From positions 1-47,320 of the forward strand of contig JABHXF010000054.1 in NCBI GenBank assembly GCA_018657385.1: a DNA stretch of 47,320 nucleotides, written 5' to 3'. The stretch is from Candidatus Woesearchaeota archaeon. GTDB lineage: Archaea; Nanobdellota; Nanobdellia; Woesearchaeales; DSVV01. Shown in pieces: positions 1 to 47,320 of this stretch. Made by a program: the position numbers and the translations under genes. Below the pieces are notes generated by a model. The model did no database searches, was not told the DNA's origin, and worked only from the letters and a program-made list of their open reading frames with translations. Each line of letters begins with the position of its first letter. Position 1 is the first letter of the stretch.

Positions 1-94
1 AACCTCAACAACCTCAACAACCTCAACAACCTCAACAACCTCAACAACCTCAACAACCTCAACAACCTCAACAACCTCAACAACCTCAACAACC
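1..94. repeat. 9-bp tandem repeat (AACCTCAAC)n
   Basis: About ten perfect copies of the nine-base unit AACCTCAAC run without spacers from the window edge and encode (Pro-Gln-Gln)n. Identity between copies is complete, so copy number could easily vary by slippage. The array continues outside the window and its true length cannot be seen. Confidence 0.95.
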
Positions 95-110
95 ATTACC
101 TCCTAATTAA
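1..110 (+). CDS. C-terminal end of a Pro-Gln-Gln repeat protein (partial)
   Basis: The frame with codons starting at position 3 reads Pro-Gln-Gln over and over, then ends P-L-P-P-N and stops at TAA 108-110. The start lies outside the window. The nine-base unit matches a three-residue Pro/Gln repeat, as in low-complexity tails of surface or secreted proteins. No domain is visible, so the function is unknown. The only evidence for coding is the frame kept open through the repeat and its neat stop 50 bases before the next gene. Confidence 0.5.
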   Translation, partial: PQQPQQPQQPQQPQQPQQPQQPQQPQQPQQPLPPN

Positions 111-160
111 TAATTTTAATAATAATCTTAAATAACTATAATTAAAAAAAAGGTGATAAA

Positions 161-1774
161 ATGAAAAAAATAAAATTTCTATTAATATGTTTATTATGTA
201 TTAGTTTATTGATGATGGGCTGCACTAGTGGTGATCTTCCTCCAGAGCCGCCTGCTCCAGGTAAGCAAGGTGGTGAAAGTAATTTAGCTGGGCATGCATT
301 TACAGAAACTCTTGGGGAGTTTAATTTTGCAGATCCAGGGGATACTTTTAAAATTAGTTTAGATGCTATTGGCTATGAAGATGAAGAGCTTCAGATTGAT
401 GTTAATGCAGATTTTCTTTATGGAAAAGGGTATATTGCAGCTGATAATGGTGAATGGGAAGAATTTTCTTATGAAGGGCAAAAAGTTAAAAATTGGAGAA
501 AGCCTGGTCCTATAACCTCTATTAAAATATCTAAACAAGATTTTCCATTAGGTAAATATTATATTGTTGCTTATGCTTGTGATAAAGTAGAAGATGAGTG
601 GGGTTGCCATGATTGGAAATGGATGGCTCATGAGTTTGAGGTTATCTGCTATACTAATGGTGATTGTGATGAAGGTTTTGAATGTTTTGATGGACAATGT
701 CAGTATAAGGCACCATGTACTAATAATAATATGTGTGATGAAGGTTTTGAATGTTATAGTGGAGAATGTGTTGAAAAAGGACCATGTGAATCAGATGATG
801 ATTGCGAAGGAAACACATTCTGTGATAGTGGAGAATGTGTTGCACTTCCAGATGCACCTGGTGCATTAGATGAACCTCTTCCAGATCCAGATGCACCTGG
901 AAATGAAAATATGGAAGTTTTTGCAGTTGGTTCAGGAGGTAAATATTATCATTATTCCGATAAGGTATGGTCAGAGGAACAATCTATTACAAGTAATGAT
1001 TTATGGGGTATATGGGGTACTTCTCCAAATAATCTATATTTTGTTGGTGATGATGGTGTTATTCATTATGATGGAGAGAGTGAATGGACTCCAATGATTA
1101 TAGGTAGTAATGATAATCCTTTAACAGATTTTAGAGGTGTATGGGGATTTTCTGAAAATAATATTTATGCAGTTGGTTATGAAGGAAAAATTACACATTA
1201 TAGTGGATTACTAAATGATGATGGGACAAAAATCTGGGAACAAGAATCTAGTGGAACTGGTGTTTTTCTTAAATCTATTTGGGGTTCTTCTGAAGATGAT
1301 ATATATGCTGTTGGATACGAAGGTATCATTATTCATTATAATGGGAATTCCTGGGAAGAAATGGAAAGTGGAACTTCTTATGATTTAAGTTCTATTTGGG
1401 GTTCTTCTGGAGATGATATCTACGCTGTAGGATCAGGTGGTACATTAATTCATTATGATGGTAATAGCTGGAGTTCTATGGAAAGTGGAACAACTGATCA
1501 CCTCAAGGTTGTATTTGGTACAGGACCAGATAATATTTATATTGGTGGTGGTAATACTCTTTTACATTTTGATGGAGATGTATTGGAAAATATTAATTTA
1601 GAAATTAGCGACCTAGAGTCTTTGTGGATAGATTCAGAAGATAATCCATATATCATTGGGTATAATGATCAAGGGTATTCATCTATATTCACTTGTAATA
1701 AAGAAGATGGATGTTCACTCTTTAGTTTATCTGATTATGGACAAATAAATTCATTGATTGGATTTAATAGTTAA
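161..1774 (+). CDS. Lipoprotein with Cys-rich modules and seven-bladed propeller
   Basis: A 537-residue predicted secreted protein. Residues 1-21 form a lipoprotein signal peptide (K-K-I-K, a hydrophobic stretch, then lipobox MMGC), so Cys21 is the probable lipid anchor. Residues about 162-227 hold three Cys-rich modules of the type C-D-E-G-F-E-C-x-x-G-x-C. Residues about 250-530 hold seven repeats built on IWGSS-x-DDIYAVG-x-x-G-x-x-x-HYDG, which suggests a seven-bladed beta-propeller. The start is supported by the Shine-Dalgarno AGGTGAT six bases upstream. A role in surface binding or recognition is inference; no catalytic motif is seen. The repeats resemble propeller repeats widespread in secreted bacterial and DPANN proteins. 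Confidence 0.85.
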   Translation: MKKIKFLLICLLCISLLMMGCTSGDLPPEPPAPGKQGGESNLAGHAFTETLGEFNFADPGDTFKISLDAIGYEDEELQIDVNADFLYGKGYIAADNGEWEEFSYEGQKVKNWRKPGPITSIKISKQDFPLGKYYIVAYACDKVEDEWGCHDWKWMAHEFEVICYTNGDCDEGFECFDGQCQYKAPCTNNNMCDEGFECYSGECVEKGPCESDDDCEGNTFCDSGECVALPDAPGALDEPLPDPDAPGNENMEVFAVGSGGKYYHYSDKVWSEEQSITSNDLWGIWGTSPNNLYFVGDDGVIHYDGESEWTPMIIGSNDNPLTDFRGVWGFSENNIYAVGYEGKITHYSGLLNDDGTKIWEQESSGTGVFLKSIWGSSEDDIYAVGYEGIIIHYNGNSWEEMESGTSYDLSSIWGSSGDDIYAVGSGGTLIHYDGNSWSSMESGTTDHLKVVFGTGPDNIYIGGGNTLLHFDGDVLENINLEISDLESLWIDSEDNPYIIGYNDQGYSSIFTCNKEDGCSLFSLSDYGQINSLIGFNS

Positions 1775-1794
1775 TTTTATTTTTTCTTTTTTTT

Positions 1795-1815
1795 AACTAG
1801 GGACGAAGTCCGTGT
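1795..1815 (+). terminator. ACTAG-GGAC-GAA-GTCC post-gene hairpin
   Basis: Twenty bases after the lipoprotein stop, the sequence AACTAGGGACGAAGTCCGTG contains the small hairpin GGAC-GAA-GTCC. It is preceded by a T-rich run and followed within about 15 bases by another. It resembles the ACTAGGTCC motif found after three other genes (9300, 36008, 42997), here with the stem strands swapped (GGAC/GTCC instead of GTCC/GGAC). A 3'-end function is inference. Confidence 0.4.
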
Positions 1816-1857
1816 AGCTCATGACTTTTTATTTTCTATAGAATTGATTATAATATT

Positions 1858-1943
1858 AAAAACAACAACATCATAGGCACGGACGGTCTTTACTTCGTAA
1901 AGTCCTATTCGACTTAGTCTCATCCGGCCATGTTGTTGTTTTT
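1858..1943 (+). ncRNA. Structured intergenic element, copy A
   Basis: The perfect outer stem AAAAACAACAACAT (1858-1871) / ATGTTGTTGTTTTT (1930-1943) encloses the core GGCACGGACGG, a stem CTTTAC-TTC-GTAAAG, then CCTATTCG, a small GAC-TTA-GTC hairpin and CCGGCC closing on GGC-A-CGG. It lies between two convergent genes. The A-tract and T-tract flanks would suit a terminator acting in both directions. It belongs to an eight-copy family in this window. Confidence 0.75.
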
Positions 1944-1969
1944 TATTTCTGAATACACAAATATATTTA

Positions 1970-2890
1970 TTATTTTTTTAGAACATGCAATGTATGATAT
2001 TCAGGAACAGTTAGTTGATCATTTCCTAGATAAACAACTCTTTCTTGTTCTAGACCTAAATCTTCAAAGAACATCTTCCATCCACCTGGTGTACAGAAAT
2101 TAAATGGCACATTTACTTTATTTTTTGGATCATCACTGTAATGAATAACTCTATTATAAAAATGATCAAAGAAAATATTTGCAAACATTTGCTTTTCATG
2201 ATCAAGTAATTTAAAATTTAGACCCATCATTGCAGATCTTTCTCCATAATGAATATCTTCTTCTTGTTCTGTTTTAATACCATAAACAGATTCAATAACT
2301 ATAATCCTACCACCTTTTCTTACTAGTCTAGCAGTGTCTAGGGTTGTTTGCATTGGATTATTGCTATGATGATTAACTGTTAATAATAGTGCATTGTCAT
2401 ACTTCTCTGTAATTGGTACTTCTTTTCCTTGTTCAAATAATACAAAATCTAGACCACTTCTTCTTGTACAAAGATCTAATATATTTTTATGTTCATAAAC
2501 ATCAGCTAATGTAACTGCATGTCTGTCTAAATAGGCAAGTTCTCCAACTTTACCATCACCACAACCCATGTCTAATACTAATCCAGGTAATAAATGAGGA
2601 CTTATTTGAGAATATATTAATTCTGCTCTATTGCTTAATTTTTCAGGAATTTTTTCTGTAACTCCTTCCTTTACTAAAAAATCATGAGCTGGTTTTTCAT
2701 AATCTCTTTCTATATTTACATATGTTGTAGCTAATTCAATTACTTCATCTATTATTCTCCCTGGTTCTTCTATTTCTAATTCATTTAATACATATGCTAA
2801 AGTTGATTCTACATATCTTCTAATTACTTCATCTTTAAATAAATCACATATTTCTGGAACAGATTGATGAAAAAAGTTAATTCTAGTCAT
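1970..2890 (-). CDS. Class I SAM-dependent methyltransferase
   Basis: A 306-residue protein. The segment VLDMGCGDGKVGELAY near residue 105 is a clear SAM-binding motif I of the Rossmann-fold methyltransferases. VTLADVYEHKNI follows as the motif II acidic region, and GGRIIVIESVYG near residue 195 fits motif III. Residues 1-90 look like a helical N-terminal domain. The substrate cannot be read from the sequence. The gene is divergent from the PEP-utiliser array, and a TATA-like TTTATAAA box 29 bases before the ATG suggests a leaderless mRNA. The call is general but secure at the superfamily level. Confidence 0.85.
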   Translation of the reverse strand: MTRINFFHQSVPEICDLFKDEVIRRYVESTLAYVLNELEIEEPGRIIDEVIELATTYVNIERDYEKPAHDFLVKEGVTEKIPEKLSNRAELIYSQISPHLLPGLVLDMGCGDGKVGELAYLDRHAVTLADVYEHKNILDLCTRRSGLDFVLFEQGKEVPITEKYDNALLLTVNHHSNNPMQTTLDTARLVRKGGRIIVIESVYGIKTEQEEDIHYGERSAMMGLNFKLLDHEKQMFANIFFDHFYNRVIHYSDDPKNKVNVPFNFCTPGGWKMFFEDLGLEQERVVYLGNDQLTVPEYHTLHVLKK

Positions 2891-2910
2891 ATTACTACTA
2901 AGAAGTAGAA

Positions 2911-2956
2911 GATTATTTATAAAGGTTATTGGTATTATATAAATAATTATATATAA
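2911..2956. promoter_or_regulatory. Divergent promoter pair
   Basis: TTTATAAA at 2916-2923 on the minus strand and TTATATATAAG at 2946-2956 on the plus strand lie 29 bases before the ATG codons at 2890 and 2980. This spacing predicts two leaderless transcripts, one for the methyltransferase and one for the PEP-utiliser array, sharing one short regulatory region. Confidence 0.6.
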
Positions 2957-2979
2957 GTAAATGATATACTCTTAGTAAA

Positions 2980-4476
2980 ATGACATTTAAATCTATGAAA
3001 ACAAACTTATGGATATGGGAAAGACCTGCTGCAATACAATCAATATTTACAGCAGCAAAAAGTGCTTCTTACCCTTTAGCAGTTGCTCAAGGTAAAGCTT
3101 ATGCTAAATATCTTTATGGCTTTTTTACAAAAGGCATGGTTCGTTGGATTTGTGATTTAGATGAGTTAAGAGAAAATGGAAAAGTTGTTATTCCTGATTT
3201 TTTAGGTGAAAAAGGAGAAGGAAAAATTAACAAATGGAATGAATTAAGTAATAATCTTCTTGAATATGTTCAAAAATTAAATTTAATTGACTTTTCTGAA
3301 CTAACAGATGATGAATTGCTTAAACTATACAATGAATTTGATGATATTTACTTAGAATGGTGGGCTTTTACTCAAGTAGCAGAATTAATTTCTTATGGTG
3401 GCGAAGATTTACTAAAAAAGAAACTATCTCCAGAAGAATTTAAGAAACATTTTGGATTATTAGTAACACCAACTAAAAAATCTTACTTAAACAAAGAGGA
3501 AGAAGAAATATTTGAGATTGTAAAATTAGCTAAAGCAGAAGAAGAAAAAGGAGTAAAAGGTATTGATTCTAACAATATTCAGATTAAATTAAAACAGCAT
3601 GCAAATAAATATTATTGGCTTCATAATAATTATGGTGAAACAAAAAAATTAGATATAACATATTTTAAGAACATAGTAAAAGAACAATTAGATGCAGATG
3701 TTGATAAAATTAAAAAGGATAATGAATTAAGGTTAGAAAAAGTAAAGCAAGACAAAGAAGAATTAATAAAAAACCTTAGTTTTGATAAAACATTACAAGA
3801 AGTTACATGGTTATTAGATGAGTTTTGTTTTTTACAAGATCAAAGAAAATCAATTGATATGAAATGCAATTGGATCTTAGACAATTTCTGTAGAGAAGTT
3901 GCAAGAAGAAAGAAAATTGAGTTTGATCTGTTAAGTTTTGCAGTGCCTGATCAAATTAGAGATTTATTATCTGGAAAAATTGGAACAACTGATGGCTTAA
4001 ATGATTTAATTAATAATTTAGAGCTGCAAAAAGAACATACAGTAATAATTTTCAATGAAGAAAATCCAGAATATGAATTATATAGGGGAGAACAAGCAGT
4101 TGAAAAAGAAAAAGAAATTTTAGGGGGAAATGCTAATCCTGAATCACAGACTGAAATAGAAGGAATGTGTGCTTCTGTTGGGCGTTACACAGGCAAAGTT
4201 AAAATTTTGTTAGGATCAAAAGAAGCTGATAAATTTAATGAAGGGGATGTTTTGGTAACAACAATGACTTCTCCAGATTTTGTAACTGTTATGAAGAAAG
4301 CAGGAGCAATTATAACAGACGAAGGTGGAATAACTAGTCATGCTGCAGTTGTTTCTAGAGAGCTTGGAATACCTTGCATTATAGGAACAAAGATTGCAAC
4401 ACGATCACTTAAAGACGGAGATATTGTTGAAGTAAAAGCTATTCATGGTTTAGTCCATGTATTAGAAAGAGCATAA
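2980..4476 (+). CDS. PEP-utiliser mobile-domain protein 1 (no ATP-grasp domain)
   Basis: A 498-residue protein. The last 100 residues form the swivelling phosphohistidine domain of PEP synthase, PPDK and rifampin phosphotransferase. The signature DEGGITSHAAVVSREL gives the phospho-acceptor His454, followed by GIPCIIGT. Residues about 1-390 are mostly helical, with the family marks YYWLHNNYG and LQDQRK...REVARR. The usual ATP-grasp domain (about 300 residues) is absent. The architecture resembles the substrate-binding plus His domains of rifampin phosphotransferase. It is first of four tandem paralogues. It may accept phosphate from a partner protein or from PEP; that is inference, and the substrate is unknown. 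Confidence 0.85.
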   Translation: MTFKSMKTNLWIWERPAAIQSIFTAAKSASYPLAVAQGKAYAKYLYGFFTKGMVRWICDLDELRENGKVVIPDFLGEKGEGKINKWNELSNNLLEYVQKLNLIDFSELTDDELLKLYNEFDDIYLEWWAFTQVAELISYGGEDLLKKKLSPEEFKKHFGLLVTPTKKSYLNKEEEEIFEIVKLAKAEEEKGVKGIDSNNIQIKLKQHANKYYWLHNNYGETKKLDITYFKNIVKEQLDADVDKIKKDNELRLEKVKQDKEELIKNLSFDKTLQEVTWLLDEFCFLQDQRKSIDMKCNWILDNFCREVARRKKIEFDLLSFAVPDQIRDLLSGKIGTTDGLNDLINNLELQKEHTVIIFNEENPEYELYRGEQAVEKEKEILGGNANPESQTEIEGMCASVGRYTGKVKILLGSKEADKFNEGDVLVTTMTSPDFVTVMKKAGAIITDEGGITSHAAVVSRELGIPCIIGTKIATRSLKDGDIVEVKAIHGLVHVLERA

Positions 4477-4511
4477 TTAAGTAAATAAAACAAATAGTAT
4501 AAAATAATAAA

Positions 4512-6023
4512 ATGAAAAAACCACTAATAAATCTAAATGATAAACAGATTGAAGAATTAAAGAAATCAATCAAGGAAATCAAATGGTATAGGCAGGCTGT
4601 TGTAACTAAACTACCTTATGCAGGTACACCTATGCTTAGTGTTATGGAAAAGGTTAGTTATCCCTTTTTGCATACAAGAGAACCAAAAGAACATGAAGGG
4701 TACATGTCATTAGAAGGTATGAGAGCAATTGTTAAGGAACATATTGATTCTGCAATGAAAAGTATTGATGTTATAGATGAGAAATATCATAAGTTTGAAT
4801 CTGTTTACAATAATATGAAAAAAATCCTGAAAAAAGCAGAATCTGTTGATATTGAAAATCTAAAAATTGAAAAACTGATGGGATTTTTCATAGACATGGA
4901 TGATGCAAACTATGATTTTTGGCAGGACTCATTTTTTGTAGATCATTTTGATGCTGAAGGAGAGATATTTCTAAAAAAAGAACTAAAGAAACATAATTTA
5001 AATATAATTCACGAACATCTTTCTAAGTTGATGAGGCCGCAAAAGATAAATTTTGTTGAATTATCTAATTTGGAGTTATGTAAGGTTGCTTTGAATGTTA
5101 AGAACAAAGATTTTACAGAAAAAGAACTACTGGAAATGCTTTTAGTGATGGCAAAAAATCATTACTTTGTCCAGAACAGTTGGGGCAATGTGAATATTTT
5201 ACAGGAAAAGGATTTTCTTGAACCATTGAATGAAATTATTTCAGAAGATAAAGATAGAATCAGAGAAATGATCAAAGAATATGAAAATCTTGAAAATAAC
5301 ACAAAGAAAGAATATGAAGAACTACTTAATAAATATAGCCTCCCAAAAGAAATAATTAATTTGTTGCACATGTTCAGAACACTTGCCACATGGAGAGATG
5401 AAAGAAAAGAAATTGTTTTAAGATCAAATCATTTCTACGAATTAATTAGCAGAAGATTTTCTAAAGAGTTTGATACTGATATCAAGATAATCTATAATGC
5501 ATTTCCGTTTGAATTAAGAAAAGTCCGAACAAAAAAAGATTTAGATGATTTAAACACAGATTTTAATAACAGGAATACTGGATTGATAGTTGGGCATATT
5601 AAAGATAATGAAAGTAATCTTCTAATGTCTGGTAAAGAAGCAAAAGAAGTTATGAGTTTATTAAATTCTAATTTTTTAGATGAATATGAAGAGATTAAAG
5701 GAGTTGTTGCATCTAAAGGTGATACAGGAAAAAAATTTATAAGAGGCAAAGTAAATATTATTTTAGGAGAAACTCATTTTACTAAATTTAATGAAGGTGA
5801 TGTATTAGTAACACCTATGACCAGACCAGAGTTTTTACCCTTGATGAAAAAAGCAAAGGCAATTATCACAGACGAAGGTGGTTTAACATGCCATGCAGCT
5901 ATTGTTTCTCGTGAACTTGGAGTTCCATGTATTATAGGAACACAAGTAGCATCAAAGAAGTTATTTGATAACAGAGAAGTAGAGATGAACATGGAAACAG
6001 GAATTATTAAGTTGGTTGAATGA
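4512..6023 (+). CDS. PEP-utiliser mobile-domain protein 2
   Basis: A 503-residue paralogue of its neighbours, and the most divergent at the N-terminus, which begins with a charged segment in place of the W-I-W start of copy 1. The C-terminal swivelling domain is intact: DEGGLTCHAAIVSREL gives His461, followed by GVPCIIGT. The middle keeps YFVQNSWGN and WRDERKE...LISRRF, the equivalents of the conserved W-x-x-N and Q-D-x-R-K segments in the other copies. No ATP-grasp domain is present. It lies 35 bases after copy 1, with an A/T-rich gap that may hold its own weak promoter, and its stop overlaps the start of copy 3 as ATGA. An orphan phosphotransfer partner is inferred. Confidence 0.85.
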   Translation: MKKPLINLNDKQIEELKKSIKEIKWYRQAVVTKLPYAGTPMLSVMEKVSYPFLHTREPKEHEGYMSLEGMRAIVKEHIDSAMKSIDVIDEKYHKFESVYNNMKKILKKAESVDIENLKIEKLMGFFIDMDDANYDFWQDSFFVDHFDAEGEIFLKKELKKHNLNIIHEHLSKLMRPQKINFVELSNLELCKVALNVKNKDFTEKELLEMLLVMAKNHYFVQNSWGNVNILQEKDFLEPLNEIISEDKDRIREMIKEYENLENNTKKEYEELLNKYSLPKEIINLLHMFRTLATWRDERKEIVLRSNHFYELISRRFSKEFDTDIKIIYNAFPFELRKVRTKKDLDDLNTDFNNRNTGLIVGHIKDNESNLLMSGKEAKEVMSLLNSNFLDEYEEIKGVVASKGDTGKKFIRGKVNIILGETHFTKFNEGDVLVTPMTRPEFLPLMKKAKAIITDEGGLTCHAAIVSRELGVPCIIGTQVASKKLFDNREVEMNMETGIIKLVE

Positions 6024-7519
6024 TGACATTAATCCCAAAAGAAGTTAAATTATGGATCCAAGAAGGACCTGGTGCATTACATTATGCATGGTATCCTGGT
6101 TACGCTACTACTGTAGTCATGGCTAAACAACATGAGTTCTCATATGATTTTAATTTAACTATTATTAAGGATGAAATGTTTATCTATTGTTATGACGAAC
6201 ATGATATAATGAGATTAGGTGATTTAGTTAAATCAAAACATAAACAAGACTCAAAATATACTCAAAAATTAATTGAAGAATGGAAACCAAGAGTTAATGC
6301 AATGTATGATTTAGGGAATGATATAGATCATATTGATTTAACACTTTTTTTAGATGATGAATTAGTAGATTTATTTGAAAGATATACTAATTTATATAAT
6401 GAAGAATATGCAATTCCTATTTTAGGGGATGCAATTGGATATTATTGTGAAGTTGAAATAAAAAAACTTCTTATGAAACATTTGAAAGAATTAGGCAGAG
6501 AAAACGAATTTAATCAAATATTATCAATAATTGCCCAACCAGTTAAAGATTCTTTCATTACTAAGGAAAAAAACGAATTGCTGGAATTAGTTATCAAATT
6601 CATGAATAATGAAAATATTGATAATCAATTAGAAGAACACAGAAAAAAATGGAAATGGATTCAAAACAATTATGAACGTGGAATTATCCTGGAAAAAGAA
6701 TTTTTCCTAGTAAGAATTAAAGATCATGCAAGAGAACCATTAGACAAGATTCAAAATAAACTAAACAATTATGAAGGTGAATTCAAAAATTCAGTGGAAA
6801 AAAAGAAACAATTGATTGAAGAACTAAATTTAGAAGAAGAATTAAAACTTGTAATTACAATTATGGAAGAATATGGGCATTGGCAGGATGTTAGAAAAAA
6901 AGCAAACTTAATTGCGCATCATTATATTGGAGTATTCTTAAGAGAAGTTTCAAGAAGAATGTCTATACCATTAGAAGATCTTGAACAAGGAACATATATG
7001 CCTGATATTATTGCTATTTTAAATAAAACAAATACTGATGCTGTTAAAGATGGCAAACTAATTAAAGAAGTCATAGAAGCAAGGAAAGATATTGTTGGAA
7101 TGATTCATACTCCTAATTCTTCAATAGTTTACAATCATGAAGATTCTAAAAAATTATATGAAGAAGTACAACTTCAATATGAACAAACTGGTGGTAAGGA
7201 TATTTTGGGAACTGTTGCTAATACTGGAAAAGTTATTGCAGTTGCAAAAGTTATTTCAGGACCTAAAGATTTTGAAAAACTAGAACAAAATGAAATTATT
7301 ATTACATCAATGACAAGACCTGAATTTATTCCAATCATGAAAAAAGCAGCTGCTATTGTTACAGATGAAGGTGGAATTAGCTGTCATGCTGCTATTTTAT
7401 CTAGAGAATTAGGAATTCCATGTATTATAGGAACAAAAATAGCAACAAAAACAATTAAAGATGGCGATTTAATAGAAGTAAATGCTAATCATGGAATAGT
7501 GAGTAAAATTATTAAATAA
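6020..7519 (+). CDS. PEP-utiliser mobile-domain protein 3
   Basis: A 499-residue paralogue. The start ATG shares bases with the stop of copy 2 (ATGA, 6020-6023), so translation is probably coupled. The N-terminus KLWIQEGPGALHYAWYPG matches the W-I-x-x-G-P start seen in copy 4. The middle carries WKWIQNNYERG and WQDVRKK...LREVSRR. The C-terminal domain has DEGGISCHAAILSREL, giving His456, and GIPCIIGT. There is no ATP-grasp domain and no signal peptide, so it is probably cytoplasmic. Structured element B follows 25 bases after the stop. Confidence 0.85.
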   Translation: MMTLIPKEVKLWIQEGPGALHYAWYPGYATTVVMAKQHEFSYDFNLTIIKDEMFIYCYDEHDIMRLGDLVKSKHKQDSKYTQKLIEEWKPRVNAMYDLGNDIDHIDLTLFLDDELVDLFERYTNLYNEEYAIPILGDAIGYYCEVEIKKLLMKHLKELGRENEFNQILSIIAQPVKDSFITKEKNELLELVIKFMNNENIDNQLEEHRKKWKWIQNNYERGIILEKEFFLVRIKDHAREPLDKIQNKLNNYEGEFKNSVEKKKQLIEELNLEEELKLVITIMEEYGHWQDVRKKANLIAHHYIGVFLREVSRRMSIPLEDLEQGTYMPDIIAILNKTNTDAVKDGKLIKEVIEARKDIVGMIHTPNSSIVYNHEDSKKLYEEVQLQYEQTGGKDILGTVANTGKVIAVAKVISGPKDFEKLEQNEIIITSMTRPEFIPIMKKAAAIVTDEGGISCHAAILSRELGIPCIIGTKIATKTIKDGDLIEVNANHGIVSKIIK

Positions 7520-7543
7520 TATCTAATAAATCAGAATAATAAA

Positions 7544-7656
7544 GCAAAAAACAACAACAATGGTGCAGATGTGGGGAGGGTTGTTCCTTCGGAAACCCCC
7601 CATAGGACAAAGCATAGCTTTGTCCGTCTGCCACCATTATTATTGTTGTTTTTTGC
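7544..7656 (-). ncRNA. Structured intergenic element, copy B (minus orientation)
   Basis: The perfect 14-bp outer stem GCAAAAAACAACAA / TTGTTGTTTTTTGC continues as AATGGT/ACCATT and GCAGA/TCTGC. Inside, in plus order, are a GGGG-A-GGG...CCCCCC hairpin and GGACAAAGC-ATA-GCTTTGTCC. On the minus strand it reads GGCAGACGGAC, stem, GTCCTAT, which matches the core of the other copies. Here it separates genes 3 and 4 of the PEP-utiliser array. Confidence 0.75.
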
Positions 7657-7684
7657 ATATACATATCAAAACTAATTCAACAAA

Positions 7685-9127
7685 ATGATAAATCCAAACA
7701 AAGAATTATTCATATGGGGGCCGATTGATGGAATGCCAATCTATCCTAGTGTGTGGTATGGTGGATTGATAAAGTTTGCAAAGCGTTTTATTAGCTGGCC
7801 AACTTTTTATATGTGGTCCCATAATGAAAAGCTTACATTTATTTCTGATTATCAGAAATTAAGAGATTCTGGTGAGGTAAATTTCAAGAAATTCATTTTA
7901 GTGGATAATGAACTTGATAAAAATTACAAAGAATGGAAGGTTACAGTAGAAGATTTATTAAAATATATGGAAGATAATGCTAAAGAAAAAATAATTAATT
8001 TAAATGACAAAGAATTATCTTTGGTCTTTGAGGGATTTCTAGGTATTTATTCAAATTTTTGGATAGTTGGTTTATTGCCTGAGATATGTAATTGGGGTGG
8101 AGAACAATTACTAAGAAAAGAGCTTAAGAAAAACATAACAGATTCAAAAGAATTCTCATATGCAGTTGCAAAATTATCTGCTCCAGAAGATTATTCATTT
8201 TATCAAGAAGAAGAATTAGATCTTCTTGAAATTAAAAAACATGAAAATGAAAAAGAAAAAATGTTAGCTGAACATCAAAAAAAGTTTTTCTGGCTCTTGA
8301 ACAGCTATCATCATACAAAAATATTACCTGTAGAACATTTCAGAAAGGAATTATCAAAAATATCATTAAAAGAAGCTGAAGATAAGCTAAAGTCAATAAA
8401 GGAAATGAAAACAAATATATTAAAAGAAAAGAGTGAATTAATTGAAAAACATAATTTAAGCAATGATATAGAGAAAATTGCACATAGATTAGCTTTTTCT
8501 ATATGGTGGCAGGATCACAGAAAAAAATATATCTTTATGGTAAATCATTATATTGATCTGTTCTTATACGAGATTTCAAAAAGACAATGTTTAGATTTTG
8601 ACGAACTGCATTATTATAGTATTGAGGAGATAAGTGAGTTATTGAAAAGCAATACCCCTTTACCAAAAAAAGAAATGGAAAATAGAAAACTTTATTCTAT
8701 GAGAAATTATTATGAGGAAGGTAACAAAGATCTTACGTTTTCAGGTAAAGAGGTAGAAACAATGGTAGCTCCTTATATTAAAACTGAGGTTGATGAAAAC
8801 CTAAAAGAGTTTAAAGGAATAACTGTTTGTATTGGTAATGGTATTGTAAAAGGTAAAGTTAAGATTGTAACTTCTGCAAAAGAAATAAATAAAGTAAATG
8901 ATGGGGATATTTTAGTAACACCAATGACTGCTCCTGATTATGTTGTTGGAATGAAGAAGGCTATTGCAGTAATCACAGATGAAGGTGGAATGACATGCCA
9001 TGCTGCTATTGTCTCTAGAGAACTTCAAATTCCATGTATTGTAGGGACTAAAATAGCAACCAAAGTTCTTAAAGATAATGATTTAGTAGAAATTGATGCA
9101 GAAAAGGGTATTGTTAAGAAAATATAG
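7685..9127 (+). CDS. PEP-utiliser mobile-domain protein 4
   Basis: A 480-residue paralogue, the shortest of the four. The N-terminus has LFIWGPIDGMPIYPSVWYGG. The middle keeps FFWLLNSYHHTK and WWQDHRKK...LYEISKRQ. The C-terminal swivelling domain has DEGGMTCHAAIVSREL, giving His439, and IPCIVGT. No ATP-grasp domain is present. A TATA-like CATATACATAT about 24 bases before the ATG, just after element B, suggests its own leaderless promoter. The last codons (GIVKKI) and stop are included in a 79-bp tandem duplication, so its 3' end has been copied into the intergenic region. Confidence 0.85.
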   Translation: MINPNKELFIWGPIDGMPIYPSVWYGGLIKFAKRFISWPTFYMWSHNEKLTFISDYQKLRDSGEVNFKKFILVDNELDKNYKEWKVTVEDLLKYMEDNAKEKIINLNDKELSLVFEGFLGIYSNFWIVGLLPEICNWGGEQLLRKELKKNITDSKEFSYAVAKLSAPEDYSFYQEEELDLLEIKKHENEKEKMLAEHQKKFFWLLNSYHHTKILPVEHFRKELSKISLKEAEDKLKSIKEMKTNILKEKSELIEKHNLSNDIEKIAHRLAFSIWWQDHRKKYIFMVNHYIDLFLYEISKRQCLDFDELHYYSIEEISELLKSNTPLPKKEMENRKLYSMRNYYEEGNKDLTFSGKEVETMVAPYIKTEVDENLKEFKGITVCIGNGIVKGKVKIVTSAKEINKVNDGDILVTPMTAPDYVVGMKKAIAVITDEGGMTCHAAIVSRELQIPCIVGTKIATKVLKDNDLVEIDAEKGIVKKI

Positions 9128-9264
9128 GGTTAGCGAAGCGTAACCCTATTATCTTGGTCGAGCTTAATTAAGGTCGGCAGAAACAGGTATTGTTAAGAAA
9201 ATATAGGGTTTGCGAAGCGTAACCCTATTATCTTGGCCGAGCTTAATTAAGGTCGGCAGAGACA
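9107..9264. repeat. 79-bp direct tandem duplication with two hairpins per unit
   Basis: Two near-identical 79-base units start at 9107 and 9186, and a degraded third start (GGTGTGGTAAGAAA) lies at 9265. Each unit holds the last six codons and stop of PEP-utiliser 4, then hairpin AGGGTT...AACCCT (9126-9147 and 9205-9226), then hairpin GCCGA-G-CTTAATTAAG-G-TCGGC (9236-9257). In the first unit the second stem reads GTCGA and still pairs through a T-G wobble. The duplication therefore doubled a probable terminator. Confidence 0.9.
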
Positions 9265-9299
9265 GGTGTGGTAAGAAATGTTTAATTTTTATTCATCAA

Positions 9300-9316
9300 A
9301 ACTAGGTCCGGAGGAC
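9300..9316 (+). terminator. ACTAGGTCCGGAGGAC post-gene motif
   Basis: AACTAGGTCCGGAGGACAA holds the small hairpin GTCC-GGA-GGAC, followed about 15 bases later by a T-rich stretch. The same motif follows the MutL gene at 42997. Its position downstream of the PEP-utiliser array and convergent to the next gene suggests a 3'-end signal; that is inference. Confidence 0.4.
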
Positions 9317-9387
9317 AAGGTCACTCTGGAATTTTTCTTTCTTTATTAAATCAAAAAAGTTATCCTTACAACTAAAATAAGAAAAAA

Positions 9388-9945
9388 TCATTTATACACT
9401 TTCCCCAATAAATCTGCTTTAGTAATAATACCTATTGTTTTACCTTTTTCTTTAACAATTACCATTGGGTAAAATTTTAATAAATTACCAATCATTGATA
9501 TTTCTGCATCTTTTGCAACAATTGGCGGGCAATCTTTCATTATTTCAGATACTTTTGAATCTGGGGAAATCTTTTTCATGATTGCGTCTAAAATTAATGC
9601 TTCTGATATCATTCCAATAACAACTTCTTTATGTTTTGGATCAATAACTGGAAGTTGTGATATGTTTTTCTTCTTCATAACTTGTGTTGCTTCTTTTAGA
9701 GTATCACTTGCTTTTAGGAAAATAATATTTTTATTAAGCACATCTTTTGCTTTCATTTCTTTTTTATGCTGTAATTTATTAATTGCTTCAAATATTTGTT
9801 TAATCTTAGAATAAGCAGGATCAATCATGTTACTTTCTATTTTAGCTATTAATGATTGTGAAACACCAGCTATTTTAGCTAGCTCAGATTGCGTTAATCC
9901 ATATTTTTTTCTTATTTCTTTGATCTCTCGAATATCTGTTATCAT
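9388..9945 (-). CDS. HTH-CBS transcriptional regulator
   Basis: A 185-residue protein. Residues 5-60 form an XRE-type helix-turn-helix (IRKKYGLTQSELAKIAGVSQSLIAKIESN). Residues about 65-185 form a CBS pair, with AKDVLNKNIIFLKASDTLKEA...ISQLPVID and VSEIMKDCPPIVAKDAEI...GIITKADLLG. This fusion is a common archaeal regulator in which CBS domains sense an adenylate-type ligand. The ligand and targets are not visible here. A TATA-like TTTAAATA box at 9969-9976, 27 bases before the ATG, suggests a leaderless mRNA. It faces the PEP-utiliser array tail to tail, so regulation of that array is possible but unproven. Confidence 0.9.
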   Translation of the reverse strand: MITDIREIKEIRKKYGLTQSELAKIAGVSQSLIAKIESNMIDPAYSKIKQIFEAINKLQHKKEMKAKDVLNKNIIFLKASDTLKEATQVMKKKNISQLPVIDPKHKEVVIGMISEALILDAIMKKISPDSKVSEIMKDCPPIVAKDAEISMIGNLLKFYPMVIVKEKGKTIGIITKADLLGKVYK

Positions 9946-10010
9946 ATTCCAATTAGAATAATTTGGTGTTTAAATAATTAATGGAAAATTAATCTTTTGT
10001 AACAATAGAA

Positions 10011-12671
10011 TTAGTGAATATATTCAATACATCTCATACTAAAACTTGATGCATTAGTTCTTGGTTGACCCTTTTTTCTATTTAAAACTGATCTATTCCA
10101 TGTATTATATAATTCTCCATTTAAATAAGCAACATCATTTAAGTCTTTGGAATTAATAGATTCTGTTCTCCAAACTGCAATTCCTGTTTTCATTTTACCT
10201 TCTTCTATTTTCTTTGTATAGGGGGTATCAGCACCTAAAATAGCAGGCATTGAAAATACACCATGCTCTCTAAACCCAACAGTAAATTTTATTGACTCAA
10301 AATCTATTCTATATCTTGTTGCAATTTCTTCTTTTCCTTCTTCCCCAGGTAATAAATAATCTCCTGGTGTTATATTACAATCTACTTTAAATCTATAACC
10401 TTTTCCTTTATCAACTGCTCTTGAATTTTCAAATAAATAACCACTAACTATAAATCTATGAATAACTTCTTCTCCATCTAAAAATGGAACATAATTAACT
10501 TCTATTCCTTGGTTTCTTTTTTCAGCCTCACTTTTTACACTACTACCTGTATCCCATCTAGGTGTTGGAATTCCTCCTTCATCAGGATAAGTAAATCGGG
10601 GAATCATATTAGGTGTATAAAATGATCCTGGATCCTGATCAAATAATAATCCGAATAGTCCACCATCTGGTGTGAAATTAACTACTAATTTAGTTTCTGT
10701 TCTTAATAATGTCATAATTGAGTCTGAAATATTATCAGATAAGGCTTTTTCTTCTAACATCTTTTCTCCTTTTAATTGTCTTAATTCATCTGACATCTTT
10801 GCATATCTTTTATCAGACTGATTTAAATCTGTTGCAAGTTTTTTCATTCTAAGTTTATCATAAGAAAAAGCTGTTGCAAGTTTTCTTAATTTTTTAAATA
10901 CTTCTGCTGAATGTCTTTTTAGTGCAGCTGTTTCCTTTCTTAAATCATCTCTTTCATGTAATACACCAACATAGTCTTCTTCACTAACATTATTGGATTC
11001 TATCTCTGCTAAACTATATTTTAAATCTCTAATATTTTCGTTTGCTTCATTTAACCTATCTAATAATACATCAATTGTATTTGCATTAATTAATGCATCT
11101 TCAGTTGCTTCTTTTCTACCATCTCTTTCTATTCTCAGCATTTCTTTGTATAATGTGATTGTATTTTCATATGTAGCAACAACATCTTCAACAGTTCTTG
11201 CATATATTTTTAATTTTTCTGCAAGCTCTTCTGTTTTTAACCCATTATTTTCAGGATTTAAATATGGTTCTAAAATATCCCCTGCAGCTGCTACAAAACT
11301 CCCTAGTTGTTCTGTTATTATTCCTATATATGTTTCATCTTCTCTAGTTACCCTAGTTCTTATATTTTTTTTAATTGGAGGTGGTACTTGAATTGCTAAT
11401 TCTTGAACTTTTTTAGGTTCTTCAACAATTACTCCAACTAATGTTTCTGCATCTTCAATAGTCTCTTCTCCTAATAGTGGTCTTGTATCTTCTACAAATG
11501 TTGCTACAGGAACATTAGCATTTACAGAAGACCTTAATGCATTCCCTCTTAGGGCAGAATCAAGCTCTAAATCTATTCTACCTTCCCCTATAGGAGTCTG
11601 CGTAAATTCTTTGATTAAGGTATCATTTCCTGTACTTTTTACATCTGATTTAACATAACTTTTTTTCCCAACAATACTTGTGTTATCTGCAAATGCATTT
11701 TTTCCTTCTAAATATTCAATACTTTGATTTCTTAATCTTTCAATAACTGCAACTGCAACATCTCCCGTATAAAGTAAATCTCCATTTGGTGAATCACCAG
11801 ATTTTGTTGGCATTAAAGCTAATTTAGTATGTCTTTTAATTGTTTCAATATATGCATCAAATAAATTTTCATAACTTTGTTTATCAACTGTTGGTTCCTT
11901 AAGTATTTTTAATCTATCAATTGCTTTGTATATTTCTTCTAATTCAACATCAGTTGCCATCTCAAAAGAGGAATTATTATTTAAAACAGAATATATTTTT
12001 TGATTTAAGAACAAATAAACTTCACTAATTAACATATAATGTTTTGCAACAAAATTATTTGCAGTTATTACTCTTTCTCTTCTTTTTTCTGTAGTGTCCC
12101 CATCAATCATAGTCCCAACAAAAGAATCAATAGTGTCAGTTACTGCATTACTTTCTTCATCAAAACTTTGTGCAAAATAGTATGCAGAAAATATTTCTTT
12201 TGCAGTATCATCAAGTCTTAATAGATTAGTTACTGCCCTTATATCAACCTTAGTTGTAGGATTTTTATAATACAAATCTAGCCAATCCCTAAACTGTGTA
12301 TTTTCCCTTGACAATTCAGCTATTAACCCCATTCTTTCTTTAACTTTTTTAACTTTTCCTTCTTCTGCTTTAACATCTTTGGTTAATGCTGTTATATCGA
12401 TAACTGGTCTTTCTTCAACACTGTTTCTATACTTTGTTACTAATCCTTGAACAAAACCAGGTACAATTTTAGACTCTTCCCATCCTTTTTTAGGTTCTTC
12501 TTCTACAAATTCAGGGTTAAACCACCTATCTAAATATTCATGATGTTCAAGATCTAAACCAACTGCTTCAAGAAATCTTTTAGGTTTTAGTCTATCTAAG
12601 GCTGTTTCATAAGTAGTAGAGCCATTTAATGTTATAATTGCTTCTAATTCTGGGTTTCTTTCTTTTACCAT
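10011..12671 (-). CDS. Large orphan coiled-coil protein (886 aa)
   Basis: I do not recognise this family. The protein is acidic and helical over residues 1-400. A long coiled-coil region covers about 480-665 (IRDLKYSLAEIESNNVSEED, then RDDLRKETAALKRHSAEVFK). A probable beta-rich C-terminal domain of about 210 residues (LVVNFTPDGGLFGLLFDQDP...) ends in M-R-C-I-E-Y-I-H. No signal peptide or membrane segment is seen, so a cytoplasmic scaffold or filament-like role is possible but speculative. The upstream region holds a strong TATATTATATATAATAT tract at about 12705-12721, leaving a leader of some 20-30 bases. Codon and base use match the neighbours. Confidence 0.7.
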   Translation of the reverse strand: MVKERNPELEAIITLNGSTTYETALDRLKPKRFLEAVGLDLEHHEYLDRWFNPEFVEEEPKKGWEESKIVPGFVQGLVTKYRNSVEERPVIDITALTKDVKAEEGKVKKVKERMGLIAELSRENTQFRDWLDLYYKNPTTKVDIRAVTNLLRLDDTAKEIFSAYYFAQSFDEESNAVTDTIDSFVGTMIDGDTTEKRRERVITANNFVAKHYMLISEVYLFLNQKIYSVLNNNSSFEMATDVELEEIYKAIDRLKILKEPTVDKQSYENLFDAYIETIKRHTKLALMPTKSGDSPNGDLLYTGDVAVAVIERLRNQSIEYLEGKNAFADNTSIVGKKSYVKSDVKSTGNDTLIKEFTQTPIGEGRIDLELDSALRGNALRSSVNANVPVATFVEDTRPLLGEETIEDAETLVGVIVEEPKKVQELAIQVPPPIKKNIRTRVTREDETYIGIITEQLGSFVAAAGDILEPYLNPENNGLKTEELAEKLKIYARTVEDVVATYENTITLYKEMLRIERDGRKEATEDALINANTIDVLLDRLNEANENIRDLKYSLAEIESNNVSEEDYVGVLHERDDLRKETAALKRHSAEVFKKLRKLATAFSYDKLRMKKLATDLNQSDKRYAKMSDELRQLKGEKMLEEKALSDNISDSIMTLLRTETKLVVNFTPDGGLFGLLFDQDPGSFYTPNMIPRFTYPDEGGIPTPRWDTGSSVKSEAEKRNQGIEVNYVPFLDGEEVIHRFIVSGYLFENSRAVDKGKGYRFKVDCNITPGDYLLPGEEGKEEIATRYRIDFESIKFTVGFREHGVFSMPAILGADTPYTKKIEEGKMKTGIAVWRTESINSKDLNDVAYLNGELYNTWNRSVLNRKKGQPRTNASSFSMRCIEYIH

Positions 12672-12977
12672 TTTATTCTTGTCTCTATTCCCTTATCTTC
12701 TTAAGAATATTATATATAATATAAGGATATTTATTCTATTTTTAAATCTTATGGTAGTTTTAACTACTCTTGTAGTATACAAATGTTAAATTTACCTGGA
12801 GTTGGTAGTGAAATTGAGGTAAGTAGTTGTGGGTTTTGAGTAATGAGTTGGTTCTGGGCAAATAAGTCATGAAATTTGGTTAGTAGGAAATTAGTTTTGA
12901 GAAAATGTAACAATACTCATAAATACTTACTGGTAACCCACTCAGAACCTATAACTCAAGACTCATAACTGTTAAAA
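12672..12977. other. Intergenic region with imperfect inverted repeat
   Basis: About 306 bases without a convincing gene. The left end holds the TATA-rich promoter of the 886-residue protein. Positions about 12820-12863 (TTTTGAGTAATGAGTTGGTTC) and 12919-12970 (GAACCTATAACTCAAGACTC) are imperfect inverted repeats that could form a long bulged hairpin. They are built from GAGT/TGAG-like words on one side and ACTC/CTCA on the other. Function unknown. Confidence 0.5.
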
Positions 12978-13538
12978 TCACTTATCAACAAATAAATTAT
13001 ACTTTTCCTTTCCACTTAATTCAGAAATAATTCTTTTGTAAATAACTTTTTGCGGATCTGGAATTAGTTTAACTCTTTTTTTAAGATCATCGAAGTCTTT
13101 AAATGGATCTCCTTTTCTTTCTTCAATTATTTGCCACATATGTTTTTTACCTAGTCCAGGAAGTAATTCAATCTGGTGCATTCTTGTAGTCAATGGCTGT
13201 GCTTTATTAAAAAAATCAACAAATTTAGTTTGATCTTTTTTTAGAATATCTTTAATTACAAATTCCATTTCTTTTCTCGCTGTTCCTGTTAATTTATCAA
13301 TTGATAATTTCCCAGCAATATGATGTACTTTTTCTCTTTTACCATCTCCAATATATACTTCATCATGCGGTTGAAAGAAAACATCTTTTTTTGGAACTAA
13401 TTCTAACAAAGTAAAATTACTTTTACCTATAGCTTGAGCAATTGGGGTTTTCTTATGACTAGGTCTATTGTCCTGACTATAACCATGTGGTAAATAGTCT
13501 ATAATTATTGCGTATTCTTCTCTAGTTCTTTCTTCCAT
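12978..13538 (-). CDS. DUF655 family nucleic-acid-binding protein
   Basis: A 186-residue protein matching the archaeal DUF655 family. The N-terminal half has the OB-like start YAIIIDYLPHGYSQDNRPSH and a second strand region DEVYIGDGKREKVHHIAGKL. The C-terminal half carries a helix-hairpin-helix, MHQIELLPGLGKKHMWQIIE, followed by F-D-D-L-K-K-R-V. Full family length, no truncation. The family is thought to bind RNA or DNA; its job is not established. The start is supported by the GGGG purine run upstream of the ATG. It is transcribed toward the orphan coiled-coil gene but is separated from it by 300 bases. Confidence 0.85.
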   Translation of the reverse strand: MEERTREEYAIIIDYLPHGYSQDNRPSHKKTPIAQAIGKSNFTLLELVPKKDVFFQPHDEVYIGDGKREKVHHIAGKLSIDKLTGTARKEMEFVIKDILKKDQTKFVDFFNKAQPLTTRMHQIELLPGLGKKHMWQIIEERKGDPFKDFDDLKKRVKLIPDPQKVIYKRIISELSGKEKYNLFVDK

Positions 13539-13693
13539 TTTAACCCCTACTCATTCTAATATTAACTAACTAAACCTATATTAGGGTTGAGCTTACTTAT
13601 AAATGTTTTGAAATAAGTATATAAATGAATGTAAAAAGAGATATGAAATTATAATAAATATCTCTCTTAATATATATTCTCAAAAGGAACAAT

Positions 13694-13704
13694 CAATATA
13701 AATA
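13694..13704 (+). promoter_or_regulatory. TATA-like box upstream of the PRPP synthase leader
   Basis: CAATATAAATA is centred about 26 bases before the ATG at 13725, the spacing seen before leaderless genes in this window. This would place the transcript start at the leader frame and not at the PRPP synthase ATG. Confidence 0.5.
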
Positions 13705-13724
13705 ACCTACTACTTTGAGTAGTC

Positions 13725-13811
13725 ATGATTAAGCCAAAAGAGGTTATTGGTAATACTTCTTTAGGGAATTCTATATTAAATGAAATGATAAGAGGGGGAG
13801 ATATTTTATGA
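13725..13811 (+). CDS. Possible 28-codon leader peptide overlapping PRPP synthase
   Basis: ATG at 13725 opens a 28-codon frame (MIKPKEVIGNTSLGNSILNE, then MIRGGDIL) whose TGA stop overlaps the PRPP synthase start as ATGA. The TATA-like box sits at the right distance for a leaderless start here, while the downstream gene has its own strong Shine-Dalgarno, AGGGGGAG, inside this frame. Translational coupling or attenuation of PRPP synthesis is therefore possible. No relatives are known to me, and chance cannot be excluded for so short a frame. Confidence 0.4.
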   Translation: MIKPKEVIGNTSLGNSILNEMIRGGDIL

Positions 13812-14965
13812 CATTAGATGATTTAGCTATACTTGCTTGTGCTTCTGGAAGACCATTTGCAGAATTAATGAATCAGAATCTTATTGATATGGTTGGACTA
13901 CCAAGATGGAGAGATTCTTATGTTCTTCCTTCGAGAGAAATTTGGTGGCCTGGCGATGATCAAGATCAGGGCAAAAAAGGAGAAGGTAAAACCGTTATTG
14001 ATACAAATACTAGGGGATGTCATATTGTTGTTGTTCAGGATGTTATAAATTATCAACCTTTTGAAGATGATAGTATTGAAAATAAAAATGAAAGAAGAAA
14101 AAAATCAAAACTAGTTTCAATATCTGAAAATGACAAGATTGTTGCTTTAGAAAATGCAATAGATGCAGCTCAAAGAACAGCAAAACAAATTACTGTTGTG
14201 ATTCCATATTATCCTTATTCCCGTCAGGAAAAAAGAACAAAGGATAAAAATGAGGGATTATTAACTGAAGGGATTACTGTTAAGCGAATAGCAGAAAGAA
14301 TTGAACATGCAGGTAATGGGAAAGTTACAAGAGTTATGACACTTGATGTTCATAATGAAGCAATAGAACCTCTTCATCATCAAGCAGAATTTCTTAATGT
14401 ATATGCCTCTAAAGATATCATTCCTTATATACATGCAACTTATGGTTTTAATGATGTAGTATTTGCTGCTGCAGATGTTGGTGGTGCAGCAAGAGCTAAA
14501 TTCTATTCAAATATAACTGGATTACCGCTTGTGTTTAGCTATAAAGAGAAAGATTTTAGTGGATCAGGTGGGGTTGATAAAACAATTATTGTTGGAGAAC
14601 CTAAAGGCAAAAGAGTATTTGTTGTAGAAGATATGATTGCAAGAGGAGGCACCATGGAAAGTGGGGTAAGAGCTTTTAGGGATGCAGGTGCATCAGAAGT
14701 CTATTGGATTTCTAGCTTATCTTTGCTTTTGGGTCCAGCTAAGGAAAGAATTGAAGATCTTTATAAAAAAGGTTTACTTAACGGAGTCATTGTTACAGAC
14801 AGTATTTTTCATGGTAACTACTTTGATAAACATCCAGATATTTATGGCTGTGTTCCAACATCATGTACATTTGCTAAAGCAGCTTTAAGGGCACATTTAG
14901 GTACATCAGTTAGTGATATGTTTAAACCAAAAAGAATATTGCAAAATCTTAATGGGTATAAATAA
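13808..14965 (+). CDS. prs: Ribose-phosphate pyrophosphokinase (PRPP synthase)
   Basis: Makes PRPP from ribose 5-phosphate and ATP for nucleotide, histidine and tryptophan synthesis. The N-terminus LAILACASGRPFAE is the family start. VVIPYYPYSRQEKRTKDKNEG includes the flexible catalytic loop, and MTLDVHNEAIE follows. The PRPP-binding loop is VVEDMIARGGT at residues 272-282. At 385 residues it is longer than the usual 290-320. The extra length lies mainly between residues 35 and 110, where a charged insertion (NKNERRKKSKLV) interrupts the first domain. The start has the strong Shine-Dalgarno AGGGGGAG and overlaps a possible leader peptide. Cytoplasmic; no neighbour in the same pathway. Confidence 0.93.
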   Translation: MTLDDLAILACASGRPFAELMNQNLIDMVGLPRWRDSYVLPSREIWWPGDDQDQGKKGEGKTVIDTNTRGCHIVVVQDVINYQPFEDDSIENKNERRKKSKLVSISENDKIVALENAIDAAQRTAKQITVVIPYYPYSRQEKRTKDKNEGLLTEGITVKRIAERIEHAGNGKVTRVMTLDVHNEAIEPLHHQAEFLNVYASKDIIPYIHATYGFNDVVFAAADVGGAARAKFYSNITGLPLVFSYKEKDFSGSGGVDKTIIVGEPKGKRVFVVEDMIARGGTMESGVRAFRDAGASEVYWISSLSLLLGPAKERIEDLYKKGLLNGVIVTDSIFHGNYFDKHPDIYGCVPTSCTFAKAALRAHLGTSVSDMFKPKRILQNLNGYK

Positions 14966-15003
14966 ACAATTGTAATTTAGAATTAGTTGATTTGTTTAAT
15001 TTA

Positions 15004-16776
15004 TCAGAAATCCATAAGACTAATCTGTCCTTTTCTTTTATTTTCTTTTATTTTAATATCTTTCTCTAGAACCTTTTCACCAACTTGATCTTTAATAGCA
15101 ATTGCGGTTTTTTTACCAACAAGTTGTGCAAGAGTAATAATATTTGCTTTCTTAATATCTCCTAAATCTTTAATACCAAACTTATGCATTTTTCTTGCTC
15201 TTACTCTTCCAATACTTTTTAATTTCAACAATGTAAGTAATTCTTCTTTAACACCATACTTCATTCTTAATCTGATCTTAGTTAATTCAGCAACCATACT
15301 CTTTTTCTTATCACCAATATTTTTCACTCCTAATATTTTACCAAGTTCAATTGCTGCATACAATAGCCAATTTGCTGATTCTAGCTTTGCTCTTATTTCT
15401 CCTGGTCTAACATCATATTTTTCTAACAAAAACTCTTCATCATTCTCTTCAATCCAATCATTAAAAAATAAAGCTGTTTTGAAAGCATTTACATAATCAT
15501 CATATTCAGAATCAAATTGTGATGGCTCTAAAACAATCATATTACTTTCATATTTTACCATTTGTTCAATTATTTCATCATATTCTTTTACTTTAACTCT
15601 TAATTTTGGTCTTATTTCTAATGTAACACAGAGCATTTGTAAAATAGAAATTGGTAAAACATGTTTTGTTTTTGATCTTTTCATCCCACATATAATTTCA
15701 TAAGCTGTTAATGGATCAATGTATAATTCAGAAACTCTTCTTCCAAGTTCAGTTGCAGTAAACTTTTCTTCAACATCTTCAAATCCAGTTTCAGTAGATG
15801 AAAAACCTGTTTCAACTGCTGAAAGGCCAGCTGCTTCTTGATAAATTTGATCAGCTGACAGAAACTCATCACATATATCTCTTTTTTCTTCTTTAATTTT
15901 GTTGTCTTTATTTGATTTCTTATTTGCTTTTTCCCCAGCACTTACTTTTTCTTGCTTTAATTTCTCTGCTTTACCTTTTGCACTTTCAATAAATCCAAAC
16001 TTTTCTAACAGAATTAACATTTTATTGATTTTCTTCATTAATTCATACATATCTTTAAACTGATGCGCCCAAAAGGTTTTATTAAAGAAGTCCATGATTT
16101 GTTTTCTTGTCCTGACAAAATCAGTTGCTATTAAACTTAATATATAAGATCTTAATACAGGTTCAACTGCTAATTTAGAATAAATCTCTTCAGCATCTGC
16201 ATTGATAAAATCTTCCATTATTTTTTCTTTGCCTGCCTCAGTTGATGCTATTGTTATTGCTTCTCCCCATTTAGTTTTTCCTGGTCTTCCAGCTCTTCCA
16301 GCCATTTGATGATACTCTAAAACAGGAATTGGCTGCATTCCTCTTGGTCCATACCTACCAAGATTTTTTATGACAACTCTGAAAGCTGGAAGATCAAGTC
16401 CAAATGCAAGTGTTGGCGTGCATGAAATTATTTTTATAACATCTTCCCTAAATCCATCTTCAACTAATGTTTTTTGATTCATAGTAAGACCAGCATGATG
16501 AAATGCAATCCCTTGTTTTATGCATCTAGCAAGTCTTTCACATTGTTTAGTAGATTTTGGTAGAGAATTCAAAACTTTTTCACTTAATTCAATTAGTTTT
16601 CTTTTCTCAGCATCACTTATTTTTTTAACTTTATAGCTAATATCTTCTGCAGTTTTTTCTGCGGATCTTTTAGAATTGCAAAATACTAATGCTTGTTTTT
16701 CCATCTCTAAGGTGTCAAGAACTATATTAATTGTTGAATCTTTGTAATGTTCTTTTATTTGTATTGTTTTAGCCAT
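15004..16776 (-). CDS. Ski2/Hel308-type helicase lacking the first RecA domain
   Basis: A 590-residue protein with only the second half of a superfamily 2 helicase. Motif IV is ALVFCNSKRSAEKTA, motif V is TPTLAFGLDLPAF and motif VI is YHQMAGRAGRPG, all within the first 180 residues. A winged-helix and ratchet-like region follows, with a Lys-rich insertion near residues 275-305. The C-terminus has a helix-hairpin-helix, LKSIGRVRARKMHKFG. Hel308/Ski2 proteins normally begin with a RecA1 domain of about 200-250 residues (Walker A, DEAH box); none is encoded here. A TAG stop lies directly before the ATG, and structured elements fill the upstream gap. It is either half of a split helicase whose partner lies elsewhere, or a relic. 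Confidence 0.85.
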   Translation of the reverse strand: MAKTIQIKEHYKDSTINIVLDTLEMEKQALVFCNSKRSAEKTAEDISYKVKKISDAEKRKLIELSEKVLNSLPKSTKQCERLARCIKQGIAFHHAGLTMNQKTLVEDGFREDVIKIISCTPTLAFGLDLPAFRVVIKNLGRYGPRGMQPIPVLEYHQMAGRAGRPGKTKWGEAITIASTEAGKEKIMEDFINADAEEIYSKLAVEPVLRSYILSLIATDFVRTRKQIMDFFNKTFWAHQFKDMYELMKKINKMLILLEKFGFIESAKGKAEKLKQEKVSAGEKANKKSNKDNKIKEEKRDICDEFLSADQIYQEAAGLSAVETGFSSTETGFEDVEEKFTATELGRRVSELYIDPLTAYEIICGMKRSKTKHVLPISILQMLCVTLEIRPKLRVKVKEYDEIIEQMVKYESNMIVLEPSQFDSEYDDYVNAFKTALFFNDWIEENDEEFLLEKYDVRPGEIRAKLESANWLLYAAIELGKILGVKNIGDKKKSMVAELTKIRLRMKYGVKEELLTLLKLKSIGRVRARKMHKFGIKDLGDIKKANIITLAQLVGKKTAIAIKDQVGEKVLEKDIKIKENKRKGQISLMDF

Positions 16777-16800
16777 CTATTTTTCAACTAAACGAAAATC

Positions 16801-16879
16801 CATTCATTTATGGCAGCGCTCACGGACTTTTGCAAACAAAAGTCCTATTCGGCTTCGCCTCATCAGCGCGCCATGAATG
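16801..16879 (+). ncRNA. Structured intergenic element, copy C1
   Basis: The outer stem CATTCA...ATGGC-A-GCGCT pairs with AGCGC-GCCAT-GAATG. Inside are CACGGAC, then CTTTTG-CAAA-CAAAAG, then TCCTATTCGGCTTCGCCTCA, which is the family core with its two inner hairpins (GGACTTTTG/CAAAAGTCC and GGC-TTC-GCC). The arms differ from the AACAACAAC copies but still pair. It stands head to head with copy C2 in the gap before the truncated helicase. Confidence 0.75.
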
Positions 16880-16907
16880 TTTTTTCTTTGATTGTTTTTA
16901 TTCTCTT

Positions 16908-17000
16908 AAAATTTAACAACAATGGCCAGGCGAGTCGAAGACGAGTAGGATTTTTTCTGAAAGAAAAAGTCCGTCTGTGCCTCTGTTGTTGTTGAATTTT
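16908..17000 (-). ncRNA. Structured intergenic element, copy C2 (minus orientation)
   Basis: The outer stem AAAATTTAACAACAA (16908-16922) / TTGTTGTTGAATTTT (16986-17000) is 15 pairs with one T-G wobble. On the minus strand the core reads GGCACAGACGGAC, stem CTTTTTCTTTCAGAAAAAAT, CCTACTCGTCTTCGACTCGC, CTGGCC, which agrees with copies D and E. It directly follows the HAD phosphatase gene (minus strand), where a 3'-end role would fit. Confidence 0.75.
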
Positions 17001-17029
17001 TAATTTTGTTATTTATTGAATTATAATAA

Positions 17030-17698
17030 TCACTGAACCAACTCAACTATCTTCATATACTCTGTCATAGAATCAATAACTAAATCTGCATTAGTTTCAA
17101 TTAATTGTTTTCTACTAAATCTACCTGTAGCAACAGCAACTGTTAATGTTCCTGTTTGTTTTCCAGATTCAACATCCATTGGTGTATCTCCAATAACAAC
17201 AACATTATCAAATCCAATGTTTTTATCTTTTGCTTTGGAAATTGCTTCCTCAACAATCCATGATCTTGGATTTTCTCCAACTGCATAACTAAAGACTTGG
17301 AAATACTCTTTAATCTTCATAGTTTCAATAATTTTGACACCCTTATCTTCACTATTTCCTGTTACAATTCCTAATGGTTGTTTATTCTGCTTTAGAAAAT
17401 CAAGAAATTCTTTTACACCTTCTAATAAAGGCACATTACTATTATCTAACAAATTGAAAAAATACGATCTGTATTCTTTATATACTTCTGGGATTTTTTT
17501 CTCATCACAGCCAATTTCTTTAAACAACTTTTTATTCCATATCAATCCAGGAATTCCAAAATTTCTGTAAAAATCCTCTTTTGGGATTGTTTTGCCTAAC
17601 ACCTTTTTGTAAGCATATTGGTAAGCTTCAGCATGAAAGTCTAAAAAGTTGCTCAATGTTCCATCAATATCAAATAGATATAGTGTTTTTTTGTCCAT
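17030..17698 (-). CDS. HAD-family phosphatase (phosphoglycolate-phosphatase-like)
   Basis: A 222-residue HAD hydrolase. Motif I is LYLFDIDGTLSNF at the N-terminus (nucleophile Asp), motif II is LGIVTGNSEDKG, and motifs III/IV are VVVIGDTPMDVESGKQTG. The cap domain lies between motifs I and II, as in phosphoglycolate phosphatase and beta-phosphoglucomutase relatives. The exact substrate is unknown. The frame is open 17 codons further upstream, but I choose the ATG at 17698 (MDKKTLYLF) because it starts the fold directly and lies 27 bases after a TATA-like AATATAAAAAG box at 17720-17730, so the mRNA is probably leaderless. Confidence 0.88.
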   Translation of the reverse strand: MDKKTLYLFDIDGTLSNFLDFHAEAYQYAYKKVLGKTIPKEDFYRNFGIPGLIWNKKLFKEIGCDEKKIPEVYKEYRSYFFNLLDNSNVPLLEGVKEFLDFLKQNKQPLGIVTGNSEDKGVKIIETMKIKEYFQVFSYAVGENPRSWIVEEAISKAKDKNIGFDNVVVIGDTPMDVESGKQTGTLTVAVATGRFSRKQLIETNADLVIDSMTEYMKIVELVQ

Positions 17699-17770
17699 TA
17701 TAACATTGATTTCCATTAACTTTTTATATTTTGTTAATATTAAGCACATTATGAAGAAATTAACTCTAAT

Positions 17771-17824
17771 ATTGTTGTTTTTGATTATATTGTTTAGGGG
17801 TTCTACAACTATTAAAACAACAAT
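17771..17824 (-). terminator. AACAACAAT stem-loop after the radical SAM gene
   Basis: ATTGTTGTTTT (17771-17781) and AAAACAACAAT (17814-17824) form a perfect 11-bp stem with a loop of 32 bases, beginning at the stop codon of the radical SAM gene. The arms are the same AACAACAA/TTGTTGTT type as in the structured elements, but the conserved core is absent. A terminator or a decayed element are both possible. Confidence 0.45.
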
Positions 17825-18705
17825 TATTCTTTAAACAACTTCAATGCACTAAATGGTCTTGTATCCCATCGTCCTTCAACAGGTCCTGCAAATGATTGAA
17901 CACAATGATATCCAAGCTCTCTAGCCTCTAATGACTTCCTATTCATTCTTTCTAATGTGGATGGTTGGTGTAATCTTGCAGTTTCTTCTGAACTTGGAAG
18001 ATAAAAGGCAAATCTCATTGAAAAATATCTCGGATCAAATAATTCCCTTACTTTCACAAAATCAACTTCATTATCTTCCATTAATACAAATGATAAATCA
18101 ATTCTTCTTTTTCTAACTTCTCTTACCCATTGTTCTCCAAACTCTGCAATTTCTTTATAATCCATTAGGTGATTAAAACCAGACATCATTTCTTTTCTTT
18201 TATCTTCATCTGTTGTGTGCATTGAAACATTGATTTGGAAAGTTTCTTTATATTCAGATAAGTATTGTCTCATTTTTTCTATTAATTTAAGGGAAACTTC
18301 AGAATTTGGCATCACACTAGTTAATTGAAAGCTTGGTTTGTATGCTTCTGCAATTTTTTCAAGGCCATCATAAAAATTCTTATTTAACAATGCTTCTCCT
18401 GCTCGTTGAAAGCCAACTTTTACAGGTCTTTCTGGATCATACCATGGCACTAATGGGTTTTCTTCTAAAGCTCCAGAAACTTGTTGCATAAATTCATCTG
18501 CGGTAATGTTTCTAGCATAAGGGAAGTTATGTCCAAAACAAAAATCACATCTTACAGGACATCCAATTTGGTTAGTAACAGATATCAATGTTTTATGGTA
18601 ATTTGTTCCTGCAAACACAACTGTTTCAACAATATGTTTGTCATGAGTTCTGTAAACATCCATATGTACTTGATCGTAAAATAACATTCTAGCTTCTAAT
18701 TTCAT
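17824..18705 (-). CDS. RlmN-like radical SAM protein
   Basis: A 293-residue radical SAM enzyme. NQIGCPVRCDFCFGHN carries the CxxxCxxC 4Fe-4S cluster motif at Cys49, Cys53 and Cys56, followed by RNITADEFMQQV. That sequence order (Q-x-G-C-P-x-x-C-x-F-C, then R-N-L-T-A-x-E-I) resembles the RlmN/Cfr rRNA and tRNA methyltransferases. GFQRAGEALLN stands where RlmN has the GEPLLN segment. The protein is about 60-80 residues shorter than typical RlmN and lacks an obvious N-terminal accessory domain, so RNA methylation is only a possibility. The start is marked by the strong Shine-Dalgarno AAGGAGAT. Confidence 0.75.
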   Translation of the reverse strand: MKLEARMLFYDQVHMDVYRTHDKHIVETVVFAGTNYHKTLISVTNQIGCPVRCDFCFGHNFPYARNITADEFMQQVSGALEENPLVPWYDPERPVKVGFQRAGEALLNKNFYDGLEKIAEAYKPSFQLTSVMPNSEVSLKLIEKMRQYLSEYKETFQINVSMHTTDEDKRKEMMSGFNHLMDYKEIAEFGEQWVREVRKRRIDLSFVLMEDNEVDFVKVRELFDPRYFSMRFAFYLPSSEETARLHQPSTLERMNRKSLEARELGYHCVQSFAGPVEGRWDTRPFSALKLFKE

Positions 18706-18752
18706 TTTTTTATCTCCTTAATCTTAATTTTTCTTCTTTAAATCCATTATTT

Positions 18753-18860
18753 GTTGTTGTTGAATAGTCTCCAATCTATTGGTTTCTTATTCCCAGATTT
18801 ACTAGTTTTCAATCTAATAGTCTCAAATCTATACAGATCAATAGCCTCAACAATATAGTA
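18753..18860. other. Structured intergenic stretch between divergent genes
   Basis: TTGTTGTTGTTGAATAG (from about 18753) and CTCAACAATATAG (to about 18860) are loosely complementary ends around smaller inverted words, including hairpin CCAATCTATTGG and several AATAGTCTC / CAAATCTA copies. The region separates the radical SAM gene and the TrmB-like gene. It lacks the GGC-A-CGGAC core of the element family, so it is noted only as a repeat-rich spacer. Confidence 0.35.
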
Positions 18861-18926
18861 TAAACTCACTATTACACATATAAACATTACCAACAAAAAA
18901 ACGTTTTTTCGTGTTAAAAACAAAAG

Positions 18927-18936
18927 TATTAAATAA
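18927..18936 (+). promoter_or_regulatory. TATA-like box of the TrmB-like gene
   Basis: TATTAAATAA is centred 27 bases before the ATG at 18958, which predicts a leaderless mRNA. Confidence 0.5.
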
Positions 18937-18957
18937 TAGATTAATTTACTTATCTAT

Positions 18958-19860
18958 ATGGGTATAATTAGTATAATAAATGAATTAAAACATAGGGGTT
19001 ATCTTAGTCCTAAACAAGTTTTAATATTAACAGAACTTGCATCTTGTGAGCTTTCTGCAAAAGAGCTTTGCAAAAAAACAAAAATACCATTAGGTAGAAT
19101 TTATGAGCCTTTAAATTTATTAATTTCTCAAAAATTATTAATTAAAAAAGGGAAAAAACCTTGTGTTTATAGTTTTGAAGATCCACAACATAAAATAATT
19201 ACTTTTATGAAGAAGAAGTTTGATACTTTTATGATTGATGAAAATAAAATTATTGATATGTTAGACGAGAAAACACCACCTAAAATAGAATTATTAAAGT
19301 CAAAAGAGGATTTTACTTTCTATCTAATAAAAGCAATTTCTTCTTGTAAAAAAGGTTTAGAAACTGTTGCAAGGCATGGTAGTTTGCCATTTATTTTTTA
19401 TTTATCTAATAAACAAGATTTCTTAAAAGTTAGAACTCTAATTAATACAAAAAGAACAACAATTGCACATACAACAGATACTAAGGCTATTATGGTGTAT
19501 AATGCATATCAGGAAGCTTTAGAAAAGGGTAAATATTTTGATGCAATATGTAATGAAGAAACATTTTTATGGCATATGAATTTAATAAAAAAGCATCTTG
19601 GAAAAGATTTTCTAATGCAATTAATTAAAGACTTCAAAGATAGATGTAAAAAGTATGATATCAAATTCTCCATAATCAAAGAATACTTACCAATGCAGAT
19701 TTTTATTACTCATAATACTGTTGTTCTTTTCCACATTCATCTTGGTGTTGGTTCAGGGATTGAAATTCAAAATAAAGAGACTGTTGAATTATACAACAGC
19801 ATGATTAAAGATATGGTCAAGAGAAGTAAATCTGTTGATTATTATTTAAAAAAGATATGA
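18958..19860 (+). CDS. TrmB-like transcriptional regulator
   Basis: A 300-residue protein. Residues 1-75 form a winged helix of TrmB type (YLSPKQVLILTELASCELSA, then KIPLGRIYEPLNLLISQKLL and the wing KKGKKPCVYSFE). The remaining 220 residues form an unrecognised sensor-like domain with no clear TrmB sugar-binding motif. TrmB proteins are archaeal regulators of sugar uptake and metabolism, but the DNA-binding half alone does not define a ligand. It is divergent from the RlmN-like gene. A leaderless promoter is predicted. No transport genes lie nearby. Confidence 0.8.
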   Translation: MGIISIINELKHRGYLSPKQVLILTELASCELSAKELCKKTKIPLGRIYEPLNLLISQKLLIKKGKKPCVYSFEDPQHKIITFMKKKFDTFMIDENKIIDMLDEKTPPKIELLKSKEDFTFYLIKAISSCKKGLETVARHGSLPFIFYLSNKQDFLKVRTLINTKRTTIAHTTDTKAIMVYNAYQEALEKGKYFDAICNEETFLWHMNLIKKHLGKDFLMQLIKDFKDRCKKYDIKFSIIKEYLPMQIFITHNTVVLFHIHLGVGSGIEIQNKETVELYNSMIKDMVKRSKSVDYYLKKI

Positions 19861-19884
19861 ATTCTTTAGAATATAGATAAAAAA

Positions 19885-20061
19885 TGGCCCCGCCGTGACT
19901 TTCATCCAGATTCTTTCAAATCTGATTTTGAACACGGGACCACTCGATTTCTTCAACTGACGTTGCAGAATATTGTCGCAAGCGTCAATATATCAGTCGA
20001 GCACTCCAATTGTCCAGAATGCTTAACAAGTTAAGCAAGCACCAGACTGAGCTACGGGGCC
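19885..20061 (-). tRNA. tRNA-Ile(GAU) with three apparent introns
   Basis: Acceptor arms GGCCCCG (20061-20055) and CGGGGCC (19892-19886) pair perfectly, followed by discriminator A. The anticodon stem CTCGA/TCGAG encloses C-T-G-A-T-A, a 42-base canonical intron at 37/38 (19990-19949), then A38. The D-arm GCTC...GAGT holds an extra 32-34 bases (about 20040-20007) containing hairpin GCTTAAC-TT-GTTAAGC. The T-arm CCGTG-TTCAAA...T-CACGG holds an extra 28 bases (19926-19899) containing hairpin CAGATT...AATCTG. Removing all three leaves about 75 bases, a normal tRNA. The exact splice points of the two non-canonical introns may shift by a few bases. Confidence 0.85.
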
Positions 20062-20152
20062 AATTGTATATCCAAAAACAGCCGATTCTTTATAAATATT
20101 TTGGAATTTATCGTAATATTTATAAACCTGTTACTTTCACTTTGAAAGATGT

Positions 20153-20246
20153 GCCTCCGTAGCTTAGAGGTTGGAGCGTGCGGCTGTTATGTTGCTTATG
20201 CATCAAAGAAACCGCAAGGTCACCAGTTCAAATCTGGTCGGAGGCG
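20153..20246 (+). tRNA. tRNA-Asn(GUU) with 21-base anticodon intron
   Basis: Acceptor GCCTCCG/CGGAGGC, D-arm GCTT...GAGC and T-arm ACCAG-TTCAAAT-CTGGT. The anticodon stem TGCGG/CCGCA encloses C-T-G-T-T-A, intron 20190-20210, then A38, which gives anticodon GTT. The intron is at the canonical 37/38 site. A TATA-like TTTATAAAC lies about 30 bases upstream. Confidence 0.92.
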
Positions 20247-20280
20247 TTTATTTTTCTTAATTTTTTTAGAATTCCAGAAT

Positions 20281-21840
20281 TTACACTATTTCTCCTACAA
20301 TACTCCTCAACATATGTCCAGTAACTTTAATGTTATAGAATTTGCCTAATTCTAATCTTTTACCATCTTTTGCTTTAACACCAATTACTAATGGATATGT
20401 TCCAATTTGTCTTAAGAAAGTAGTTTTCCCATCATAAATTTCAGCAATACAATTTTTCAACACTAAATCTTTTGGAACTAATTTTTGCAACATTACATTA
20501 TCTACTTTTTGTCTAATTGCATTTCTCCATTTCCAATAATATTTTTTATTTTTCCTTAAAAATTTATTTCCAGCTTCTTCATCTAATTGTGTTCCAGGAA
20601 AAACAGCAACTTGTCTTATATTAATTCTTCTCAACAACAAGTCATTTTCAAGAATTTCAGATAAATATTTCATGTTCGCTTCTTGTGTTTTCTTTCCTTC
20701 TCCAATTAAACCAAAAAGAATATTTAATCCTGGTACAAACTTAGGCATTCCATTATACTCTTTTCCATCTTCATTACCACGTGAAGCACCAAATTTATTA
20801 ATTAATTTAATTGCTTTCATTGCAACTTCTGGAGTTGAATTAAGATTATTTCTCTTTACAACTTCTGTATCAAAACTTTCAACACCTAATGCTGCAATAT
20901 TTCCACTTGTACAATGTTCTACAACTAATTTGACTTTTTCTTCGTCGACACGAACTGGATCTACATTGTCAATATGTAATACATCAATTTTACAATTTTT
21001 CCTTATTTCACTTAATATTTTCTTAATATCTGAAACATTCCATGCAAAAAAATCACTCTGCTTTCCCAATCTAAAATATTTTACCTTTTTTTCATTCAAA
21101 GCCTTTACTTCATCAATTATATCTTTAACTTTTCTAAATTCAAGCTTATTTTTCAAAGGTTCTGTACAAAATGAACATGCAACACCTTTGCCACAGCCTC
21201 TTGCTGTCTCAATTTCAGCAATAACATAATTCCATCCATCTTCATTTACAATCTGCTCAATAATCTCTGCTCCAACAATAGAATATTTTGCAATTTCATC
21301 ATAATCTTTTACAATTTCTGGAATTACTTCATTAAATAAACTTAAATCTTGCTTCTCTGCAAATTTACCTCCTTCTAATCTTGTCCCAAATTCAGTTGCA
21401 GCAGGTCCTGTTAAAATTCTTTTTCCTCTAACATGGACTTTCTTAAATAATGCTTTTAACAAAGTATTAATTTCATGAATTGTACCAGGCATTGCTGTTA
21501 AATATTTTCCAGGAACATGCACTCCTAAAACAACATAAAGTTCATCATGATTTCCAAGACTTTCAAATATTTCTTTAATATCTGGAGAATTATTAGTTAG
21601 ATTATGGATTGTAATATTTGTTTTTTCATGTAATTTAGTTTCTTTTTTTCTATTTCCATGTTTCAAAAATAATCTTAGATCATCAATAGTTAAATAATAA
21701 ATTTCTTCGTCTTTTTTATTTTCCTTTTTAGCTTTAGATTTCAAATAACCATACAAATATCTTGGATAAGTTCCAATATACGGAGGAACACCTAATCCTG
21801 CTGGTTCATCTGTATAACAATCTAGGATTATTTTAGTCAT
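20281..21840 (-). CDS. Radical SAM protein with C-terminal TRAM-like domain
   Basis: A 519-residue archaeal radical SAM protein. The cluster motif is ARGCGKGVACSFCTEP, giving Cys216, Cys222 and Cys225 with an unusual six-residue step between the first two cysteines, as in a conserved archaeal subfamily (MJ1487-like; assigned from memory). Residues 1-190 form an N-terminal Rossmann-like region. The final 60 residues (IGTYPLVIGVKAKDGKRLEL, then GHMLRSIVGEIV) look like a TRAM RNA-binding domain, so an RNA substrate is plausible. The frame extends 23 codons further upstream into element F1; I choose the ATG at 21840 (MTKIILDCYTDEP) because the conserved fold begins there. A TATA-like TTTTAAA lies about 27 bases before it. 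Confidence 0.82.
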   Translation of the reverse strand: MTKIILDCYTDEPAGLGVPPYIGTYPRYLYGYLKSKAKKENKKDEEIYYLTIDDLRLFLKHGNRKKETKLHEKTNITIHNLTNNSPDIKEIFESLGNHDELYVVLGVHVPGKYLTAMPGTIHEINTLLKALFKKVHVRGKRILTGPAATEFGTRLEGGKFAEKQDLSLFNEVIPEIVKDYDEIAKYSIVGAEIIEQIVNEDGWNYVIAEIETARGCGKGVACSFCTEPLKNKLEFRKVKDIIDEVKALNEKKVKYFRLGKQSDFFAWNVSDIKKILSEIRKNCKIDVLHIDNVDPVRVDEEKVKLVVEHCTSGNIAALGVESFDTEVVKRNNLNSTPEVAMKAIKLINKFGASRGNEDGKEYNGMPKFVPGLNILFGLIGEGKKTQEANMKYLSEILENDLLLRRINIRQVAVFPGTQLDEEAGNKFLRKNKKYYWKWRNAIRQKVDNVMLQKLVPKDLVLKNCIAEIYDGKTTFLRQIGTYPLVIGVKAKDGKRLELGKFYNIKVTGHMLRSIVGEIV

Positions 21841-21899
21841 TGTTTTGTTAAATATGGTGATTAGTTTAAAACATTTTTGATAGAAAACAACCAATTTGA

Positions 21900-22007
21900 A
21901 AAAATCCATTCATTCACGGCAGCACATACGGACTTTTTTTGCTTCGCTCAAAAAATCCTATTCGGCTCATTTCATTCACCTCACATGTGCGCCATGAATG
22001 GATTTTT
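21900..22007 (+). ncRNA. Structured intergenic element, copy F1
   Basis: The perfect 14-bp outer stem AAAAATCCATTCAT / ATGAATGGATTTTT encloses GGC-A-GCACAT...ATGTGC-GCC. The core follows as ACGGAC, stem TTTTTTTG-CTTCGCT-CAAAAAA, and TCCTATTCGGCTCATTTCAT. The ATTCAT arms resemble copy C1, making a subfamily. It overlaps the extended upstream frame of the radical SAM gene, which is one reason to prefer that gene's later start. Confidence 0.75.
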
Positions 22008-22015
22008 CAGAAAAT

Positions 22016-22118
22016 ACAGCCATCAATGGCGCTGATCGACCGGGGGTTGTCCCTTACGGGGTGGTCGATAGGTTTGAACGGAGTGAAAACCGTCAGCCGC
22101 CATTATTGATAGTGGTGT
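22016..22118 (-). ncRNA. Structured intergenic element, copy F2 (minus orientation)
   Basis: The outer stem CATCAATGGC-GCTGA pairs with TCAGC-C-GCCATTATTGATAG. On the minus strand the core reads GGCGGCTGACGG, hairpin TTTTCACTCCGTTCAAA, CCTATCGACC, then a CCCCGTAAGGG-containing hairpin. It is the most divergent copy but keeps the same order of stems and the CCTAT-CGACC word. It stands head to head with F1, as C2 does with C1, in the gap after the DUF1704 gene. Confidence 0.6.
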
Positions 22119-22200
22119 CTATATCAAAAAATAATGAAAAGACAGTTGTGATGGTGGTTTCACTAATTTCTATTAATCCATTTTTATTGAGAAAACAAAT

Positions 22201-23397
22201 TTACTTTTTTCCATTGAACCATTTCTTAATATTACCATTTCCAAATTTATTTTTAATATACTTAAATGTAAAATTAAATGGTGGAAAATTCAAAACAATT
22301 ACACTTTTTAATAACCCTTCAAAATGATCAATAAAATATCTAAGATATCTAAATGTTGGTAATAATTTAGGTTCTACTAGTCCTGGTATTTTATCAATAA
22401 TATCTACATGCTGTATTCCAACTTTACCATAATAGAGTTTTTCTAATTTACCACCATCTTCAACAAACTGTTTCACTGCAATGTATCCTCTCAAATAAGC
22501 AAAATCTTTTGTGCATCCTCCTGGTTTAGAAGTATCTGTTAAACCTCTTTTTACTCTAACAGTTGTTCTCCATGCCAAATCTTGGTCTAAATATTTTTTC
22601 AAATAATTGTAAACTCTTCTAAAGCCATATTTGGTTGCCATGTCGACTGCAACAACTCTTGCTGCATATCTTTTTAAAATAGTATTGTCTAGACAACCAT
22701 TCATTTCTTCATTAACTACTGCTAAGCCTTCTTCTGTCATTAAATAATTTGGGAGACCTCTTTCAAATATTTTAAATGGTTGATAACTTCCATTTTCTGA
22801 TCTTACAATATGTGTTCCAATCTCATGCACTATTAATCTTTTAAAGAATTTTTTTGAAAACTTACTATCTTTTTTAATTAATAATTCTTTTTTTGTATTA
22901 TTTACAGCTGCTCCTGCTGCCATTGCTTTTTCTTTTATTTGCCAGCTAAAACCATATTTAATAAATGCATATTTCATTCTCCTAATAACTTGTTTTGATG
23001 TTAAATCTGTTTTTTTATTATCTACTTTTAATGTTCTCAACATCTTTTTTGCTTTCTTAATAAGTTCTTCATCTGGTATGCCATAAACTAAGATAGAATA
23101 TTTTGTAAATCTTTCATCTCCACGATATTTTAGCATATTTAACATGCTATAATTAATATTTCTAGATTGTTTTAGTAGCTTTCCAACTTCACTATTATCT
23201 GGACTAATGTCTTTTAATTGTTCTTGTAATTTTCCAATATCATCTCTATATTCATTATATCCTAATTGTGGTTCATATGTTTTTGATTTAAAGAATTTTT
23301 TTTTTTCAGCTTCTTCATTATTTGGATTAATAGCAAAGAATGAGATTCTTTTACTTATCTTGTTTAATTCTCTATCAGTTTCTTTTGTTGTTGGCAT
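22201..23397 (-). CDS. DUF1704 / MATCAP-type putative metallopeptidase
   Basis: A 398-residue protein. RLIVHEIGTHIVRSENG gives the zinc motif HExxxH at residues 191-196, and MTEEGLAVVNEEMNG at about 220-234 is the equivalent of the QEGLA motif of the DUF1704 (KIAA0895-like) family. Eukaryotic members are tyrosine carboxypeptidases acting on tubulin; the archaeal substrate is unknown. Downstream, GGCTKDFAYLRGY is also family-typical. Length is about normal, with no signal peptide. A TATA-like GTATATAAATATA near 23445-23455 suggests a leader of about 25 bases. Structured elements F2 and F1 follow the stop. Confidence 0.85.
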   Translation of the reverse strand: MPTTKETDRELNKISKRISFFAINPNNEEAEKKKFFKSKTYEPQLGYNEYRDDIGKLQEQLKDISPDNSEVGKLLKQSRNINYSMLNMLKYRGDERFTKYSILVYGIPDEELIKKAKKMLRTLKVDNKKTDLTSKQVIRRMKYAFIKYGFSWQIKEKAMAAGAAVNNTKKELLIKKDSKFSKKFFKRLIVHEIGTHIVRSENGSYQPFKIFERGLPNYLMTEEGLAVVNEEMNGCLDNTILKRYAARVVAVDMATKYGFRRVYNYLKKYLDQDLAWRTTVRVKRGLTDTSKPGGCTKDFAYLRGYIAVKQFVEDGGKLEKLYYGKVGIQHVDIIDKIPGLVEPKLLPTFRYLRYFIDHFEGLLKSVIVLNFPPFNFTFKYIKNKFGNGNIKKWFNGKK

Positions 23398-23479
23398 TTT
23401 ATTTTTGGATTTAGTTTAATTACTTGTGCAGTATACTATTTTGTATATTTATATACTTAAGGGGGTATTTAAACCTTTC

Positions 23480-23592
23480 GGAAAAAGAAGGCTTGTGGGC
23501 TTGTTAGGCTTGTGGAGCTTGTAGGGTCAATGGTATTTTTCAAGCCATTCAAACCAAGACGTCCAAGCTTCAAGCCTTACAAGCCTTTTCCT
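23480..23592. repeat. Imperfect inverted repeat of GGCTTGT words
   Basis: AAGGCTTGT at 23488-23496 and ACAAGCCTT at 23579-23587 are perfect complements. Between them GGCTTG / GAGCTTG words repeat four times on the left (to 23522) and CAAGC words repeat on the right. The result is a long bulged hairpin between two divergent genes. It is unlike the GGC-A-CGGAC elements. Function unknown. Confidence 0.6.
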
Positions 23593-23619
23593 AGCCCCTA
23601 CTTTAAAGTTACGCTAAAC

Positions 23620-23629
23620 CTTTAAATAC
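23620..23629 (+). promoter_or_regulatory. TATA-like box of corA
   Basis: CTTTAAATAC is centred about 30 bases before the ATG at 23654, leaving little or no leader. Confidence 0.45.
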
Positions 23630-23653
23630 ACCAATCGTATTTACACATATGGG

Positions 23654-24577
23654 ATGATTAGTGGATATGTAAAAGATAAAAGGTTTAAGGTATTGAATAA
23701 ACCATTAACTAAAAAAATACCTAAGAAACTAGTATGGGTAGATATACTTAGTCCTACTAAAGAAGAGCTTAGAAAAGTTTCATCCACATTCAATATTGAG
23801 TATTCTGATTTATGGCTTGCAATGGATGAGTCAGAAAGACCAAGAATTGAATCTGAAAAAGGTTATTCTTTTATTATTTTCAATATTCCTCTCTACAAAA
23901 GGCATGTGTATACTGCTACATTAGGAATCTATATCAAAGGAAATACTGTAATAACTATTCATAGAAATCAATTAAAATCACTCACAGAATTAAAAGGAAG
24001 AATTCTCAAGGAAACATTACTTGATTCAGCTTCTCTTGTTCATATGATATTACTCGGGGTAGTTAAGAATTTTGATACTAGTTTAGATAAAATTGAAGAT
24101 TTTATTGATATTATTGAAACTGATGTCTTGAAAAAGGTAGAAAAAGATTATACAGACATTGTTTTTCCAATAAAAAGAACTTTAATTTATTTTAGAAAAG
24201 CAATTAAATATAATACTGAAGTTTTAAAGTCTTTACGTCATGGTGCTATTTTTAAAACTCAAGGTGATGTGTTTGAAGATCTTTATGAAGATGCAAGACA
24301 ATTAATTGATGAGGAAACAATTTCTCGTGAGAGAATAACAGAAATTGTTAATACAAATTACAATACTTTGTCAAATGAACTAAATAAAGTTATGAAATCT
24401 TTTACAGTCATTGCAACATTAATTTTATTGCCAACATTTATTACAGGTTTATATGGTATGAATTTTCAAATTATGCCTGAGTTAAATTGGGAATATGGTT
24501 ATTTATTTGCTCTTGGTGTAATGTTCTTCTCAGTTGTTTCAATGCTATTATTCTTTAAGAAAAAGAAATGGCTTTAA
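23654..24577 (+). CDS. corA: CorA-family magnesium/cobalt transporter
   Basis: A 307-residue inner-membrane channel for Mg2+ (and Co2+). The C-terminus holds two membrane helices, TVIATLILLPTFITGLYG and YGYLFALGVMFFSVVSMLLF. The selectivity motif GMN sits at residues 268-270 at the end of the first, followed by a short loop and the basic tail KKKKWL. The cytoplasmic N-terminal 240 residues fit the CorA funnel domain. Length and architecture are normal. Its TAA overlaps the stop of the convergent diguanylate cyclase gene by four bases. Confidence 0.95.
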   Translation: MISGYVKDKRFKVLNKPLTKKIPKKLVWVDILSPTKEELRKVSSTFNIEYSDLWLAMDESERPRIESEKGYSFIIFNIPLYKRHVYTATLGIYIKGNTVITIHRNQLKSLTELKGRILKETLLDSASLVHMILLGVVKNFDTSLDKIEDFIDIIETDVLKKVEKDYTDIVFPIKRTLIYFRKAIKYNTEVLKSLRHGAIFKTQGDVFEDLYEDARQLIDEETISRERITEIVNTNYNTLSNELNKVMKSFTVIATLILLPTFITGLYGMNFQIMPELNWEYGYLFALGVMFFSVVSMLLFFKKKKWL

Positions 24578-25782
24578 TTAATTACAATACCATTCGCTTC
24601 TTTTTTAGCTGCATATAGGGAATTGTCTGCTCTATTAATCCAGTCGTCAAAGGAGTCATCATACTTGGAAACTTTATCTATTCCAATGCTAGCAAAAATT
24701 GGGGCACCAGTTGGTAAAAGGTATTTACCTATTTGTTTTTTTATTTCAATCGCAATTTCTCTAACATATTCAAGTGAATCAGACTTAACAGCAAATGCAA
24801 ATTCATCTCCGCCTTGTCTGTAACTGGTTAAATCTTTATATTGGTTACTTATTTTTTCTAATACACTCCCAATATGGATTAATACTTTATCTCCTTCATT
24901 ATGTCCGAAACCATCATTAATTCCTTTGAATTTGTCAACGTCTATTAATCCTAAATAATGATTTTCTTCTTTTTCTCTTGAATCATTAAAATATTGTTCT
25001 AAGTCTTGATGAAACTTTCTTCTATTATATAATTCTGTTAATCCATCTCTTAATGCAAGTTCTTCTAATCGTACGTTTGCTTCTTCTAATTGTGCATTTG
25101 CGTCTTCTAATTCTCTATTTACTATTTCCAATTGAATATTTGCTTCTTCTAATAATTTTTCTTTTTTTTCTTGTTCATGGTGTTCAAGAACTCTTGAAAC
25201 TTGTGTACCAACAAATTCTCCTACTTCTTCTAGTATTTCAAATTCACTTGTTCCAACTATTTTAACTTCAGGATCATAATTTACTACAATTACACCTTTG
25301 ATTTGTTTTGGATAAGTTGATGATTCACCTTTATATGGGATTGTAATAAATCCTTTTTCTACTATATGGTTTAGTGGATCATTTTCTGTTAATTCTTCTC
25401 TTAAGTCAGTGTGAATATCTAGGCTGTAATGCATATGTTCTTCATTTATTATTTCTCTTAATACTCTATTTTGTTGTACACTAAATCTTACACTTTCATC
25501 CTTAAACTGGTCAGGTAAGTCCAAATATGCCATTAACACACATTCATCTTCAGATTCTCTATGTCTATATATTCTAGGTGAAGCATAGCCATGTGTTTTT
25601 AAAGCTTCAAGAACAATATCTAAGCTTCTATGGATCTCATTTTCTCGCATCATACTTCTGATATCATAGATTAATTGGTCTCCTTCTCTTCTTTGCTCTT
25701 CTCTCCTATCATCTAGTTTATCATCTAAACCAAAGTTCCCATTAATTCTTACTAATCCATAACGTAATGCTTTTCTTACCAT
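24574..25782 (-). CDS. GAF-GGDEF diguanylate cyclase
   Basis: A 402-residue protein that should make cyclic di-GMP from two GTP. Residues about 30-205 look like a GAF-type sensor. A coiled-coil of repeated LEEANxxLE units links it to a GGDEF domain. The catalytic marks are complete: DGLTELYNRRKF, IDVDKFKGINDGFGHNEGD and RQGGDEF (GGDEF at 324-328). No RxxD inhibitory site is evident. No membrane segment is seen, so it is probably soluble. GGDEF proteins are rare in archaea, and no EAL or PilZ partner lies in the window. Acquisition from bacteria is likely, but base composition matches the neighbours. Confidence 0.93.
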   Translation of the reverse strand: MVRKALRYGLVRINGNFGLDDKLDDRREEQRREGDQLIYDIRSMMRENEIHRSLDIVLEALKTHGYASPRIYRHRESEDECVLMAYLDLPDQFKDESVRFSVQQNRVLREIINEEHMHYSLDIHTDLREELTENDPLNHIVEKGFITIPYKGESSTYPKQIKGVIVVNYDPEVKIVGTSEFEILEEVGEFVGTQVSRVLEHHEQEKKEKLLEEANIQLEIVNRELEDANAQLEEANVRLEELALRDGLTELYNRRKFHQDLEQYFNDSREKEENHYLGLIDVDKFKGINDGFGHNEGDKVLIHIGSVLEKISNQYKDLTSYRQGGDEFAFAVKSDSLEYVREIAIEIKKQIGKYLLPTGAPIFASIGIDKVSKYDDSFDDWINRADNSLYAAKKEANGIVIN

Positions 25783-26066
25783 TTTCTATTTTTCTTAATT
25801 TCTCTCAAATCTTTATATAATTTATATATATTGGTGAAGTTGGTTGGAACAAAACACCACTTTATAAATCTTCTTAATAAATATTAAAAATAATTATTAT
25901 ATAATATAATACCATAATATAATAATAAATACCAAAAGCTTTATAAACAAAGGAAAATGAAGTAGATTGATGAAAATGGCACTTATCATCCCTTCTTATT
26001 CAGAAATAAAGCTTTAATTAGTTAGTTAAAGCTCTATAGGGAGAAATAGGGGTCCTTAGCTAAATT
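25783..26066. other. Intergenic region before tRNA-Asp
   Basis: About 284 bases with no convincing gene. The left part holds an A/T-rich promoter region for the minus-strand GGDEF gene. CTTTATAAACAA at 25939-25950 is a good plus-strand TATA box, pointing to a start near 25970 and so to a 5' leader of about 100 bases ahead of tRNA-Asp, or to a separate small RNA. A 15-codon frame at 25970 is too short to support. Confidence 0.4.
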
Positions 26067-26182
26067 GCCCTGGTAGTGTAGCTCGGCACAGTTAATAATG
26101 CCCGTAGGGGTTTCGTTTACTGCGATTACTATCATGAAGCCCTGTCGAGGCTTCGACTCGGGTTCGAATCCCGACCAGGGCG
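26067..26182 (+). tRNA. tRNA-Asp(GUC) with D-loop intron
   Basis: Acceptor GCCCTGG/CCAGGGC, T-arm TCGGG-TTCGAAT-CCCGA, and anticodon arm AAGCC-CTGTCGA-GGCTT giving GTC. The anticodon loop has no intron. The D-loop carries about 41 extra bases (26088-26128). Removing them joins TAGCTCGGC to CTATCAT and restores a normal archaeal tRNA-Asp D-arm. The splice points could shift by one or two bases. Confidence 0.9.
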
Positions 26183-26197
26183 TATATAAGAAAGCTC

Positions 26198-26230
26198 AAA
26201 TCTCTGCTTTAGCAGAGATTTTAGATTTTT
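26198..26230 (+). terminator. Hairpin terminator after tRNA-Asp
   Basis: AAATCTCTGC (26198-26207), loop TTTA, and GCAGAGATTT (26212-26221) form a perfect 10-bp stem, followed by TAGATTTTT. It lies 16 bases after the tRNA end, as expected of a terminator or processing hairpin. Confidence 0.7.
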
Positions 26231-26331
26231 ATATATTCAATAATGCCAGATGAACTTGTGAATCTGCATTATTTTTATCTGTCCAAAGGGCAGGATTAAC
26301 CAAAATAACAACAAACAGCAACAATCAATAT

Positions 26332-26430
26332 GGGCCGTTAGCTCAGCCTGGTATGTATTATTAATAATACACAGGAGAGAGCACTCGACTTTTAATCGAG
26401 TGGTCGCGAGTTCGAACCTCGTACGGCCCA
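26332..26430 (+). tRNA. tRNA-Lys(UUU) with D-loop intron
   Basis: Acceptor GGGCCGT/ACGGCCC with discriminator A, T-arm CGAG-TTCGAAC-CTCG, and anticodon arm CTCGA-CTTTTAA-TCGAG giving TTT. The D-arm GCTC...GAGC holds about 24-26 extra bases after AGCCTGGT. These contain the perfect palindrome TGTATTATTAATAATACA (26354-26371), which would fold as an intron hairpin. No anticodon intron. Confidence 0.92.
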
Positions 26431-26508
26431 TTCATATTCATTTGCATTCATATTCACTATTATTATCATAATTAAAATAATAAACAACAATTCCTGGAGG
26501 ATAGCAAT

Positions 26509-26754
26509 ATGGCAACACCAAAATTCGACGTAACAAAACACATTCTTGTTCCGAAACATACTATCATTTCTGAAAGAGAAAGAAAACAAGTATTGGAGAA
26601 ATACAACATCACTTATAAGGAATTACCTAAAATTCTTGTAAATGATTCAGCAATTAAACATCTTAAACCAAAGGTAGGAGATATTGTTAAAATTGTAAGG
26701 GCTAGTCTTACAGCAGGAGAAACTATATACTATAGGGGTGTTATCAATGCATAA
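26509..26754 (+). CDS. rpoH: DNA-directed RNA polymerase subunit H (Rpb5-like)
   Basis: An 81-residue archaeal RNA polymerase subunit H, equal to the C-terminal assembly domain of eukaryotic Rpb5. HILVPKHTIISERERKQVLE and the end LKPKVGDIVKIVRASLTAGE...YYRGV are family hallmarks. The start is set by the strong Shine-Dalgarno GGAGGAT. It leads the polymerase operon and its stop overlaps the start of rpoB''. Confidence 0.95.
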   Translation: MATPKFDVTKHILVPKHTIISERERKQVLEKYNITYKELPKILVNDSAIKHLKPKVGDIVKIVRASLTAGETIYYRGVINA

Positions 26755-28234
26755 ACCTTCAAGAATTTTATTAAAAAAATATTTTGATGAACATAATTTT
26801 GTTGCTTCTGATATTGAATCTTTTAATTCTTTTATTGAGAATGAATTGCAAAAAATTATTGAAGAAAACAGAGTTATTGAACCAACAATAATTCCTCATA
26901 ATATTGATGAATTTAAGATTAGGTTGGATAAAATATGGGTAACAAAACCTGAAATTACTGAAGCAGATGGTTCTAAAAGACCAATTTTTCCAATTGAAGC
27001 AAGACTAAGAAAAATAAGTTATGCTGCTCCAGTTTACATTGAGGTAAGTGCACATATTAATGGTATTCAACGTGAATCATTTACAACTCAGGTTGGTAGT
27101 TTACCAATTATGTTAAAATCAAATTTCTGTCATCTAAATAAATTAAATAAAGATGAATTAACTCTAAAAGGAGAAGATCCTGATGATGATGGAGGATATT
27201 TTATTATTAATGGTTCTGAAAGAGTTTTAATTGATGTTGAAGATTTATGTGCTAATAAATTTTTAATACATAAGGCTTCAATTGGTCCAAGTAAGTTTGT
27301 TGGAAAAATATTTTCAGAATTTGGTTCTTTTAAAATACCACACACAATGGAAAGAATGAAAGATGGTATGTTTTATTTAACTTTTACAAGAGTAAAAAGA
27401 ATGCCTATTGTTATGATTGTTAAAGCACTTGGATTAACAAAAGATGAGGATATTATGAAATTTGTAACGGGTGGAGAACAAAATGATATGGTGTTTGTAA
27501 ATTTATTAGAATTTGTTGATGTAAAAAATGAAGAAGAAGCACTTGATTGGATTGCAAAGAGAATTGGTATAACACAATCAAAAGAAATTAGAGTAGATAG
27601 GATGAAAGAAATTATTGATCGTTATCTTTTACCTCATTTAGGAACTAAAAAAGAAGATAGAATTCTTAAAGCATACAACTTGTGCAAATATCTAAAAAAA
27701 TATGTTTCAGTTGTTAAAGGAGATAGAACAACAGATGATAAAGATCACTACATGAACAAAAGAGTAAAAATGAGTGGTGATTTATTAGCAGATTTATTTA
27801 GAGTTAATCTAAAAGTTTTAATTGGAGATATGTTATATAATTTCCAAAGGATAGTTAAGAGAGGTAAGTTTCCAAGTATTAAAGTTGTTATCAGAGACAA
27901 ATTATTAACATCTAGATTATATAGTTCAATGGCAACTGGTAATTGGGTTGGTGGAAGAAAAGGTATTTCTCAAAGAATTCAGAGAATTAATTATCTTGAA
28001 TGTTTAAGTCATTTACAAAGAGTTGTTTCACCTTTATCAACAACTCAAGAAAACTTTCAAGCAAGAGAACTTCATTGTACACATCTTGGAAGATTGTGTC
28101 CAATTGAAACTCCAGAAGGTACTAATATCGGGTTAAGAAAAAACCTTGCAATAATGGCTGAACTTAGTGTTCATTCAGATGAAGAAAAAATTATTAATTC
28201 ACTTAAGAATTTAGGATTAAAAACTATTATATAA
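26747..28234 (+). CDS. rpoB2: RNA polymerase subunit B'' (RpoB2)
   Basis: The N-terminal half of the second-largest polymerase subunit, 495 residues, encoded separately from B' as in many archaea. It contains the protrusion, lobe and fork regions (NGSERVLIDVEDLCANKF; YMNKRVKMSGDLLADLFRVN; CPIETPEGTNIGLRKNLA near the end). I choose the ATG at 26747, which overlaps rpoH by eight bases and has AGGGGTG upstream; a GTG at 26738 is also in frame. The B' gene follows after 11 bases. Confidence 0.95.
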   Translation: MHKPSRILLKKYFDEHNFVASDIESFNSFIENELQKIIEENRVIEPTIIPHNIDEFKIRLDKIWVTKPEITEADGSKRPIFPIEARLRKISYAAPVYIEVSAHINGIQRESFTTQVGSLPIMLKSNFCHLNKLNKDELTLKGEDPDDDGGYFIINGSERVLIDVEDLCANKFLIHKASIGPSKFVGKIFSEFGSFKIPHTMERMKDGMFYLTFTRVKRMPIVMIVKALGLTKDEDIMKFVTGGEQNDMVFVNLLEFVDVKNEEEALDWIAKRIGITQSKEIRVDRMKEIIDRYLLPHLGTKKEDRILKAYNLCKYLKKYVSVVKGDRTTDDKDHYMNKRVKMSGDLLADLFRVNLKVLIGDMLYNFQRIVKRGKFPSIKVVIRDKLLTSRLYSSMATGNWVGGRKGISQRIQRINYLECLSHLQRVVSPLSTTQENFQARELHCTHLGRLCPIETPEGTNIGLRKNLAIMAELSVHSDEEKIINSLKNLGLKTII

Positions 28235-28245
28235 ATGGTGATAGA

Positions 28246-30048
28246 ATGACTGAAGTATACTTAAATGGGAAATACGTTGGGGATGTTGAAAATCCACAAG
28301 AATTTGTAGATCATATAGTTACAGAAAGAAGAAAAAATGTGTTAACAGATAATCTTAATGTTCTGTATAATGAAAAAAATAATATAATTGAAATAGAATC
28401 TTCAAAAGGAAGATTAAGAAGACCTTTAATTGTTGTTAAAGATGGAAAACCATTAATAACAGAAAAACATATTGCTCAATTAGAAAAAGAGGAGTTATCA
28501 TGGACTGATCTTGTTTCTCAAGGTTTAATTGAATATTTAGATGCACTTGAAGAAGAAAATGCTTTAGTTGCATTTACAGAAGATGATTTAACACCAGAAC
28601 ATACACATATGGAAGTTTCAACTTTATCCTTCTTAGGTGTTTGTGCATCATTAGTTCCATTTAGTAATCATAATCAATCTGCTAGAGTAAATGCAGGAGC
28701 AAAAAACCAAAAACAAGCTCTTGGTTTATATGTTGCAAATTATTTAATTAGGATGGATATGGATGTTAATTTACTTCAGTCCCCACAAGTTCCACTAGTT
28801 AGGTCTGCAATGCATACTATTTCAGAATATGGGAAACATCCTTCAGGACAAAATCTTGTTGTTGCGATTATGAGTTATAAGGGATATAACATGGAGGACG
28901 CAATTATTCTTAACAAAGGTTCTATTGAAAGAGGATTAGGAAGAAGTACTTATTTTAGACCAAGTATTGCTGAAGAATTACGTTACTCAGGTGGTCTTAT
29001 TGATGAAGTAGGAGTTCCTGACAAAGAAGTTAAAGGATATAAAAGTGAAAAAGATTATAGATTATTGGAAGGTGATGGAATTATTTATCCTGAAGCAGCA
29101 ATTGCAGAAGGTGACGTATTAATTGGAAAAACTTCACCTCCTAGATTTTTAAGTAGTATGGATGAATATAATTTAGCTTCAAACTTAAGAAGAGAATCTT
29201 CACTTACTGTAAAACACGGAGAGAAAGGAGTTACAGACATGGTATTAATTACTGAAAATGAAGAAGGTAATAAATTAGTACAAGTAAGAATCCGTGATTT
29301 AAGAACTCCAGAAGTTGGAGATAAATTTACATCTCGTCATGGTCAAAAAGGTGTTGTTGGATTAATTGTTAATCACACAGACATGCCATTTTCAGCATCT
29401 GGTATTGTTCCTGATTTAATCTTTTCTCCTCATGGTATTCCTACAAGAATGACTATTGCTCATTTGCTAGAATTAGTTTCTGGAAAAGTTGCTGCATTAG
29501 GAGGAAGATATGTTGATGCAACTACTTTTGATAGTGAAAAGGAATCAGATATAAGAAATGAATTATTAACTCTTGGTTTTAGAGAAAATGGTACAGAAAC
29601 AATGTATAATGGATTAACAGGAGAACAATTTGAAGCAAAGATTTATGTTGGAAATATGTATTATTTAAAACTTAAGCATATGGTTGCTAACAAATTACAC
29701 TCAAGAGCTCGTGGTCCTATCCAATTATTAACAAGACAACCAACCGAAGGTAGAGCTAAAGAAGGTGGTCTAAGATTGGGTGAGATGGAGAAAGATACTT
29801 TTGTAGCACATGGTGCAAGTTTATTACTTAAAGAAAGATTTGATGCAGACAAAACAGTTGTTCCAGTATGTGAAGAATGTGGTTTAATTGCAATCAAAGA
29901 TGAATATAAAAACAGACATTATTGTCCTGTTTGTGGTGATGATGTAGAAATTACAAACATAGAATTAGCATACGCATTCAAACTGATATTAGATGAGTTC
30001 AAAAGTTTATGTGTATATCCAAAACTGCAATTAAAAAGCATGTACTAG
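28246..30048 (+). CDS. rpoB1: RNA polymerase subunit B' (RpoB1)
   Basis: The C-terminal half of the second-largest subunit, 600 residues. YKGYNMEDAIILNKGSIERG and KFTSRHGQKGVVG form the hybrid-binding and active-site region. GEMEKDTFVAHGASLLLKER precedes a zinc site, CEECGLIA...CPVCGDD. The Shine-Dalgarno GGTGAT lies six bases before the ATG. The split from B'' is a clean pair of genes, not a frameshift, since stop, ribosome-binding site and start are all in place. Confidence 0.95.
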   Translation: MTEVYLNGKYVGDVENPQEFVDHIVTERRKNVLTDNLNVLYNEKNNIIEIESSKGRLRRPLIVVKDGKPLITEKHIAQLEKEELSWTDLVSQGLIEYLDALEEENALVAFTEDDLTPEHTHMEVSTLSFLGVCASLVPFSNHNQSARVNAGAKNQKQALGLYVANYLIRMDMDVNLLQSPQVPLVRSAMHTISEYGKHPSGQNLVVAIMSYKGYNMEDAIILNKGSIERGLGRSTYFRPSIAEELRYSGGLIDEVGVPDKEVKGYKSEKDYRLLEGDGIIYPEAAIAEGDVLIGKTSPPRFLSSMDEYNLASNLRRESSLTVKHGEKGVTDMVLITENEEGNKLVQVRIRDLRTPEVGDKFTSRHGQKGVVGLIVNHTDMPFSASGIVPDLIFSPHGIPTRMTIAHLLELVSGKVAALGGRYVDATTFDSEKESDIRNELLTLGFRENGTETMYNGLTGEQFEAKIYVGNMYYLKLKHMVANKLHSRARGPIQLLTRQPTEGRAKEGGLRLGEMEKDTFVAHGASLLLKERFDADKTVVPVCEECGLIAIKDEYKNRHYCPVCGDDVEITNIELAYAFKLILDEFKSLCVYPKLQLKSMY

Positions 30049-30056
30049 GTGTAAAA

Positions 30057-32663
30057 ATGATGGGCCCCTCAATTCATAAAAAAGTCGATTCAATTGTTTT
30101 TGGAGTTTTTAGTCCAAAAATAATCAAAAAAATGTCATCTGCTAAGGTAGTAACTCCTGAGCTTTACGATAAGGAAGGTTATCCTGTAGATGGTGGTCTA
30201 ATGGATATTAGATTAGGTGTTATTGATCCTGGATTAAGATGTAAAACTTGTGGTCAGAAATTAAAAGAATGTACTGGTCATTTTGGATACATAGAATTAG
30301 CAAGACCAGTAATACATTATAATTTTGTTTCAACAGTTCTAACTTTATTAAGATCAACTTGTAGGGAATGTGGTCGTGTACTTATTCCTAAAAATAAAAT
30401 TGATTCTTATGCAAAAGTATTAGATCAGGCAGAACAAGAAGGTGGAATTTCTGCAAGAAGATCAAAAATTAAGGAAATAATTACAACTTTAAGAACAACA
30501 AATAAATGTCCTTGGTGTAAATCAAGACAGCAAAAAGTTGTAATTGAAAAACCTACATCATTTTATGAAAATGAAAAAAGAATTACACCAATTGAAGCAA
30601 GAGCAAGATTGGAAAAAGTTCCAGATGAAGATTGTATGTTATTTGGTATTAATGCTAAAGCTTTTAGACCTGAATGGTCAGTTTTAACAGTTCTTCCAAT
30701 TCCTCCAGTAACAATGCGTCCTTCAATCACACTAGAAAGTGGAGAAAGAAGTGAAGACGATTTAACACACAAGTTAGGAGATATTGTTAGAATTAACCAA
30801 AGATTATTTGAAAATATTAATGCAGGTGCTCCGGAAATTATTATTGAGGATTTATGGGACTTATTGCAATATCACATTACAACATTCTTTGACAATGCAG
30901 TTGCACAATTACCTCCTGCTCGTCATAGAAGTGGTCAGCCATTAAAAACAATTTCTGCAAGAATCAAAAGTAAGGAAGGAAGAATTAGGCATAACTTAGC
31001 AGGAAAAAGAACAAATTTTTCAGCTCGTACTGTTATTTCTCCAGATCCTATGATTGATTTAGATGAAGTTGGTATTCCAATTATTGTAGCAATGAAATTA
31101 TCTGTTCCTGAAAAAGTAACAGAATGGAATGCAGAATACTTAAAGAAATTTATTGATCGTGGTCCTAAAAAATATCCTGGTGCAAATTATGTTGTGAGAC
31201 CAGATGGAAAGAAAAAGAAAATTACAGATGAAACAAAAGAACAAGTTATAGAAGAATTACAGCCTGGTTATAGTGTTGAAAGACATTTAATGGATGGCGA
31301 TATTGCAATCTTTAACAGACAACCATCTCTTCACAGAATGAGTATGATGTGTCATCGTATTAGAGTATTGCCAAATAAAACATTTAGATTAAATCCAGCT
31401 GTTTGTGCTCCATATAACGCAGATTTTGATGGGGACGAAATGAATTTACACGTACCTCAAACAGAAGAAGCAAGAATTGAAGCAGAAATTTTAATGCAGG
31501 TTAAGACACAGTTAATTTCTCCAAGATATGGGTTAAGTATTATTGGTTGTATACAGGATGCAATTACTGGGAATTATTTATTAACAAAAGCATTAAACTT
31601 CTCAAGAGAAGAAGCTGTTGAATTATTATTAGCAGCAAGAGAAAATGATTTATCTAGTTTGTCAAATAAACAGAAGTTTTCAGGTAAAGAAATCTTTAGT
31701 GTTTTACTTCCAACTGATTTTAATTTTGAAGGTAAATCTAAAGGTTTTACTGGAGATGAAAAAGTAGACATGAAAAATGATACTGTGGTTGTAATTAAAA
31801 AGGGACAGCTGGAAAGTGGTATTATGGATAAAGCTAATTTAGGAGAAGGTTCTGGTTTAATGCTTAGAAATTTAGTTAAACAATATGGTGAGCAAAAAGC
31901 AATTGAAATTTTGGGTAAGATCTTTAGATTAGGAATTGAAGTCTTGCTAAAATTAGGATTTAGCTGTTGTTTACATGATACTGATATGCCAAAGGAAGCA
32001 AGAGAAGAAATTGAAAATACACTTTCAAAAGCTTATGAAGATGTAGATGAAATGATTGCTCAGTTTAATGAAGGAAAATTAGAAGCTTTCCCTGGAAGAA
32101 GTGTTGAAGAAACTTTAGAATTAAAGATTTTGGAAAGATTAAATGGTGCTAGAAATAAAACAGGTGGAATTGTTGGAGATTTTGCTCAAAAAGATTCCTC
32201 TACTATTATTATGGCAAATTCTGGAGCAAGAGGTAATCCATTAAACTTAGCTCAAATGGCAGGTTGCGTTGGTCAGCAAGCTTTAAGAGGTAAAAGAATT
32301 GATTTAGGTTATAGTGGGAGAACATTATCAGCTTTTAAGAAAGGTGATTTAAGTCCGGATTCAAGAGGATTTATTAGAAATAGTTTTAAGAAAGGTCTTG
32401 CACCTCACGAATTTTTCTTTGGAGCAATGACTGGACGAGACTCATTAATGGATACTGCTTTAAGAACACCAAAATCCGGTTATCTTTATAGAAGATTAGC
32501 TAATGCAATGCAGGATGTAAAAATTGAGTATGATGAAAGTGTAAGAGATGCAACTGGCAATGTAATACAATTTAATTATGGTGAAGATAATTTAGATGTT
32601 TCAAAAACAGAAGGCGGAAAGCTTAATGTTCAAAGAATTATTAAATCAGTGTTAAAGGCATGA
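30057..32663 (+). CDS. rpoA1: RNA polymerase subunit A' (RpoA1)
   Basis: The larger part of the largest polymerase subunit, 868 residues. The catalytic Mg2+ triad is [14 protein letters not shown]. The N-terminal zinc sites are [16 protein letters not shown] and CRECGR...CPWCK. A frame start at 30009 would overlap rpoB', but AGGTG just upstream of the ATG at 30057 ([13 protein letters not shown]) marks the true start. It ends at the usual A'/A'' break in the trigger-loop and jaw region and overlaps rpoA2 by four bases. Confidence 0.95.
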
Positions 32664-33805
32664 GGTTAATGAAAATGGATGATGTACTAAAAGAATATTC
32701 AAAACAATTACCAATCAAGATAATTGATGAAGTTAAAAAATCAGTTCCGAAAAATGTCTCTAAATCAAAATTAAAAGAGATAATGGAAAATATATTAGAA
32801 GAATACAAATCAATGAAAGTTGCATTTGGTGAATCTGTTGGATTAATTAGTGCAGAATCAATTGGTGAACCAGGAACACAGATGACATTAAATACATTCC
32901 ACTTTGCAGGTGTATCAGAGATGAACGTTACAATGGGTTTACCAAGAATTATTGAGATTCTTGATTGTAGTAAATCATTATCAACACCAATGATGGAAAT
33001 TTATTTAACTTCTCCATTAAATAAAGGAAAAGGAATTAAAGAATACGCAGAAAAAATTAAAGAAACAACATTAGGAGAATGTATTAAGGAAGTTTCTGTT
33101 AATTTAGGTAATTCAACTATTGAGGTTGAAACTGATGATAATAAAATGAATATTCTTAAGATTACAAAAAATAAAATTATTAAAATAGTTAATACAAGCC
33201 TTAAAGGTTATACTGTAAAAGAAAGTGGAAATTTAATTATTCTAAAACCAAGAGGCAAAGAAGATACAGTTAATAATTTGTTTAAGACAAAAGAAAAGAT
33301 TAAGTCAATCTATGTTTCAGGAATTAAAGGCATTACTCAGGTTCTTCCAGTTAAGAAAGGAGAAGAGTATGTTATTGTAACTGCTGGAACAAATCTTAAA
33401 GAAGTACTAGGTATGGAAGGTGTTGATTCAAGTCGATCCTTTAGTAATGATATCAGAGAAATAAATTCAATTTTAGGAATTGAAGCTGCTAGACAATCTA
33501 TTTTAAATGAAGTAACAAAAGTAATTGATGTTCAAGGTTTAAATGTTGATGTAAGGCATATTATGCTTGTTGCTGATACTATGAGTATTAGTGGATTAGT
33601 TAAAGGAATAACAAGATATGGTGTTGTAAGTGAAAAATCAAGTGTATTAGCAAGAGCATCATTTGAAACACCATTAAGACATGTAATTAATGCTTCTATT
33701 TCAGGAGAAAAAGATGAGCTTAATAGTGTAGTTGAGAATGTTATGCTTAATCAAGTTATCCCAGTAGGTAGTGGTGTTCCTAAATTAGTAGTAAGAAAGG
33801 AGTAA
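32660..33805 (+). CDS. rpoA2: RNA polymerase subunit A'' (RpoA2)
   Basis: The C-terminal part of the largest subunit, 381 residues. [20 protein letters not shown] followed by [15 protein letters not shown] is the trigger-loop and bridge-proximal segment. The C-terminal cleft region [20 protein letters not shown] is intact. The ATG overlaps the rpoA1 stop as ATGA; a second ATG nine bases on, preceded by GAGGTTA, is an alternative start. Confidence 0.95.
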
Positions 33806-33810
33806 TTTTG

Positions 33811-33849
33811 CCCTATTTTACTACAAATTATAGTAAAATTTAAAAAGGG
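33811..33849 (+). other. Hairpin between rpoA2 and L30e
   Basis: ATTTTACTA (33815-33823) and TAGTAAAAT (33831-33839) form a perfect 9-bp stem, flanked by CCCT and AGGG that can extend the pairing. A T-run does not follow, so it is more likely a processing or stability element than a full terminator. It marks the boundary between the polymerase genes and the ribosomal-type genes. Confidence 0.5.
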
Positions 33850-33904
33850 ATTGTGGATGCTATGCATAATACAACATAATTTAATAAGAAATGAGTGATA
33901 ATCA

Positions 33905-34189
33905 ATGGCAAAAAAGAAAGAAATTGACAAAAATATTGAAGAATTAAACAAAAGCATTAGTAGTGGTAAGGCTGTATTAGGAGTTGATGAAACTCTTAAG
34001 AACCTGAGAAGAGGTAATGTAGCAAAGCTATTCTTATGCTCAAATATATCAGATTCAATGAAAGATGACTTAATTTATTATACTGATATTGCAAAAACTG
34101 AGGTGGTTGAGTTAAATTATCCTAATGATGAATTAGGAGCATTGTGTAAGAAGCCTTTTGCAGTTGCTGTTATTAGTATTTTAAAATGA
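33905..34189 (+). CDS. rpl30e: Ribosomal protein L30e
   Basis: A 94-residue member of the L7Ae/L30e RNA-binding family: GKAVLGVDETLKNLRRGNVA, a LFLCSNISDSM turn, and ELGALCKKPFAVAVISIL. Position between rpoA2 and nusA is the conserved archaeal order and supports L30e over L7Ae. The Shine-Dalgarno GAGTGAT precedes the ATG. Confidence 0.92.
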   Translation: MAKKKEIDKNIEELNKSISSGKAVLGVDETLKNLRRGNVAKLFLCSNISDSMKDDLIYYTDIAKTEVVELNYPNDELGALCKKPFAVAVISILK

Positions 34190-34207
34190 GGCTTTAGGTG
34201 AAATTAA

Positions 34208-34624
34208 GTGAAAATTAAATTTACTCCCGAATTAATGGGATTTATGAGTGTTTTTCACCGCATAACTAATGCAAATTTAAAAGATTGTTTTGTTGATGAC
34301 AATTCAACTTTAACATTTGTGGTTAGTACAGGTGAATTAGGTAAAGCAATTGGAAAAAAGGCAATAAATATTAAGTCGCTTGAAAAATCCTTTAAAAAAA
34401 AAGTAAGGATTATTGAGTTTCATGCTGAGCTTGAAAAATTCATAAAAAGCCTTGTGTATCCATCAAAAATTGATAGTATTGAATTACAAGAAAATATAGT
34501 TACAATACAATCAACAGATTCACAATCAAGAGGATATTTGATTGGAAGAGCTGCTTCCAATCTTCGCAATTATGAAAAAATTGTAAAAAGATATTTTGAT
34601 ATTATAGAAATTAAGGTCACTTAA
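34208..34624 (+). CDS. nusA: Archaeal NusA-like transcription factor (KH domains)
   Basis: A 138-residue two-KH protein. The first KH has STGELGKAIGKKAINIKSLE, the second has SQSRGYLIGRAASNLRNYEKI; both show the G-x-x-G type RNA-binding loop. Archaeal NusA lacks the bacterial N-terminal and S1 domains, so this short length is normal. It starts with GTG at 34208, supported by AGGTGA eight bases upstream. It lies between L30e and uS12 in the conserved order. Confidence 0.92.
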   Translation: MKIKFTPELMGFMSVFHRITNANLKDCFVDDNSTLTFVVSTGELGKAIGKKAINIKSLEKSFKKKVRIIEFHAELEKFIKSLVYPSKIDSIELQENIVTIQSTDSQSRGYLIGRAASNLRNYEKIVKRYFDIIEIKVT

Positions 34625-34631
34625 TCTCTAG

Positions 34632-34661
34632 GACACAAAAGAGTTTTGCTCTTTCCGTGTC
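34632..34661 (+). other. Stem-loop between nusA and uS12
   Basis: GACAC...GTGTC (34632-34636 / 34657-34661) surrounds AAAGAG-TTTTG-CTCTTT (34638-34654), giving an 11-bp interrupted hairpin directly after the nusA stop and 30 bases before the uS12 start. No T-run follows. A processing site or a regulatory structure for the ribosomal genes is possible. Confidence 0.55.
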
Positions 34662-34691
34662 GATGAAATAAAAGTAATGTAGGTAAGTAAA

Positions 34692-35129
34692 ATGGGAGAT
34701 AAATCAAAAGGATTAAATGCTGGAAAAAAACTTCAGAAAAGAAGACTTAAATTTAGATGGTACAAGAAAAAGTACAAATTAAGTAAAGGTGGATTAAGAG
34801 AGAAGTCTAATCCATTAGGGAAATCATCTCAAGCTAAAGGTATTGTTTTAGAAAAAGTACAATTAGAAGCAAAACAGCCAAATTCAGCAATGAGAAAATG
34901 TGTTCGTGTTCAATTAATCAAAAATGGTAAACAAGTAACTGCTTTTTGCCCAGGCGATGGTGCTACTAAGCTAATCGATGAGCATGACGAAGTCATGATC
35001 GAGTGTATTGGTGGTAAAATGGGAAGAGCAAAAGGAGACATTCCAGGAGTTAGATGGTGTGTTATCAGAGTTAATGATCAGAGTCTTGACGCATTACTAA
35101 ATGGTAAAGTTGAGAAAGCAAGAAAGTAA
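34692..35129 (+). CDS. rps12: Ribosomal protein uS12
   Basis: A 145-residue decoding-centre protein. [27 protein letters not shown] and [20 protein letters not shown] are the universal uS12 motifs. The archaeal N-terminal extension ([20 protein letters not shown]) is present. It uses a TAGGTAAG-type Shine-Dalgarno and is followed by uS7 after 12 bases. Confidence 0.96.
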
Positions 35130-35141
35130 AAGTGATAAAAA

Positions 35142-35741
35142 ATGGCTGAAATAAAATTATTCGATAGATGGAGTACAGAAGGAATTAAGGTAGATGATCC
35201 TGGATTAAAAAACTACATTAATTTAAAACCAGTTTTAGTTGTAAAAACCGGTGCAAGATATGCAGGTAATCGCTTTCATAAATCAAAAATTAATATTGTT
35301 GAAAGATTAACCAACAAATTAATGGGTGCAGGTCATAAATCTAAAAAGCATTTTAAGTCAAGTGGCCATACAACTGGAAAAAGCAATACTGTTTATAATA
35401 TGGTTGAGAAAACATTAGAAATCATTGAAAACAAGCTTAAGAAAAACCCAGTTGAAGTACTTGTTAAAGCAATTGAAAATGCTGCTCCTAGAGAAGAAAT
35501 TCTTACTATTGAATATGGTGGTGCACGTTATCCAAAAGCAGTTGAAGTTGCTCCTCAAAGGAGAATTGATATTGTTTTAAGATTAATGGTACAAGGTGCT
35601 TATCATAAGAGCTTTAATGCTAAGAAAAAAATGGTAAATTGTTTAGCAGATGAGATTCTTTTCGCTTATCAATTATCATCTCAATCAAATGCAATTGCAA
35701 AGAAGAACGAGATGGAAAGACAAGCCGATTCAAGTAGATAA
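35142..35741 (+). CDS. rps7: Ribosomal protein uS7
   Basis: A 199-residue 30S head protein. KKNPVEVLVKAIENAAPREE, GGARYPKAVEVAPQRRIDIV and SFNAKKKMVNCLADEILFAY are the conserved 16S-binding segments. The Shine-Dalgarno GTGAT precedes the ATG. It is the last gene of the run; the elongation factor genes that follow it in many archaea are absent here. Confidence 0.96.
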   Translation: MAEIKLFDRWSTEGIKVDDPGLKNYINLKPVLVVKTGARYAGNRFHKSKINIVERLTNKLMGAGHKSKKHFKSSGHTTGKSNTVYNMVEKTLEIIENKLKKNPVEVLVKAIENAAPREEILTIEYGGARYPKAVEVAPQRRIDIVLRLMVQGAYHKSFNAKKKMVNCLADEILFAYQLSSQSNAIAKKNEMERQADSSR

Positions 35742-35779
35742 ATTATTTCTTACTTTTTTATTTTTATTATTTTTTTAAC

Positions 35780-35799
35780 AAGCCGGCAGGCTCTTTTTG
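35780..35799 (+). terminator. Probable terminator after uS7
   Basis: The short hairpin AGCC-GGCA-GGCT is followed by CTTTTTG, about 40 bases after the uS7 stop. It is a plausible end of the polymerase/ribosomal operon. Confidence 0.5.
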
Positions 35800-35858
35800 T
35801 TCTGACTTTTCTCTTTTTTCTTATTCTTTTTAGAAAATATCAACAACATAATTATATT

Positions 35859-35946
35859 AAATCCAACAACAACAAAGGCACGGACGGACTTTTGCAAGCA
35901 AAAATCCTATTCGTCTTCGACTCGCCCGGCCAATGTTGTTGGATTT
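35859..35946 (+). ncRNA. Structured intergenic element, copy D
   Basis: The perfect outer stem AAATCCAACAACA / TGTTGTTGGATTT encloses GGC-A-CGG pairing with CCG-GCC, hairpin GGACTTTTGC-AA-GCAAAAATCC, then TATTC and small hairpin GTC-TTC-GAC. Arms and core are nearly identical to copy E. It sits between the convergent uS7 and carbamoyltransferase genes. Confidence 0.8.
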
Positions 35947-35993
35947 TACTAATAGATTATAAAAAAGAAAAGAATTTTCAATAGAAAAACATT

Positions 35994-36008
35994 CTCCGGA
36001 CCTAGTAA
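35994..36008 (-). terminator. ACTAGGTCCGGA post-gene motif (minus strand)
   Basis: On the minus strand TTTACTAGGTCCGGAGA follows about 20 bases after the carbamoyltransferase stop. It shares ACTAGGTCCGGA with the motifs at 9300 and 42997 but lacks the closing GGAC, so its hairpin is incomplete. Confidence 0.35.
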
Positions 36009-36028
36009 AAAAGAAAAAATAAAGGAAA

Positions 36029-36964
36029 TTAAATCTTTCCCAATAGCTTCAACATTAAAGCTTTTTGAGCATGTAATCTATTTTCTGCTTGATCAAATAC
36101 AATTGATTGAGGGCCATCAACTACTTCTGCAGTTTGTTCTAATCCTCTCATAGCTGGTAAACAATTCATAAATACTGCAGTTGGTTTTGCATTCTGCATT
36201 AATGCTGAATTTACTTGGTATGGTAATAGCTTTTGTTTTCTAGCTTCCATTCTGTCTTCTGGGATATGATAACTCATCCATGAATCAGTATAAACAACAT
36301 CTGCATCTTTCACAGCCTCAACTGCGTCATGATAAACTTCAACTTTTGAAAGTTCTGTATTTCTAGCTGCAATTGCTTTTGCTTCATCAATGATTTCTTG
36401 TTTTGGTTTTAGTTCAGGATCATCTGGACAACCTAATTTAATATTTATACCTAAATGTGCACATCCATGTAATAAGCTGTATGTTACATTATTTTCACAA
36501 TCTCCAACATAAGCTAATGTAAGTCCTTGTAATTTTCCAAATTTCTCTTTAATAGTTTGTAAATCACATAATATTTGGCAAGGATGATTTTCATCACTTA
36601 GTGCATCTATAACAGGAACCTTTGCATTTTCTGCTAAAGCTTTGCAGTCTGAAAAATGATTTAATCTTGCCATAATAATATCAACATATCTTTCAGATGT
36701 TCTTGCTGTATCTTCAATTGTTTCTTTTTTACCTAATGGACTTGTAGAAACATCATAATAAATTGCATGTCCTCCTAATTGAGTCATACCTACTTCAAAA
36801 CTAACTCTTGTTCTTAATGAAGGTTTTTCAAATATCATTAATAGTGTTTTATCCTTTAATATTGTTGCATATTTTTCTGGGTTTTGTTTAATTTCAATTG
36901 CTTTTTCAATTGTATCCAATATAAATTCTTTACTAACGTCCTTTAAACTTAGAAGATCTTTCAT
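36029..36964 (-). CDS. Ornithine carbamoyltransferase-like enzyme (argF type)
   Basis: A 311-residue transcarbamoylase. FEKPSLRTRVSFEVGMTQLG is the carbamoyl-phosphate site and NHPCQILCDL the conserved HPCQ. The amino-acid side differs from classical ornithine enzymes: TDSWMSYHIPED replaces the D-x-W-x-S-M-G loop, and MNCLPAMRG carries Asn in place of the His of HCLP. The substrate may therefore be ornithine or a relative such as putrescine. The enzyme could work in arginine synthesis or catabolism; no argG, argH, arcA or arcC lies in the window. The start is set by AGGTGATAAAATG, with a TATA-like box about 45 bases upstream. Confidence 0.88.
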   Translation of the reverse strand: MKDLLSLKDVSKEFILDTIEKAIEIKQNPEKYATILKDKTLLMIFEKPSLRTRVSFEVGMTQLGGHAIYYDVSTSPLGKKETIEDTARTSERYVDIIMARLNHFSDCKALAENAKVPVIDALSDENHPCQILCDLQTIKEKFGKLQGLTLAYVGDCENNVTYSLLHGCAHLGINIKLGCPDDPELKPKQEIIDEAKAIAARNTELSKVEVYHDAVEAVKDADVVYTDSWMSYHIPEDRMEARKQKLLPYQVNSALMQNAKPTAVFMNCLPAMRGLEQTAEVVDGPQSIVFDQAENRLHAQKALMLKLLGKI

Positions 36965-37086
36965 TTTATCACCTGTTGTGTTTTTAATTTTAATTATTAG
37001 TGTGTTTAAATAGTTTATTGAGTTATAATCTATATGTTTAAGGATTATTAATATGTGATTTTAATTGATAATATATAATAACAAAA

Positions 37087-38445
37087 CTAATTTGTTCTAG
37101 AAACAAGATATGTAGCAGCTAATCTATATGAACAACTTTCATCAACTCCAAATTGGGTAAATCCAATACCAATAGGACTTAATGAAACACCTATAACTTT
37201 CCAGTCATCATTATTATATGTTTGTGCATGTTCTTCTACTTTTGCTTGAAGATAAGTTTCAAATATTCTTCTTGTTCTTGCATTATTTAGTACTGTTTTT
37301 CCACTGATTGATATTAATTGTTGTGCAAATTGAAACATTTCCCCAAATATTGATTCTTCCTCAAATAACTCAACTCCTGCAATATAATACTTGTTATTCA
37401 TCATTTTACTATCTAAATTAACTCCACCATTATAACTTACTAAAACTAAATCTTCACTTTCAACACTTTCTTGTGTGACTAATTGCATTGGGAATTGAGT
37501 GCCAATATATTTGCCAAATTGTGTTTCTTTATCTGCTTTAACATCTCCAATAACTATTAAACTCGGATTCATATCCTCTATTTCTAAAATAAGGCAAATT
37601 TCTCTTTCTATTTCAGATGCATCAAAAAATCCACCAACAATTTTTTCTTCACCATTATCAGTTACTAATACTGCATCATGATTAAATGTTGCTGCTGGGG
37701 TTGTCATTAATCTTCCATATGTATATTCATCTCCTGGTTGTTGTAATTTTACTCCATTTAATTTCCCCTGTTCTGTATAACTATTTGCTAATTCTGTTAG
37801 ATCTTCTACATCTATTTCAGAGCTTGGGAATATTATATCTATTTCTGATCCAGGTAATATTTTATTTTCTTTTGAATCTTCTGGTAAGCCATTTACAAGT
37901 TTTTCTAATTCTGACATTTCAATTAATCCTTCAAGTTGTTCTGCAGATTTTGGAAGTTCAAGTTCCATGTCATATCTGTTTTCAGGGTTATCTTTAGCTT
38001 TATTTCTTTGTAAAAACATTCTATAATCTCTTGCAAATTTACCTACTTTTTCTATGATCTCTGCATTGATTACTCTCTCACTAGAAATTGCATTAATAAT
38101 TGTAAGTCTTCTATATAAATCAATTATTACATCAGAATCTCCATCAAATACAACAAATTCTCCTTTTTTAAAATATCTAACTTCTTCTATTTTGTTAGCA
38201 AAACCATCAGCTGTAAGTTCATTAGATTCATTATTTCCGAACATATTTATAATACCTGATAAATAATCAACTTCTAACATTCCATTAGAATCTTTAAGAA
38301 CATCATCACCATTACAATTTTTAACTTCTAGAGCCAAAACAGGGAAATATTTTCTACCAACACCTTGTCTTGTATTACCTTTATAGGCTATAGATACATT
38401 ATTTTCAAATAACCTTCTTAACATCACTACATTTCTATCTGTCAC
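37087..38445 (-). CDS. Orphan protein (452 aa)
   Basis: I do not recognise this family. Residues about 1-160 are basic and aromatic (VVMLRRLFENNVSIAYKGNT; GEFVVFDGDSDVIIDLYRRL). The middle, 190-240, is acidic (LPGSEIDIIFPSSEIDVEDL). Residues 240-452 contain an alpha/beta region (FNHDAVLVTDNGEEKIVGGF...SLIVIGDVKADKETQF) and end ATYLVSRTN. The middle part could hold a JAB1/MPN-like fold by general look, but no zinc-ligand set is seen. No signal peptide or membrane segment. It stands alone between carbamoyltransferase and Dus. Confidence 0.65.
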   Translation of the reverse strand: MTDRNVVMLRRLFENNVSIAYKGNTRQGVGRKYFPVLALEVKNCNGDDVLKDSNGMLEVDYLSGIINMFGNNESNELTADGFANKIEEVRYFKKGEFVVFDGDSDVIIDLYRRLTIINAISSERVINAEIIEKVGKFARDYRMFLQRNKAKDNPENRYDMELELPKSAEQLEGLIEMSELEKLVNGLPEDSKENKILPGSEIDIIFPSSEIDVEDLTELANSYTEQGKLNGVKLQQPGDEYTYGRLMTTPAATFNHDAVLVTDNGEEKIVGGFFDASEIEREICLILEIEDMNPSLIVIGDVKADKETQFGKYIGTQFPMQLVTQESVESEDLVLVSYNGGVNLDSKMMNNKYYIAGVELFEEESIFGEMFQFAQQLISISGKTVLNNARTRRIFETYLQAKVEEHAQTYNNDDWKVIGVSLSPIGIGFTQFGVDESCSYRLAATYLVSRTN

Positions 38446-38519
38446 TTTATTTAAAGAATATTAGGTGAGTTTTTAAATATTACTATGCTAAACTTAGCAT
38501 TTTTTCATATTTCCAGTTA

Positions 38520-38530
38520 ATTATTTAAAC
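38520..38530 (+). promoter_or_regulatory. TATA-like box of the Dus gene
   Basis: ATTATTTAAAC is centred about 27 bases before the ATG at 38552, which predicts a leaderless mRNA. Confidence 0.5.
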
Positions 38531-38551
38531 CAAACAATAATATATACTATT

Positions 38552-39520
38552 ATGGCCTTAAATATTGGTAAAGTTAAGCTAAATAACCCATTTATCCTTG
38601 CTCCATTACATGGTGTTAATTGCCTTGCTTTTAGATTATTATGTAAGGAATTTGGAGCAGGTTTAGTTTATACGCCTATGGTGCATGTGAATTGGTTAGT
38701 TAAAGAGAAATGTATTCCAGAATCTATTGAATTATCTAAATCAGAAAAACCAGTTGCTGTTCAGTTAATTGGAAATGATCCTAAAACAATGAAAGAGGCT
38801 GTACAAATAGTAAATGATCATGCTCCTTTTGTAGATATTATTGATTTAAACTTTGGATGTCCAGATGGTGATGTGTTAGGATGGAAAATGGGTGCTTATT
38901 TAGTAAAACATCCAGAAAAGATTCCTAGTTTGATAGAAGCTGCAACTTCTGCAACAAATAAACCAGTAACTGCTAAAATTAGAAGTGGTTGGGATGATAA
39001 AACAATTAATTGTATTGAAGTTGGAAAAATAATTGAAGATGCAGGAGCAAGTGCAGTTGCATTACATGCAAGAACAAGAAAACAAGTATATGAAGGAAAA
39101 GCAAATTGGTCATTAATTAAAAAATTAAAAGAAACAGTAGATATTCCAGTTATTGGAAATGGTGATGTTAGCAATGGAAAATTAGGGAAATCATTATTAC
39201 AAAGAACTGGTTGTGATATGGTAATGATTGGGAGAGGAGCAGTTGGTTATCCATTTATTTTTAAGGAATGCAATCATTATTTGAAGACAGGAAAAGAATA
39301 TAGGCCAACATTAACTGAAAGACATAATGCAATATTAAAGTTTATTGATTATTATAATAATAAACAAGAACGTTATAAATTCTCAGAATTAAAACAACAT
39401 GTAATGTGGTCTTTTAAGTGGTTGAAAGGAGCAAAAGGTTTTAGAGTAGATTTAATGAAAACTAAGGATGAAACAGAAGTTCTTAATTTAGTGAAAGCAT
39501 ATTTTAAGGGATGGTTGTGA
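38552..39520 (+). CDS. dus: tRNA-dihydrouridine synthase
   Basis: A 322-residue flavoenzyme that reduces uridine to dihydrouridine in tRNA D-loops. ILAPLHGVNCLAFRLLCKEF is the FMN-binding first strand and helix. IIDLNFGCPDGDVLGWKMGA holds the catalytic Cys, VTAKIRSGWDD the second FMN site, and ALHARTRKQVYEGKANW and VIGNGDV the substrate side. Length is normal. Its target loops are the same D-loops that carry introns in this window, which raises a question of order between splicing and modification. Confidence 0.93.
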   Translation: MALNIGKVKLNNPFILAPLHGVNCLAFRLLCKEFGAGLVYTPMVHVNWLVKEKCIPESIELSKSEKPVAVQLIGNDPKTMKEAVQIVNDHAPFVDIIDLNFGCPDGDVLGWKMGAYLVKHPEKIPSLIEAATSATNKPVTAKIRSGWDDKTINCIEVGKIIEDAGASAVALHARTRKQVYEGKANWSLIKKLKETVDIPVIGNGDVSNGKLGKSLLQRTGCDMVMIGRGAVGYPFIFKECNHYLKTGKEYRPTLTERHNAILKFIDYYNNKQERYKFSELKQHVMWSFKWLKGAKGFRVDLMKTKDETEVLNLVKAYFKGWL

Positions 39521-39532
39521 ATTAACACTAAC

Positions 39533-39543
39533 CTTTTTAAACC
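39533..39543 (+). promoter_or_regulatory. TATA-like box of the 287-residue protein gene
   Basis: CTTTTTAAACC is centred 26 bases before the ATG at 39564. Confidence 0.5.
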
Positions 39544-39563
39544 ATTATTAATTCCTTCCTATA

Positions 39564-40427
39564 ATGGCAGTGACTTTATTGCAGCGATCAAAGATAGCTA
39601 TAAAAGCAAAGAGTATTGATGTTTTAGAAGGTATTGTGGATGAATTAGGTTTTACTAGAAAAGTAGAATTTGATGATATTCCTCATAAAGATTATTTTAT
39701 AAAAAGGCATGAATTAGAAAAAGAAAATGAAGCAAATTTAAATGGTCATTCATTATTATCTAGATGCTATGATGATCATACTGATTATATTTCTCCATAT
39801 AATTTAGGTTTTATTAGAAAAGATAGGCATGGTAATGTTGCAGGCTATGGTGTTGTTTCTAATATTAATGGCAGAAGAAATACTCAATTAGAAAAACCTC
39901 ATCATTTCTTTTTTATTGATCAGTTTGTTAAAGAAGAAGAACAAGGTATAAGTGGTTTAACTGATGCTGAATTTACTCAGTTTTTAGGTAGAAAAGCATG
40001 TTGTTCTCCAGGAAATCCTGGAACAATTAATTCTAATGTTCCTTCATTTTTATCTAGCTTTGCTTTGCCAGCTTTAGCTGCTTATATGATTGTTGCAACT
40101 GCTGCTTATGCAATTAGTGGAGTAGATATAACTTTACAAGAATTTATGGGTGAAAGAATTGATCCTGAAAAAATAGTTGGTGGTGTTGCTGCATTAATAA
40201 CTGGGCTTGAATTCTCTCATGCTGCAAATTCTCCAAAACTAAAAGGAAGTTATGCGAAATCTGCATTCTTTGATGGAACTTATGGATTAAGAGCAATAAG
40301 AAGTTATGTTGATCAGTATTCTCCTGTTCCTCAACCAGCTACAGTTTATTCATCTTCATCTAATCCAACATCTTCTATTATACAATCTTCAACTGCAACA
40401 TCTGCAAAAAGAAATATAATTGATTAA
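39564..40427 (+). CDS. Orphan membrane protein (287 aa)
   Basis: Not recognised. Residues 1-150 are soluble and charged, with GHSLLSRCYDDHTDYISPYN and FIDQFVKEEEQGISGLTD. Residues about 153-185 form a hydrophobic membrane segment (FLSSFALPALAAYMIVATAA), and a second weaker one lies near 203-220 (IVGGVAALITGLEFSHAA). The C-terminal 50 residues are Ser/Thr/Pro-rich. No signal peptide at the N-terminus. The layout suggests a protein anchored near its C-terminus. A leaderless promoter is predicted. No homologue is known to me. Confidence 0.65.
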   Translation: MAVTLLQRSKIAIKAKSIDVLEGIVDELGFTRKVEFDDIPHKDYFIKRHELEKENEANLNGHSLLSRCYDDHTDYISPYNLGFIRKDRHGNVAGYGVVSNINGRRNTQLEKPHHFFFIDQFVKEEEQGISGLTDAEFTQFLGRKACCSPGNPGTINSNVPSFLSSFALPALAAYMIVATAAYAISGVDITLQEFMGERIDPEKIVGGVAALITGLEFSHAANSPKLKGSYAKSAFFDGTYGLRAIRSYVDQYSPVPQPATVYSSSSNPTSSIIQSSTATSAKRNIID

Positions 40428-40492
40428 TATCTTAATTATTATTTTGTTTTATTTTTCGGAATTTTATGTTTTTATTCTGTATTTTTTCTTTT

Positions 40493-40993
40493 TTATGATA
40501 ATTGTTTATTAAGGTATTCCCTTTCGTTTAGTGTTCTTCTTATCTCAACATCAGTAGGGAAAATCTCTAAGTCAATATATCTTGCAGTTCCATTTCCATC
40601 CCATAAATAATTTCCATTATAGATCAGATCTCTTGCAACAATGTCTAATTCAAAAATACCAGCAACTTTATCTCTTATGTCTCTTATTATCTCTTCATCA
40701 TATACTATTTCTATGCCTAATGCTGGCATTCTACATTCAAGGTAGCTTCCATTAGTTGAGAACTCTGTGCCAATAGGATAGATTCCTTTTTGGACAAGTC
40801 CTTGGTAAGCACCGCAGAGAACAGCATATTTATCTTCTGTGGCTTTTATTGCATTTTCTAAGTTTCCCCAATTAAATCTATCAAATTCAAAAACAGCAAA
40901 TTTATGATAAAAGTCTTTTTCTTCTATGTATAATGTTCTTATCCTGCTACCAGGCTTTTCAACATCTGTTGTAATATCTATTCCTCTAGGCAT
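40493..40993 (-). CDS. Orphan soluble protein (166 aa)
   Basis: Not recognised. A mixed alpha/beta, acidic protein: MPRGIDITTDVEKPGSRIRT, FAVFEFDRFNWGNLENAIKA, ECRMPALGIEIVYDEEIIRD, YIDLEIFPTDVEIRRTLNER. No signal peptide or membrane segment. It stands convergent to the 287-residue protein gene and divergent from mutL. Coding is supported by a full-length frame without competitors and by base use like its neighbours. Confidence 0.6.
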   Translation of the reverse strand: MPRGIDITTDVEKPGSRIRTLYIEEKDFYHKFAVFEFDRFNWGNLENAIKATEDKYAVLCGAYQGLVQKGIYPIGTEFSTNGSYLECRMPALGIEIVYDEEIIRDIRDKVAGIFELDIVARDLIYNGNYLWDGNGTARYIDLEIFPTDVEIRRTLNEREYLNKQLS

Positions 40994-41107
40994 TTTAGAT
41001 CAAGTAATTAAATCTGTTTTTTAAATCTTCCCCTTATAGTGATAAAATATTAATATATCTTCTTCTCAACAACAATACATTAAAACACCAACTTCTCCCC
41101 AATTCAA

Positions 41108-42988
41108 ATGCCTGAAATAATTGAATTAGATAAAAACCTAATAAATAAAATAGCAGCAGGTGAAGTTATTGAAAGACCTGCTTCAGTAGTTAAGGAATTA
41201 ATAGAGAATTCAATGGATTCTGGTGCAACATCAATAACAATTGAGGTAGTTGAAGGTGGCAAAACATTAATTAAAATAACAGATAATGGTAAGGGAATTT
41301 CTGCTGAAGAACTTCCTATTGCAATTAAAAGACATGCAACTTCTAAAATTAAAACAGCTGAAGATTTATTTAACATTTCTACTTTAGGATTTAGGGGAGA
41401 AGCATTAGCAAGTATTGCATCTATTAGTTATATGAAGATTACTTCAAAAACAGCAAAGAAAACTAATATTGAAAATCAAACAGATACAGAAAATTCTAAA
41501 ACAAATACAGAAAATGCAGATACAGCACATATGATTGAAGTAGAGGATTCAAGAATCATTTCAAATAAACCAACTGTTGGTAATAATGGTACAGAAATAG
41601 AAGTACACAATTTATTTTTTAATGTTCCAGCAAGAAAAAAACATCAAAAATCAATCTCAGCAGAATTTAGACATATAGTTGATATCATAACTAGGTATAT
41701 TTTAATTAATCCAACAATACATTTTAAACTTATTCATAATAATTCTTTAGTTATTAACTCTCCATCTACTACAAATACATTAGCAAATGTTGCAAGTGTT
41801 TATGGAAGATCAATAACAAAAAATTTAGTTCCAATTAATTTTTCATTCTTTGATATTGAAATAATGGGTTTTATTTCAAAGCCAGAATTAACAAGAGCTG
41901 ATAGGAATTATCAAAGTATTTATGTTAATAATAGATACATAAAAAACAATACTGTTCAAAGAGCAATTTATGATGCTTATTCAGACTTATTATTCCATGG
42001 TCGACATCCTGTTTTTATTCTTGACATGAAAATTGATCCTAAAAAGATTGATGTTAATGTTCATCCACAAAAATCTACAATTAGGATTGAAAAAGAGCAG
42101 GAATTATATAGTGCAGTTAAGAATTGTATTGTTTCTGGGTTAATGGAGCATGAGTTAATACCAAAAGTTAAGTTAAATGTAAAAGATGTTGATACTAAAC
42201 TAATTATTACAGATAGGGATGATGCAAGAGATCAAGCAACTTTATCTTCACATATTCCTGATGATAATACATCTTTAGCTGGAGAAGAAAAAAGTATGAA
42301 AGAAGGCATTGGAAATAACAATCTGGTAACCAATAGTGTAGTAAATAATAGTGTAGTAAACAATGGTATTGTAAAACAAAGTATAGAAAGAAAACAAGGC
42401 ATTAAAGAAGAACTAAAAATTAAATTAATTGGCAAGCTACATAATACTTATATTATTGCGCAGGATAAAGAGGGAATGTTATTAGTAGATCAGCATGCAG
42501 CACATGAACGTGTGCTGTATGAGAAGTTTATTGAACAATATAAAAATGAGGATATAAAAGTTCAAGAGTTAATCTCTCCTATTGTGATTGAAGCAAATCC
42601 CACTGAAAAGATTGTAATAGAAGAAAATTTAGAATTACTTAATGGATTAGGTATTACAATTGAAGAATTTGGTAAAAATACATTTATTGTTCGTGCTCTT
42701 CCATCAATTTTACAAAAACAACAAACACCAAGTATTATCAATGACATTATTGATGAATTAAATAATGATGAGTTTAATAAAATATCACAAATAAAACAAG
42801 AAAGAATAGCAATGGCAGCTTGCAAGTCAGCTGTAAAAGCACATGATGTACTAGAATTCCCACAATTATATAAATTATTAGAGGATTTGTTTAAATGTAA
42901 TAATCCTAATACTTGTCCTCATGGCAGGCCTACTATTATTTCTATTCCTTTGTATGAATTAGAGAAGAAGTTTAAAAGGAAAATGTAA
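41108..42988 (+). CDS. mutL: DNA mismatch repair protein MutL (endonuclease type)
   Basis: A 626-residue mismatch repair ATPase. The GHKL ATPase motifs are KELIENSMDSGA, TDNGKGI and LGFRGEALASI near the N-terminus. The C-terminal domain has the nicking-endonuclease metal site DQHAAHERVLYE (Asp461 to Glu472), plus ACKSAVKAH and CPHGRPT, so this is the MutH-independent type. The linker (about 365-440) is Asn/Ser-rich, and a short insertion lies near residues 120-140. No mutS is in the window. MutL is uncommon in archaea and suggests ancient transfer from bacteria, though codon use now matches the neighbours. Confidence 0.95.
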   Translation: MPEIIELDKNLINKIAAGEVIERPASVVKELIENSMDSGATSITIEVVEGGKTLIKITDNGKGISAEELPIAIKRHATSKIKTAEDLFNISTLGFRGEALASIASISYMKITSKTAKKTNIENQTDTENSKTNTENADTAHMIEVEDSRIISNKPTVGNNGTEIEVHNLFFNVPARKKHQKSISAEFRHIVDIITRYILINPTIHFKLIHNNSLVINSPSTTNTLANVASVYGRSITKNLVPINFSFFDIEIMGFISKPELTRADRNYQSIYVNNRYIKNNTVQRAIYDAYSDLLFHGRHPVFILDMKIDPKKIDVNVHPQKSTIRIEKEQELYSAVKNCIVSGLMEHELIPKVKLNVKDVDTKLIITDRDDARDQATLSSHIPDDNTSLAGEEKSMKEGIGNNNLVTNSVVNNSVVNNGIVKQSIERKQGIKEELKIKLIGKLHNTYIIAQDKEGMLLVDQHAAHERVLYEKFIEQYKNEDIKVQELISPIVIEANPTEKIVIEENLELLNGLGITIEEFGKNTFIVRALPSILQKQQTPSIINDIIDELNNDEFNKISQIKQERIAMAACKSAVKAHDVLEFPQLYKLLEDLFKCNNPNTCPHGRPTIISIPLYELEKKFKRKM

Positions 42989-42996
42989 TTTTTTTT

Positions 42997-43016
42997 AACT
43001 AGGTCCGGAGGACGTG
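42997..43016 (+). terminator. ACTAGGTCCGGAGGAC post-gene motif after mutL
   Basis: AACTAGGTCCGGAGGACGTG begins nine bases after the mutL stop, just behind a run of T. It holds the hairpin GTCC-GGA-GGAC and is followed by a T-rich stretch. It is nearly identical to the motif at 9300. Confidence 0.5.
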
Positions 43017-43055
43017 TTTCCCGTGATTTTAATTTTTTATTTATAATCTATTAGG

Positions 43056-43135
43056 AAAATCCAACAACAACAACGGCACGGACGGACTAAAGTCCTACTC
43101 ACCTTCGGTTCGCCCGGCCATTGTTGTTGGATTTT
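43056..43135 (+). ncRNA. Structured intergenic element, copy E
   Basis: The perfect 15-bp outer stem AAAATCCAACAACAA / TTGTTGTTGGATTTT encloses GGC-A-CGG (paired with CCG-GCC), the short hairpin GGAC-TAAA-GTCC, then TACTC and hairpin ACC-TTC-GGT. It is the most compact and cleanest copy. It lies between mutL and idi, which are co-directional. Confidence 0.8.
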
Positions 43136-43163
43136 TCAAAAAGAGTAAAATTAATCCATAAAC

Positions 43164-43172
43164 TATTTAATA
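43164..43172 (+). promoter_or_regulatory. TATA-like box of idi
   Basis: TATTTAATA is centred 26 bases before the ATG at 43194. Confidence 0.5.
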
Positions 43173-43193
43173 ACAAGAATAATCATAATTAAA

Positions 43194-43724
43194 ATGGAAC
43201 AAGTAATATTAGTTGATGAACAAGATAATCAAATTGGTGTAATGGAAAAATTAGAAGCACACAAAGAAGCTAAATTACATAGGGCTGTTTCTGTTGTTAT
43301 TATTAATTCTAGGAATGAGATGTTAATACATAAACGTGCATCTACTAAATATCATTGTCCAGGATTATGGACAAATGCTTGTTGCACACATCCCAAACCA
43401 AATGAAGATACAAAAGATTCTGCAGCAAGAAGATTAAAAGAGGAAATGGGTATTGATTGTGAGAAAGAAAATATTGAATTAAATGAAGCATTCACATTCA
43501 TCTATAAAAAAGAATTTAATAATGGGTTGACAGAATGGGAATATGATCATACTTTTGTTGGCAAAGTAGGTAATAATTTTAATAATGAATCAATTAATCC
43601 TAATCCAGAAGAAGTAGAAGATTACAAATGGATTAATATGGATGAACTAAAACAAGATATTTCTAATAATCCTGGTATGTATACTTATTGGTTTAAGATA
43701 ATAGTTGAAAAGTTGAATATATGA
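43194..43724 (+). CDS. idi: Isopentenyl-diphosphate delta-isomerase, type 1
   Basis: A 176-residue Nudix-fold enzyme interconverting isopentenyl and dimethylallyl diphosphate for archaeal lipid isoprenoids. WTNACCTHPKPNED carries the catalytic Cys and metal His. RRLKEEMGI is the Nudix-like segment, and EWEYDHTFVG carries the second catalytic set. Length is typical of bacterial type 1 enzymes. Most archaea use the unrelated type 2 flavoenzyme, so this points to lineages such as DPANN or haloarchaea, or to transfer. It has its own promoter after element E and no isoprenoid neighbours. Confidence 0.95.
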   Translation: MEQVILVDEQDNQIGVMEKLEAHKEAKLHRAVSVVIINSRNEMLIHKRASTKYHCPGLWTNACCTHPKPNEDTKDSAARRLKEEMGIDCEKENIELNEAFTFIYKKEFNNGLTEWEYDHTFVGKVGNNFNNESINPNPEEVEDYKWINMDELKQDISNNPGMYTYWFKIIVEKLNI

Positions 43725-43760
43725 CAATATTTATATATGGGTTTTATAAGTAAGTTAATT

Positions 43761-44318
43761 ATGAAAAAGATTTTTATCTGGTTAATTATATTAATTGTTG
43801 TAGTAATCTTATCTGCAATTATTTTTAATTATATTACTGCTTCTCTTGGTCCTAATACTGGTTACGATTTTATTCCTTACGGAGGAGATGATTGCCTTGG
43901 CTGTAATAAACCAACTTTGACTAAATCTTTAGTATTTCCAAAAGATATTATACTAGATAAAGGAAAGACAGATTTTTCATTGGGTTATTATAATCATGGA
44001 ACTAAAGAAATAACAAATGTAAAGATAGGGGTTAGTGAATGTCTTAATGGGGATGGCGAATCTTTTATAATTGAAGAAGGTGGTTCTGAAAATGATTTTT
44101 TATTAGTGTTATCAAAAACATATGGTGCAATTCAACCAAATGATTATGGTTCTTTCCATGTTAAAATATTAGATAATTCAGAAAACACAAAATTTGATTT
44201 AATAAAAGGCACTTATGTGTGTAGATTGATTGTATATACCTCAGATATTTCAGAAGGCCTTGGTTCATTACAAGAACCTTATGAAGAAAAACAATTCTTT
44301 CTAAATGTTGTAGAATAA
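43761..44318 (+). CDS. Membrane-anchored extracellular protein (185 aa)
   Basis: Not recognised at family level. MKKIFIWLIILIVVVILSAI is an N-terminal membrane anchor of about 25 residues. The rest should lie outside the cell, with a Cys pair (DDCLGCNK), strand-rich segments (FSLGYYNHGTKEITNVKIGV) and later Cys at SECLNG and TYVCRL. The layout recalls archaeal pseudopilin-like or immunoglobulin-like surface proteins. The frame opens eight codons earlier, but a TATA-like TTTATATAT at 43730-43738 is 27 bases before this ATG, so I take 43761. Confidence 0.65.
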   Translation: MKKIFIWLIILIVVVILSAIIFNYITASLGPNTGYDFIPYGGDDCLGCNKPTLTKSLVFPKDIILDKGKTDFSLGYYNHGTKEITNVKIGVSECLNGDGESFIIEEGGSENDFLLVLSKTYGAIQPNDYGSFHVKILDNSENTKFDLIKGTYVCRLIVYTSDISEGLGSLQEPYEEKQFFLNVVE

Positions 44319-44371
44319 TCTATCTTCTCAACAACAATAGTCTTTTTATAGTTCTGTTGCCTAATATAATC

Positions 44372-45223
44372 ATGCAATCCATTGATGAACGAATCTCAAA
44401 ATTAATTAAATATGTTCGAGATAATTATGGGGATGAAAGATGGAGTGCTTTTATTAAAGGGAAAGGCATAATTGCAGGTATGGATCCTGATGTTTTAGAA
44501 AAAGAATTCTTTAATTATGGTTTACCAAGAAGTACTAGGATGTTTAGGGAATATGTTGCTTCAACTTTCAGTCAATATGTATTGCCTCGTCTCCAAGAAA
44601 AAGGATATATGAGGATCTTGTCAATGCCTTGTGCAAATGGTGAAGAGGTTTTTTCTTTAGCAATGCTTGTTCAAGAAGCTAATAATCAAGATACAAAACA
44701 TGATTTTTATGCAAATATTGATGGCTTTGATGTAAGTGAGACACAGATTGACAAAGCAAGAACTGGTGCTTTATCAATAAGAAGAGTTAGAATAAAACAA
44801 TTTGAGGAATATGTTGAAGCTGGCTATTTAAGGCAGGTTAACAGTAAATTTCCAGAACCAAACTTATTCGTGCAGCCACATATTACTAGTATGTGTGAGT
44901 TTTTTGTTCATAATATATTAACCCAAGATGTTTTACCTGGTTATGATGTTATTTATTGCATGAATCTTTTTCTTCACATGACTTCTGAAGCAAGAGAAAC
45001 TGCTTTGGAAAACTTAACATTAAATATGCAGCAAGGTGCATTGTTAATTGTTGATTATCCTTATAAAGGGATTCCATCTAGATTAAGGTTATATGGTAGA
45101 GAAAAAGTTCAATTTGGCATTCAAAAAGAAGCAAATGAATTCTATGCTTTCCTTCATGAAAAAGATTTAGGATTAAAAAGAATTAGCACTACGCCATTAC
45201 ATAATGTTTATGAAAAAGTTTAG
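44372..45223 (+). CDS. CheR-like SAM-dependent methyltransferase
   Basis: A 283-residue protein of CheR type. MFREYVASTFSQYVLPRLQE matches the CheR helical N-terminal region. RILSMPCANGEEVFSLAMLV is the characteristic motif I (C-x-x-G-E-E-x-x-S-L-A). GFDVSETQIDKAR is motif II, and YDVIYCMNLFLHM stands where CheR has F-C-R-N-V-L-I-Y-F. No receptor, CheA, CheB or CheY gene is in the window, so the substrate may not be a chemoreceptor. I choose ATG 44372 (a TTG at 44357 is also in frame) because of CTTTTTATA 26 bases upstream. It overlaps the convergent winged-helix gene by four bases. Confidence 0.78.
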   Translation: MQSIDERISKLIKYVRDNYGDERWSAFIKGKGIIAGMDPDVLEKEFFNYGLPRSTRMFREYVASTFSQYVLPRLQEKGYMRILSMPCANGEEVFSLAMLVQEANNQDTKHDFYANIDGFDVSETQIDKARTGALSIRRVRIKQFEEYVEAGYLRQVNSKFPEPNLFVQPHITSMCEFFVHNILTQDVLPGYDVIYCMNLFLHMTSEARETALENLTLNMQQGALLIVDYPYKGIPSRLRLYGREKVQFGIQKEANEFYAFLHEKDLGLKRISTTPLHNVYEKV

Positions 45224-45579
45224 TGTTTTTTTAATTTGGTTTTTTTAGATTTAGTTTTGATAGGGATCTCTTCTTTTTCTGCATATTCTTCACAAACCCT
45301 GTCAATGCATATTTCCATTATTTTTAATAAATCTCTACTTATTCTGTTTTCTTTATTTAATCTATACAATTGTGTGTTACCAACTTTTCTAGATTGTTTT
45401 ATAATTTCTTGTTTTATTATTTTTTTAATTTCATTATATGCAGTTGCTTTATTTAGTTTATGTTCTTCTATGACATCAGCTATTGCAATATCTAGGTTAT
45501 CACATTCTACAAAATATTGCAATATTCTGTTTCTAGGTGAATCACCCATAACTTCTAAAAATGCACTTTGTTCTTTCAT
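45220..45579 (-). CDS. Winged-helix regulator
   Basis: A 119-residue DNA-binding protein. RNRILQYFVECDNLDIAIAD and EEHKLNKATAYNEIKKIIKQ form a helix-turn-helix, and SRKVGNTQLYRLNKEN is the wing. The C-terminal tail is Lys-rich (KTKSKKTKLKKH). It is the second gene of a pair, sharing ATGA with the upstream stop, so the two products probably act together. Targets unknown. Confidence 0.75.
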   Translation of the reverse strand: MKEQSAFLEVMGDSPRNRILQYFVECDNLDIAIADVIEEHKLNKATAYNEIKKIIKQEIIKQSRKVGNTQLYRLNKENRISRDLLKIMEICIDRVCEEYAEKEEIPIKTKSKKTKLKKH

Positions 45580-45854
45580 CTTCTTATCATCTCTCTAATA
45601 ATAAACACTGTTTTTGGATTTAAACAAACATGAAAATCCATTCCTTTCTTTGTTCTTTTTTTCATTCTTATTATGTATCCGCACTCCTCAAGTTCTTTCC
45701 ATTGTTTTTCAATTGCTTTTCTTAATTTTTTATCATGAATGTTTTTTAGTTTTTTAAATAATAGTTTTTCAGGAGTATGTTTTCCTCCAATACATTTCTG
45801 GTTATGCAAAATCTTAAGTGTTTGTCTAACCTCATTAATTATTTCTATGTCCAT
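45576..45854 (-). CDS. Small winged-helix-like protein
   Basis: A 92-residue basic protein: RQTLKILHNQKCIGGKHTPE, KNIHDKKLRKAIEKQWKELE, ECGYIIRMKKRTKKGMDFHV. The helix-rich start and the strand pair near the end fit a small winged helix. It leads a two-gene operon with the regulator downstream (four-base overlap). A TATA-like TATTAAATATAAG box at 45871-45883 supports a leaderless start. The pair could be a regulator-coregulator or a toxin-antitoxin module; neither is shown. Confidence 0.65.
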   Translation of the reverse strand: MDIEIINEVRQTLKILHNQKCIGGKHTPEKLLFKKLKNIHDKKLRKAIEKQWKELEECGYIIRMKKRTKKGMDFHVCLNPKTVFIIREMIRR

Positions 45855-45870
45855 CTTATATTAACCTTAA

Positions 45871-45883
45871 CTTATATTTAATA
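45871..45883 (-). promoter_or_regulatory. TATA-like box of the winged-helix pair
   Basis: On the minus strand TATTAAATATAAG lies about 24 bases before the ATG at 45854, giving a leaderless transcript. Confidence 0.45.
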
Positions 45884-46125
45884 CTTTCTATTATTTTATA
45901 CTGCTAGTATAGTATTTTGTACTGTCTTTTTTATTGACTTGTTGTAATTTACTGTATTTTCAACTCTTTTTCCCAATAAAAAACAACATGCTTTTTCATT
46001 TACACCTAGAATAAGTATATTGACTCTGAAATTAATAAACTTTTATCGTCGAAAAATAGAAGATTTCCGACTTAGTTCGTAAATAGTATTTAAGGAAAAG
46101 AAAATAGTCGGAAAACTTCCGAGAA

Positions 46126-46686
46126 TTAGATTATAATTGACGTTCTTCTATATTTAGGTATTGGAGAAGATTCAAATTCCGGACTTTTTGGATCTGTTGG
46201 TGGTTTGTAATTTCTATCACCTTTCTTCATGTAGATTCCTAAAAATTGTGTTCTAGCAAATACAACTTCTCTTAATAATTTTTGCTCCTCAAATCTTGAC
46301 AAATTACTTTGTAGAACTACACCTTCAAGTGACTCAAGTGGGACAGGTTTTAAAGATATTATTTGGTCGGGCATTGCATATATTTCACTGCCTTTTTGTT
46401 TTTTGTACCTGTCAAGTCCTAGTTCAGAAACATATTCGTTAAATGCTTTGCTTCGTCTTGATGCAAAAATCTTAAATTGGGTTGTATTTTTTGCTACCCA
46501 TTCATTTGAAACTATAAAATGATATATCTCATGTGCCCTATTCTTTTTTTGTTCAATACCTTCCTTGCAACCAAAGCCAACAGGAGCATCAGCAAATCCC
46601 TCCCCTATTATCTGGCTGACCAATCTATTTTCTTCTCTTGGCCAGACAATATCTGGATGAAATTTAACACTATATATCAGTTTCAT
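46126..46686 (-). CDS. Orphan basic protein (186 aa)
   Basis: Not recognised. MKLIYSVKFHPDIVWPREEN, NRAHEIYHFIVSNEWVAKNT and RRSKAFNEYVSELGLDRYKK are followed by a proline-rich basic tail (YKPPTDPKSPEFESSPIPKY). No signal peptide or membrane segment. A TATA-like ATTTAAAAAC box at about 46707-46716, 25 bases before the ATG, supports expression as a leaderless single gene. Confidence 0.6.
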   Translation of the reverse strand: MKLIYSVKFHPDIVWPREENRLVSQIIGEGFADAPVGFGCKEGIEQKKNRAHEIYHFIVSNEWVAKNTTQFKIFASRRSKAFNEYVSELGLDRYKKQKGSEIYAMPDQIISLKPVPLESLEGVVLQSNLSRFEEQKLLREVVFARTQFLGIYMKKGDRNYKPPTDPKSPEFESSPIPKYRRTSIII

Positions 46687-46718
46687 CTTGTTATGGAATA
46701 ATTATATGTTTTTAAATT

Positions 46719-46880
46719 TTATCCATAAACATAACTAAACTCTTCCAAATACTTCCCAGCAACTTCTTCACTATAAATAATCAATATATTCTCATCATTT
46801 TTCCCTGTTCCAGAAGCACTAGGATTATAGCTACCTGTGATTACAATGTTATCATCAATTATGAATGTTTTATGATGCAT
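46719..46880 (-). pseudogene. Half-domain of a phospholipase D-family (HKD) protein
   Basis: The short frame holds one HKD motif: HHKTFIIDDNIVITGSYNPS, then KNDENILIIYSEEVAGKYLE. PLD-family enzymes need two HKD motifs, or dimers of one-motif proteins of about 150-180 residues. Here only about 53 residues remain from ATG 46880, or 62 from a TTG at 46907. The region upstream is A/T-rich promoter sequence with no N-terminal half. It is most likely the remnant of a one-motif nuclease or of the C-terminal half of a longer PLD protein. A TATA-like TTTATATAATTT is present, so transcription is possible. Confidence 0.6.
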
Positions 46881-46961
46881 GTAAGTGATTTGTGAATATT
46901 TTAGCAAATTATATAAATATAAGTAATAATAAAGAGTATATTATAATAAAAAGGTGATAAA

Positions 46962-47320
46962 ATGGCAAAAAAAAGAAGGGCAGCAAAGAAAGCTGTTAAA
47001 GAAGATTATTCTAAATATTTGTTAGCAATAGTTGCGATTGTAGCTGTTGTAGGTGTTGTATTAATGGTTAATAATGGCGGAACAACGAGTGTTAGTGAAG
47101 GTGAATTAGTTGTTAGTGATGGTGGTGATTTAGCTGGTGAAGCAAGGAGGGCAGTTAGTTTAAAACCAAATCTACTTAAAGCTAAAAAATTATATGTGAA
47201 TTTTCTTCCTTTAATGAATGCCTACAAGCCAGATTTAGTTCCACTTGGTGCTTTTTTTGTGGCTGAAAGTACAGAGAAGTGTGCTATTAAAGTATATGTT
47301 AAAAATCAAGGTTTAGCATC
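46962..47320 (+). CDS. Membrane-anchored protein (partial, C-terminus outside window)
   Basis: The first 119 codons of a gene running off the window. The N-terminus is very basic (MAKKRRAAKKAVKEDYSKY), followed by a membrane helix of about 22 residues (LLAIVAIVAVVGVVLMVNNG) and an outward domain with E-G-E-L-V-V-S-D-G-G-D-L. The positive-inside rule puts the rest outside the cell. The start has AGGTGAT six bases before the ATG, identical to the signal of the lipoprotein gene at 161. Family unknown. Confidence 0.75.
   Translation, partial: MAKKRRAAKKAVKEDYSKYLLAIVAIVAVVGVVLMVNNGGTTSVSEGELVVSDGGDLAGEARRAVSLKPNLLKAKKLYVNFLPLMNAYKPDLVPLGAFFVAESTEKCAIKVYVKNQGLA

Follow-up and report, generated by a model that had tools for sequence, protein, structure and literature searches.

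A tRNA-Ile(GAU) gene of a Candidatus Woesearchaeota archaeon is interrupted in the D-loop, behind anticodon-loop position 37 and in the T-loop, and the best reading of it, in which we place high confidence, is that of a tRNA gene carrying three introns in a DPANN genome. It lies in a stretch of 47,320 nucleotides (GCA_018657385.1, contig JABHXF010000054.1), here called the window. Introns of the same bulge-helix-bulge (BHB) type probably also interrupt rtcB, the gene for the ligase that would join the tRNA exons.

Layout of the tRNA-Ile(GAU) gene

The gene is read on the minus strand, which the first-pass annotation had left out, from 20061 to 19885, as exons of 20, 19, 22 and 14 nt with introns of 32, 42 and 28 nt between them (Table 1). 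Joining the exons gives GGCCCCGTAGCTCAGTCTGGTTGGAGTGCTCGACTGATAATCGAGTGGTCCCGTGTTCAAATCACGGCGGGGCCA, exactly the normal 75-base tRNA that had been expected from removal of all three insertions. The 42-base insertion at 37/38 was borne out in length and site, and both loop insertions hold the perfect internal hairpins ascribed to them; their size, earlier given as 28-34 extra bases, is precisely 32 nt in the D-loop and 28 nt in the T-loop. When the eight combinations of kept and removed introns were submitted to ARAGORN, tRNA-Ile(gat) was called only with all three removed, a removal that restores the cloverleaf and an intact anticodon. The 177-nt precursor folds with z = -5.6.

In its unspliced form the gene is matched in the window neither by ARAGORN nor by the Rfam tRNA model, and an Rfam search of the whole window genome (G000; 1.54 Mb, 60 contigs) misses it even at E <= 10. 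DPANN genomes can therefore seem tRNA-poor when they are not, because standard tRNA finders miss such genes. The isotypes given by ARAGORN are unreliable for intron-bearing genes, as illustrated by the tRNA-Asn of the window, called tRNA-Tyr. Family searches of the assembly, 90.4% complete, are the basis for regarding the interrupted gene as its only tRNA-Ile(GAU): among the tRNAs so found, no intronless copy is present.

Table 1. tRNA genes of the window and parts of the tRNA-Ile(GAU) gene
Feature	Position	Strand	Remarks
tRNA-Ile(GAU) gene, three introns, 177 nt; spliced 75 nt	19885..20061	-	homologues in G001, G002, G009
Exon 1: acceptor 5' strand, D-stem, first part of D-loop	20042..20061	-	identical in G001
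D-loop intron, 32 nt, 3' of G18G19; GTCT/GGAC central helix; bulges GG^T, AA^T; internal hairpin TGCTTAA/TTAAGCA	20010..20041	-	compensatory GCCT/GGGC in relatives
Exon 2: D-loop end, D-stem 3' strand, anticodon stem-loop up to position 37; anticodon GAT	19991..20009	-	
37/38 intron, 42 nt; relaxed BHB, central helix of two Watson-Crick pairs and tandem G.A	19949..19990	-	G001 orthologue canonical, CTGA/TCAG
Exon 3: position 38 up to T-loop position 59	19927..19948	-	
T-loop intron, 59/60, 28 nt; canonical BHB: T-stem, TTCA/TGAA, bulges AA^A and AG^T, inner hairpin	19899..19926	-	recurrent in order
Exon 4: T60, T-stem 3' strand, acceptor 3' strand, discriminator A	19885..19898	-	
tRNA-Asn(GUU), neighbour; 21-nt intron at 37/38 (20190-20210)	20153..20246	+	
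tRNA-Asp(GUC), probable; D-loop intron of ~40-45 nt, approximate boundaries	26067..26182	+	partial Rfam match
tRNA-Lys(UUU); 25-nt D-loop intron (26353-26377), CCTG/CAGG central helix, 7-bp inner hairpin	26332..26430	+	partial Rfam match

Exons are conserved while introns diverge

Ten relatives together with the window genome form a family set of 11 genomes. In a relative from the same genus (G001, Woesearchaeota SI074_bin25; tRNA contig JABJHR010000011.1), introns occupy the same three sites and the exons are identical at 75/75 bases, which confirms the three insertions first proposed for the window gene. The introns themselves are largely different in sequence, with lengths in the window genome and G001 of 32 vs 32 nt (D), 42 vs 15 nt (37/38) and 28 vs 47 nt (T); the two D introns share only their 3' end, CTGGACAA. 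Intron presence also varies across orthologues with conserved exons, from three in G001 to one in G009 (D-loop only) and none in the tRNA-Ile copy of G002. Nearly all other tRNA-Ile matches in a named collection come from Woesearchaeota or Nanoarchaeota MAGs, which fits the lineage among them.

This conservation of exons over introns bears on whether the gene could be a decayed tRNA pseudogene with loop insertions, tRNA-Ile(GAU) being supplied by another, intact gene. Such a reading would be in keeping with a gene that escapes standard finders and with an incomplete assembly, and in eukaryotic tRNA genes insertions in the loops mostly mark pseudogenes (PMC4090602). However, all stems are intact, the insertions share their sites with those of the sister genome G001, where the exons have stayed identical although the introns have diverged, and the intact source that it calls for is not among the tRNAs found in the window genome. 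We consider it very improbable and reject it as largely refuted by the exon conservation.

Geometry of the splice junctions

A BHB-like motif, on whose presence the first-pass annotation had made the two loop introns depend, was found at both the D and the T junction. A canonical BHB is formed at the T-loop junction: the 5-bp T-stem leads into the TTCA/TGAA central helix, with two bulges of 3 nt, and then into the inner helix of the hairpin. TTCA/TGAA stands at the exact position in 5/5 T-loop introns (L031, L048, L050, L053 and the window gene), all from tRNA-Ile genes that had not been selected for a T intron. At the D junction a 4-bp central helix is formed, GTCT/GGAC in the window gene, and the GCCT/GGGC of relatives preserves it by compensatory change; D-loop introns found without selecting for one have the GYCT/GGRC pairing in 6/6 cases. 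In the window gene the D junction has its outer and inner helices displaced from the ideal arrangement and is therefore a relaxed form. The 37/38 junction of the window gene, with 2/4 central Watson-Crick pairs and the tandem G.A, is no better than that of shuffled introns; its G001 orthologue has 4/4 central pairs. For the window gene alone the central-helix P is 0.02 to 0.03 at D and T, and because these single-gene values are modest, the case for the D and T introns rests on comparison across genomes.

Loop introns recur across the order

To this comparison the whole order contributes 353 genomes. A T-loop intron pattern that requires TGAA and leaves the outer four T-stem pairs free has matches in 31/353 of them, and its reversed control in 0. 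Since the pattern itself demands TGAA, the recurrence of this motif among the matches carries no evidential weight; the T-stem, left free in its outer pairs, closes 5/5 in 28/30 of the loci. With the paired positions left open, a D-loop intron pattern matches in 28/353 genomes (control 0), and position 16 co-varies (C-G or T-A) in 29/29 matches. At one and the same site, intron length ranges from about 15 to >130 nt. In some tRNA-Ile(UAU) and tRNA-Lys genes the D, anticodon and T arms all appear by eye to carry introns (e.g. L085, L097, L105). The first-pass annotation had called such an arrangement unusual for a DPANN-like genome: the three-intron tRNA-Ile is upheld, and within its order the phenomenon proves recurrent, not unique.

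The same data speak to a second possibility, namely that the 37/38 intron alone is spliced and that the D and T hairpins persist in an unusual mature tRNA as expansion segments. Both extras do fold as local hairpins, and their junctions lie off the classic position. The conserved TTCRANY T-loop would be lost in such a molecule, however, and the junctions have exact 2|1 bulge BHB pairing that recurs in unrelated families. Expansion segments also sit poorly with the spread of lengths at one site and with the known intron sites near 20/21 and at 59/60 (PMC4090602). We judge this possibility hardly credible and retain the reading with three spliced introns.

Several other interrupted tRNA genes were seen. 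The tRNA-Asn beside the tRNA-Ile gene of G001 (L025, about 1376-1490) has introns in the D-loop and anticodon stem, as against 37/38 only in the window tRNA-Asn. Two tRNA-Ser-like genes of the window genome (L017, L019) have apparent T-loop introns with TTCA/TGAA pairing. A woesearchaeal tRNA-Ile(GAU) located 3' of position 745 in L043 combines an apparent variable-loop intron (~26 nt) with a 37/38 intron. Apart from tRNA genes, the window holds on its minus strand (15004-16776) a helicase-like open frame apparently devoid of the usual N-terminal ATP-binding part, none being found just upstream.

Comparison with known multi-intron tRNAs

Introns at non-canonical positions are described mainly from Crenarchaeota and Thaumarchaeota (tRNAscan-SE 2.0, PMC8450103). 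In the Thermoproteales, Pyrobaculum islandicum tRNA-Pro(UGG) is interrupted at 25/26, 37/38 and 56/57, and P. calidifontis has 71 introns in 46 genes (PMC4090602, PMC8450103). Like the window tRNA-Ile, tRNAs of this group carry up to three BHB introns at canonical and non-canonical positions with relaxed motifs (PMC4090602, PMC8450103); the positions differ, being 19/20 and 59/60 for the loop introns of the window gene. Multi-intron tRNAs are not confined to the Thermoproteales, contrary to the earlier remark that they are known mainly from there: in Asgard genomes, introns occur in 92-95% of tRNA genes (2024, PMC11291895). In these Atabeyarchaeia and Freyarchaeia, which belong to a different phylum, more than half of the interrupted genes have several introns, often non-canonical (PMC11291895). 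The tRNA-Ile(UAU) of Cyanidioschyzon merolae likewise has three introns, in the D-, anticodon and T-arm (PMC9602550), but this red alga is a eukaryote with a SEN-type endonuclease, and an independent origin is likely. The tRNA-Ile described here is thus of a kind already known. What is new is its setting, because a broad-specificity endonuclease is apparently lacking and because of the introns in rtcB.

An apparently single alpha-type endonuclease gene

The splicing endonuclease gene endA (PF01974) was detected in 9/11 family genomes, G001 included, and in 56/60 sampled genomes of the order. The window's own assembly, 90.4% complete, gave no endA match, and the gene adjoining endA in G001 is absent from it as well. 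Because this neighbour is missing too, an assembly gap is the likely cause, more so than loss of endA by the organism.

Each of the nine genomes has one PF01974 match, even at E <= 10, with open frames of 182-202 aa. When the family proteins are aligned to EndA of M. jannaschii and of A. pernix, the catalytic residues Tyr, His and Lys prove conserved, an acidic L10 loop is retained, and nothing next to the active site corresponds to the A. pernix insert that gives rise to the Crenarchaea-specific loop. From its sequence, the family endonuclease appears to be the product of one alpha-type gene and to be devoid of the specificity loops considered necessary for such introns. The Thermoproteales differ in this respect, their endonuclease being (alpha-beta)2 with the Crenarchaea-specific loop.

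Reviews describe alpha4 enzymes as narrow in specificity and associate introns of relaxed or non-canonical type with the (alpha-beta)2 or epsilon2 forms (PMC6379350, PMC4090602, PMC12397907). Because the family appears to be without either enzyme or special loops, it makes this rule directly testable.

Among the best archaeal matches of G001 EndA is the alpha subunit of N. equitans, which acts jointly with a beta partner. The introns could then be real and yet be removed by a broad-specificity endonuclease that has two subunits or is divergent in some other way, not by a homotetramer of the detected alpha-type EndA. The literature, which gives the relaxed and the non-canonical substrates to (alpha-beta)2 and epsilon2 enzymes (PMC6379350, PMC4090602), is in line with this. 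We find this unlikely, although it deserves serious weight: against it stand the one PF01974 match per family genome at so permissive a threshold, the L10 loop resembling that of M. jannaschii and the missing crenarchaeal loop.

In the mechanism that we favour, the 177-nt precursor would present BHB introns at 19/20, 37/38 and 59/60, the splicing endonuclease would cut out each of them, and RtcB ligase would join the exons into the normal 75-nt tRNA, with one alpha-type endonuclease handling all three introns. The sequences themselves show the intron positions, the restored cloverleaf, the conservation of exons relative to introns, the geometry of the T junction, the covariation at the D junction, and rtcB in the window genome and endA in G001; cleavage and ligation, their order and the use of this single enzyme are what we infer.

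Stop-bearing insertions in rtcB

RtcB is present in 11/11 family genomes. In the window genome its gene (G000:C20:7180-8538) is interrupted by an insertion of 33 nt, and the genes of both G000 and G001 have one TAG and one TAA in frame. The G000 insertion separates DAHQGY from GFSIGG (L140:654-686, i.e. G000:C20:7253-7285; L141 in G001) and is BHB-like; its removal restores PDAHQGYGFSIGG...GGVGYDINC in a single open frame. Within the order, stop-bearing rtcB insertions of 30-33 nt were counted in nine genomes or more, seven beyond G000 and G001 being among the matches listed (L148-L154); this count is a lower bound, and introns of other lengths fall outside the search. They occupy several sites, all inside one stretch of ~35 codons that holds the DxHxGYGF and GxDxNC motifs. 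One removal restores DxHxGYGF...GGxGxDxNC in 8/9 genes. In the ninth (G249, L149), a second stop near GGIGFD persists after the first removal and a second removal of ~12 nt is needed; a further insertion of about this length recognized by eye, ATTAAACCTTAG, with GAGG/CCTT pairing, would explain this stop.

In 5/9 genes the inferred splice sites show 4/4 central pairs and bulges of 3 nt, and inner helices measure 5-10 bp; of the trials with shuffled introns, 0 to 0.5% attain what was observed. The junction of G000 and G001 is relaxed, with 2/4 central pairs and a 5-bp inner helix. These features point to BHB splicing of rtcB mRNA. Translational bypassing was rejected, since hopping from one GGA codon to the other would cost the protein the conserved YG, which intron removal restores. 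A different genetic code was likewise rejected: stops lie only within the insertion, plus the one in the second insertion of G249.

Between G000 and G001 the rtcB intron is identical at 32/33 positions, whereas the coding sequence as a whole is 83% identical and its four-fold sites 59% (P about 6e-7 if the four-fold rate applied to the intron). The difference between intron and four-fold sites suggests selection on the intron itself. Exon sequence within 30 nt of the intron is also conserved above average (90% identical), so the intron may instead have been gained recently. Only as a hypothesis might one speak of rtcB autoregulation.

As of 2009, cbf5 was the sole confirmed spliced archaeal mRNA (PMC2738675). 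The cbf5 pre-mRNA of Crenarchaeota resembles rtcB in that a BHB intron interrupts the coding gene of an RNA-processing enzyme (PMC2738675). It has a single site in one clade, whereas the woesearchaeal introns lie in the gene of the exon ligase itself, at several sites of a short active-site stretch. If true, the rtcB introns represent an archaeal BHB protein-coding host beyond cbf5 and a splicing machinery dependent on itself. A partial literature search found no prior report of such tRNA introns in Woesearchaeota or of rtcB introns.

A joint reading would run as follows: with stop-bearing BHB introns at conserved motifs of its mRNA, the ligase needs its own activity in order to be made, RtcB output is tied to splicing capacity, and a single loop-less alpha-type EndA serves both rtcB mRNAs and three-intron tRNAs. 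We advance it tentatively, doubting it slightly more than we believe it.

In many genomes of the order, rtcB is represented by two or three separate matches, for which contig breaks, paralogues or frame-shifting introns are possible explanations.
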